From the NCBI GenBank assembly GCA_903813345.2, contig CAIIXF020000006.1:34137524-34201523 (forward strand): a stretch of 64,000 nt of DNA, read 5' to 3'. A model generated the notes under the pieces. The model searched no databases. It was not told where the DNA came from and saw nothing but the letters and a program-made list of their open reading frames with translations. Source of the stretch: Owenia fusiformis (Eukaryota; Annelida; Polychaeta; Sabellida; Oweniidae). Of this stretch, positions 1 through 64,000 are shown one piece after another. How positions within the stretch are numbered: position 1 is the first letter of the stretch; each line of letters opens with the position of its first letter. Made by a program: the position numbers and the translations under genes.

Positions 1-77
1 CACAATCATTGAGCTGTCCAAATGCTCCGTGGGAAAGCTATTATATCAAAATCCAAATAGCTTTCGCAGGAAGTAAC
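1..77. mobile_element. End of a foldback element (copy of 53197-53272)
   Basis: The first ~75 bases are nearly identical to 53200-53272, which is the right end of the inverted-repeat element at 52669-53272. The window therefore begins inside another copy. The remaining 78-455 holds nothing I recognise apart from presumed FOXRED1 promoter/5' leader. Confidence 0.8.
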
Positions 78-455
78 ATATACAGTACATGTATATGGAC
101 TCCGCAGTTGATTCTATTTCATTTGGGCTTCATCCTTGAAATTGAATAGATTTCTTGGGGCCCAAACTGTAAATTATATTTTGCTTAATATATATATTTC
201 CAGGTCAACTGAGCAGACTTCCAGTCATCTACATCAAGGATCAACGCAACTGGTTTTCCATTCCCCGGCAGAAATATGATAACTTGAACATTTTGATGGT
301 GAATCCTGGCATGGCATTTTGTTGACCAATGTACCTTTATTGACCTCCCCTTACAAAATTACAAGAACAGTGTAAACATTGCTTAGGGCCTAGATTATAA
401 GTATAGATCCTATATTCTAGTCAATCAGAACCAAAGAGTCCATAAGCAATTCACG

Positions 456-3400
456 ATGTCAGGTTCTAAGATACTGCAGAGGCTTGTGACTCCAATAGTC
501 AAACAATCACAATGCGGATATCACCTGTCACGTATCATGTGGGAGAAATCCTCCAATAATGATAATGGAGCCCCCAGCAGTGGGAGTTCAACAAATCTTC
601 CGAGTGGTCCATTGACGAAACCTGAAGTTCCCGCTAAAATCACAGAGAGACTCCCTGCTGGTGGGGAATATAGAAACCCCCTTCCAGTGTTAACTGGGGA
701 TTATAACACTCATTTAATCCCTAATCAGTCAGATTTTCTCATCATTGGTGGTGGCATCATGGGTTCTTCAATAGCATACTGGTTGAAGCAAAGATTCCCT
801 AAAGGATTGTCTGTGACAGTTATTGAACGTGATCCAACAGTGAGTGAAACTTTAAGTAAAATTAATCACCCCTAATTTGAAGAGAATTGGATAGGGCATT
901 TTTAAGAAAACAACATTAATGAATTTGCGAGTTGTTTGTTTTGATATTATTTTTTAATTTATTTATTAATTTTTATTAAATCAAAATACCGTATTGAAGA
1001 TTCCAGGGAAACTTGTGGGAGTCTTTTACAAGTCAGTCTTCCATCAAATTTTTTTAAAATCTCAACCTTTTCAAAACCTATAGCTACAGTACAATATATA
1101 TGATTACAGTAAAACCTTGTACGTTGAAAAACTTATTCTACTTCAAAATAATGTTCTACTTAAAGATGTTAATTTTACATTTAAGTTAATGTAAAAAATG
1201 GGTTGCATTACTAATGCTCCACCTATGGAGGCATTCTACTGACAGACGTTACTGTACCCCAGTGAAATATTTATGTTTTTTCAATTCCAGTATTCAAGGG
1301 CCTCTACAGGTCTCTCTGTAGGGGGGATAAGGCAGCAGTTCTCAGTGAAAGAGAATATACAACTCTCCATGTACAGTGCAGAGTTCCTACGCAACATAAA
1401 AGAGCACCTCAGTGTTTTAGGTATGCTTAGTATTGCTTTAGGATTTACCATCGTTTTAGGTATGCTTAGTATTGCTTTAGGATTTACCATTGTTTTAGGT
1501 ATGCTTAGTATTGCTTTAGGATTTACCATTGTTTTAGGTATGCTTAGTATTGCTTTAGGATTTACCATCGTTTTAGGTATGCTTAGTATTGCTTTAGGAT
1601 TTACCATTGTTTTAGGTATGCTTAGTATTGCTTTAGGATTTACCATCATTTTAGGTATGCTTAGTATTGCTTTAGGATTTACCATTGTTTTAGGTATGCT
1701 TAGTATTGCTTTAGGATTTACCATCGTTTTAGGTATGCTTAGTATTGCTTTAGGATTTACCATTGTTTTAGGTATGCTTAGTATTGCTTTAGGATTTACC
1801 ATTGTTTTAGGTGTATTGTTTTAAGTATTAGCTTGCTCTACAACATACTTTGATATATGTTTGTACTTATACACCCACTTACAAATGGTGTTAAGTGGAA
1901 ATGTTTTGTATGTTCCAATATGTTATATTATGAAATAAACTAAACCAAACTAAATAATGTTCTAAGTTAATGAAAAATACTTGTGAATGTAAAAGGATGT
2001 TTTTATTTCTGAGTTTCAACACTGGCTCAATTTTTCCCAGGGATTTATTTTACATGCAAATGACAAAATAAGACTGTAATCATGGAAAAGTGTGAAATTT
2101 TAATATGAACTATGATTAAATATCAGATATGGACCCCCCAGATGTACAGTTCAGTCCTCAGGGATACCTGTTTCTTGCAACTGCTGATGGTGCACAACAG
2201 CTACATGAAAACCATGAACTACAAAAGTAAGTTTATTTATTATACAGAGGAAGCTTACTCACTCATAATTAGACATTAATCTCAGTTTTAATGTCACCAC
2301 CAGAAGTGGTTATGTCACCACCATAAGTGTGTATGTCACCACCAAAAGTGCTTATGTCACCACCAGAAGTGCTTATGTCACCACCAGAAGTGTTGACATA
2401 CTGTTATATTCTCCAATTTTTGGGGATGGCAGTTGGTGTTCGGTCTCTGTAACAAATATAACAGTTAGTGTTTAGCAGTTGGCATTGGGTGGTTGGCTTT
2501 TGGCATCTGTAACAAATGGTGGGTGGTGACATTTTGCATTTTAATGTCTTGTTGTTGATTCATCATTATTCCTTAGTACTATGATAAATATGAGTAATTA
2601 AATTTTGTTCAGAAACACATTGTTCTCTTGGTTTGATATTCAGGTTTATTACTATTTTTGAAAAACATACATGACATTCAATACAACATGACGCTCTCAA
2701 GAGCATATATGTTGGTTTTAACTGGACAGAAATGGGTCAGTGACGCCGAAAGATAAGACAAATAGAAATGGAGTGAAGAAATACCTGAGAATGACACTGG
2801 CCCAAGTCTGTTAGAAATCATTTCAAAAATGTAAAAAATATTAAAACTTGGGGACAGGGACACAGGGCACGAGAACGGGTAATCGCTGCTTAGTTTATGA
2901 TATATATTTAGTTGATAAGACAAAATGCGGCTGAGTGCAGATTAACATTTTCTGTTTTTAATAGGAGTCTGGGAGCAAAAGTGGAACTTTTGTCAAATGA
3001 AATGCTGAAGAAAAAGTTTCCTTGGATCAATACAGATGGCATAGAGTTAGCAAATTATGGTATGGGATGATTCAACTTTTTGCTTAGTGTTTACATGCAG
3101 ACTCCCTTAACTGCAAACATGCAAACCCCAAGGTGACATTGAGCTATACTTCTATGTTGGCAGTTAGGATGACATTGCCCAAGGACTTTTTAAATATTCT
3201 TGGGTCTTCAGAGAATGGGAGAATCCCCATAGTCTAATTTCTTATAACTTAATAAATTCCCTTGAGTCCTCTTGAGACCTGGAAAGTTGTTTATTGCTAT
3301 CGTAGGGATAGCAGAAAAGGTCCAACCTCCCCATTCCTACTGGTCTTTTTAGTCAGACCTTGTGGGATTTTGGAAGACTGCCCAAGACCACACAAAAGTC

Positions 3401-6400
3401 CCATGAGGTCCTGTCAAAAGATCCTCTTGCAGTCTTTCTTTCGATTTGAAATACGAAAAGGGTAAATTATATCCCTCAGTGTTAACCAGGCTTTATCCTA
3501 ATATTTTTATGTGGGTAGTTTGAGTGACAATGACCTATATTTTCGTGTACAAAGTTTAAGTGACCTTGACCTATGTTTTCAAATGTATTTTCAGGGTATG
3601 AAAATGAAGGTTGGTTTGACCCTTGGTCATTACTAGAAGCATTCAAGCGTAAAGCCATGTCTTTAGGAGTTGAATATAAAAAAGGAGAAGTTGTAGGCTT
3701 TGAAATGAAGAATATGAGAGGAAGAAATCGGGTCACAAACACTATCATACAAGACGATTATATGGACTATGTACTGGTGAGTATTTTGGGTAGAAACATG
3801 ACTCAAAGATGACTCATTAAGATGCTTTGATAGGGGCCATATTTTTAAACCCAGAGTTGAGCAAATGAGCTAAAAAAAGTCATATTGTTGAGTGACCAAA
3901 AAAATACAAAACTTTATTTTTGGATTACTTTCAATAATGTCATTTCAATGCACAATGACTTTGAGATTAAGATCAATAAGTCACTGAGTCATTCATTGCT
4001 CTTATTGTTAAGATTTCGCAATTTTCAATTGGCCACTTGGTCCAGTCATGTTCAATTCAAATTATTTGATGGGTTTAATTTTTTAGTATATTTCCTTACA
4101 TTTATAGCAGTATGTTCGTTTAAGTCATCATGAAACACCTTGACAGATGAAGCTCGAAGATTATTATTTTCAAGGTCAGAGGTGAAGACAAGGAAGTGTA
4201 CCCTGTTAAGACTCCATGTTGCGTCGTGGCTGCAGGGGCATGGTCAGCTGAAATTGCAAGAATGGCAAACATTGGTGTAGACGAGGACCATCCATATTTA
4301 CATGTGCCCCTACCAGTAGAACCGAGGTACAACATTTTGAATACAGGTTCTATTGTTCTGTTGAACCCATTTTCATTATTTGGTGCAAACTTGATACTTA
4401 TTATCCTTCATACTTTACCATCGTTTTGAAAGAGAAACGAATGACTGTTAGCTTCTGACTAGTGATCTTGAGATCATTTTTAATCTTTGGTTCTCAGTCT
4501 TTATGTACAGAAATAAATATTCTTCATGAATAATAGAATATTGTAAATGATCCTTGAAAAAGGCATGATATACGATAATAAAGCTCTAAAGTCACATGAC
4601 CTCAATTGTCTTACATGACAGTCATAATGCTAGTAATACATCAGGCCTGTAGCCAGGATTTGTCAAGGGGGGTTGAGTTTTCAAAAATTTCCAGGGGGGT
4701 TCACAGTGTCCATAAAGTTGTATCCCATCAAATATTCTTTCATAATGTTTTCTAGGAAGCGCTATGTGTATGTTGTAAACTGTCCAAATGGACCAGGTTT
4801 GGAAGCACCTTTTACTATAGACCCACAAGGTGTGTACTTCAGAAGAGAAGGTCTTGGAGGCAACTATGTATGTGGCACTGGGCCTACTGCGGTAAGTACA
4901 GTATTCAATATTATTATACGCCTAGGTGTGTGGTATTGAAAATCATGTAATCTGATTGGTTCACCGCTTCCTTTCTTATTCTTTTCCTTTGAAATGAAAC
5001 AATTGGAGGTTTAAGGCTAATTAGCCAATTGTAATCAAGAATTATCACCATTATGCAAGAAAATATTTTAAAACTAAATAACTTATAATAAGGAGATATC
5101 ACTGTGCTTTGATCGTTCTTAAGTAGTCTTTAAGTACCTCACTCCATTTTTGCTGTTTAACCTTTTCACACCTCAAAAAATATATGATTCTTGTGAGATA
5201 CTAGGGGTAATCTAAAAGTTATAGTCCTCTATCCATAAATCTTTGATCAACCCTCATATATACATATTTCTATGAAATGGGTGTTGGTTAATATGTTTGA
5301 TTGAAAAAATAATAATAATATAATATAATAGATGTACTTTTACATGTAGATTTCAAATATGACATCACTTTGACTGAATTTTGAATAATTAATGATGTCA
5401 GTCAAGATTATTTCTACTTGCATCTAGTCTATTGAAAATGACTGACACAGTGTGGTTTTATTTGACAATTAATATGAAAGATGGCACTGTAGAATAAAAT
5501 TTCAAATGAACTTGCTTTGACTGTCATATTCCATGATATTGAATAATTGAAATTGAATATCAGAAAAGACAGAGGGTTATCCAGGAAATAGAAATAAGAA
5601 AAACTCTTTTTTATTTCATTCAAATTACACTCCCCGAGTAATCGTGTGACCATTACAAAAATTGGCCCATTTAAATGACTTCAGTATATGTTTACCACAG
5701 TGTGTTTGACTGTATTATAAAAACAAAAAAAACAAACTGGAAATTATGGAGATGTTAAAATGTGCACATATTCCCACTACCCCCTGTTCACCAAGATAAT
5801 TATGCACTATGTCCTCACAGAGCCCTGTAGTGATTGACCATGATGGCACATACTTCCGTCCTGAAGGCCCTAGCAGAAACTATATCTGTGGCTCTGCGCC
5901 AGCAAATAAGGTAGCCTTCTAGCATCTGCACTTGTCTTTTCATCATGCTTGCACGCAATAGAGGGTTCGTGTTGAACCAAGGCAAAGTCGTGAACACCTC
6001 CTGTGTGGTATTGGTATTCTCTGAATGCACTGCTCCAATATTCAGATTTAATATCAAATTCCTACAGTTTCAAAGGCTGGTATTTGGACAATAATTCTGA
6101 ATATGTTCTTTACATTGACCAGTTGCATTACTTAAATTCATTAAACATGGTTAGACATCACTGAAATTGTTCAGTCAAATTCCCTCTTTGTTTTTACTGG
6201 AGCTTTTCAGATGCCTTTGGTTTTATCAGTAAGATTTCTTCCTTTTTCAAATAAGATTTCTCACTTTTATTAATGAGATTCCTTGCTTTTACAATATTGT
6301 TGTTTCTTGCTTTTATCGATAAGATTCCTTGCACTTATCAAAAATGTTCCTTTAACAATAAGACTCCTTGTTTTTATTCCAGGATTCCTTGCTTTTATCT

Positions 6401-8314
6401 ATAAGATTCCTTGCTTTTATCAATAAGATTCATTGCTTCTGTTAATATAAAGTCCTTGCTTTTACAAATAAGATTTCTCACTTCTACTTGTAAGATTCCT
6501 TGCTTTCAATAAGATTCCTTGCTTTTATTAATGAGATTCTTGCTTTTACAATATTGTTGTTTCTTGCTTTTATCAATAAGATTCCTTGCTTTAACAAAAA
6601 TTTTCCCTACTTTTATAAATAACTTTCTTTGCAAGTAAGTAAGGGTTGATGCCTTTGCAAATAAGATTCCTTGATGTTTGAACATACTGTGTCCAGTGGA
6701 TTTGAGGTCAATTGGCTTCCACATTCATCTTACTTTCACATTTCCTGGGGAATCATTTGAGGGAATTGATTTCAGAATTTTAGGGATGCTTTTATGTATA
6801 AATATCTAGAACTGATTAAATTTTAGGCATGCTGGGTATATTTATATTTCAAGGCTGCCATTTTGGATTTTCTGTCCTGAAAACTTATTTTAAAAGTCTT
6901 GTCTACTTGTTTCCAGCCAAACTGTTTGATAGATTAATCTGAATTTTTAAGGATGTTTCTTGATAAAGAGTTTAAAACTAATTAGTTTTTGGGCTTTTTG
7001 GTAAATGTACTGTTTGGGATTTTCCATCCTAAAAGTTGTCTCCACATTTCAAGCAAAACCAAAAAAGTTGAGAACTGATGATTTTTTGGGGATTCTGGGT
7101 AATTGTTAATTGATAATATACTTGTATTAGCTACATGTTCCTGTCTTAGTATTGGTATTAGACCTCTCTTTAAGAATAAACTGCCCATGTCATCTGTTAC
7201 GTAGTTTTCTGTCCAAGGATAATATATGTAGTTAATATACAACTATTATTACAATTGTACAACTGTTTATATCACTGTTAACTTACTATATATAGCACAC
7301 AATTATTTTTATTTGTTTTGAAAGGAGCAGGGAAGGTATCGCAACAGATTTCAGACAGTCATTTGTTGGATTTTGGCTATTTTCTGAGGAATAGAAGCAT
7401 ATGTTAGGCCAATGCAACTCCAGGACAACCACTTATAGAGATGATAAAATAATTTGGACTTCGAGACAGGGAAATATACACATGCAGAGGGATAAAAGTT
7501 GAATCATGTATTTTATGATTTTTGGGGTTCAAATTATTTTTGATTTCCATTCCAGGCGGAGGAACCAAGCATTGAAAACCTGGATGTGGATTATAATTTC
7601 TTTGATGAGAAAGTCTGGCCAAGTTTGGCGCATAGGATACCAGCCTTTGAAAGTCTTAAGGTAACAATGCTGACATTTTAAAATGAAATAAGAACATATA
7701 ATGTCAATATGAGCGTGTCGTAAGGACCATTGCTTAATAGTCAAAATTGAATGATGGACCAGTTGTCTTCCTACGTATGCTGAAAAATCAGTTGGCCCAC
7801 AATGAAGCCAACTGGCTCTGGACTTTGGTCGCAGCCTGTACATCGCAGAATTCTTGTTGTGAACATCCTTGCATATTCTTGTTTTTAATGCCCTATTTAC
7901 TCTTGTTTTTAATGCCCTATTTACTCTTGTTTTTAATGCCCTATTTATTCTTGTTTTTAATGCCCTATTTATTCTTGTTTTTAATGCCCTATTTATTCTT
8001 GTTTTTAATGCCCAATTTATTCTTGTTTTTAATGACCTACAAATTCTTGTTTCCAGGTAAAAAATGCTTGGGCTGGTTACTATGACTACAATTACACTGA
8101 TCAAAACCTCATCATCGGAAATCACCCTCATCACAGAAACATTGTGTTTGTAACAGGATGTAGTGGGCATGGTATCCAACATGGCCCTGCCATTGGTCGA
8201 GCTGTGATGGAGTACCTTTTAGATGGAGACTTCAAGACAATAGATCTGTCTCGTTTTAGCTTTGATCGATTTTTTGCTGAAGATGAACTGATTTTCGAAA
8301 AAAATGTGGTTTAA
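456..8314 (+). CDS. FOXRED1: FOXRED1-like FAD-dependent oxidoreductase, mitochondrial (9 exons plus one extra exon)
   Basis: In vertebrates FOXRED1 is a mitochondrial FAD protein needed for assembly of respiratory complex I. Proposed coding exons: 456-839, 1291-1420, 2127-2226, 2965-3059, 3595-3776, 4175-4326, 4756-4891, (5821-5910), 7556-7660, 8057-8314. All junctions are GT/AG and the phases agree. Without the extra exon the product is 513 residues (human 486); with it, 543. The N-terminus is basic and hydroxylated without early acidic residues, like a mitochondrial presequence. The FAD-binding motif GGGIMGSS starts at residue 98. Family signatures follow: [15 protein letters not shown] in exon 2, EGWFDPW in exon 5, AAGAWSA in exon 6, VEPRKRYVYV across exons 6/7, [11 protein letters not shown] in exon 7, and AGYYDYN and GCSGHG in exon 9. 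The start is the first in-frame ATG before the presequence. Introns are full of repeats, and two tandem arrays touch splice sites (see separate entries). Identification is firm; exact isoforms are inferred. Confidence 0.93.
1421..1810 (+). repeat. 39-bp minisatellite, exactly 10 copies, starting at the FOXRED1 exon 2 donor
   Basis: Ten consecutive 39-bp units, almost identical (variants only at the CATCG/CATTG/CATCA position). Each unit begins GTATGCTTAG and ends with TTTTAG, so each junction recreates the exon-intron border TTTTAG|GTATGC found at 1415-1426. As 39 = 13 codons, the exon 2 frame stays open through the array (hydrophobic 13-residue unit [13 protein letters not shown]) and ends at the TAA at 1822. 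The antisense frame is open too. The array lies in intron 1-2 side DNA immediately after exon 2 and is probably intronic. Confidence 0.95.
2293..2397. repeat. 21-bp tandem repeat, about 5 copies, FOXRED1 intron 3
   Basis: Units of the form ATGTCACCACCAGAAGTGCTT repeat about five times with point changes. Located between FOXRED1 exons 3 and 4. No coding meaning is apparent. Confidence 0.85.
5821..5910 (+). CDS. FOXRED1: Extra in-phase FOXRED1 exon duplicating the end of exon 7
   Basis: This 90-bp segment has an AG acceptor (gtcctcacag) and a GT donor, with a reading frame that is phase 0 at both ends. It encodes 30 residues with the pattern [17 protein letters not shown]. That is clearly related to the last part of exon 7 ([19 protein letters not shown], 4810-4880). 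Orthologues have this block once. Exon 7 starts in phase 2, so this exon cannot replace exon 7 in frame; it can only be added between exons 7 and 8. Splicing exon 6 directly to it gives a stop after two codons. Inclusion would double a FAD/substrate-side loop. Whether it is used, optional or decaying cannot be seen here. Confidence 0.65.
6215..6680. repeat. Degenerate ~22-bp tandem repeat in FOXRED1 intron
   Basis: Repeated variants of AATAAGATTCCTTGCTTTTA occur roughly twenty times. A longer block is present twice (about 6272-6330 and 6528-6592, both containing CTTTTACAATATTGTTGTTT), showing a secondary larger duplication. Lies between the extra exon and exon 8. Confidence 0.75.
6740..7110. 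repeat. Degenerate copies of the ~180-bp repeat also found at 26.4-27.6 kb
   Basis: About two diverged units share the phrases GCCATTTTGGATTTTCTGTC, AAGTCTTGTCTAC and ATCTAGAACTGATTA with the array at 26380-27640 inside the GHDC intron. This marks a dispersed repeat family in FOXRED1 intron DNA. Confidence 0.65.
7872..8056. repeat. 24-bp minisatellite (7 copies) ending in the FOXRED1 last-exon acceptor
   Basis: Seven 24-bp units (TCTTGTTTTTAATGCCCTAT core) run directly into exon 9. The last, truncated unit is ATTCTTGTTTCCAG, which is the polypyrimidine tract and AG of the acceptor at 8055-8056. The pyrimidine tract is thus the repeat's own sequence, repeated upstream without the AG. Both strands are open for over 100 codons because 24 is a multiple of 3; these ORFs are not judged coding. 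Confidence 0.9.
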
Positions 8315-8532
8315 TTACTTGATATATCTCATATGAGATATATAGAGATACGTATCTGATGTATCAGGGAGACTGTGATACCAAAAATACAACTGTGCTG
8401 AAGATTTTACCAATGAAGATCAAGTAGAACTCATTAATTTGAAAGCAAAAATAGATAATAGAGCATTGCTGTTAGCTCAAAGATAAGGAATCCACATCAT
8501 CATGATTTTGTGACCAGCTTTTGCAAAGGATA

Positions 8533-9227
8533 GGTATCGATATGGAGAACTGAATTCAACAATGTTTTTCTCTTAAACCAATCATTGAAAACATTCTGTA
8601 AAAAACATGGTATTTGATGTAATGTTGACTGATTGACAACAATTTAATGCGAAAATTATTTAGAAATATTTTATATAACTGTTTTTGTTAACATTTTTTG
8701 TTTTTTAGTGCAATTGTTTTTGCTCCTTTCTACCAATTCTTGAGAATGAAATAAAATGTCTTTCCGAACCTTGTTGGAACAAAATAGCATATACAACATG
8801 TTTTTAGACCTCTCAATATTAAAGTTATACAAAGGAATTTTTGGTTGATTTTAAAAAAGTATTCAAAAAATTAAAACAAAATCCCCCCAAAATAGATAAA
8901 AATCAAAAAAAAACTTTTATTTCATTAACAAGATACTTTTTTAAAATCAACCAAAATCTCCTTTGTACAATTGCAATATTATGTCGTTTTGTTCCAATGA
9001 GGTTCGGAAAGATGTTTCATTTCACTCTCGAAACATGATACCAAGAACAAAACAAGTGTTTGATGTGTTTTTAAAACAGTATAGATGAAAGTATGTATAT
9101 CTATTTCGAATCATATTGTTTCCATTCAAAAGATGGCCATTAAATTGACAATTTGTAAGATTTTCAGAAATTTTTGATGACTGGTTTAAGAGAAACGTGT
9201 GTTCAAAAAGTTCGCCATATCAATACC
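8533..9227. mobile_element. Foldback DNA transposon, family A, 695 bp
   Basis: The ends are inverted: GGTATCGATATGGAGAACT on the left and a right end whose complement starts GGTATTGATATGGCGAACT. Both arms continue as inverted copies (TCTCTTAAACCA; ATGTCTTTCCGAACC against GGTTCGGAAAGATG; TGGTTGATTTTAAAAAAGTA against its complement near 8931-8950), so the whole unit is one long palindrome. It lies just after FOXRED1. The AATAAA at about 8750, within the element, may serve FOXRED1 polyadenylation. No clear target duplication is seen. Confidence 0.85.
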
Positions 9228-10019
9228 CATTCTTTATGCCTCCTTTGTCAACCTGAATTAAGCACACACTGTATTGATACTGTAGTTACACATAATTTGA
9301 GGCTACTAAATTCGGCGAATTTGCTCAATTTCAAATATTGGCGGCTATTCAATTTGGTGGATTGGGGACATTTTGACAAAATTTGGGGAAAATGAGGCTC
9401 AGAAGTGCACTGCATGAACTGTAATTTCCCCAGGGACTTCCTAAATACATCTGAAAATTGGCAGATTTTTAGTTTGGCGGATTTTTTCAATCCCCCATCT
9501 GTCAAATTAAAACGGTAGCCAAATTAAGAGTATCTAAGGTATCGTAAATATGGATATGTTTTGAGGGAAGTGACAATTTTGTTGATATTATATAAATGGT
9601 GCTTTAACAATATAAACGCACAAATGACACATTACTAATCACTAAAGAATTCATTCAATTTGTTTACACTATTTGAAATGATCTTGCTATAACCTATTTG
9701 TTATTGTAATTTTTTACGTACTCTTATGATATTATGTACTGTATGTACAGTATTTGTTTTAATTAGACTTATACAAAATACCAATGTTATTGAAATCTCA
9801 GAATGTAGCTTTGTGGTCTAATAAATACTTTTTTACATTCATGCATCATTTCTAGACTAGTTCATTTATTCAAATGTAAATCAGTCTGAGGTAATTCTTT
9901 CTTTTTGATCCATACTTGATAATAATATTTTACAGGATATAGCTGTCTAAGACTTGGTTTTTTGTCGCTAAGAAGAATTAGAGACATACTTATCTCATAC
10001 CAAGACCATCTCTTCATAG

Positions 10020-10082
10020 GTAGTGGAAAGTTCTCCATTATACTCTATCTATTTTAGAGTATCATGGAGAACTTCCCACTAC
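10020..10082. repeat. Perfect-looking 28-bp hairpin with 7-nt loop
   Basis: Arms 10020-10047 and 10055-10082 pair with only two mismatches around a 7-nt loop. The size suits either a tiny inverted-repeat relic or a pre-miRNA-like foldback. Nothing in the sequence shows that it is transcribed. Confidence 0.8.
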
Positions 10083-11083
10083 TGTATCCATGCATCTCTT
10101 AGAATCAATAAGATGTTCTTGTTACGATATAAGTGACATACCCCTTTACTTTTGTATACTTGTGCAGAACCCTTTTTCCCAAATCTCGAGAGATTACTGA
10201 GTGTAGACGACAACCTTTATGTGTTTGCACTTAATATACAAACTTTGAAACACTATATTTGATAGAGGAACAGATATATCTTGTGAAAGGTACACTTATA
10301 AACTCCCCTAAGATATTCAAGACATCAAAGTATATCAAGGGCTGCTGATTTCTTTGGAGCTTCAAACTGATTTGCTGTATTAGACTGTTATCCAAAAATA
10401 AATGATTTTGGCAGTTTAATGAGTGTTTAATTATAAAGAAGGCCTACTTAAAAAAACCAGTACCACCGCAGGTTTGAAATACCCCTTCTTTACAGTTGTT
10501 TTTGCATTGCAGGCCGTCCAACTGTCCCGCAATTGCGTATTTGTTACGCATTTGCTGGAAAATTTGAAGTCACGCCATTTATTTTTGAAAAAAATTAATA
10601 AATATTTAAAATAAGTCAAATAAAGCCAAAACAGTTTAGAATTATGTCAATTAAATTTTAAGGCATATTTAAAATTCTGTCCGGTGTATGAAAATGAAAA
10701 GGTGTGTCCAATCCCAATTTGCGAACATTTGAGGTGTTCAAAATTTGGTTACATGCAATATATTTTGAACCAAGGTGCTCAAAATGTGGACCAAGGTGTT
10801 CTGCATTGGGCCAAGGGGTCCAAAATTTGAAGAAAGGTGGTGTTCAACATTTGTAAGTCACTCATGTTAGGTGTTCCCAAGTTGACAGGCCTGGTATTGT
10901 CATGTTTATGAAATGTGCTTACAACGTATATATCTTGTTTTAATTGATGGAGCTGGTGTTTTGAGAATTTGAAGTAAAATGAGTTTATTCCAATTAAACA
11001 TTTACTTACCAGCTATATGTCAGAACTCATGTATGAAACAATATTTTTCCTTCTCACATAAACTTTCTTCCTTCAATATTCAG

Positions 11084-11170
11084 TCCAATATATTTTGCGT
11101 AATTATTACACTTTTGTAACCATTTGCAATAACTTCCGAGGTGGTGATATGTTGTCATGTTATTGCCTTG
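11084..11170 (+). other. Exon-like segment encoding a TICNN-LSC-CL motif
   Basis: An acceptor (AATATTCAG, ends 11083) and a donor (CTT|GTAAGT) frame an open reading segment containing TICNNFRGGDMLSCYCL. The same pattern (TICNNLLSGNILSCNCL) occurs on the minus strand at 63210-63390, with the same acceptor phase. About 60 bp are similar at DNA level too. I do not recognise the family. It may be a paralogous exon or a repeat. Confidence 0.3.
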
Positions 11171-11517
11171 TAAGTAGCATGGACAAAATATTCATACATC
11201 ATCAGTCCCCATCAGTCTATGGCAGTCTAATAGTAATAAGTAACAAACAGATTTCCTTTTTGAAAAAAGTCTTTAATTTCCAGAACAATGTTTGTTTGGC
11301 ATAAGTAGTACATACGAGTTGATGAATTAAAATTGAACAATAATTGATTTCATGAATCTACATTTGTATGTATAAATCATTCAATTAATTTAATTAATTT
11401 GATCTATGTTCATCTCAAAACGCTAGCCTGTAATGCACATTGCACTGGGCAGCAACCTATGTAATTTTTTACTGCAATATAATTGAAATAAATGTATAAT
11501 GAACTGAACTTATATAT

Positions 11518-11695
11518 TCAAGAGATTCCAAAACATGTCACTTTAAATTCGGGGAATCCTAAAAACATTCAGTATCACTTTAAATTCAAGGAATCCTACA
11601 AAATTCAGTGTCACTGTAAATTCAAGGAATCCTAAAAACATACAGTGTCACTTTAAAGTCAAGAAATCCTAAAAACATAGTGTCACTTTAAATCC
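11518..11695. repeat. ~38-bp tandem repeat, 4-5 degenerate copies
   Basis: Units contain TCACTTTAAATTCAAGGAAT followed by CCTAAAAACATTCAGTG, with small indels between copies. Intergenic. Confidence 0.8.
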
Positions 11696-12110
11696 AATAT
11701 TTGCCTTGAGTTTAATAGTTCAACACACAGAAGATGCCTGACATATACACTTAATATATTAAATTTACAAGTAAAGAGATATTTGATTAAGTATAATTAA
11801 TCTATTTGATTGAATGTAATAAGAGAGTGTATTCACGAGAAAAGAGAGATATTAAAATTACACGTGTTTGGTACTAATATGTGTGTATAGTAACACTGAA
11901 TTGTAAACACTTTTCAGTGCCGCTTTATCAATATCCCATTCACACTGGCATCCACTGTCTGTAACAATTGTAACACTTTTGTAAATGTAACCTAGTGGGG
12001 ACATTTTGTCAAATTGATGCCTTTGTGGATTAGTTAGTCATAGTTGTTGAAACTTTGGGTTAGAACTAGTTTTCCATAAATTCATATAACATAACATTTT
12101 CCACCAACTT

Positions 12111-12770
12111 TTACTTAACCAGTCTTTTCTCTTGCTTTGGAAATAGTGGCCATCGATATGAATTCAGATTCAGCGTTTCCCGTTTTTTAGTCGGAAACAT
12201 AATCTTGCCATATGCGTTAAATCTGCCTCGTTGATATTGATATACAGATGGAAATCTTACTTTCATTCCCATCATGTCCATGACACCCCATCTTTTTTCG
12301 ATTTCGTTTTCATCTTTTCTGCTTGAATGGCGCTTTTGTTGTGGGCGAAAACTACCCCTTTTGTGAAGTGCACCGTAACGTTTCCTTTGTTGAGGCTCAG
12401 ATTCAATATCATACCCCTCATCATTGTTGTCATAGTTACTGTAATAGTAATCTGCGATGTCTGGATGGTTAATGTAGTCATCCTCATCCAAAGGAAACTT
12501 CAAATCCGAATGCTTCTTGTCATTGAGCCCATCAGCAGTGTTGGGGAGATTTTTCATGAACACTTGAAAACAGTGTCGAATCAGTGCCTTGTCTTCGCAG
12601 CAGATATGAGCGTCTTGTTGACACCAGTCACATAGATTACTTAATGGGACGTCATCTTTGCAGTAGTTTTCTATAACTGCAATTTTATCAGCCTTCTCAG
12701 TGAGTTTCCATGGTAAAGCTGTTGTCATAGTAATAACCCATATCAAAATTATATTCCTGCCTGAGATCAT
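12111..12770 (-). CDS. Secreted prohormone / neuropeptide-precursor-like protein, family not recognised
   Basis: Single coding exon of 219 residues. The start is the ATG at 12770, directly after a good acceptor (ATTCTTTCAG), so an intron in the 5' leader is likely. An N-terminal signal peptide is plausible (MISGRN then the hydrophobic run IILIWVITMTTAL). Next comes a cysteine-rich region (about residues 36-70: C-x6-7-C-x2-C-x6-7-CC-x8-C), then an acidic stretch (DEDDY...DYYYSNYDNNDEGYD). The C-terminal third is cut by many dibasic sites: RKR, HKR, QKR, SRK, EKR, KKR, EKR. Processing would release short peptides such as GSFRPQQ, a ~33-residue peptide starting WGVMDMMGMKVRF, and ETLNLNSYRWPLFPKQE. 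No C-terminal glycine for amidation is seen before most sites. The layout is typical of neuropeptide precursors; function is inference. Confidence 0.7.
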   Translation of the reverse strand: MISGRNIILIWVITMTTALPWKLTEKADKIAVIENYCKDDVPLSNLCDWCQQDAHICCEDKALIRHCFQVFMKNLPNTADGLNDKKHSDLKFPLDEDDYINHPDIADYYYSNYDNNDEGYDIESEPQQRKRYGALHKRGSFRPQQKRHSSRKDENEIEKRWGVMDMMGMKVRFPSVYQYQRGRFNAYGKIMFPTKKRETLNLNSYRWPLFPKQEKRLVK

Positions 12771-13122
12771 CTGAAAGAATATTATATTGTGTTCAATCAA
12801 TCATTACTTGTTCAATCAATTGGGCCATCATGCATTGAGGACCTGCAAAGGAATGAAGGAGGTAATTTATGGGCTCTCAATTTATTTTTATTTTAAAAAT
12901 GAATTTGATTTAATGTAGTTCCATATGTTCAGAAATTTTAATGGCTTCCTAATTGTAATTTCTTGTTATTTTCAGGTACATATCACTTATTCTATATAGT
13001 CACGGTCTACAACTTTCAGTTTTGCTCAAAGAGTGTAAATCTAAATTGTTAGTATTACTTCAGCATTGATGAATATTCTACATTTATAAAACTGTAAAAA
13101 GGAAAAAATTCAGTGACCTAAA

Positions 13123-13978
13123 TTTTCACCCCGGAATAGCCTGACAATGGTAAAGTCAGATACCGTTGTCACAATTGGCGAACATAACCGTCGCTTCAAT
13201 TAAATTTTCATGAAATGTATGTTTAATAGAGCACCTACATGGTGTTATAGCATGACGGTGACGTCAAGGCGATTTGCAAAATTTTGTGTAGTTTTGAATT
13301 TCAAACTCAACAGTTTTTCCCTTATTTCATGTTATCCCCGGGCATCAATTTGCAAAGACTACGTTCAAAATAAACATTACTAAATGCATCACCGAATGCG
13401 ATGCTTACATTAATCGTTTATTCTTTCATTGATACACAGTAGTAGAAAATAATGCACCAACCTTAGTTTTCTGTTCTATCGCGGCCATTTTATTGGATAA
13501 ATCAGTGAACGTAGCCGTCCAACCTAGTTTTCAGAGGTGGCGTAACCGTCATGCTATAACAGACTACAATTCATTTGGAACAACAATTACTCAGAGTGTC
13601 TTAATACGCATTGTACAGTGAATAATGTTCTACCATCGAAATAAAGTCTTTAATTTAACTGATCAAAATGAGATGCGGGACAACGGACACTGTAATTACC
13701 ATATTCTGTTGTCTTTCTAAATTACTCAAATTCAGATTCTGTTGTCATTGACGATATCGAAGACCCTATATTGTGGCGATTCACGACCAAATTGATCGAA
13801 AACGGGATTTCATATGATACATCATCACAAGAGCTTAATACATTCACAGAATTAGTGATGATAAAATCCCATAAAATGAGGACCAAGTGATTAAACAGTT
13901 GAGGCGACAGTTATGTCCGCCATTTGTGACAACCGTATCTGACTTTACCGTTGTCAGGCTATTCAGGTGTGATTTTTG
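13123..13978. mobile_element. Foldback element, family F, ~855 bp
   Basis: Left end AATAGCCTGACAATGGTAAA (13136 on) and right end complement AATAGCCTGACAACGGTAAA are inverted. Similarity of the arms continues inward past GTCAGATACCGTTGTCACAA. A second, partial copy lies at 16996-17341. Confidence 0.85.
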
Positions 13979-14378
13979 TCTGCATTCTGAAATCAAGTTA
14001 ATGTAATTGTTCACTGGCAGAAGATGACTCCATGCTATAGCATAGGAGCAATGATTTGATGAGTGTTCAGCTTTAAGACATATGCATTTCTTGATACCAC
14101 ACTTTTGAAAAAATTGAATTTTTTACTTCACAAAGATAAATAATTTTGATGAATTTACCCTGTAATGACATTTTTAATGTGCCTTTGTTGCAATTTTTGA
14201 CATAATTAGCAATATATTAAACAAAACATACATAAAATTGTATTTTTTCAAAGAGGAATAATAAAAGATGAAGGTGGTGACCTATGCTTTTATTTTCTTC
14301 AAACTGATTTTTATTATTAAACTTTCCAGTGCACAAAAAATGGTGTAAAATACAAAGTTGATGAAAGTGAAAATGAAA

Positions 14379-14423
14379 ATAACATAATAATTATGCTTCA
14401 TTGGTGTAATGAAGCATAATTAT
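14379..14423. repeat. Short palindrome around TAATTATGCTTCATT
   Basis: ATAATTATGCTTCATT and its complement AATGAAGCATAATTAT are separated by GGTGT. Weaker inverted similarity (GAAAATG / CATTTTC) extends outward. Probably a small foldback relic. Confidence 0.75.
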
Positions 14424-16995
14424 GTCATCACGTCATGGTCATTTTCATATAAACATATTTGCTCTATATCTTAGTTATTTTTAGGCCTCAATGATTAATG
14501 AATCTTTTCAAGTTGATTCCAGAATGATTGATTTCTCCTATCATTTGACTCTTTTGGAAGACTGCATATGTACTGATTCTAACAAACATTACCATTATCA
14601 TTTTAGGAGAAGATATCCCATTACTCACACAATTTAACTGACATGATTATTACACCAAGCTGTTAATTTATAACAATGAAAGCCAGCCCACATTTATTGC
14701 TCAGTGGTTGCTTTTCTCTGATGCAATGGCTCTCTGTTCGATAACTAGTAATTCAGGCAATACATTTGCTGCTTGCTCATAGAAATTCAAGGTGACACTC
14801 TATAGTATATGATGTGTCCATCTATGTTTTACCCTTTCCATTTATTTGACTTTACTTCTTAAAAGAGAGCTTCCTCTCACTTTTAGCTATGTACGAGTAC
14901 ATGGAGGATAACATGTAGCTCCTTCAAAAAGCCCCCCCCCCCCTGGTCTGTCGTCGGTGATTACATGCATGAATAAAGGATTTAAGCCCAGAACTTAATG
15001 CATTGTAGGATGATTTAACAATGTTTGTATTGTTTCCAGATATTAGCATGAGTGCCGGGCATGAGTGTGACAGCACAAATGCAAAAGACTAGGAAACAGT
15101 GCATAGTAAGTGGATTAAAGTCAAGTGCTTAAATTCTTTTCACACATTGCAAAATATTTCATACACTTGAATGAATGATTTTTCGCCAGGGAATAACAAG
15201 GCAAGTGCTTGTGCAGGTCAAATGGTAAGTGTTGAATGGTTGTCAATGTGACAACTTGACCCTTGCAAAGTTTCCTTGAAAATATATTTTGAAGTCTTTT
15301 CGTATCTTTTAGGTGATATTGTATAAATATTTGTAATGTGCGAAAATAATTTAAGCCCCAGACTTGATGCATTGTGATTGATTCATTCCGCCCAGGCATT
15401 GTTTCCTAAACTTAGCACTTGATGCCACGCATCTCGTGCAAAGTTTGAAACAGCACCTTTGAGGAATGATAACCAGGCTACAATGCTCCGAGTCCAGGGC
15501 TTAAAGGGTTCCGATTAGCATCCCGTATAAAAACAATATGGCGGCTCCAGGCGAATCAACTGGATCAGTCCATTTTTAAGAAATAAGGGGAGTTCTGTAA
15601 AATCCAGTTAATTGAAATTGTCTTTGAGATAAAGTAATCCGTTTATAATGATTTTGAAAACGTTATCCAAAGAGTGATTGCGTTCAAAGAATACATGTAC
15701 AACAGCCAATATAAATCCTTGTATTAGAAACCGGTTTGTCTTGCTTTGTTTCATTTGTAGGATATTTCATATGCCAAGCTGTGTGCTATTACGTTATGGG
15801 GAAATTTAGATGCCAATTTTTCCTTATTATACACAAATAGAAGATCCTGAAACTTCATCCATAAATGTGGAATTGATTTGTCAAAATAAAAATCACCCTT
15901 TTATAAATGTGTGACGATCTATAATATACTTATGCTATATAACAGTTAGAGGTGTTGACACAACGACCTCAAACCTGTGAACCCTTGAGTATTATTCCGG
16001 GATCGGGCCTTTTATACTAAACGGTGAGCAACACCAGAAACGAGCGTTCGATTTGCTAAACGATATGCGTCACCCTTTAAATCTTTGGACATTCATTCAA
16101 CACTAACCATTTAACTTTCATACATGCCATAAGCACCTGGATTGTTATTTTTATTTACTGTGATAGTCTGAATGATGTTATCAGTTTCACCAGAACCTCA
16201 AAAATACCCTGGGCAATTATATGAAATACCGTATCGTGTGCATTTCCTGGGACATAAATCTAAATTGTTTTGGCTTTATTTGACTGATTTGAAATATTTA
16301 TGAAAAATCATGCCCGGCATAGTGTGGTGAATAGGGTGAAAATCCATCTAGATGGAGGCGACAAATTAGACAAACGCAGCTTGGAATAATAATTCCCAGC
16401 AGGTTGTCATACTTATTATTACATAAGTAGCCTAGTTTGTACGCTTGTGATATGATTAACAACCTACACATGAGTGTCATTGTCTTAACTGGATAGAGTT
16501 TCATGATGTTGGACTTATCTATCTACGAAGTATGAATAGCCCATTCTGATACTCATAGCAGCTCTCTCTGTTGCATCGCAGAAGGATACAGATGGAGGGC
16601 GTGGCTTACCACGATATGTGAATAGCCTTATCACGTGTATCATTAAAGATTAATGATGTAATATTTGATTAGATAGTTCAAGGGAAACAGTTCACTGGGG
16701 AATGGCTTTGAATAGTTTCAATATGATATTTCACTAGAAGGTCATAGACAATATGCAGTGAAACCTGGAAAGTAGAACACCTTAAAAAGTGGAACACTTT
16801 TCAGAGGCCTTAGAAGATCAATTGACTTAATGTTAAATGAACCTGAATAAGTGGAACACTTTTTGGAGGTACCGAATGTGTTCCACACTTCAACATGTTT
16901 TACTGTACTCAGTATTTGTGGGTACAGTGTTTTTTTTATTAATTTAAGCAATCAAATTTTGTTTGTTTTGAAATTGAAATTTTTATTATTCTATT

Positions 16996-17341
16996 TACCG
17001 TTGTCATTTTCCTATGTTCCAACGCAATACATCTACCATAGTCCGTTGTCACATCTTATCATATGCCGTTGTCTTCGTAAATTATTTCAAATTCAGATTC
17101 CGTTGTCCGGATTGACGATATCGAAGACGCTATATTGTGGCGATTCACGACCCCATTGATAGAAATTGGGATTTCATATAATACATCATCACACGAGCTT
17201 AACACATGCGCAGAATTAGCGACGATAAAGTCCCATGGAACGAGGACCAAGTGATTAAAGAGTTGAAGCGACGCGGTTACGTCCGCCATTTGTGACAACG
17301 GTATCTGACTTTACCGTTGTCAGGCTATTCCGTTGTGACAT
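16996..17341. mobile_element. Partial family F element with a 75-codon open frame on the minus strand
   Basis: The segment 17080-17335 matches 13725-13970. Here a minus-strand frame starting MADVTASLQLFNH (ATG at 17289) stays open to 17059. In the 13-kb copy the same frame is broken by a stop within about ten codons. This may be a captured first exon or chance; I do not recognise the protein. Confidence 0.6.
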
Positions 17342-17807
17342 GGCAATTACTTTTGCAAATTCATTTATCTCTGAACAAAGATAATTACTATTTACTTTCT
17401 CTAAATAAATAGGAAGCATTTTGATGGAATTTTACACCTCCAATGGTGTGGTACAGTGTCACTTCCGATTCTTAATAAACTCCTGAGACTAATTTGGATG
17501 CACAGATTATTCACTTTATATACATTTCTATGAATTCTGAAATTACCGTATTTCAATTTCAGTGCCAGCCCTGTGGAAAATTCCATTTTATGATAAAAAA
17601 TATGACTGTATTGATTGTTATACAGTACCATTAGGAATAACATGAACATACTTATTTTATAAAAAATTTAGTACGTCTGGACTAGTACGTCTTCATTTTT
17701 TTAAATAATAAAAAATAAGTCTTGTCAAGGGGAGGGGCAAAATGATTATTACTTCAACCTGTTAATTTGTAACAAGCCCACCCGGGTAGCTCATAATATC
17801 AAAACTA

Positions 17808-18180
17808 TAGTACACGGGTTGTCCAAAAAGTTTTGCACAAATATATTTAATTATGAAAATAATGAACCAATCGTGTTCATATTTGGTAAGTTTGTGCCCC
17901 CATCTTATTCCCTTACACTGTCAGGTTTTCATGTATGTTTGATTATTTCTTAACATTTTATGCTTGCTATGGTAACCAAGGTGATTGCGACACGGTCCAT
18001 ATCATTGTTAAAGAGAAAACAAGTAATATATAAAGCACAATATCACTAAACATGCCCAAATATACTTACATAAACTATCAACAAGCCAAAGAATGACCGT
18101 AAACATACTCTTCAAACATCTTGAACAAATCACCTGATTTTATGACGTTATCAAAATTCTCATATCAATTTATGAAATAT
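17808..18180. mobile_element. Likely mariner-type end remnant
   Basis: The phrase CGGGTTGTCCAAAAAGTTTT at about 17816 is typical of Tc1/mariner terminal repeats. No matching second end or transposase was found, so only the one end is proposed. Confidence 0.4.
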
Positions 18181-18726
18181 TGGAGAATATAACTCAAAAT
18201 AATAAAGTTGAGGCAGAAAACATTGATAGAATACATGTTAAAGAATGGGAAAACAGAATTACACAAGTTCAAAGTTCAAATCATTCATGCATCAAGACAT
18301 TGCATACGATGACTCCTATAGGCATTGCTAGGTATTCCAAGATGGAATTAGACAAAGGGAAATGTATTGAAGGTAGCTGTAGTTATCAGAAGGCTTGACA
18401 TCCTATAGATAGGAGGGTTCAGACATGGTTTCAAAGACTGGACAGAATGCTACAAGTAATGCATTACTGCAACGGAAGACTACATAAGAACTCTATATTT
18501 TGATCGATTTATTATACATCAATTATAACATAACCTGACTAACACAGAATGACCGAACAATTTCAGCCTTTCAAGGCATTCACGAAATTAATTCAATTTA
18601 ATGACCGCATATGGACCATAAGACCATTGGTTTACATTCTAAAGTCAATATATCTCAAGAAGCTTGTTGTGTATGGTCCTGAAATTTCAGATATGAATGT
18701 AAGACAGGTAATACTGTATCCGTAAG

Positions 18727-19121
18727 AAAGGACGATTCTCGGTTTGGAGAACGCAGTTCATCAATCTAAATGCGCATTTTCCCTGCTTCGGACAAATTTG
18801 ATTTTTTTTTACATAATATAGATTTGAATGTCTTCTTTTGAACAGTTATAATTTAATTTGGGTAATATTTCTAGATTTTTCGCAAAAAATATAAGCGCAG
18901 TACACTATTGAACTACCTTCCCCAAATCGAGACTTGTATTTTATTGAATCGGTCTAATTGAGCATTATCCCTGCTTCAGACCAATTTGTTATTTCTACAT
19001 CTTGTAGATTTAAATGTTCTCTTTTGAATATTCAAAGTTTAATTTGGGTAATATTTCTATATTTTTCATGAAAAAAATTATTAGCCCAGGAGACTGTTCT
19101 CCAAACCGAGAATCGTCCTTT
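18727..19121. mobile_element. MITE, 395 bp, 26-bp perfect terminal inverted repeats
   Basis: Left AAAGGACGATTCTCGGTTTG... and the exact complement on the right (26/26). Inside, a ~120-bp block occurs twice as a direct repeat (about 18770-18895 and 18955-19080; both contain CCCTGCTTC and TTTAATTTGGGTAATATTTC). Confidence 0.92.
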
Positions 19122-20044
19122 CATGTAAAACAATAAAATCCCTTCTCTTGAGAAGCATTCGTGAAAACTCGAACGACCCTTGTAATTGGTCATTAAAACA
19201 GATATGTCATTTATTTATTAACTACACAAGATGTCTGAAAGATTATTAATTGATAAAAAGGCACATTGTAGAACGGAACAATCAGCACCATCCAGTTTGA
19301 CTCGTGAGAGATGGCAAACATTTGATTCATTGACATTGTATTTGTATTTACATTTTTATAAGAGTACGTGTAATTATAAGTAGAAAAATTATTACAACAT
19401 AAATAAATCAAACAAAATTCCAATAATGGACTAGTTTTATAGAATCTATTATAGAAAAACATAATTCAACTTACCATTGAGCTTGTTAAGATTTGAATCT
19501 GTATCCTTTTTCTAATGTTTCCTTACTGAAGTACCAATCGGCTTATTCGAGATTATTTATCACCTTGACGTTGTTCATACAGTACGATGATGTCCAATGT
19601 CTCAGTCACATTATCATTTCCATGTGCTTTGTGATGTGCTGCTATTTGATATTTCCCTGCTACTGGTTAAGAAGTTCTTACTCTATGCCTTAAACTAGAA
19701 AATGTTCATTGTTGGCAATACTAAATAATGAATAAGTCTAGCAACTTTTATTTTCTCAAAACTAATTCTTCTGGAGTAAAAGCAATAATGTCTTCCCAGA
19801 CGTAGGATGAAGAAAAGTTATAACTGAGATCCTGTTTAAATACCAATCTATGACGCTCATAGTCATTTACGTGGGGTCTAGAAAACGGAAGTGAAAATTA
19901 ATTAGAATTAGTTATCTTGTACAGAATTGGTGGGTTGCCAAATAAGAACAGTAATCGAGGGAATATAGAAAAAATCATTTTGATATGTTCATTGGAAAAT
20001 CCCAAAATGAACACCATAATTGGAGATGTCATTCATCGATTATA

Positions 20045-20664
20045 CAGGGTGGGCCAAAAAAACAATACTTGAGTTTAAAGATGAATATCATATGATATAT
20101 GTTAAATCATGACATGTATTATCACTTTAAAGATAAATCATTTCCTAACAAAATGACACCATCCAATTGAAACCCCGTTTTTTTCTTGTGGAGTTAGAGA
20201 CTGAAATTGACACCAGGGATGTCATGAGCGACAAAATAATTATTCACTGCGAATTTCCAAATTGTTGAAATGAAGGAAAATTTAAACTTTGGCACCTTCA
20301 AAAGAGGTACATTTATACACCTTTAGTGCAAAATTCACCAATAATACTTATTCCCTTGAATTGACTATCAACTGGGTATTACTCTTAAATAGATTTATAA
20401 TGATTCAGTCGACCATATTGAGTGAAGCTGTGACTATGGTATGAAGGGAAATTCGGGGATTTTCATTTTTCCATTTTTGGCCACTCGTGACACCTCTGGT
20501 GTCATTTTTAGCCTCTAACTCCACAAGAAAACAAGCGTTTTTCAATCAGATGTTGTTATATTGTAAGGGCCTTTAAAACAATATATTATACATGGCATGG
20601 TTTAAGATATATCATATGAATCAATCATATTTAAACTAGGGTATTGGTTTTTTGGCCCACCCTG
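20045..20664. mobile_element. Tc1/mariner-type foldback MITE, 620 bp, TA target duplication
   Basis: Ends are CAGGGTGGGCCAAAAAAACA and its near-complement, each flanked by TA (20043-20044 and 20665-20666). Interior arms also pair (AGTTAGAG... with CTCTAACTCCACAAGAAA). A solo end of the same family lies at 25700-25858. Confidence 0.9.
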
Positions 20665-21139
20665 TATATGTTAGTCCAGATTAAGACTGGCAAAGTGTCT
20701 CTTTACTACCTGTTCAAATCAATGTTATGGCGAATTATTGTCAGTGTGGGTGTTTCCAGACCTGAGATCAACCATGGTCAATGAATAGGCCGGGAGCCAG
20801 CAAGCCAAAAGTCAGGGTAGCTGAAAAACAAGTTTCATCAATGTAATTTTGCTGCTTGTGTTCCATAATTGTCAGTATGAAGTATGGCAAGTTTGTTATG
20901 ATGGGTGTGGCTGTGAGGGCTGTTACAGTGGGATGGAAAAGTTGGAGTAGTTCAACTGGAAAGTGTAACTAATGTTTATGGTGTTTGATTATACCTTATA
21001 CTTTCAAGAACTATTAACCGTTAACAGACTAGACATTTCTAATGGTGGGGGACCCCTCCAAGAATTATATAACTACCTCACAAGAATTGAACTAAATCAA
21101 CTGAAAAGTGTATCTCATGAAATTAATAGTACAATAACG

Positions 21140-22070
21140 TCATTTCGAAGGGCAATATTAAGCAAATATTTCATTCTATGGAGGGCAATACCTGTTCATC
21201 TTTCAATGATTTTTGCAGCATGTATTGCCCGCAGCCCGGAGGGCGAGGGAAATACATGTTGCAAAAATCATTGAAAGTGCAACAGGTATTGCCCGAACAT
21301 AGAATGAAATATTTGTTTTATTATATCATTGCTAGACATTCGCTACGATCAATAAATGCATTTCAAAGAAAGAAATACTATTTGTTTTAACCTGTGAACC
21401 TGTGAAATGCTTTCTCATAGCAACATAAGCTGTCTTTGATCTGATGAATTCAGAGTCGTTGATGATATTTATATCATTGCGTAGACTTTGTATGTGCCTA
21501 TTGAGTCCCTCAAAAGTCTCTCTAAAGCTCTTTGAGAAGGAAATAAAGATAAACAAACAAACAAACAAACAAACAAATAAACAAACATGACGAATACTTT
21601 GCAAACTGGCACTCTTGTAATATTCCCCATCCTTCTTTCGCAGTTCAAGAAAAAAATCCTCTAAAATTCCATCCAGAACAATTTTAGTGATAGATTTAAC
21701 GTCTATTTCGATATCTTTTTCGTCCACATAACACTTGAAAATGTTCCAAGACCTTTCCGTTGATTTAATGGTGTTTTTAGAATGCACATCCCTCAAGATG
21801 TCGTTCTTTTCATCGGAATTCAGACTTTTAAATCTTTTTCCGTCTGCCATTTTAATGCACGTCACAACTGTACTGGACGAAACGGGATGATTAAGAATTC
21901 CCGGGCGGGCAATACGCCGGGCAATACGCCGGGCAATACGTCTTTTATAATTCAAAAATTAAGGGAGCTGTGAAATACGCTTTGGTATTTTTGATCACAT
22001 GGTACTGAATCAACCAATCAAAGGACACAAATTCTAGCAATGATATAATAAAGTGAAATATTGGACTGAG
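21140..22070. mobile_element. Composite element around a Crypton-derived ORF
   Basis: TTTATTATATCATTGCTAG (about 21317) and its complement CTAGCAATGATATAATAAA (about 22034) bracket the ORF at 21332-21850. A palindrome at 21160-21310 (TGCAGCATGTATTGCCC against GGGCGAGGGAAATACATG) sits next to the left side. The G+C-rich 12-13-bp unit GCCGGGCAATAC is repeated at 21900-21942. Boundaries are approximate. Confidence 0.6.
21332..21850 (-). CDS. Crypton-derived (KIAA1958/ZMYM2/QRICH1-like) N-terminal fragment
   Basis: From the ATG at 21850 the frame reads MADGKRFKSLNSDEKNDIL, then SKNTIKSTERSWNIFKCY, ELRKKDGEYYKSASLQSIR and GLNRHIQSLRNDINI. These motifs match the core-binding part of tyrosine-recombinase-like DUF3504 proteins found in Crypton transposons and host genes derived from them. 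The frame is interrupted by VCLFVCLFVCLF from a GTTT microsatellite. Removing 21509-21586 as a 78-bp GT-AG intron restores the usual RHGLNRH join. The frame ends at 21332 without the catalytic domain, so this is a truncated copy or a first exon. Confidence 0.6.
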   Translation of the reverse strand: MADGKRFKSLNSDEKNDILRDVHSKNTIKSTERSWNIFKCYVDEKDIEIDVKSITKIVLDGILEDFFLELRKKDGEYYKSASLQSIRHVCLFVCLFVCLFIFISFSKSFRETFEGLNRHIQSLRNDINIINDSEFIRSKTAYVAMRKHFTGSQVKTNSISFFEMHLLIVANV

Positions 22071-22389
22071 GGCCGAATTCGAATAGTATTATTACCACCA
22101 CCACTGAAACAGCAAGAAAATCTTACGCACTGAACGATAACTTATTTCCCAAGGAAAATTGCCGGTCATTAATTGCATTCTTGACCGGCAATATTGACCG
22201 CCACTTTGACGTCACATATTGCTCAGTTCGATATAGTAAAATTAATGCTTTCTAAACTAGCACTAAAACCCCTAGAACTGGCCCGGCAAGGTGGAAATAA
22301 TTGAAAATAGTTCATTGCCATACCATACCAAGACAGTATGCCAAAAGATCATTGCAATTTGTTTTGGGGTATCCCCAAAACACACTCCC

Positions 22390-22600
22390 AATATAAGCTA
22401 GATCATAAAATCATAAAACTGATTGAGATTTGTTCATCACCATCCAAGGTATGCAAAATGAGCATTGCCAGACAGTTTCTGTGGCCGGGTACCTCCGACA
22501 GACACACAACTCCAATATTAAGCTAGATCAACTCAAAAGCGTAACTCATAGACATTATTGAAATTTGTTCATCACCATCCAAGGTATGCAAAATGATCAC
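22390..22600. repeat. Direct duplication, ~75 bp, spaced 125 bp
   Basis: The block AAGCTAGATCA ... ATTTGTTCATCACCATCCAA GGTATGCAAAATGA occurs at about 22396-22468 and again at 22521-22597. A more distant relative (AACTAAATCAACTGAAAAGTG) is at 21090. Unit function unknown. Confidence 0.7.
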
Positions 22601-22650
22601 AGAAGTTCATATGCCTGAACAGCACCTCAATACGCATTTGATATTATCTT

Positions 22651-22835
22651 AACTTGTATTCGCAAATGCAAATAACGGCTGTCGGCTACATGATTAACTT
22701 ACCTTTTTTATGTCAAACTCAATTAGATATGAATGGAATAGTGACAGGTACTGTTCATATTTCAATGAGTTGGTAATAAAATAGTAGGTTAATCCGGTAG
22801 CCGACAGCCGGAAGTTGCATTCGCGAATACAAGGT
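22651..22835. mobile_element. MITE, 185 bp, ~39-bp terminal inverted repeats
   Basis: Left AACTTGTATTCGCAAATGCA...GGCTGTCGGCTAC; the right end is its complement with few changes (GTAGCCGACAGCC...TTCGCGAATACAAGGTT). Confidence 0.88.
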
Positions 22836-23520
22836 TACATGTTTGGATTGTAATGCTAAAAATGCGATTGAATAAGACTTTTATGTAATGTTATATTCTC
22901 ATGCTTAAATAAAATAAATGGAAAAGTGGTTGCTGTAACTTTACAATAGTTATAAGCTCCTAACACCAATAGCACGCTTTTCAAAAATTGCTTCTAATAT
23001 TTAACACTCTCTCAGTCTTTGATGGCACTTTAGATCAACAAGGCATTAACATGCAAAATGTCACCACCTTTCATTTGTTACGGACGCTGACCGCCATACA
23101 CAAAAGTTGGAGACAATATGTCCATACTTCTGGTGGTGACATTGTAACAACCCTCGTTGTTACTTTTATTATTTATAGCCTCTTTCTATTGTTACAAATA
23201 TTTTGTAAGGGTCATTAATTGCATTTTAGTTTATTTTGTAAGATTTGTAAAGTTCACATTAACTTTTCCAACTTTTGAATTTGGTGGCAAGAACGCCTTG
23301 CAGAATAGTTTGAAGGCCCTGCAGATCCTATAGCTCTAAGGTCAAGGTCTTAGTCTATTAGTAGCCAATTAGAATACTGGAATTTAGGAATTTAGGGGTT
23401 TGGTCAGGAGAGGCTATTATGAACAAGATGGAGGATTAGGTTGAATTTATTGTGCGGTTAAATTGCCTAAAATGGTGAACTTAAAGTCCAGTTAGGATAG
23501 CTATTTTAGGATATATATAT

Positions 23521-24380
23521 ACATGAAAAAAGTTTCAGTCTTTTTCCTCATAGGTTTACATGTTAAACCCCATGTATCTTTAGACTCTATTTTCTAAGCC
23601 CGAAATGAAAGAAAACTGACAATGGAAATGGAAATGCACCTTGACTCTATTCTCTATATTTCAGAAAATTTTCAATTCAATCTCTCCGTTACGATATGTC
23701 AAAAAATGATGTCAAATTTGAGGAATTTAAAAAAATGGCAGAACCTATGTAAACCAATGGGAAGTGGTTGTTTCCAAAAGTCATATAAGAAAATATCCAT
23801 GCATTCAATTGCTCTCAAAAATCGAATTTAAATAGACAATTGAATTTGCTAACTTGTCTACAACAAAATATTGATTTGTTTCTCCAGGTTTTGCAAAGTT
23901 ATGAATCTCAAAAGTCAAAATCATTTCTCAATAAACCTCCCATTGAAATAACACAGCCGGGGTCAAAAATGAGTTGTCAAAAAAACGGTTGATGCTCTAT
24001 GTCGGTAATTCTCACTAAGTAAGCTTAACACCAAACATGCAGAAAGTAAAACAATTCAATTGTCTACTCAGAATTTATTTTTAATAAATGTTTTACCGAA
24101 TAGATATCCAAAAATCTGATTTGCCCCTAACCCTTCCCATTGGTTAACATGTGTTCTGCCATCTTTTTAAAAATTCCTCAACTTTGCCATCAATTTTTGA
24201 CATATTGTAATAGAGAGAATAAATTGAAAATTTCCTGAAATATAGAGAATAGAGTCAATGTACATTGTACATATCCATTTACATTATCAGTTTTCTTTCA
24301 TTTCGGGCTTAGAAAATAGATACATGGGGTTTAACTTGTAAACCTATGAGGAAAAAGACTGAGCTTTAACTTTTTTTGAG
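23521..24380. mobile_element. Foldback element, ~860 bp, arms ~260 bp
   Basis: Left arm phrases CAGTCTTTTTCCTCATAGGT, CATTTCGGGCTTAG (complement), AATGGCAGAACCTATG and ACCAATGGGAAG all recur inverted at 24130-24365. The loop is about 23790-24120. Confidence 0.88.
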
Positions 24381-24584
24381 GAGAATATTTACATTCTTTC
24401 TTCAACCATCATATAACTTGGAACATGGACTTCACTATTGCACCACTGAAGTTTAAGCGTATACAATATTGACTCACTCCGAGCACCAAACTGTTTACTT
24501 AGCAGTCGATATACCCAAAGGCAACCTGGTTGAAAGTCGCGCATGCGCGATCGAGGTAGGATAGTGTGTACTAACATGCACTTT

Positions 24585-24889
24585 CAAGGAGGATTGGCTC
24601 CCAGAGTGCACCACCGATATTCTGTCCCATATATGGGTATGTCGTAATACAAAATTCGAATTCAAACAGCCGCCATTTTGTTCACTTCAACATTTAAATC
24701 GTGAATTTTGGTCTTATTTCCAAACGAAAAATTCCAAAACTCACAAGAAATGATCGAGATATTGGTTCGAATCTTTTGAACTGTTTATTTTGAATTTATA
24801 GTCGGTTTTAATTTCAGAAAATAACGACATTTCGACGTTTTCATTGTTGGAAAATATCGAGTTTCGATCCTGGGAGCCAATCCTCCTTG
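24585..24889. mobile_element. MITE, 305 bp, 19-bp TIRs and 9-bp target duplication
   Basis: The TIR is CAAGGAGGATTGGCTCCCA, perfect at both ends. It is flanked by ATGCACTTT at 24576-24584 and 24890-24898. A 9-bp duplication is typical of Mutator-like (MULE) elements; that assignment is inference. It lies about 110 bp upstream of the GHDC start codon. A second TIR copy is at 45093-45112. Confidence 0.95.
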
Positions 24890-24960
24890 ATGCACTTTGA
24901 TTGTTTGTCTAGTACTATCAACGTTTGATATTATTATATGGTGCATGTACATGGTAACTG

Positions 24961-24999
24961 CTATATAAGGCGATATACTGTCTACAGCAGTATATAGAG
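24961..24999 (+). promoter_or_regulatory. TATA box upstream of the GHDC/GH3-like start
   Basis: CTATATAAGG at 24961-24970 lies about 30 bp before the ATG at 25000. That would give a very short 5' leader of ten or so bases. The alternative is that this is chance in AT-rich DNA. Confidence 0.45.
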
Positions 25000-27900
25000 A
25001 TGACTATAGGGGTAAAGAGCAAGGTTTGTCTCCTGGGTGGAGTGGCCCTGTCTTTGGCCGGATACATATTCCTTAACACACAAGGAGTATGGGCATTTAT
25101 TGTCGCTACAGTGCTTGGTAAGTGAACCAGTGAGAGTGTAAAATCATCTTGGATTACCAAGGTATGAAACAAGGCTAGTTCAACAGGTTAAACCTAGTCT
25201 GGGCCTTCTTTCTTATCTGACATATCTTGTGGCCCGCCCTAGGTTTAACCTCTGTGCCTATCCATCCCTTAATGCAAAAAAAATAATGGTGGGCTATGCG
25301 AGCGCATAGAATTTCATGCGCGTTTAATTAATAAGGGATAGTGAGAATTTGCAACAAATGAAAGCATAGCACGGAAGTTAAACCCAATCACGGCAACAAT
25401 AACATTCAGATGAAAGCCGTGGTATTGGGTTTAACTTGAACTAGAAACAAGGCATGAAAATCAAACTTGTAAACGAGTATGGTGTAAACATGGTGTAAAC
25501 TAGAATAAAACATTTTAGATTATGTCAATTTTTATTTTTAGATTTTAAAGTTGCAACTGTTCTACATAGTATGTGATAAAATAAAATGCAATTACAAGTG
25601 ATGATATGCCTAATGAGATTGATTTAAACTGCTATCATTAATATTTTGAAAGAGGGTTGGATTTATATGATTTCTTGAAATGGGATAAGTTATTAGCTTG
25701 TTTAATTGTGTCATCAAGTGTGGAGCAAAGGGAAGGTCCATGGTATCATGGTATAGAGAATTTGTCAGAAGTATCAATGTGAAAGTTTTAAGAACTATAT
25801 GTCATATGATATTCATCTTTAATTTACGTGTGTATTGTTTATTTTGGCCCACCCTGTATACAGATATATGTCAAACCATCAACAAAGTGTGTTAAGATGA
25901 AGAAATAATCCAAGAATTCGTGAATTAACATATATGTAAAAATTCGTATTTGATAAACCTTTTATATCAGCATATAGATTTGTGCGTTAAATATGTATCG
26001 ATATGGTGAACTGAATTCAACAATGTTTTTCTCACCAATTATTGAAAACATTCTGTAAAAAACAAGGTCCTTTATGTAATGTTCACTGATTGCCAACAAT
26101 TTAATGCAAAAATTATTTATTTTTTATATATTTTATATAATTGTTTTGTTAAAGTTGTGTTTATGTCGTTTTTATGTCCCCACCACATAGTGTGGGGCCA
26201 TATTGTCGGCCTAGGCGCGTCCGTCCGTCTGTCTGTCCGTCTGTCTGTCCGTCTGTCCGTCTGTCCGTACGTCCGGCAGTTTTCTCCAAAACCGCTACAG
26301 ATATCACCTTCAAATTTTCAGGGATAACTTATGAGTGCATACAGATGTGGATGAAAAAAAATTAACTCGATACCTACTTCCTGTCGGCCATTTTGAAGTC
26401 AAATGCTAAAATCCTTGTCTGCAAACTTTAAGAAAAACTGCTTCACAGTTGCTTTTAAAACTTTAACATCTTGTTCAGCTCACTTCATTCTAGATCTGAT
26501 TAGGTTTTGGACCTGCTAGCTCAGTCATGTCAGCCATTTTGAATGTCTTAAGAAAAGTTAGCGCGCGATAATACTTTGTATCATATTGAATGGTGTTTTT
26601 GAGTTTTCATACTTTAACTATTTAGTAGCTTTATAAATAATTTCAGGTGTACTTTGCTGTAAAAGCCTACTTTATTGTTAACAGTAGTTATATGTGATAA
26701 TTTTGTAAAAAGATATCACCAAAAACTCATAAGGACTTTTTTATTGTCGGCCATTTTGGATTTTTCGGTCCTAAAATCTTGTCTGTGAAGTCTTGTCTGC
26801 GCGTTTTCAGGTGAACCGTTTGGTGGATCAATTTCAAATTTTCAGGGATGATTCTTAGTATAAAAATCTAGATCTCATTAGTTTTTTGGCATTCTGGGTA
26901 AATGTCAAGGCAGCCATTTTGGATTTTCCGTCCTAAAATCTTGTCTGTAAAGTCTTGTCTACTCGTTTTCAGGTGAACCGTTTCGTAGATCAATTTCAAA
27001 TTTTCAGGAATGATTCTTAGTATGAAAATCTAGAACTGATTAGTTTTTTTGCATTCTGGGTAAATGTCAAGGCAGCCATTTTGGATTTTCCGTCTTAAAA
27101 TCTTGCCTGTAAAGTCTTGTCTACGCGTTTTTAGGAGAACGGTTTGATAGATCAATTTCAAATTTTCAGGGATGATTCTTTGTATGAAAATCTACATCTG
27201 ATTACTTTTTTTGCATTCTGCGTAAATGTTAAGGCAGCCATTTTGGATTTTCTGTCCTAAAATCTTGTCTGTAAAGTCTTGTCTACCCGTTTTCAGGTGA
27301 ACCGTTTGGTAGATCAATTTCATATTTTCAGGGATGATTCTTAGTATGAAAATCTACAAACAGATTAGTTTTTTGACATTCTGGGTAAATGTCAAGGCAG
27401 CCATTTTGGATTTTCCATCCTGAAATCTTGTCTGTAAAGTCTTGTTTACATGTTTTCTGGTTAACTGTGTGACGGATCAATTTCAAATTTTCAGGGGTGG
27501 TTCTTAGTATGAAAATCTAGAACTGACTAAATTTTTGGCATTCTGGGTAAATTTTAAGGTGGCCACTTTGGATTTTCCGTCCTCAAATTGTGTTGGTAAA
27601 GTCTTGTCTACTCATTTTCAGGATAACCATTTCACGGGATCACCACTTGGTGGGGACATTTTGTACACATTTGTGTTCTTGTGTTCCACTGAGGTTCGGA
27701 TAGATGTTTCATTTCATTCTGAACATATGATACCAAGAACGAAAGAAGTGTCTGATGTGTTTTCTAAAACAATAAAGAGAAAAGTATATAGATTAAATTC
27801 AACCTATAATGTTACCATCCAAAAGATGACCATTAAATTGACGATGTGTAAAACTTTCAGAATATTTTCATGACTGGTTTAAGAGAAACGCGTGTTCAAA

Positions 27901-30900
27901 AAGTTCACCATATCGATACCACTCCTTTTTATTTATAATTTTCCCATTACATGCTAATGTGAAAAACGTCATGATAGTTCTTAACCAAAATATTTTTTCT
28001 CAGGAATATGTGGTGTGGGATGCTTGGATATTCTGCGATTGGAGGTTGGAGAAAGTCTTACCCTTCGTTCAGTTCTTGGCCTATACATGCTACATAGAAT
28101 ATTTGGAATTCTGGGTCTATGGGCATACAGGTCTATGCTGAAGACTGACCCTAAACAGGCACAGGACAAACTCCTCATGAAGCTTATCAATACCAACAAG
28201 AATACCAAATATGGAATTGATCATAACTTCTCTATGATCAAATCTCCAGAGGATTTCATTGAGCAACATCCAGTCACTAAATATGATCATTATGAGGAAT
28301 ATTTTGATAGAGTAATTGCAGGGGAGACAGATGTTATAGTTGCCAATTCTACACCAACCTACATCGTACTTACTTCAGGTACTACTGGACATAATAAAAA
28401 ATACCCAGTCTCCAATTCCGGTGCTAACAAAATTGGAGGCTTGGAAATCTTCAAAACCTTTTTGGCAGCAAACTACATCTTACGAAAAACCCTTTCTCCC
28501 GAGTTGAAACTGTTAAAGACGTTAGATGTGAATGTGATTCAAGACCCGATATACACAGACAGAGGAATCCCTATGGGTGGGTTAGCAGGGCGATTTAAAA
28601 TGTCAACTCCAGGCACAGCTGCCCCTCGAATGGTACTTGATGTTTCAACCCAAGATGAGGCTCTTTACTTGTATGCCCTTTACGGAATGAAGGAAAGAAA
28701 ACTAAACCATATCATGATTCCATTAGCTTCAGTTGGTCTTAAATTCTTCGAACTAATAGAGTCCAAGTGGCAACACTTATGTGATGACATAGAAATGGGA
28801 ACAATATGGAAAGATTTGGACATTGATTCGAAAATCCGGGAAGAACTGGAAAAACAGTTGAAAGGAGACAAGATTAGAGCAAATGAACTGCGAAAGGAAT
28901 TCAACAAAGGGATTGAAGGTATTGGTCCAAGAATATGGCAACATTTGCCAATGATCATGATGATATCCACAGGATCGTTTAAGATATATGGAGATATAGT
29001 GAAAGAACGCTACATTGGAGAGCAGATCCCTATTGTATCACATGCCCACGCAGCCTCTGAGGGTATAATGGCACAAAACATGACGCCAGGGCAAAGTTAT
29101 TCACAGTTCACCTTGAATTCTGGAATGTTCTATGAGTTTCTACCTGTGGATGATGAAAATGCAAAACCTCTGAGAGTCCATCAAGTAAGTCAAATATAAG
29201 TCAGGACTTAACTGACCAAACCTGTCATAATGCGTTATATGACCAGGCATCAAATATATATTAACATTCACCATGCAATTTATGCACACATTTAATTCAA
29301 GTTATTCTTGAATTGCAAAAAATCTTGATTTGAAAATCAATATGCAAATGTTGATCAGACGTATACATATAGTTTTGCCTCTCATAATTACATATCAAAG
29401 TATCCAAAGTTCATCTACTTTTTCTTTAATATTTTGACTTCACCAAAGCTCGAAATATCACACCCAGAAAATGTTTCTTGAGAAAAAAACTTATAGTCTG
29501 AATGATCCATATAAATGTGTTATTTTATATTTACAGATCGAGGTAGGCAAATGCTATGAACTACTGGTCACCAACAATTATGGACTATACAGATACAGAT
29601 TTGGAGATGTCATCAAGATTGTTGGCTACAATAACAAAATGCCTGTCTACGAATTCCAGTACAGGTATTTGTATAATTTTTTTCTGTGATAATATAAGGT
29701 GTCACATAAATGGGAATACTACCCCATCAATTCCGGATCCAGCATTTCATTTCCTCGTAAAACACTACAGTATAATAACTGTTCAGATAATGGTTCGATG
29801 TCTTTTTGAGGACTTTGCATTTTAAGATAACTTATATAATAAAAATTCCCCTTTTCTTCTTCTCTCGACATTCACCAGGAAAGTAAAAACATTTTGTCAC
29901 TCATGAAGAAAATTAATTTTTACTGCTTAATAAATGGTCAAGGTCAGTTACATTGAGTTCTATAAGTATGAGAACAGCGTGTTTCAAGGTAACTCGTTTG
30001 GGAAGTGATGCCGGTGATAGAAATTACGATGTAAAGAGAAAACCGTAATGAAATATTTTGTAGATTTCTTTGAAAAACTAAGAAATATACATCATGTACA
30101 TCACAAAACAGAAAAACATGTATTAAAAGTAAGACCTGCAGGTCGGATTCACCCTAGTAGCATTATTTACAATTAATATTTGAAATACAACTATCATTCG
30201 AACTTATGATCGGACATAAGTATGAGGTAACTTTATTAATATTACATAGTTCTAAGTACACATCATGCTTGTGTCCGATCATAAGTTTGAATAATAGTTG
30301 GGTTTCAAATAATAATTGAATGTATGACGTATACGAGACCAATGTTAATGCTACCAGGGGGAATCGGACCTACATGCCTTACTATTTATACATGTTTTTA
30401 AAAATTCAATATGAGATTATATTTCTTAGTTTTTTAAAGAAATCTACAAATATTTTGTTGCGGTATTATCTTTTCGTCGTCATTTCATCATTTTTCGAAC
30501 GAGTTACCTTGAAATATCAAGACGGCGTGCTATTCTCATACTTTAAGAACTTAATATGATGATTGTCATTCATCATTTACTAAGCAGTAAAAAATAATTT
30601 GCATCACGGGTGACAAAATGATTCTACTTTCCTGGTGAATTACGAGTCTCACATCATACGAATGTAATTTTAGGCGATCTGTCCGCATGGGGTGTAATTG
30701 ATATACATGAGTTCTGTTTTAAATTCATAAAGTACATTGATGATTTGTGTCAACAGGGCAGGCCAGATGCTGAATGTTGTATGGGAGAAGACTCCTGAGG
30801 GAACATTTATGAACTCAGTTGTGAATACTGTAAACCAGCTAAAGGGAGTGAGGATAGTCGACTACACAGCCACTGAGAATATTAACCTATCTAAGCTTAG

Positions 30901-31822
30901 AGGTAAGAAGCACACAACGCATTCAATCAAAATTATGACAAAAACAAGAAATTCAAACAATTGCAATGAGGTTTATTTATCTCTATTTTTTATAAATCCA
31001 GAGAAAGAAATAATAAATGATCAGACAAGTTTAAAAAAGATTTTGACACACATCAATGTTATTTCTAATAAATCCAAATGGTAGGGTCGTGCAACATATT
31101 CTCGTTCATATATTTGCTTGTTGCTATACACATAGTCTATTCATTACATTAGGTGCTGTGACCACAGCTAGGCATTATGTTCTCTTCATAGAAGTTACCA
31201 AAGACAAGGAAGAAGTGAAACTGACAGATGACGAGCTAAAGAAAGTAAGACATCTTACCAAATGTGACCAAAATATGATATATGAAACTTCTTTTTTAAT
31301 TTGAAAAAGTGGTTTTGAAGGACTTTTTGTTCGAAAAATCAAATCAAAAATATATTATGAATATACTGAATTTTAGAGGTCACCGGTATCTTTTAATAAG
31401 CAATAATTCACACTAGTTCATCCTCACATGTTATTTTTTAAAAATTGGTTGATAAATAAGTGAGAAACTAATTCATCCATGCATGAAAGTGATTCAGAGA
31501 AAAATGCATTTAACAATTTTAGTTCTCACAGAAACCAAGTGCATGGTAATATTTAAAGAATTTAATTTTTGGTAATATTAAATATATACTGTTATTGCAG
31601 TTTGACCAATCCCTCTGTGAGGAGTTTCCCTTTTATAAAGTAATGCGAGATGATGGCAAGATTCAACCAATGGAAGCACTCCAGGTGAAGACTCAAACAT
31701 TTGACAATCTGCGACGGCTAATGCTGAGGAGCAATAAGAAGACCACTGAACTACAATTCAAGATGCCTCGTGTACAGAGACAAGAGCGATATCTACAATT
31801 TTTGCTGGACAACTTATTATGA
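25000..31822 (+). CDS. GHDC: GH3 domain-containing protein (GHDC-like, acyl-amido synthetase fold)
   Basis: Plant GH3 enzymes adenylate acids and couple them to amino acids; the animal relative is GHDC, with poorly known role. Proposed exons: 25000-25117, 28004-29184, 29537-29664, 30757-30902, 31153-31244, 31601-31822; phases agree and give 628 residues. The N-terminus has a signal-anchor-like hydrophobic stretch (VCLLGGVALSLAGYIFL), continued by VWAFIVATVLGICGVGCL. The three ANL/GH3 nucleotide-binding motifs are intact: TSGTTGHNKKYP at residue 163, HAHAASEG at 386-393, and YRYRFGD ending in D457 followed by KIVGYNNKMPVYEF. That suggests a working adenylating enzyme. Intron 1 holds three transposon insertions; intron 3 holds a foldback element. 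Confidence 0.88.
25175..25444. mobile_element. MITE, 270 bp, 8-bp target duplication (hAT-like)
   Basis: Inverted ends CTAGTTCAA / TTGAACTAG with further pairing of GGTTAAACC-type sequence (partly duplicated inside). Flanked by AAACAAGG at 25167-25174 and 25445-25452. An 8-bp duplication fits hAT. Located in GHDC intron 1, 57 bp after exon 1. Confidence 0.9.
25700..25858. mobile_element. Truncated copy of the 20-kb mariner-type MITE
   Basis: ATATCATATGATATTCATCTTTAA-like sequence followed by TATTGTTTATTTTGGCCCACCCTGTA repeats the right end of 20045-20664. The left end is missing. Lies in GHDC intron 1. Confidence 0.75.
26218..26275. repeat. GTCCGTCTGTCT microsatellite
   Basis: Repeats of GTCC/GTCT tetramers following CACCACATAGTGTGGGGCCA. 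This 'CCCACCACATAGTGTGGGG + (GTCC)n' head is seen widely in invertebrate repeats, by memory. Confidence 0.85.
26740..27640. repeat. ~175-180-bp tandem repeat, about 5 copies
   Basis: Each unit contains GGCAGCCATTTTGGATTTTC, CGTCCTAAAATCTTGTCTGT, AAAGTCTTGTCTAC, TTTTCAGGTGAACCGTTT, TTTCAAATTTTCAGGGATGA and ATTCTGGGTAAATGT. Copies start near 26745, 26905, 27065, 27235, 27400 and 27555 (last partial). It forms the interior of the element 25995-27920. Confidence 0.88.
29871..30640. mobile_element. Foldback element, ~770 bp, in GHDC intron 3
   Basis: Left TTCACCAGGAAAGTA and right TACTTTCCTGGTGAA; the arms continue pairing (TTTTTACTGCTTA / TAAGCAGTAAAAA; CAAGGTAACTCGTT / AACGAGTTACCTTG; ACTTATGATCGGACA / TGTCCGATCATAAGT). 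Essentially the whole length is palindromic. Confidence 0.9.
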
Positions 31823-33065
31823 ACTAGTTCTATATGTTATCTAGCATACTCTTTTTACTGTACGTTTTTAACATGGCATCAGGACAAATAGATCCCATAT
31901 TAGTAAATGATATAAACATCTGTAATGTTAATGATGATAAACTCACTATACATACAATTAATAATTGAGAACCATGCAAGGCCTTATTTGTTATCATTAG
32001 TGTTATCCTTCTCAGAATTCAAAATCTACTAGTTTTATTAAATATATTTTCTTAGTAGGATTGTTTTTATAGTATTGTATGATTTAATGTATATTCAATA
32101 TTTAATCTGTGAATGGCCTTTCATGTGAGTCTGTATCTTTAAGCTAAACTGGTAAACTCTGATTTTATTGGTTTATTTTTTAGCCTGGGATTACTTATTA
32201 TAAAAAGGCTTAAGCTTGTAGAATCGGGGACATTTAGGACTGATAGTCTGATTGATTGAAAAGCAGCTTGCCTGGGGGTCTGGTGGTGAGGACCTCCAGG
32301 GCCCTTCGGGGCCAAATTGAGTTTTGAAATAGAGAGCTGCTTTGAGCTTGGAAGATAAGAGTTTGGAACGAGAGACTGAATACAGAATTGAAAGTCATTA
32401 TTGAAAAGCTTGAACTGTAATAAGATTGTAGATCTATATTTGGACATACGAAATAAATAACTGGTAGCTTATATCTGTATAGTGGACTTAGTTGTTGTTA
32501 TATAGAACATTGTAGTTGTTATTTTATGGAACACTAATGCGACATATCCATTAACACAAAACAATATCACAACACGCACGATATATGATCAAATTATCAT
32601 ATTCCAGAGTTCCATGTCATAAACGCCTGATTTAGTTCAAATAGCAAAGCCCAATGTCAACTATAAAATTTGGCCGCCGTAACCACGAAGTTGCGAGTTC
32701 GAGACGCGTGTGCTCCTTGTGTTTATTCATTGATAAAAACTAAAAATATCAAAATCGACAATTACCTTTCGCCATCTTAGATGCGTAGGTTACTGTTGTC
32801 ACCTTCGCTTGATACTCACCAGTGAGTTAGAAAGTAAGTGGGCACTTTTTTCAACGAAAGATTACTATGTTCATGGAATCTCTGATTCAACACATCAACT
32901 TGAACATGTGCTAAAAATACTATGTAATTAAAAACCAGACGGTCACCAGTCCACTGGAAAATTTCCGAAATACCAGCGATAAACATTGTAATAAGGGGTC
33001 TTATGAAAATGGAATGGATTGACATTTTGAGAACTGTATCGGTAAATGATGGACACTTAAATCTT

Positions 33066-33554
33066 GAATATCACAGACGTATCACAGATACATGGGCGTT
33101 GCTAGACATGAATATCACAGACGTATCACAGATACATGGGCGTAGCTAGACATGAATATCACAGACGTATCACAGATACATGGGCGTTGCTGGGCATGAA
33201 TATCACAGACGTATCACAGATACATGGGCGTTGCTGGACATGAATATCACAGACGTATCACAGATACATGGGCGTTGCTGGACATGAATATCACAGACGT
33301 ATCACAGATACATGGGCGTTGCTCAACATGAATATCACAGACGTATCACAGATACATGGACGTTGCTGGACATGAATATCACAGACGTATCACAGATACA
33401 TGGGCGTTGCTGGACATGAATATCACAGACGTATCACAGATACATGGGCGTTGCTTGACATGAATATCACAGACGTATCACAGATACATGGACGTTGCTG
33501 GACATGAATATCACAGACGTATCACAGATACATGGGCGTTGCTGGACATGAATA
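33066..33554. repeat. 44-bp minisatellite, ~11 copies
   Basis: Unit GAATATCACAGACGTATCAC AGATACATGGGCGTTGCTGG ACAT, with copies differing at one or two positions (GGGCGTTGCT, GGACGTTGCT, GGGCGTAGCT). Very homogeneous, so recently expanded. ACAGACGTATCACAGATAC within the unit has internal repetition. Confidence 0.95.
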
Positions 33555-34287
33555 TCATACATACATGTTTTTGAATGACCAAGTGCTATATTTTTAATAA
33601 ATATTTTGCTCCACCCAATTGATTGGTCCGCCCCATTGATCAGAGTTATATTAAGGAAGACGTACTTGTTTGAAGAAATATTCTAATTGGTATTTAGACT
33701 ATCCAGGATAATAATTGGAAGTTTTCTTTAAATAGTTAAAGTTATAATAGAAACAATATCATTTCGAGTATAGGACGTTCGTTCCTTTTTCAGTTACTTA
33801 GTATTGGATTATAATACGTTTCCTATGACCATTGACATTGTCATTGCATGTGCTTGTTCATTTTCACTGCAAATAAGCAGTATTTGAGTTACAAAAAAAT
33901 TGAATGAAAAACTTGAAATGATTCATAAAAATGACCTGCTTTGCCCGAAGGTGACAGTCCGTGAATACGTGATACTTCGGGGAATCAAGGCTTAATGTGT
34001 TCTAAAGTATCAGTATAATTAAAATTTACAATGCAAATTCTTTAAGTAATGGTTATTTCCTCACATAGTAGAAAGACGGGCCATAGTTCTACAACGACCC
34101 ATTACAGGAGTGGTTAAAAATGACACACCCAATCAATATAGTGTATATAAAAGTCTGTGCAAAAATATTTTTGAACAAGTAACATTCCATCTTATCAGAT
34201 GTTCGCAAGTTAAGACTACCATCTATTAATAACAGAAATGCAATTTTATGTTTATTTCTCAAATATTTTATTCCTACGTTATGACTT

Positions 34288-34418
34288 GGTCACATTTGCT
34301 CCGATTTTCACTACGGCACCCGTGCGATTGAGTATTAGTTAAAAATTGAATGCAATATTGAACAAAACACTCAATTGGGCGGGCGCCGGCCGATGGATCG
34401 GAGCAAATGTGACCCAGG
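34288..34418. mobile_element. Small MITE, ~130 bp
   Basis: GGTCACATTTGCTCCGAT on the left and ATCGGAGCAAATGTGACC on the right are exact complements. The target duplication is unclear (TTATG occurs near both sides). Confidence 0.8.
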
Positions 34419-34853
34419 CATTATGTGAAAATCGTTCACACATACGTCATGATGATTTTTCAAAATGTTAATAAGTTTTATTGTAATTTTGCTATCCATA
34501 ATTGTTATTAAATAATGTCCAATGACAGCAAAATGTTGCAGAATGTTGAATAGAATTGCCCTCCATACTTTATTTCACATTTTAACTTCCTGATGGCCTG
34601 AAAAGTAAGAAAAATACATTCTACACCATGGATGCATAAATCATTTTTCTAATATAAGTTTGCTTGTGAAAAATAGTTTTTATTATAAAATATTGCAGGC
34701 AGATTATAAGGATTGTTATGTACTATAAACAACACAATAACTAAAATAACTAAATTGGTGAAATTGAATATAGATCAATGTAAGACTATTACAAGAATTT
34801 CATCATATTAATTTTCTACTCTAGACTTTGAACTAGATTTTCCAATCAAGAGT

Positions 34854-37800
34854 CTAATAAATTAACATCAGCGCCATTTCAGCAGAGTGACATGGCTTTC
34901 TTAATAGAAAAATAAAAAATGTACTTACTTGGCCCATTCCACATTGAGAATGAGATGATCGTAACCGAAGCCAGAGACCCCTTGAATAGCTCTCGCAGCA
35001 TCTTCTCTCCGGTGGAAGTTAATAAACGCAAAACCCTGGAAGTAAAATTACAAACACTAAGATAAAAGGAGAGAACTTTACTGTACATGAAATAATATAC
35101 TACAAAGCATGAGGAACTGAGTTCCCTATTCCCTCCACACACTCCACTCTATTTTTAATACTCTCAACCTGCTCAAATCTATTTAAAAAAAAAGTGAAGT
35201 GAGGAAAGTGTCCTTCTAAATATTAGAGCAGCTAATAGGAAAACTTTCTCTTTTAGCTACTGAAATAAGAAAAAGTTTGTCTTAACTATAAAAGTGAGGA
35301 TTGGTTTCTTTTGGCTATTAGCTGAGCCAAAAGAGAGTGCGAGCACCTTGAGTTATTGAACTGTTCAAGAGCAAATAGCTTACTTTGGACTGTCCTGTAA
35401 TTTTATCTTTTGCGAGGTAAATTCTGGAGATGGAACCAAAAGGTCGGAACAGCTCTTGGAGATCTGCCTCCCTGGTGTCCTCAGAGAGATTTGTCACTCT
35501 AATAGTCGCAGACTCATCTGAAATTAGCAATTAATGCTTTTTATTATTTTTGTCAAATGTAAATAAATATTAGTCATCTTTATTGTGAATTCTGAAACAA
35601 CTTAAATGTTACAAACACTAAGTACATTACTAAAATGAATACCACAATTTATGAGACTTGGGTGCATCTAAATAGAGTGATGGGACTGAACATAATATTA
35701 TGAAAATGAGCCAATTCTTCTGTCTTGTATTCAACATTTTAAATCAAATATTTCATGTAAAATCATTCATAAAAATAAAATAAGTTGATGAAACTTCACT
35801 TATTTTAACCCTTAGAGCGCAGATTTGTTTTGGACATACATTCCGTGGAGACTGACTTGTCCGGGTATTGATATTTAAGAGTTATAAGGGGTCATCTAAT
35901 CCTATACATTGACTTAAGTCAAAGTTTATGACAGAGATTTGTCTGAAAATTTTCAAAATATTCTGATCACCATTTACCCATATATCAATGATATTTCCTT
36001 CATTTTTCACAAGTTAAAATCATAGATTTACCTCTAATATCATCACCTGATCATACATTGTGATCGATTTCCTCATATTTGATGAGTATTCTTCAATTTA
36101 ATCCAAAAAATAAATAAAAAAATTGTTCACTTCCCGCCACTTCCTGTTTTGAACTTCCAGTCAATATTTTCGAAATAAAAATTTTAAAAATATTTTTGTT
36201 TCATTAAATATTGTGTCTATTTAACTTATTTTGTAAAAAATATGTTGTATGAATGTTAACAAGACCATCAACTATCAAAAGCATCACATTTGGAGAAGAA
36301 TAGCGGCAAATTATTTAAAGAAAAGACTTCTGACTTTTTGCAAACACTTTCAACATTATCAAGTGAGGATCATTTACATGGAATGTGACGTCAAAGCGAG
36401 TAAACTTGCTCAGCGCACGTCTAGGGTTAAATGGTTTCTATTGACTTGCAAAGACAGACATGAACATGAGTTACTGTACCTCGTTTCTGGTTATGCATTG
36501 ACTCTCCTCGTCTGGTTGCACCATCTCTCATACTTGGAGGGATGTACTTTCCTGCTGTTCTACCTCCAGCTGCAGCAGCCTCAGTATTCTCTGCTCCAGG
36601 CTCAGGCTTAGGCTTGTCAGCACTCTCCAAGGCATCTTGCAAGGGGGTTAATGTGTCCTTGTAAGGACATTTTGTTGTCCAATGGTCACCTGCACAGTGA
36701 AATAAGATAGGGATTAAGTTACTTATCTTAAAACTAAATAAATCTTATTACTTCCTTAAAGAGACATAATGCAATTCCTTGCACAGTATTTGATTAGCTT
36801 GTTTCAGTCATGGGACTGTCTGAAATGAGAAAATCCTAAACAGGGGCTTCATTTTCTTGAGTGGGGACATTTAAACCCATTTTACCAAAATAAAAGATAT
36901 TCTTTGGCAATAAAATGGAAATTCTTTGGCAATAAAATGGAAATTCCATATTTGCAAAATCCTAAACATGGAATATTGTCTCAAAATGTCTTGAGGGTCA
37001 TGTGAAGAGCCTAAGACACACTACACCTTGGTCACATATCGCATCAAAAACCACATTACATAAATGAAATGACACACACTACACTTTGGAGACACATTGC
37101 ATCTAAGAGCACATTACCAATAAGACACACATAACATAAAGGATTACATTACATCATGTAGTCCTATTCAAAACACAAAGCAGGTTCTAGACTTACCTTT
37201 ACAGATACGACAGGACACCAGTCTGCCCTTGAGTTTAGCAAGTGGATCTTGTTCCTTCTCTGAGGTCTCTTGGAGTTGTTGCTGGGAAGAGAACGTAAAT
37301 AAGTTTATATTTTGAAATTTTGGAGAGGGTTGGGACCCCTCAAGATATTAAGAAACTCTATCCAGCCAGTTGAAATACTGTATATAAAAGTCATTCTTTT
37401 GCCTCTATTTTGGAAAAAAGAAAGTATACAACCAAGTAGTGAATCCTCTAAAATGTACATAAATGACGGAAATGAGGCCAGGGATTTTAATTATTGGGGA
37501 CATTTCAACTCACCTGTTTATCGTGCACAAACTGCATATAAACATCCTCCGCCAGTATAGTGTTAGCAGGATTGGGACCTGGAGGATCCCTCTCTGCAGC
37601 ACCAAATTTCTTCCATCCCTGAAAATTAAATGAATAAATAATTTCCATCCTCCTAAGCAGGTGTCCAGAATCCGTACCTCCTTCTTCCCCCCTGCTATAA
37701 CCAATTTGGAAGCGCCCGATTAAACAAAATCATGTGATCTTATTATGCGCAATGACTTATACATGATTTATGTCGCAGTGTTGGGACAGCCAATCAGATT

Positions 37801-39753
37801 GCGCATTCTTAATCGGGGAAATGCTAACTGCTTATTGCATGGGGTAGAAAGAAAGAATATATTCTGGATTTTGAAGCCCTGTGATCAGAGGTTGATAATT
37901 TCATGTGTGTCTTTTGTTTACTAACGAGACACACAGTCTATTACTCAGAACACCCAGCATGTTTAATCACTAATCAGGTCTAGATTTCCTTATATTTATG
38001 CTCATGATATTTAAGTTTATATATACCAAAGTTATATACCTTTCTTCTTGCAATAGATTTTGGGACCCTTTTCTTCTCAACTTTGTATGTTTTCACAACT
38101 TTGACTTTCTTTCCCTCATCGTTGTACTTGTATTCTGTAATAACTTTCAAGCCCTTGTTGTAATCTTCACTTGGGGGAGGGAGTTCACCTGAAAATTTAA
38201 TATAAATATATGTGTACAATCACATAACTGTTTTCCTTAGTTTTTTTTTCAATTAGACAAAAGGAAGCATTTCATTTACTTTTTATTGTCAAGTTTACTA
38301 AATATCTACAGTCTTGACCATGCTGAAGTGAGGATTTCCCATGTTAAAAAATAAGAGAATTTTCAAAAGGCCATACATCATTAGATTTAGTATAGAAAAT
38401 GTAAACTATCAAAAGGGATATGTATATAGACTCGAAACAATATAGACTCCAAACACCCCCATTAAAAAATGTAGTTAGCTTGGCTGTACTGCACATCTTT
38501 GGAATAATTTTATATTTGTTATTTGCATTATACACTGTAGAATGCATTTGCAGAAAAAAATTCAGATAAATTGTCAAAAAATCTGGGTTATACCACTTTA
38601 ACTACAATGTATTTTAGGGGGTTGATTCCAAACAGGAGTTTTTTAGGGGGTAATTCCGAACACTAGCATGGAGGTAATTCCAAACACTTAACTTAAATTG
38701 TTTTAATTGTTAGATTGGTGGTATATCATTATATGGTACCCTGAACTAATGATACTGAATCCTGTGACCCCTGCATATCAATAACCCCAAATATAATTGA
38801 TTTATAAGTGACATCTATTTATTCAAAGGCATAGGGTTTGTAGGGGTAATTCCAAACACTAGCAATGGGGTAATTCCGAACACCTAAATCATCATTGATT
38901 ATTTTATTTTGAGATTGTTGGTATATATCAATATATGGTATCTTTCAGGTTATAAATATTATATAAAGGTAGTAGAGGTACTATTATTCAATTCAATGAT
39001 TTGGTTGCCATTGTTTGCAACCCGTTCGGGTTTACCCCCCTGTTTGCATTTGGACGTATTGACTCTAGACGATATTGGAAACTATGGGCTTTCAAACCCT
39101 CATGGTTTGGAAATGGTGATAGAAAATTGACAAATCATTTATTTATGGTCCAAACTGTAAAACGATGAGAAATGATCTTGGTCTATACAATTTGACAAAA
39201 TGATGCGAAAATGTGACATTGTAAACTGTTTTATTCAGTAAAAAACAAATCCAATGTAGTGATATATAGGTTTTACACCCATTCGCCCTAGTCTGGCATT
39301 ACTTAGTTTGCACAAAGCTATCTCCTGAGAGGCTATGTGCAAATATAGTAAGTCTGGCACTTCAACGGGACACCTAGGTGGCATTTAGTACAACCCTAGT
39401 AATGGGTGTTACTAAATTGACAGATGTCATGTGTCAGCATATTAATTGAAACCTATAATACAAGACATATATAAAACACACTCGTGATTAATATCTGTAA
39501 CAAATGCTATCACATTTTGAGAACAAGGAAGAATGTGACAGAATTCCCTCGAATTTTGCGCCATAATGAAAATTCTTACCATCTTCAACTTGATCAACCT
39601 GGTCAGCCCAACTGGGGCCGGTGGAGGACTTCAATCTGAAAGAAAAAATGGATATTTATGTACACATAGAACATATTACATATGAAATCAATGCTCTATA
39701 TTCTCCATAATCTTGTGAAATATGTGTACTTACTCGGTATCTGCGCTTGGCAT
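34854..39753 (-). CDS. EIF3G: Eukaryotic translation initiation factor 3 subunit G
   Basis: eIF3g is an RNA-binding subunit of eIF3, acting in scanning and reinitiation on the 40S ribosome. Exons, in transcription order: 39734-39753, 39580-39635, 38040-38188, 37514-37618, 37197-37281, 36480-36689, 35384-35517, 34929-35035, 34854-34899. Phases agree; 303 residues (human 320). Visible: [11 protein letters not shown] near the N-terminus, the [17 protein letters not shown] block, a CCHC knuckle (C134, C137, H141, C146 in [13 protein letters not shown]), [12 protein letters not shown], and a C-terminal RRM with RNP2-like [20 protein letters not shown] and RNP1 GFAFINF. The first 36 exons-worth of borders are well supported; the last exon (46 nt, tail [14 protein letters not shown]) is the least certain, because orthologues end shortly after WAKP. 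Confidence 0.93.
38630..38945. repeat. Direct repeat in EIF3G intron 2
   Basis: GGTAATTCC(A/G)AACAC phrases occur about five times, and a longer block ending TTGGTGGTATAT-CA-TATATGGTA is present at about 38668-38740 and 38868-38940. Intron of 1.4 kb (38189-39579). Confidence 0.7.
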
Positions 39754-40100
39754 GGCTGTGAAGGTCAAGGCTGAATGACGTCATTTAAGAAAATTGAAAG
39801 AGAAGAATAGACGAGCAACATTTCCCCAACCATAAGTATAAAAAGCTCAGCAAAATGTAACCCCTTTTAGTCTCTTTCGGTTTTCAGAAATATCATTGTA
39901 AAAGTTCCAGTACATTTATTTTATGCATTGTATCTAATAATTCCTTAAAAAAGCAAAGACTTATATAGTTGATAGATTAACCTGAACTGTAAAGTATTTC
40001 CGGAAGTTGAACACGTCAGCCTGAAAATTTCAAAATATTTGAAAATTCAAACATATCTCACTGAAGTTCCAGGTTTTAAAGTTGTAAACAGGAATTCAAA
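39754..40100. promoter_or_regulatory. Divergent promoter region between EIF3G and SEC22B
   Basis: Only 347 bp separate the two start codons, on opposite strands. Two housekeeping genes sharing so short an interval suggests a bidirectional promoter. The pyrimidine-rich CCCCTTTTAGTCTCTTTCGG at about 39862 is near the middle. No TATA box stands out. Confidence 0.55.
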
Positions 40101-43100
40101 ATGGTTTTGATGACAATGATAGCTAGGGTTGCTGATGGCCTTCCACTAGCAGCATCAGTTCAAGAAGATGAACAGGTAAATCCTCAAAAATATTTTATTT
40201 TTCAATTGGTTTTCTTCTGCTGTTTTTCAATCAATTCAATTGAATGAATGAGTTGGAAGTTCCAGCTCATCATTATCGATAATGTCCATGATAGTCAAGT
40301 CAGTTGCTGAAATGGATTTTTCACTATTTTATGAACTAAAGTATTTGCTGACGATGTTTTAACTCCCTCTATGGTCCTTTATTTCAACTTACAAATCCAA
40401 CAGCAAAATCTAATTTGGAGCCACTATAGTCTAGGCTACTGCTAGCCCTATCAGCTGAATACTTTTTACTGAAAATACTGATTGAGCTGCTGTCAAGTTG
40501 ATTCAACATCATATGTATGCCTGTCACCCCTCATCTTAGTCCAATAATCGATAGACAAGTGAATTTGTCCCAAAGTTGTTACTCCATGTTTCTTACTAAG
40601 AAATGATGATAATGATTTGGATATCGTTATGCACGATTTATAACAAGTACTTGGTTTTGTATGGAACACAATACTTGTGTTAGATCGCTAAAAGGGAATG
40701 AATTATAATGTTTTTCAAGAGTAAAACTCACCGTTTAAGGGTTAAAAGCAGTCTGCCTTATGATTTATGAATTGCCTAAAATTACCATTGGGATGAGTAA
40801 GATTGTATGGTTGAAATACCCCTAATAGATAAACATAAATCATAAAAAAGAACATCAACACCTTTTCTCAAGTTATCAAATTGGCTGGTTAGATTTCCAA
40901 TGGTATACTAAAGCTGGTCACATCGATCCTCTTGATATTTGAGAGTTGAGACTTATTATTCTTACTTCATATTTCAGACTGGCAGGAACATGATGGAGCA
41001 TCAGAACCAAGCCAAAAGCCTTTTCAAGAAACTCAACATGTCTTCCCCTTCAAGATGCAGCTTAGAATCTGGACCTGTAACATTTCAGTAAGCATATTTT
41101 AAACCTCGCCTCTGTCTCTCTAAAAGGCTAAGTCGTTAAGTCAATATTCATGAAGCAGTATGGTTCATTTCATTTTGACTTGAAATCCTTCATGTAATTT
41201 TGTTGATAAACTCCAATAATGCAAGAATTCAGTGCTGTCACAAACTAGAATGGGACCAAGCTAACCCAATTATATTTTTTTGACAGAAGTGAGTATTTTG
41301 ATTTGACCCCGTTATACAAGTAGGTTGTTGCTTAAGTTTTGTAATATTTTGTGAAAAATACTAGAATTTATTTTTATTTTTCAGCTACCTTATAGAAAGA
41401 GGAGCAGTATTTTTGACAGTATGCGACAAATCATTCTCTAAACGGTTAGCATTTGCATACTTAGAGGACCTACAAACAGAATTTGTCTCACAATACGGAC
41501 AAAAAGTAGCCACAGTTTCAAGACCTTACAGCTTTATAGAATTTGGTATGTGTTTTAAGTTATTTTAGACACTTTGCATTCGAAAGACCAAGTGCTGTAC
41601 CAGATACCATTGAACCTGTCAAGTAAAAAATTAGAATATTTTTTCTAAATAAAATCAAGACAAAATCAATGTAACAAAAACAGAATCAACAATTCCCAAA
41701 AATTGGGAGAAAATTTGGATTAAAATTTGGATTAAAAAATAAATCCGGAGAAAAATCTATTTTACAAAAGATAATCAATAAATCTTGAGCTTCTAACAAA
41801 AAAGCAGGTTGTGTTGAAAAATCAGAGATTATATGAAGAAATCTGGATTTCTGAAAATCGGTAAATTGACTAAAATATCAGTGAAAGCACTAAAACATCA
41901 GGATTTTTCCTATTTAAATTGGGACTTGACATATGAGGTACCATGTAAAAAAATACTACTTGCCAACTGGCTTGTAAAAATCTGTTTGCAGCCTATTAAA
42001 AGTATGAATTATTTGGATATCTTGATCAGAAAAAAATCTGGGGAGTTATTGCATTTTAAATTTGAAGAATGAAACCATATCAATGCAAAAGTGAAACTTA
42101 TGATTTGAAATGTGTTTACGGTGTCATTTCACTAACTGTTCATATGGAAGTATATATGCAATTCAAAATGTATGATATTTTTGACATCATTTCAGACACA
42201 TATATGCAAAAAGCCAAGAAGTCCTACATAGATTCCAGAGCAAGAAGAAATCTAGGTCATCTTAATACAGAGCTACAAGATGTACAGAGAATCATGGTTC
42301 AGAACATAGATGATGTATTACAAAGGGGAGAAGCTCTTTCAGGTATTCCATTTTCATAGGTATTTAAATGTACAGTAGTTACATATAACAAATTTCTTAT
42401 GTTTTATTGACTAGTTAGAATATATTTGATAACAAGAGCTCACATTTTGGAGGGTGTAACTAACAAACCATCATTATTTCACGTGGAATGTACTGGGTGG
42501 TCCAAAAAATGGGACATGAATATTGATTCTATTGAGTAATTCAAATTTATTATAATACATGTCAACCTGAGTCCATAATACAAATTATGTCATTTTCGTT
42601 TCAAAACGGGTTTTCAAAAACTTGCTAAAAAGAGTTTTTTTGTCAACATAAACAGGTGTTCAATATGTCCAACATTTTGATCAATTATATCGTTCAATCT
42701 TTCAGTGACTACAGGGGATAGGGGGGGGGGGGTGAATCTAAGCACACCCTCCTTTAAATATTTGACTGTCCTGTGGGATCTATGGCTTGGAGCCCCATCT
42801 TGTTTGAAAAAATATATAAAATATCTAAATATGAGATCAGGAATAGGTTCTCTGTATAGGACATATTGATTCACCTCCTTATCACTGGTTCATTAGATCA
42901 CCCGATGCCAATGTATGCGACTACAATGTATGGGGAGAACTAACAAAGTTGGTGAACCATGAACCCCTTACATCTATTCAGTCCCTTAAAGAATTGTTGA
43001 GAAGTGGAATTCATTGTCTCGACAGCATATCAATGGTGCTATTGACCAGTTTATGCCAAGATTGAGGGATATAATTGATCAAAATTGTGGACATGCTGAA

Positions 43101-43605
43101 CATCTGTTTATGTTGACAAAAAACTGTTTTTTGCAAGTTTTTGAAAACCTGTTTTGAAACGAAAATGACGTCATTTGTATTATGGACTCTGGTTGACATG
43201 TATTATAATAAATTTGAACTACTGATATGCCAAAATAAAGATTTAATATATTGGGAATGCTTTTTGATCTCAGACTCAGCGTTATTTTCTACAGAGTTCA
43301 AAGCTTTTAGGAGCTTGAAATAAAAGTATGCATTTGAAGTTTTAGTGCAAAAACAATTTTCTATTTTTGTATTTACCTGTCTAATATTCATCGTAGCATT
43401 CATTTTTGTCAATCATGTACAATTAATGAATGTTTTTGTTCATATTTCAGTGTTAGATGACAAATCCCGCAATCTTTCAACTCTATCACAGAAATACAAA
43501 AAGGACGCTAAATACCTAAATCTTAGATCAACTTATGCCAAAGTTGGCGCAGCAGTGGTTATAATTGTTATATTTCTATTGTATATGAGATATTGGTGGT
43601 TTTGA
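40101..43605 (+). CDS. SEC22B: Vesicle-trafficking protein SEC22B (R-SNARE)
   Basis: SEC22B is an ER-Golgi R-SNARE in COPII/COPI transport. Exons: 40101-40175, 40978-41087, 41385-41545, 42196-42342, 43451-43605. All GT/AG; 215 residues, the same length as human. The N-terminal longin domain starts [19 protein letters not shown] and includes [14 protein letters not shown] and [14 protein letters not shown]. The SNARE helix spans about residues 133-190 with [20 protein letters not shown], the central R being in the expected place. A single C-terminal membrane anchor follows ([20 protein letters not shown]). Intron 4 contains a degraded mariner-like transposon. An AATAAA at about 45536 could end a long 3' leader. 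Confidence 0.97.
42491..43225. mobile_element. Degraded Tc1/mariner-like transposon in SEC22B intron 4
   Basis: The left end ACTGGGTGGTCCAAAAAATG is mariner-like. Outer arms are inverted copies (ATTTATTATAATACATGTCAA near 42547 against TTGACATGTATTATAATAAAT near 43192; TTTGTCAACATAAACAG against CTGTTTATGTTGACAAA). Transposase remnants sit inside: minus strand [18 protein letters not shown] (42749-42802 region) and plus strand [15 protein letters not shown] (about 42900-42945), which are the DDE-domain blocks of mariner transposases. The two fragments point in opposite directions, so the element is rearranged and broken. Confidence 0.8.
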
Positions 43606-45092
43606 GAAGGATTCCTATTAGTTGAGAAGCACAGAATAGGATATGATTAAGAATTGCCCATAAATGAAATGTGTATTTGGTCTGTTAGGGTTTCAAAGTC
43701 CCCTATTGATCTACATGCCTGTTACAAACTTCGAGATTGTTATTATAAGTATATACTGATAATTTATACCGAATACAGAAATTTTTACCTTGGGGTTTAT
43801 GATAAGCCTGTATCCTTCTTTTTTAAGCTGACCCAAATTGTTTTAAATAATACAGGTGTCATTGTACTGTCAATGTATACTATCTTCCAATGTATTTCTC
43901 ACATTCCTTCTCTGTCAAAAAAATTAGTTAGTTCTTTACGAAACCTGTGTAATGAGAGCATTTTATGATGAGCACATTATATTCTTACCGAGGTCAGGCC
44001 AGGTCACATAAGGAGCTGGTAAAGCAGGATTGTCCTGAAATGTGATTGGCCCAATTTATTTACTGTGATGTGCGACAAATTAGTTACCTAAAATGTAAAA
44101 ATTCACAGAATGTTGTGATTAGTTTTATTTAATCTGCAATTCTGTTTTTATTTCTTCATGAAATTATGATAGATTCTCTCTTTACTAGTCTTACTTAAGG
44201 TAGGTCAAGAACAATTTATCTTGCTAATTAGCTTGTACCTGTAGACATACATTATGGGCAGAGGTCCAACGTTTGTCATCCTTTGCCCACCTTAAGTTTT
44301 GAGAAGGTCTTATTATATTTGTTTAAAGTTAATCCTTGAAGTATAAATCATTCAAAATTATAATGAGACTTGAGGGAAGTAAAGTGATCACCATGACAAT
44401 GTTGTCATTCATATTCATTTCAGTTTACCTATATATCATCATGTTGCCATATCATTAGCCTTTAATATATTTATAGTTAATATTTATGAATGTCATGTAA
44501 TTACATATGCAGTAGTCTTGCATCCTTCCAAATCTCAATGTTCAGCTCTCCTTGTAGTGGTTTCATGCAAAATGTGCATAATGAAATGTAGCATGGCTTA
44601 TCAAGGACATAAACTGTTATTGTGCACACTCTTAAAGTCTCTGGGCATAGCTAGGATTCTAAAATATGCGAGGCTTTAAATAGGCAAGGAAAAGTTAGCC
44701 ACAGAGGATGTTATCCTATATAGAACATAATTTTCAATTTTTGGCAAGCTACACCTATGGACTCAAGATACTTGTCACTGGTAAAAGTAAATAGTCCCAA
44801 ACAAGGAGAAAGTTGGAATGTGTCATATGTCCATTACCGTCAATGGTTATGTATGATACATGATATTTTGTTAATTTTTAGTTACTGCACATGATGGTCT
44901 CTTCAGCAATGAGACAACTAGGCTCTATATTCAGTCATGTCAGTTAGAAATTTATACGTTCCAAGTTAATTATGTTTTATGTGTTTCCGAGTGTGTGGTG
45001 CATGTGCCAATATTAATGGTGCAGGGTATTGAGAAACATTTAAAGGAGATATTGGTAGATCCCATAATGCTTTGCTATTATTTAGGTACTTA

Positions 45093-45112
45093 TGGGAGCC
45101 AATCCTCCTTTG
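45093..45112. mobile_element. Solo terminal repeat of the 24.6-kb MITE family
   Basis: TGGGAGCCAATCCTCCTTTG repeats the right TIR of 24585-24889 with one change. No partner end is seen nearby. Confidence 0.6.
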
Positions 45113-45237
45113 GAAAATGTCCTAGTCGTTAAAATGCAATTATAAAGGGTCTGGGAAACTTTGTCTTGCATAACTGCATAATGCCCCTGTTTACCCCCAT
45201 AAATATGGGGTTGATTTTTTAGATCTCTCCCACAACT

Positions 45238-45338
45238 ACTTGTGTATGAAATCTTGTGGTTGAAAATAAGCTATCATTATTTAGCTTTTTGTCTACTACT
45301 GACAAATGGTTTTCAACCACAAGATTTCATACACAAGT
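45238..45338. repeat. 101-bp palindrome with 29-bp perfect arms
   Basis: ACTTGTGTATGAAATCTTGT GGTTGAAAA is followed, about 43 bases later, by its exact complement. Probably a very short foldback element. Confidence 0.9.
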
Positions 45339-46489
45339 TATGATGTTGGTTGGTTGTCAAACAGATATTGCATGTTTTTAAAAATTTAATGATGCCTTTT
45401 AAAGGGATTGCATTCCTTAATAAATTTGGGATTAGCATTCCTCTAAGCTCTTATTTCAATAACTGTTAATCATTTGCATGTTGCATGGAGACTGAGATAG
45501 TATTTGTAAATAGTGTGTACATAGTAATCTAATGGAAATAAACGAATTTTAAAAACTCAATTAAAAGGTTTATGTTTTATTTATTTCATTTTCACTTTTC
45601 ATTGTTCAACATTTCTGCAGGTTATGTAAATGCTCTAAAGTTTTACTTTTATAAATAAAGAAAAAATAACGATACACTGAAACTGGATTCACCATCAAGA
45701 CCTGCTAAGTGTTCTCTCAGTACAATGAATACAGTGAATCATTTAAATTAAGAGAGACAAGGTTTGAAAAATGGTTAAAGATAAAGTTATACATATTCCT
45801 TTAATCCTTATCACTAACCTATTTCTAAAAAGTAAATTGACTCTCAAAATTGGTGAAAATGCACTCATTTTTAAAGGCTATCAATTATGACAATAATTCT
45901 GAAAAATTGTAAATGATTTTTGCATATCAAATCTTCATTTCACTTATGCATTTGATTGAAAAGATCTGCCAAATTAAAAATCTGCCAATTTGCAGATGTA
46001 CTGTATTTTGGAAAATCCCCAGGGAAATTTCAGTATGTGCAGTGCACTTTAACTTCACTCCAAAAATTTCACTTGTGTAAGTATTATTACTTGGATCTTA
46101 GAACAATAAAACTAGCCTAATTCTGAAAATAGTACACATGACCTGAAGAAATGCGTATCGCCAGATCAAAGATAAAACTTGAGCTCAGTCCTGAATCCCT
46201 GAAATTAATCTTCATTTCTGAATCTGCCAAATTAAGTTTATCTACAGTATCAAACCTTTTCCACCAATTTTTAGAATCTTCAATGATTCAAAGAATTTAC
46301 ACTTCTTTTGTAGATTCCAATACACAAGATAATTCTTACATGATGATTGACCATATTCAGATGATAACATCTTTTAATCCCAAGATTTAATTATCCCCAT
46401 CTTGAATAACTAATCCTTATTAAAGCGTTCTTCATTTATTAGCTTCCACGTAAATTTTGTTTGTGAATCAAATCCCAATGTAGCCTGTG

Positions 46490-49149
46490 TTATGAATCTA
46501 AAAGTTCTTTCTGTTTTGAAGCCAATGTAGAGTCCACTTCACTCATTGAGTCTTGTGTTGTGGCCATTAACTGAAAAGTAAAACTATTTTATCACTTCAC
46601 TGCTTTATTATCAACATCTTAAGAAGTCAAATTACTAATATACCATAAATAATTTTAACTCAAGATAACTCAATATGATAAAAAGTATAAACTCATTATG
46701 AAAAGCTACATCCCCTTTATCCATACAAATGACAACCCAAAATTTCTCAAAAATTGAATAAACAAACATAAGCCCTACTCACCAAATCGACTACATTTTT
46801 TACTAGATCTTCAGATTGGCCGGTACCTTTCTTGGCCTTCCTCACGTAATCATTTTGAATATGACGAAGTTTAGTTTTTGTTTTATCAGCCAACACTTTA
46901 GCATTCTTGGCCAGTTGTTCCCTGTGTTCTGTAGTAACCCTTAAAATGCAAGATGAAATTCAGTTAGCATACAGAACCCTCTGACTGTAACATAAGATTT
47001 CACAGTTTGACACTGGTAAGATCTTAATGATTCCTGCCTACCAATGTCATCTTTGATCGAAGATTAATTTGATCAATCGAAATCCAATTGGAATAGCAAT
47101 CATAGAATTATTTAACGCCTTCATAAGTAACTGGCATTAATTATATATTCAAACTCACATGAAAAGCCATGCCAGCTACTTATGAGATTATTAAGATCAG
47201 CATTATCTATCCCAGTCAGAGCATTATTCATTATTCACACTTTCAACCTCAGGGTACTATTTCCAATATACCAAGAAACCATTTGAAGAATTTGTGTGTT
47301 GCTGTACTGAATATTGTGGTCTTATTTATGCATGTAGATTAGATTCACAAAGTCTATTCACTTACAAATGAGTGTCACTTATAAATGAGTGTCATGTCCT
47401 CATGGTCTTGATCATGTTATTATTCTAAATATTTAACAACTTACTTTGGAATTGGCAGAAATAATGTGTTGGCATCTTGTTGTGGGTTTAGATTCATACC
47501 AGAGCTACTGAGTGCCTCTTTTACTACTGGGATATACTGAAACAAAATATGAAAACAGTTGGGTACAGGTTGAGTCAAAAATCTTTATCCTGCTTCTGCT
47601 ATATTTTAATAAATACATGATTTTCCATAAACAATTGCAAAAAGTGACTCCTGCATCTCTATCAAAAGTATTTCTTATGCATTTTAAAGATGTTTTTGCT
47701 AAATAAAAAATGGACATGTTTGGCCCTCCCTGTAGATGACTGATTTGGTTTTGTTCATACTCATTTTGCATCAATACTCGATGTAGAATTGACCCAGAAA
47801 TAGAAAAGATTATAGAATGTATAATAGAATATAGATATACATGAGGAATATATCACCACCGTTTGGACTCTCGAAGGTCAAGTTTTTACTCATTGATGGA
47901 TGTTTACAACGAAATACTAGATTAGTAGATTATTTACCTGGGGATTTGTTGCCATATTAACAACCACCAGATGAGGATTCTTTTGTGTAATTTGAGCCAA
48001 CTGCATCAACATAAAAGTTCCATCTTCAGTGTGAACTGAGAGGCGATCGATAGAAGCTGAAATATCAAATTTATTTATCATTTCTCACAATCAATTAATC
48101 AATCAATACTACATTATCTAACAAACACTTGTATATACAATCAAGCCCACTGAACTTGTCAACACCATTGGTAGTGATAGAGTACCTACCTATGGAAGTC
48201 CTGAGAGAGAGGTTCTGTTCATAATCTTTTTTAAGTTTTATGAAGGCATTTCCAATCTCTGTATTGAAGCTTACAATATCTATGACTTCAGATATTTCTT
48301 CATTGCTGAGAGATACTTTTGCTTTATTTGACTTCTTTCCTCCTCCTGAAAAAACATAAGCAATCAACTTATCAGTTATGAAATGCTTTCAATTATTTTA
48401 TGCTGTTTAATGAGTTACATCTATTGTTTATATTATACATTTGCATTCTATTAGTTTGTATTAAGAGGAGCTAAGAGATGGAGTGTGTGAAGCTTCGAAA
48501 TGAAGCAACCAGGCCCTGCACCCTGGCAGTAAATATTTGAAAATGAGCTGGAACTGTGTCTGGATTTCTGCACCCGAGCGAGAAAGTAAAAATAAATGAA
48601 TTTGAATTCATAAATCGAGATGTTTTGGACAGTTCAGTCAGAATAGGTGAAAACAATCACACTATAAATTTGTATGACACTTATATAGAATTTCTTTATT
48701 TAGAATATAATATAGTAAATCTATAAAGTAAAACCTGAGTTTAGTGAACACTTATGGAGCCACAAAAATGTGTTTACTGTATGAAGGTTTTCACTACAGA
48801 GAGGCAATTTTATACAAAATCAGTGTAGTATGTGCTGAGAAGGGGTGTTCACTGGACACAGATGTTCACTAGAAAAAGGTGTTCATTAAGACAGGTATAA
48901 CTGTAAATATATTTAGTAAATACCTCCTGCTTTTTTATCCTTCTTCTTCTTTGCATAATTTCTTGAAGCAACAATTGTAATTGGTTTTATCTGTAGGATA
49001 GGACCTCCATTGCACTGTCTTGGCTGTGACTGATAGAATTGCAACACACTGCATGAAAACTGTCTACAGCTGCTTGTCTGAGATATTTTAATCGATTGTA
49101 AAATGTTTGGCAATACGTTTAGACCTCTCTTCCATGGCAACCTGATCAT
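46490..49149 (-). CDS. MRRF: Mitochondrial ribosome-recycling factor
   Basis: MRRF releases mitochondrial ribosomes after termination together with mtEFG2. Exons in transcription order: 48924-49149, 48190-48345, 47938-48056, 47445-47536, 46783-46939, 46490-46570; 276 residues (human 262). The start MIRLPWKRGLNVLP is preceded by an acceptor-like TTTCTATCTTGCAG, so a non-coding first exon is likely. The first ~75 residues are basic, as a presequence. RRF signatures: LRTSIGASIDRLSV, VVVNMATNPQ, SSSGMNLNPQQDANTLFLPIPKVTTEHREQLAK, LRHIQNDYVRKAKK. A poly(A) signal (AATAAA on this strand) is at 46435-46440, some 50 bases after the stop. The gene is head-to-head with RBM18. Confidence 0.95.
47564..47736. 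mobile_element. Possible small MITE in MRRF intron 3
   Basis: TACAGGTTGAGTCAAAAA on the left and TTTGGCCCTCCCTGTAG on the right are imperfect complements with TA at the edges. Short and degenerate. Confidence 0.4.
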
Positions 49150-49174
49150 AGTAGCAGAATTTCTTGTTCCTGCA

Positions 49175-49420
49175 AGATAGAAATGAGGTGCATTCAATAG
49201 AAATGAGGTACATTCAATAGAAATGAGGTGCATTCAATAGAAATGAGGTGCATTCAATAGAAATGAGGTGCATTCAATAGAAATGAGGTGCATTCAATAG
49301 AAATGAGGTGCATTCAATAGAAATGAGGTGCATTCAATAGAAATGAGGTGCATTCAATAGAAATGAGGTGCATTCAATAGAAATGAGGTGCATTCAATAG
49401 AAATGAGGTCCATTCAACAA
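49175..49420. repeat. 20-bp minisatellite, ~12 copies, abutting the MRRF acceptor
   Basis: Unit AAATGAGGTGCATTCAATAG repeats about twelve times with only two point variants. On the MRRF strand it lies immediately upstream of the acceptor TCTATCTTGCAG; the unit complement CACCTCATTTCTAT is the start of that pyrimidine tract. Confidence 0.95.
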
Positions 49421-49678
49421 ATTCCATAGAATCATTTGATTGAATCAGTCCACTGGTCGTGGTGATAAATCGTTTTGTGGACAATTATTAAAATTCAAAA
49501 TTCTAATGCTCGTTTGATTATGATATTAGTGACCTTTCCGAGAAATTTCAAACAAATTGTCCAAGGACCTTTCCCACACTATTCTTTTTCTCCATTTTTC
49601 TGTCATACTTTCAGAGGGCTGAAATTCTTTATTCAATAGTGTTTCTATTTCTATCACCACTGTTAGCCTGGTCATATA

Positions 49679-50163
49679 CAGTGCTGGTATATATTAATTG
49701 ATCAGTCGTTTAATTGGCATATTTTTCTTGAAATTTAACATTTAATATCCCAAACTCCCACAAACTGCAGAAAAGTATACACCATAAATCATATTTACCA
49801 GAATGAGTGTCTCTCCAAGTAGACTAAGGGTACTCTATGCCAGGTTTGTTTATTTTGGTAAGCTTGTAAGTGCTCAGAAGCAAATAATTCATGTGCGCAA
49901 AATAATCAAATAATCTGATTGGTTTAAACTTTGCTGCACATGCGCACAATGTGTGCGATGTTTTTTCTATTGATTTCGTTTCGTTTCATGGAGTTTGCGT
50001 TTCAGTGTAACTTCCGCAAAAATGGCGGACCATGGACACAATTAACAGGTAAAATCACTTCAAAATTTCAAGAGAACTTTTTACCTACAGTATAATAGCA
50101 AAACACTCTGTTTAGTTTGAAAACGCACCCTTTATCATTATTTTTTAGTATATATCAGCACTG
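49679..50163. mobile_element. MITE family C, copy 1, 485 bp, TA duplication
   Basis: Ends CAGTGCTGGTATAT and ATATATCAGCACTG, flanked by TA (49677-49678 and 50164-50165). It matches 51983-52591 in inverted orientation over almost all its length (for example GCGCAAAATAATCAAATAAT and AACTTCCGCAAAAATGGCGG). Confidence 0.93.
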
Positions 50164-50165
50164 TA

Positions 50166-51392
50166 AATAAAAGGTGGAACCAACAAAATTGAAAAAAAAT
50201 TTGATGGACAAAGTCACTGACTGGGGACATTATTTCATGTCTGAGACTTAGACATTATTTAATGTCCGAGCTTCGATAGAACGTCACCTCCATCCGTGGA
50301 CAAAATATACTAAACTAAAAAAAATATGTGCTTCCTGTTTCAGCCATTTAGGAAAATTTCTGAGAACTTCAGATCCACGTTGAATAAGATATTAATTTTT
50401 AGGAGATACAGTTTCTTGTACAGTATAATTGTGCTGCTTCCAATTTCCAGGCTTGTCAACTTGAGGTATGAGTACCGTAATCCAAAACCAAATTCGAAAA
50501 TTCAGAACAATACTTTGCACATATGGCGTTCCTGATCAACTATAAAACACTTACCCCCCATAGTGTTATATATCAAAATGTACCTGTTCATATAGGGGTT
50601 CGATTGATCTACATCAAATTTTAGGGAGTCAGGTTACTTTTTGAGATATCAGCGTCCATTTATTGTAACTCGCGTTTGCTACCATTTCCTCAATTCTGAG
50701 ATGACGGGCAAAAGCGTAGTAAACACGCTCACGTCGGAACTATTTTTGACCTACATCGCTATTTTCGTAATTCAAATGAAAGTTGAACTCCTCCTCTTTA
50801 TTTTGATACCAAATAGTGGCATACTAGGTACCCTAGAAACCAACTATGGCGTTATTTAGAACAAAACCACAAGTTTTTAAATGGACTATATAGGGGTCAT
50901 ACCTTTTGGCGGATGGATATGGAACCTCATACCTTGAGACCATCTAACATGAGTGACTTTCTATGTTGAACACATTCCTTCAAATTTTGAACGCCTTACT
51001 GAACACTGGTCAATTTTGGACACCTAAATTTTCCGAGACAATCACGCCTAAGCGTTAGGGTTGACAGGGCTGAATTTCCTTCAATCTTGTCAAAGTCAAA
51101 TGTCAAAAGGGCGATAATAGACAATAATTTGACAAATGATATATTTCTATGAAATACATCTTATGTTATGCTGTAAAATTTGAACAAAATGGATGCTATG
51201 ATATGAATCTTCAATCTAGTATAGAATTGGCTACACAATTACATAGGCTCACTTAGAAATGATTCAATTTACACAAAAGTTTACCTGTACTAATATTCAA
51301 CGTGTGAAGTACGTCACTCGTAATTGAGCACACAGGAGTTGATGACGTATTTCACAAGTAGGATTACAGAAAAACAAAATTGGGCTACATAA
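50166..51392. other. Presumed RBM18/MRRF upstream region
   Basis: Non-coding; no repeat recognised other than weak 'GAACAC..TTTTGGACACC' phrases near 50980-51030 like those at 10730-10860. The RBM18 promoter should lie close to 51393, between the two inverted family C copies. Confidence 0.5.
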
Positions 51393-54300
51393 ATGTCTTC
51401 TACTGCTGCTTCGACGGTAAGAATATCAATATGTCTATTTTAAACTAAAAGAAATGTATGTTTCCTAGCATTGAATGCAGAATTAACTCCCAAGATCAGT
51501 AAAACCTGTCTGTATGAGGAGTTATCTCCTCCGATTTTTTTTCCTTTTTAATTTTTTCCAGCTAGAGTCCATTTCACTGCTTCAGTGCGTCAGTAGAACG
51601 GCAAAAATAAGAAATTGGGAGACCATTGTGCAATAATATATGGAAAAGTATATTCATAATGTACATGAATGACATTTGTATATTTCAGATTTTTTAGTTT
51701 TTTGTGCAATAAGCCTGTGCCGTCTTGTAATTTGAAGAATTTCAGGCATGTTAATCTTATTGAAAATAACATGGCAGAGAAGCATCCAAATATAAGAGGC
51801 CACACACTTTCTAAGCCAAACTAGAAACAATCCAAGATATACAAATGTCATTCATGTTCAATAGGAATATATTTTTCCATATATTATTGCAAAATGATAT
51901 TTTGATTTCTTATTTTATAGCTTTTACTGACGCACTTTAACAGTGAAATGGACTCTAGTCTACAGATAAAACAGAAATCCTACAGTGCTGATATATAATA
52001 ATTAAGGGTGCGTTTTCAAACTAAACAGAGTGCTCCTATCAAAATGAATTTGCCTACATACCCCTGAGACTCTTATCTGATAGATAGAATGCACAAATAA
52101 AACAAAAGTTTTGCTATTATAGGTAAAAAGTCCTCTTGAAATTTCGGAGTGATTTTACCTGTTAATTCTGTCCATGGTCCGCCATTTTTGCGGAAGTTAC
52201 ACTGAAACGCAAACTCCATGAAACGAAACGAAATCACTAGAAAAAACATGGCACACATTGTGCGCATGTGCAGCAAAGTTTAAATCAATCAGATTATTTG
52301 ATTATTTTGCGCACATGATTTATTTGCTTCTGAGCACTTACAAGCTTACCACAATAAACAAACCTGGCAGAGACTACCCTTAGCCTACTCCATTTTGGCG
52401 AAATTTCAGCTCAAACTCGTGACAAATGCATTATACATACGCTGGTGTGAAGCCTTGGAGACACTCATTTTGGTAAATATGATTTATGGGGTATACTTTT
52501 CTGCAGTTTGTGGGAGTTAGGAACATTAAATGTTAAAATTCAAGAAAATATGCCAATTAAACGACTGATCAATTAATATATACCAGCACTGTAGTGACTA
52601 GTTCATATGGTTAAAATAACGAAATAATGAAATGTAACAGTCTACTTATCAGTTTGTTCTATGTCATCCATCCTTACTCACTTCGAGAGCCATGTTAGAT
52701 TTTGAAACTTATGGCTCTCAAACGGAGAAGTGAACAGCTGATCAATAGTGACCTTTGAAATTGAATTAAGTCGATCCGCGGCTTACTTTTGGTCTCTAAC
52801 TGTGTCTTACATCAGTATCATCAATCCGTGTAAGTATTGGAGTGCTGGAGTACTTCTTTTTCGATCAAGACTTGTAAATTGTTCATCGAGTTAAAGTTTT
52901 ACAGACCTATTTCCAATATGGCGGTTTGCTAGTTGCGAGATACGCAACGAACAAAATGAATTTTGAGAATTAGTTAGGGTCGGACAACCTCCGGAGATTT
53001 ACGAAAATGTCCGAGCAGAAACCGCCATATTGGAATTTGGCAGTAAAACGATTCACTCGACTAACAATTACAAGTCTTGATCGAAAAAGAAGTACTCCAG
53101 CGCTCCAATACTTACACGGATTGATGATACTGATGTAAGACACAGTTAGAGACCAAAAGTAAGCCGCGGATCGACTTAATTCGATTTCAAAGGTCACGAT
53201 CATTGAGCTGTCCAAATGCTCCGTGGGAAAGCTATTATATCAAAATCCAAATAGCTTTCGCAGGAAGTAAATCCATCCTGCTAGGTTACATTGTGGAACG
53301 CAGCCAAACACGACAATGAATTTTGTTTCTTTTATTTACACTCCAGTTATACTGGTCTGGAATATGTTGACCAAGATAGATTGTAGCTTTCCCATTTTAT
53401 TTCACTGAGTTTATCCCTTAAGAATATTCTGTCATATATTTTTTTTTATCTTTTCCTTCTTGTTTACATTTTTTCACTCCAGGGATACAGTGATCCTGTT
53501 CCCCTTGATCAGATACCTAATGATGGAGAGGATAATAGATGTCGCCTCTGGATAGGCAATATGGATCAACGAATCACTGAGTAAGTGAGCGTTTTAGCAA
53601 TAACTAGGGTAATTAAGCGTGTGATCGCTCCCCCTAGGCTAAAAGAGTTTCTCACTGATAGACCCATAGGTGAATATTTGAAAGAGGGGTGTATGAAAAT
53701 GGGCATTTTTTAGAACCCCTAAATGAACTCCCAGTTGCAAAAAGAATTCTTATGCATTGAATTTCTTAAACGATAATATAGTATTTACTATAAAAACAAT
53801 TCCTGTCATTCAAGTACTTATTCTGTTTTTGGTTAATGTTCATTATACTATTGCCTGAGTATGAAGGCCAAGTGGTGTCTTGGATCATTGATATCCCTCG
53901 AAAAACAACTGGCTTGGAATAGCAATTTTTCACTCATAATAAATGCCCACCACCTTAGGAAAACTATTTTCCCTCTTCAAAAAGGCCCATGGGTGTTCCT
54001 TTCGAGAACTTTCAAATAAATACCCATGCAAAATAAATGCCCATTGGGCCTATTTGTGAGAAACTCTTGCACAGTGAAAAAACATGTGAGTTTTAAAGTA
54101 CATGTACAGTTATGTCAAATAAGGCCTCAGTATGATGAAAATGATATTATTGTAAATCTCTAACCCTTTATGTCATCTTTTCTTTTATCATTATTCAGAT
54201 TAGCAATGTTAAAAATACTACAGAAGCATGGAGATGTGAAGAAATTCGACTTCCTAACCCATAAAGGAGGTCCACAAATAGGAAAACCTCGAGGTTATTG

Positions 54301-56015
54301 CTTTGTCACATTCAAAACTATAGCAGTAAGTAAAAATGTAATATTGATAAAAAGACTTAAACAGCATTTGATAAATCATTTAATGAAGAAATTGTTCTTA
54401 TTTTATAGAATATTCTCTATTTGCATATGATATGTGACATCACAATAGCTAGAACAATTGATTTACTGGTCTATATTACAGCATGTATGACAGCAAATAA
54501 ATCCAAATAGTTGTGTTTATTGTCTGTTTATCATATTAAAATCGTAACAAAGACCTCTATTTAATGAATTATGTCAAATCTATAACCTCAAATTGTCATT
54601 GCCAAAGACCTCAATCGCTATATGCAATTTTGGTCTTTTAACAATGAACAGAATAAAATTTCCAGTCATATATTACGCCATAAATCATAAAATCTTGGTC
54701 TTTATTCCTCAATTATAGTGTTCACATACTTAAAAGTGTTTGTTGTACATAGCCCATTTACAAAAATTGAGCCTATATTGTGTTTACTGACTTTCAGGTG
54801 TTTCATACTCTACACATTGTATTGATTTTGTTTTCATTTCCATTTTGCCATAACTCATGATAATAACATATACTTTCATGATAATATGACAAATACAGTC
54901 ATGATAATATAACATATACTTTCAGGATGCCATGAAGGTTCAAAAAGCTTTAGATGGAAAAATGGCGTTATCAAGAAAATTGGTTGTTCGCTCAGCAAAT
55001 TCTTCACAAGAGGTAGTATTCTTTATCCGTCATCTATTTTTAGGCTCGTGTAATTAAAACATGCAACCTTGTCCATCATCTATTTTTAGGCTCATTTTTA
55101 TTATATTGCAATTAAAATATGTAACCTGTGTCTGGCATTGAGCATTAAGAGACTGAAATGCTGTATTGTCACCTTATTTTGGTTTGAAAGAAGTGGTATC
55201 GATATGGAGAACTTTTTGAACATGCGTTTCTCTTAAACCAGTCATAAAAAATCAGTGTCAATACCAATTACAAAGTTATCTGATTTTAATGATTTTACAG
55301 AAATCCACTTTTTAAGCTATTAATATCCCAAAATGGGGCAAAACACCAAATTGCTAGTATATAGCAACAAATTAAAACAATTTACAAAAATATCATTTGA
55401 ACATTGGAAAATCAATTAAAAAGTTAATCTCAGACGTTAAATGTTTTATATTTTGTGTATTGAAATTCATTTCAGGTCCCTGAATCAAGTTCTAGTAGTT
55501 CAACTGTAGGAAGCACAAATGGGTAAGATCTACTACATGTATGCAATAATCCACACACCCCAGAGAGTTTTGATTTTCCAATGAAGTATCTGGAGTCTTA
55601 TGTAACTATCATCGTTATTCATAATAGTGATGTTATGAATTTGGTATTCATGATGATTCATATACTATATTCTCTATTTTCAATGATCCCCAGATAAAAG
55701 CTTACATTCTGCTGCAATATTCCAACCACATCAGTTGTCTTACCCTGTCAATTTGACCAAAGATTGTTATATGAAATAAAATTGAACATAAGTCTGTTAT
55801 GTACTTCCAGTACTTCTTCAAAAATCAAAGACATTGAAGCCAAGCTGAAACTGATGGAACACACACAGAAGGAGTTCACAATTCTATATAACCCAACTGG
55901 CAGAATAGCAGACCAGAAATCAAACTCTCAATCCACCAATAAAAATAATCCCAAACCATATAACAGGAACACTTATGGTACAAAGGATTCTAGACCCAAA
56001 TTAAAACGGTTATGA
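51393..56015 (+). CDS. RBM18: RNA-binding motif protein 18
   Basis: RBM18 is a small conserved single-RRM protein of unclear role. Exons: 51393-51416, 53483-53580, 54199-54325, 54926-55012, 55476-55522, 55811-56015; 195 residues (human 190). The first coding exon has only eight codons (MSSTAAST). The RRM covers about residues 27-105, with RNP2 [26 protein letters not shown], and RNP1 [10 protein letters not shown]. The C-terminal part [15 protein letters not shown] matches the family's short helix. Intron 1 (2.07 kb) is filled with three foldback elements. Confidence 0.95.
51562..51959. mobile_element. MITE, ~398 bp, in RBM18 intron 1
   Basis: CTAGAGTCCATTTCACTG and CAGTGAAATGGACTCTAG are exact complements at the two ends. 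Inside, TGCAATAATATATGGAAAA and its complement TTTTCCATATATTATTGCA also pair. Confidence 0.92.
51983..52591. mobile_element. MITE family C, copy 2, 609 bp, TA duplication, inverted to copy 1
   Basis: Ends CAGTGCTGATATAT and TATATACCAGCACTG, flanked by TA at 51981-51982 and 52592-52593. Two extra blocks (about 52060-52110 and 52395-52450) are absent from copy 1, so copy 1 is the shorter derivative. Confidence 0.93.
52669..53272. mobile_element. Foldback element, ~600 bp, in RBM18 intron 1
   Basis: AATTAAGTCGATCCGCGGCTTACTTTTGG-type left arm (52770 on) recurs inverted at 53150-53190; ACTTCTTTTTCGATCAAGACTT pairs with 53072-53095; CCAATATGGCGGTTT pairs with AAACCGCCATATTGG. The outer ~70 bp of the arms are diverged. 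The right end is repeated at window position 1-77. Confidence 0.9.
53641..54072. mobile_element. Foldback/MITE, ~430 bp, RBM18 intron 2
   Basis: AAGAGTTTCTCAC (53645) and GTGAGAAACTCTT (54057) are complementary, with further pairing of AGACCCATAGGTG-like and CATTGGGCCTATT sequence inside. Moderately degenerate. Confidence 0.65.
55195..55266. mobile_element. Short family A remnant, RBM18 intron 4
   Basis: GGTATCGATATGGAGAACTT...TCTCTTAAACCAGTCAT repeats the terminal sequence of 8533-9227, and CAATACC closes it at 55260-55266. About 72 bp remain. Confidence 0.7.
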
Positions 56016-56453
56016 ACTCCCTTAATGAATCTCAAGGAGCAGATAATATTATATTAAAGGTGCTACAAATAGTGCAGGGGGGCCATTCAACGATCATCGA
56101 CAAGTGTCAAAATATATTTAGGTTTGGATATTTCATCAAGACTAACATATATTTTCATTATCTACAAAGAAACCCTCTGGATGAACATTATTTCAGCTGA
56201 TATTCCTCTTGAAACATGGTGGATCTTAAAAATCTATAAGTGGGACTCCCTTTATAGAAGCTTTGAATTGAATTTACACTTCTTAATGCTGAAATTGATA
56301 GTTTATACATACATTTTATGAAAATAGGTATGTCAAAGAAGGTATTAAGCCAAATATTGACCTGATAGCTCAGAAAAAATAAAAATTTTCGAATTTTCTC
56401 TCTACAGTCCTTATTGCCCCTTTAATATATGTAAGGCTCACTCCATATTTTAC

Positions 56454-57085
56454 ATGTCAAGTGAAGCAAGTGTATTCTGTCTGCCAGAAGCAATTTGTGT
56501 ATGATGTCAAGTGAAGCAGTTCTTGTATGATGTCAAGTGAAGCAGTTTGTATATGATGTCAAGTGAAGCAGTTCTTGTATGATGTCAAGTGAAGCATTTT
56601 TGCATGATGTCAAGTGAAGCAGTTCTCATGTGATGCCAAGTGAAGCATTTTTTGTATGATTCCAAGTGAAGTAATTTGTGTATGACATCAAGTGAAGCAA
56701 TATGTGTATGATGTCAAGTGAAGCAGTTCTTGTATGATGTCAAGTGAAGCAGTTCTCATGTGATGCCAAGTGAAGCATTTTTTGTATGATTCCAAGTTAA
56801 GTAATTTGTGTATGATGTCAAGTGATTGAAGCAGTTCTTTTATGATGTCAGTTGAAGCAGTTTGTGTATGATGTCAAGTGAACCAGTTCTCATATGATGT
56901 CAAGGAAACCAATTTGTGTATGATGTCAAGTGAATGAAGCAGTTGTTGTATGATGTCAAGGGAATCAGACGTCAGGTGAAGCAATTTGTGTATGATGTCA
57001 AGTGAATGAAGCAGTTGTATGATATCAAGTAAAGTTTGTGTATGATGTCAAGTGAATGAAGCAGTTCTTGTATGATGTCAATTGA
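56454..57085. repeat. ~26-bp degenerate tandem repeat, >20 copies, 3' of RBM18
   Basis: Variants of GATGTCAAGTGAAGCAGTTC TTGTAT run through 600 bp with frequent indels and longer internal duplications (for example the block around 56600-56680 is repeated at 56725-56800). Confidence 0.9.
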
Positions 57086-57119
57086 CCTTCAATCAGATTC
57101 AAGTATTTTGTTTATGGAT

Positions 57120-57540
57120 ATTGTTGTCATGTATATAAGGGTTATGTACTGGGAGGTTTTGGATATGGGGTTTATCCAGAGGGAGATATGCATATCTACC
57201 TGAGGGACCGAAGGTAGATGTGCATGTCTCACGAGGGATGACCCCAATATCCAAACCGACCGTACATAACTGCTTTATCCTATACCAAGTAGAGTTTTCA
57301 GGGGCATATGGCCCTTTCAATAGTACAAGGTGCAAAAAAACAAATCATTCATATGCAAAGTCATTTTATTGCATTACCGGAAGCGGGAAGATATGCACCG
57401 GAAGCGGGAAGATATGCACCGAAGCGGGAGATATGGCGGGAGATATGGAGGTTCTGGATATGGAAACCTCAAAATCAGGATACGGGATATATCTTACCAA
57501 CTTATCTCCCTAAAACTCTACTTGGCATAGGATAATTCGT
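57120..57540. mobile_element. Nested inverted repeats, possible MITE
   Basis: GTTATGTACTGGGAGGTTTTGGATAT (57141) is inverted at 57245-57275, and ACCAAGTAGAGTTTTCAGG (57284) pairs with CCTAAAACTCTACTTGGCA near 57510. A 21-bp unit GGAAGCGGGAAGATATGCACC is repeated at 57379-57421. Confidence 0.6.
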
Positions 57541-58309
57541 CTTATTCAATCATATAAAAGTGATATTAGACATGATAGAGAGGTGATATGGGGGACAACA
57601 AATATACAATAACACATTGCTGTATATGTATAGATATGTCATGTAATTTTTATTCATTTGCAATAAAACCTCAAAAAATAACTCGCAATTTTATCTAATA
57701 GAAATTTATTAAATATGTTGAGATCATTAACAGAAACTTTGTAAAGTTAAGAATTCCTAACTGATGCTGTCCCCAGCTCCGATTTCGGTGATCGGCTAGT
57801 AAAAAAGGTTTGAGGGTATCATTTTGTTCCAGACACTCTCTAGAGTAAATTATCCTAACTTGAGTAAAAATGTGTGGTAAGTAAATTCGCTATGGGCAGT
57901 TAAAGAGGCGCCATCTATTCATTTTCAAACAGGGGGTAGGGGTATAAAATAATTTTTAACACATTTTAATAGTAAAAAGACATTGAAATACTAATAAAAT
58001 CTTATCAAAAACATTATTTACAACCAGTATGAATTTTCTTGTGTGAATTAGGGTGAAAATAAGGGCATATTTTGAAATTCACTACAGGGGCGCCACCTAT
58101 TTTCATACTTCTACCACGTGTAATAACTTATTTTAGATTCGTTAAGGTACGAAATGTACTGAAAAAATTCATTCTGAAGGACCTATATATGTTCATACCA
58201 CATAATTAAAATTGGATCAATAGCTTTTGTATTGGCGGCGAAAATAATTATTGAAATTAAAAATTGTGGCATCATGCAGGATAGGGGTGTCAACATCTCA
58301 CATGATTAA

Positions 58310-59040
58310 CTTCCAAAATATGGAGCATATGTATCTCAAATGTACTCAAAATGGTGTATGTACTCTTGCTTTGTCATAATATTACTAATAAGAAGTAGAA
58401 AAATGATTGTACATTTTAAAAAATATTGATTCTCATTTTGGCTTCTGACATCCCAGGGGTGACCATATCTCACCTTAATAACTTCCAAAATATGAAGCAT
58501 ATGTATCTCAAATGTACTCAAAATGGTGTATGTACTCTTGATTTGTCATAATATTACTAATAAGAAGTAGAAAAATGATTGCATATTTTTAAAAATATTA
58601 ATTCTCATTTTGGCTTCTGACGTCCCAGGGGTGACCATATCTCACCTTAATAACTTCCAAAATATGGAGCATATGTATCTCAAATGTACTCAAAATGGTG
58701 TATGTACTCTTGCTTTGTCATAATATTATACTAATAAGAAGATTATACATTTAGAAAATTTTAATTTTAGCTTCTGACGTCCCTCAATAACTTCTAAAAT
58801 TATGTAACATATTCAACTCAAATATACCAAAAAAGGGGGCATATGGACTTGCTTTGTCATCATATTATTCATGAGATGTAGAAAAAATTATTAGACCTTT
58901 TTTGAATTGAAATTTTCATTTTAGCTTCCGAATCTGACATCCCAGGGGCAACTATATCTCACCTTGATATAACTCTCACGATATGCAACATATGCATCTC
59001 AAATGCGTGCCCAAAATGGTATAAATATAGTCTTGTTTTG
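58310..59040. repeat. 172-bp tandem repeats, left arm (~3-4 copies)
   Basis: Units contain ACTTCCAAAATATGGAGCAT, CAAATGTACTCAAAATGGTG, CTTTGTCATAATATTACTAA and ATTTTGGCTTCTGACGTCCC. The outer copies are near-identical; the inner one or two (58740-59040) are diverged. Confidence 0.9.
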
Positions 59041-60059
59041 TCATATTTATTGAGATTCATGAAATCAGAAGTTCAGAATTTATGGATTGGACTGTCTCCC
59101 CTACAGGCTTCAGCTACATATAGTCCAGAGACATTAAGATCTACTTTCAAATATTTGCATCTTCTCCCCAAACACTCCTTATATTACAGGAACAATGGAC
59201 GATGAGTCTTTTGCTTGCCTTGGATGCAACATCTTTTGTATACTGGTAGCCTATCAGTAGTGTGAGTAGCCTAGCCTCATTTACCAAAATTGGCCCCTTA
59301 ACCCCAAATCTGACCCGAAATTTTGAAAATATCCTGAAAAATTAGGTCTAAAAGGCGCATTTATGCCCAAACATACACCAAACTGTCCCACTGCTAAATT
59401 ACAAGGGCAATAAGTCGCTTCTAATCCTGATTGACATTCTCTAGTTTGCATGGTTTGTCATGTTGTGCTATATTGTTATTGCCCAATCTCAACAATTGTA
59501 TTCACTGTATGGCCTACCGTGCCAAGAATAATGCAATCATTCCAAAAGCTAAGCTCTTCTTTGGGACCCTAGAAGTGTGGGACATCACAATCATAGTTTT
59601 ATATTTCATTACAATCAATGTATGTTGTATGACAAACATGCAAACTAGAGAATGTTAATGTGGCTAGAAAGATTTATCATTACAAAGAGCTCCTTTTCCC
59701 CATATTTTACATACTAAAAATCCCTTAATTCAGTGTATAATCCAAGGTGCATATATTGCAGGCCACAGGATAACATATTAACACCTTACATTAGCAGTTG
59801 CCATTACTTCATAAATGGAGTAAAGTACTCCCACTATTGACAGGCTAAAAGGATTCCTGTATGGATTACAAAAGATGTTGGGTACAAGGTATGCAAGGGA
59901 ATAATCTCATCCATTGTACTTGTAAAGGGTGTTTGGGGAGCAGATGCAAATATTTGAAAGCAGATATTATTTGCCCTGAATTATATGTAGCTGTAGAGGA
60001 GACAGTCAAAATCCATTGATTCTGAACTGTTGATTTTATGATTCTCAATAAATATGACA

Positions 60060-61320
60060 AAACAAGACTATATTTATACCATTTTGAGCACACATTTGAG
60101 ATGCATATGTTGCATATCGTGAGAGTTATCAAGGTGAGATAGCCCCTGGGACACCAGAGGCTAAAATTAAAATTTATAAAAAATGCAATCATTTTTCTAC
60201 ATTTCATTAGTAATATGAAAAAGACAGGACTTTTCTGAGAATATTTGAGGATTATATGTTACATATCTTAGAAGTTATTATTATTATTATATGGTGCGAT
60301 ATGATTACCCAGGAACGTAAGAAGCTAAAATTAAAATTTTTGAAATATATAATCATTTAATTTTTCTACTTCTTCTTAGTAATATTATGAAAAAGCAAGA
60401 GTACATACACCTTTTTGAGTACATTTGAGATACATATGCTCCATATTTTGGAAGTTATTAAGGTGAGATATGGTCACCCCTGGGACGCCAGAAGCCAAAA
60501 TGAGAATAAATATTATTTTAAATGTACAATTATTTTTCTACTTCTTATTAGTAATATTATGACAAAGCAAGAGTACATACACCATTTTGAGTACATTTGA
60601 GATACATATGCTCCATATTTTGGAAGTTATTAAGGTGAGATATGGTCACCCCTGGGACGTCAGAAGCCAAAATGAGAATCAATATTTTTTAAAATGTACA
60701 ATCATTTTTCTACTTCTTATTAGTAATATTATGACAAAGCAAGAGTACATACACCATTTTGAGTACATTTGAGATACATATGCTCCATATTTTGGAAGTT
60801 ATTAAGGTGAGATATGGTCACCCCTGGGACGTCAGAAGCCAAAATGAGAATCAATATTTTTTAAAATGTACAATCATTTTTCTACTTCTTATTAGTAATA
60901 TTATGACAAAGCAAGAGTACATACACCATTTTGAGTACATTTGAGATACATATGCTCCATATTTTGGAAGTTATTAAGGTGAGATATGGTCACCCCTGGG
61001 ACGTCAGAAGCCAAAATGAGAATTAATATTTTTAAAAATATGCAATCATTTTTCTACTTCTTATTAGTAATATTATGACAAATCAAGAGTACATACACCA
61101 TTTTGAGTACATTTGAGATACATATGCTTCATATTTTGGAAGTTATTAAGGTGAGATATGGTCACCCCTGGGACGTCAGAAGCCAAAATGAGAATCAATA
61201 TTTTTTAAAATGTACAATCATTTTTCTACTTCTTATTAGTAATATTATGACAAAGCAAGAGTACATACACCATTTTGAGTACATTTGAGATACATATGCT
61301 CCATATTTTGGAAGTTAATC
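60060..61320. repeat. 172-bp tandem repeats, right arm (~7 copies), inverted
   Basis: Same unit as the left arm, on the other strand. Five to six copies (60415-61320) are nearly identical and repeat every 172 bases; inner copies are diverged. The arm has about three more copies than the left. Confidence 0.92.
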
Positions 61321-61861
61321 ATGTGAGATGTTGACACCCCTATCCTGCATGATGCCACAATTTTTAATTTCAATAATTATTTTCGCCGCCAATACAAAAG
61401 CTATTGATCCAATTTTAAGTATGTGGTATGAACATATATAGGTCCTTCAGAATGAATTTTTTCAGTACATTTCGTACCTTAACGAATCTAAAATAAGTTA
61501 TTACACGTGGTAGAAGTATGAAAATAGGTGGCGCCCCTGTAGTGAATTTCAAAATATGCCCTTATTTTCACCCTAATTCACACAAGAAAATTCATACTGG
61601 TTGTAAATAATGTTTTTGATAAGATTTTATTAGTATTTCAATGTCTTTTTACTATTAAAATGTGTTAAAAATTATTTTATACCCCTACCCCCTGTTTGAA
61701 AATGAATAGATGGCGCCTCTTTAACTGCCCATAGCGAATTTACTTACCACACATTTTTACTCAAGTTAGGATAATTTACTCTAGAGAGTGTCTGGAACAA
61801 AATGATACCCTCAAACCTTTTTTACTAGCCGATCACCGAAATCGGAGCTGGGGACAGCATC

Positions 61862-64000
61862 AAACTCCATTAAATGATGTCATAATAGTAAGATAATTCT
61901 TAACTTTGTTGCTCTTTGGTATAAGACAGGTGAAATCTAAAAGGCACTGACTTCTGCCATCCAGCAAAATATTACCTCCTCTTCAGAATTTTTTCTTTAT
62001 ATATATTTTCCAGAATAATTGTTCAACCACGAAGTAGCAAATCCCACTCAACAAAATATATTCAAATCGGCAGCCATTCTGGAGAAGCCCATTGTATCCT
62101 CTTTGAATATTACTCGGGTCAAGTGATGGCCATTTTTACATGATAGCAGCCATATTTAAACAATCCAAATCTCAGGGTCCCACCAGTAATAGCATTATTG
62201 CTATAATGAGGGAACAGTTGAAGGAACGTACAGATGCTATATCTGTAATAAAACTCCATCGTTGAGAAAATTAACAATACACATTATTTCTAAGATACAA
62301 TAAATACATAATGAGCTTTATTTAGATAATATACATAGATTATAACTAATATTATTGATTTGAAAGATGACTTATATTTTTAAAATCCAGCACCATGGTG
62401 ACGATAGGTCTAATTTAAACAAAACATGTTCATTGGATTAGTGACATTCTTGAATAAACCAGTTTTACTTTCACATGTTTTAATTAATTATCCACCCACT
62501 CCTAACAGGAGAATAGCAAGATGAAGAGCTTTGTAAATGAATGAATTGCAATTTGTTATAGAACATTTCAAGTAAGCGGCCATGTAAAATAACTCTTCTG
62601 GGTTGAAAGTTTGAAATTAACATCACCTGCAAATAGGTTCCAAAGTTCATCAACTCTACTCACAATCACAAAGTTAAACACCTTCCTACTAATTATGTTA
62701 TACGAGGGGTGATCAATAAGTTCTATATTTATAACATAAGCACCTTTTGAGATCAATTACTTCTTCCTTCAACATAAAGCATGTGTACAGAACAGGGAAT
62801 ACATATATACATGTATTTGAATGCATTAGCATTTTACTTTGAATTGAATATAACCCCCTTCATTGCCAAACTATAATTTTGTATTAATATAATCAAATGA
62901 TATATCTGAATATTCCAATCAACTATTCAAGGCTGGTTCTTTTTTCTTTTTTGACTTTTGTTAAAAAATATTTATATGTCATTGATGATGACAGAACTTT
63001 TCAAACTGCATATATGGCTTCAACAGTTCAAAACCATTAGATGCATTCATCAGAATTTCTTGTCTTACATATGCTAAACTAAAACATCCATTTATGGGCA
63101 CTTTACACAAATATATAATCTAATTATACAATCTAGTTCTATTCTCCGACTATTTCAGACAGTGAAGGCATTGTTATTTAAATGACATTTTAAGCAAGTT
63201 CTTCCATACCTAAAAGCTAATAGCCAAATATGTAAACTCTTTATTGAACTCAATTTCATAAATGTGCTTTAAGGAATAATCAAAATACCAGTCAGGATCA
63301 CATCCATTGTTCACGAGGCAGTTACATGACAAAATGTTGCCACTTAGTAAGTTATTGCAAATGGTTAAAAAGATGTTACAATTCACTGTATGCAAACATC
63401 CAACCAATGAATGTCAGTATCACAAAATGGTGATGAAATTAAAATGGTGATGACATACAAATAGAGAATTTTCATTCAGGTCGAGCCAACTTAAAAATTA
63501 ATTATTTGTATGATAATTGGTAAACAGCTTTGTTTCACAAACAGCTGAGACAAGCTTGAATAATACATGTTGATTAAAATAAAATTAGTTGTAATAAGCA
63601 GAATCAAATATTTTCTTTTATCAGACACTTCATTGAAATTCTGCATCCTGATTGGCCGAAGGCTGACCAATATCATTTTACCCAACCATTTTAATTATTG
63701 TAGATTGCCATAGAGCACCAAAGCATAACAGTGAGCAAATATCAATATCATTTATTTGAAACTTTGCATGAAAATTAATTTCAATGTTTGTAAATTATTG
63801 GCAAAAATGAAGAATGAGCTATAAATCAGACATTCTTACTGGGCATATGATTTTGCAATTCACAAATTAACTAAAATATGCAAGTCCTGTTATATTCTCC
63901 ATTGGCAAAATTTGGAGATTGTTTGTAGGCCTATATCTATATATGACAAACCTTATATGACAGTCCCACAATATTTGTTGCTATCGAAATACTGCAGAAT
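61862..64000. other. No confident gene; mariner-like end and an exon-like segment
   Basis: ACGAGGGGTGATCAATAAGTTC at 62702 resembles a mariner-type terminal repeat with no partner found. The minus-strand segment at 63210-63388 is described separately. Otherwise nothing is recognised. Confidence 0.5.
63210..63388 (-). other. Exon-like segment, TICNN-LSC-C motif, related to 11084-11170
   Basis: After an acceptor-like TTTGCATACAG the minus-strand frame reads NCNIFLTICNNLLSGNILS, then CNCLVNNGCDPDWYFDYSLK, on to a stop at 63210. The TICNN..SG..LSC.CLV core matches the segment near 11.1 kb in sequence, spacing and acceptor phase. It could be a terminal exon of an unknown cysteine-containing gene or a repeat fragment. 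Confidence 0.3.

Follow-up and report, generated by a model that had tools for sequence, protein, structure and literature searches.

How does a gene fare when one of its splice donors becomes the seed of a tandem repeat? In the 64,000-nt stretch of Owenia fusiformis DNA analysed here (the window; GC content 33.9%), the second coding exon of a gene runs directly into a 39-bp minisatellite, and the donor of that exon is copied, unit after unit, into the following intron. The copies might serve to lengthen the protein, might protect the exon against loss of its donor, or might simply be carried along. Our preferred reading is tolerance of the array rather than selection for an insert, and the evidence is set out below; the coordinates of the main features are collected in Table 1.

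Table 1. Position of the host gene, the 39-bp array, its donors and two further minisatellites, numbered from the first base of the window.
Feature	Position	Strand	Description or basis
FOXRED1-like gene	456-8314	+	ten coding exons; spliced ORF
FOXRED1 exon 2	1291-1420	+	130 nt, ends in phase 1; spliced ORF
39-bp minisatellite	1413-1812	+	ten full units and a partial copy of 10 bp, with TGTTTTAGGT at each end
Donor 1 (exon 2 donor), TTTTAG-GTATGC	1415-1426	+	motif search and donor matrix
Intron 2	1421-2126	+	706 nt
Donors 2-10, identical, every 39 nt	1454-1777	+	starts at 1454, 1493, 1532, 1571, 1610, 1649, 1688, 1727, 1766
Eleventh boundary, weaker donor TTTTAG-GTGTAT	1805-1816	+	motif search and donor matrix
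First in-frame stop after the array, TAA	1822-1824	+	frame reading
Exon 3	2127-2226	+	joinable in frame from every array donor
24-bp x 7.5 minisatellite	7874-8052	+	ends within the pyrimidine tract of the acceptor before FOXRED1 exon 10
20-bp x 12 minisatellite	49177-49417	-	ends 7 nt short of 49170, the last base of an inferred acceptor

The exons of the host gene were called by hand and gave, once spliced, an uninterrupted product of 543 residues from ten exons, or of 513 residues without exon 8. The frame of exon 1 matched the DAO family (Pfam PF01266, 1.1e-09), the protein contained a DAO domain with its FAD-binding start, and the 513-residue form matched the sarcosine oxidase chain 1y56_B (1.2e-24). 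The gene is presumably FOXRED1, named after the human protein. The end of exon 2 was fixed at position 1420 because the protein is then open and the phase of exon 3 agrees; the rebuilt 543-residue protein thus bears out the donor at 1420/1421 proposed in a preliminary description of this DNA. Exon 8 (5821-5910), which is 90 nt long and begins and ends in phase 0, was found to repeat the 3' part of exon 7 in diverged form, and makes a symmetric cassette that could be skipped in frame.

Tandem Repeats Finder (TRF) delimited the array at 1413-1812, with a period of 39, 10.3 copies, 97% matches and a score of 765, and, judged by this score, ten near-identical units are plainly not due to chance. 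The array starts within exon 2, whose final 8 bases it includes, and ten full units (1421-1810) were counted when the repeat was cut at the donor. Both results agree with the preliminary description, which had the exon 2 donor starting a 39-bp array of ten units; the span that it gave (1411-1822) does contain the array, but is a few bases too wide. The motif TTTTAGGTATGC was present in 10 copies on the + strand of the window, all within the array (1415, 1454 and so on to 1766), and was not found on the - strand of the window. AGGT was observed at 11 unit boundaries. The word TGTTTTAGGT was located at 1413 and 1803, the two ends of the array, and was exact at 7 of the 11 boundaries, with one mismatch at three of the remaining four and two mismatches at the other.

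Compared across the ten units, 37 of the 39 positions were invariant. The first variable position carried C in units 1, 4, 6 and 8 and T in the remaining six, and the second was changed from G to A in unit 6; read as residues, one difference is silent, within an Ile codon, and the other replaces Val by Ile. Past the array, positions 1813-1900 aligned weakly to the unit (13 of 500 shuffles were equally good), and this flank could possibly hold one or more older, decayed units, as the weak alignment faintly hints. A 28-base piece of the repeat had no exact match among contigs of prokaryote genomes or viruses, as expected of an animal sequence, and the repeat peptide had no match in PDB.

We consider it likely that this is a minisatellite of ordinary origin that grew from the exon-intron junction, that splicing tolerates the array, and that the first donor is dominant. 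Seeding at the junction is suggested because the array begins in the end of exon 2, is bounded at both ends by TGTTTTAGGT and is composed of near-identical units. The short word TGTTTTAGGT would have been present in two copies 39 bp apart, one of them being the exon 2 donor; slippage or unequal exchange between these copies may then have built ten units into the intron and left exon 2 whole. By the precedents of the human genes F7 and IFI6, which are compared below, donor 1 would carry most of the splicing, and use of the later donors would be minor at most and tolerated because it is in frame.

The number of units could be changed by an assembly error, the true allele having fewer or more of them, since assembly is difficult where the units of an array are near-identical. 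The single-base variants are, however, irregularly ordered among the units, which is not expected of a simple artefactual expansion, and we regard such an error as very unlikely.

To score the donors, a matrix was built from 25 donors belonging to four genes of the window, donor 1 being omitted when it was itself scored; the exons of EIF3G and SEC22B were found with human proteins as queries, and the MRRF-like gene was recognised by its protein. Donor 1 scored 8.27 bits, which exceeds 16 of the 25 leave-one-out donor scores (mean 7.28). Donors 2-10 are letter-identical to donor 1 at the scored bases and hence have the same score, the eleventh donor scored 5.61 bits, and every other GT in 1291-2130 scored at most 4.74. 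Donors 1-10 had a predicted duplex energy of -5.6 kcal/mol with the U1 5' end and the eleventh one of -5.1 kcal/mol, both inside the range of the nine donors of the gene (-4.7 to -11.1).

We also considered whether RNA structure hides or exposes given donors, and found no support for this: donors 1-10 were similarly paired, with a mean unpaired value of 0.05 to 0.18 (0.34 for the eleventh), and the array region folded no better than shuffled sequences (z = +1.19; 88 of 100 shuffles folded at least as well).

Ten identical donors of good predicted strength are what would be found if selection had kept redundant donors to buffer the exon 2 donor against loss. All positions of the unit are near-identical, however, well beyond the donor alone, which argues for recent homogenisation rather than for selection on the donor and makes the buffer highly improbable.

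The unit boundaries could also be thought of as a chain of recursive splice sites, through which the intron would be removed in steps of whole units. Recursive splice sites are zero-length exons, and the likeness lies in the abutting AG|GT at every boundary of the array: units begin with GT and end with AG, and removal of any number of whole units keeps the frame. The array differs from such sites in its weak acceptors and its short intron. Scored as acceptors, the boundaries reached only -1.1 to 0.9, whereas 26 acceptors in the window, real or inferred, ranged from 1.67 to 15.57 when scored leave-one-out; the test is not absolute because part of the gap is caused by TAG in place of CAG, and TAG is also found in 2 of the 26 acceptors. 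Moreover, intron 2 as a whole is short and a step of 39 nt is very short. Recursive splicing of this intron therefore appears extremely improbable.

When each of the array donors was joined to exon 3 (2127), all 11 products were open and ended at the final stop only, with 0 to 10 copies of 13 residues added. The 39-bp unit contains stops in both other + frames. A splice donor multiplied eleven-fold and in phase, with later donors joining exon 3 in frame and adding 13n hydrophobic residues, had been claimed beforehand, and most of this was upheld: the frame is open from every donor, the unit has a Kyte-Doolittle mean of 2.2, and the extra donors look usable by their scores, ten of them reaching a value comparable to that of other donors in the window. 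The eleven-fold count needs qualification, as ten donors are identical and the eleventh boundary is weaker.

If several donors were used, FOXRED1 isoforms would differ in a loop of the enzyme, which would be lengthened by 13n hydrophobic residues. The 11 open products and the hydropathy of the unit are compatible with this, and so is the place of the would-be insert: in the alignment, the exon 2/3 junction falls inside eight query residues without counterpart in 1y56_B, so that the insertion point is probably a length-variable loop. The reported use of downstream repeat donors in IFI6 offers a precedent. On the other side, an open frame can also arise by chance. When units with the same ends were drawn at random, 54% had no stop in the joining frame, and a third of periods are divisible by three, so that compatibility would arise by chance with a probability of 0.54 x 1/3 = 0.18, about 1 in 5; frame compatibility alone is therefore not evidence of selection, and none is needed.

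Nor did the codon score resemble that of an exon, with -0.01 per codon for the array versus 0.12, 0.48, 0.29 and 0.27 for exons 2, 3, 5 and 10, the four of the ten exons compared, which are favoured by their presence in the training set. The score gives no sign of a coding role for the array, although the margin is small. The two differences between units would also fit a coding role, but they concern only two variable positions. When exon 2 plus the array was modelled by AlphaFold as a single sequence, one unbroken helix was predicted over residues 12-176 (pTM 0.41), with a mean pLDDT of 88.3 in the best model and of 39.6 to 88.3 across the five models; we give this helix little weight because repeats modelled without an alignment can come out over-confident. 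A long hydrophobic insert would probably be harmful to the FAD fold. Overall, FOXRED1 isoforms of variable length seem unlikely.

A tolerated, junction-seeded repeat is favoured by the 543-residue protein, which is intact with donor 1, by the codon score near zero and by the lack of any unusual RNA fold. Against dominance of the first donor, ten donors are of equal predicted strength, so that nothing in the sequence explains why splicing should prefer the first, and in IFI6 two downstream units are reportedly used. Splicing rules can favour the donor closest to the 3' end of the intron; our literature search on donor preference by position toward that end found nothing direct. Ten identical in-frame donors spaced 39 nt apart constitute a natural test of how the spliceosome chooses among equal donors.

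Minisatellites were also observed beside acceptors. The 24-bp array of FOXRED1 stops 4 nt before the last base (8056) of intron 9, and the 20-bp array lies just before an inferred acceptor (TTGCAG, 7.68 bits) that precedes the first coding exon of the MRRF-like gene; an exon upstream of this acceptor was looked for and not found. TRF rows were merged by hand into 24 arrays, and those in the introns of the four hand-annotated genes were placed relative to splice sites, arrays outside these genes, for example near a GH3-domain gene, being left out of this test. Of these intronic arrays, five had four or more copies, and three of the five lay no more than 8 nt from a splice site. With arrays placed at random, three of five came within 10 nt, a limit set after the distances were seen, in 0.4 to 1.4% of trials, a range that reflects where the MRRF intron is taken to start. 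The corresponding value was 3.4 to 6.4% when all ten intronic arrays, including those of two to three copies, were counted. With the MRRF array left out, two of four gave 4.9% and two of nine 16.5% at the 10-nt limit; a 5-nt limit gave 20% (at least four copies) and 34% (all nine arrays), and a 20-nt limit gave 15% and 42%, respectively. The clustering of intronic arrays near splice sites is thus suggestive only.

The presence of AG was compared in the eleven larger arrays of the 24, two of which belong to one family. Both acceptor arrays (24-bp and 20-bp) lacked AG on the transcribed strand, versus none of the 20 other array strands (both strands of the nine other arrays and the two opposite strands). 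Units of 24 or 20 nt drawn at random from the window lack AG with a probability of 0.27 or 0.33, respectively, and the contrast is partly one of unit length because longer units are less likely to be AG-free. The AG-free stretch before the two acceptors was 206 and 281 nt, versus 13 to 56 nt for 24 others. AG-free arrays are what a splicing filter would leave, because an internal AG would offer a false acceptor. It is conceivable, though rather doubtful, that splice sites seed minisatellites in this genome and that splicing decides which survive, a unit at a donor having to be in frame and a unit at an acceptor AG-free; the sample hints at this weakly, being small and post hoc. Should arrays at splice sites prove to be a genome-wide pattern, splicing would act as a filter on the birth of tandem repeats.

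Other repeats and genes were noted in the window. Two inverted copies of 980 bp (57762-58741 and 60885-61862), 99.6% identical and spanning about 4.1 kb together, each carry a 172-bp satellite, and the pair looks like a recent foldback-type element. A 162-bp satellite is located at 26750-27622, and decayed copies of it, about 74 to 78% identical, were found at 6769-7041 in FOXRED1 intron 8. A dispersed repeat is present downstream of FOXRED1 (8987-9227) and upstream of the GH3-domain gene (27679-27920), the two copies being 85% identical; the GH3-domain gene was recognised by its exon at 27985-29199 (PF03321, 4e-57, Pfam). On the minus strand, an open frame with several dibasic KR sites (12114-12800), which presumably encodes a secreted, neuropeptide-precursor-like protein, had no Pfam match above the cut-off. 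Searches of the window for tRNA genes and Rfam families gave no matches.

Although no report of this array was found in the open-licence literature searched, the kind is already known: two human genes, F7 and IFI6, have a repeat-copied splice donor, and the FOXRED1 array is a further example, adding an animal case to the two human ones. In IFI6 (also called 6-16 or G1P3), Turri, Cuin and Porter are said to have described in 1995 a minisatellite that provides multiple splice donor sites. The IFI6 repeat has a unit of 12 bp and begins with a coding exon's authentic donor; its later donors extend the protein in frame. The transcript variation has been located between exons two and three, and two downstream repeat units have been reported to be used as donors, giving three mRNAs (PMC4526556). 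The FOXRED1 array resembles that of IFI6 in providing multiple donors from a minisatellite that begins at an authentic donor, here that of exon 2, in having units with usable-looking donors, and in extending the protein in frame from the later ones. It differs in the gene concerned and in the length of the unit, 39 bp as against the shorter unit of IFI6, and its downstream donors are predicted ones, whereas use of downstream donors is reported for IFI6.

Intron 7 of human F7 (coagulation factor VII) has several 37-bp repeats, the first of which includes the donor; only this most upstream donor is reported to be used in the normal condition (PMC6627357). As in FOXRED1, the authentic donor is placed in the first repeat with copies downstream; 37, unlike 39, cannot be divided by three, however, and later donors in F7 therefore shift the frame according to the repeat number. 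With units of 37 and 39 bp, F7 is the nearest described case of similar unit length.
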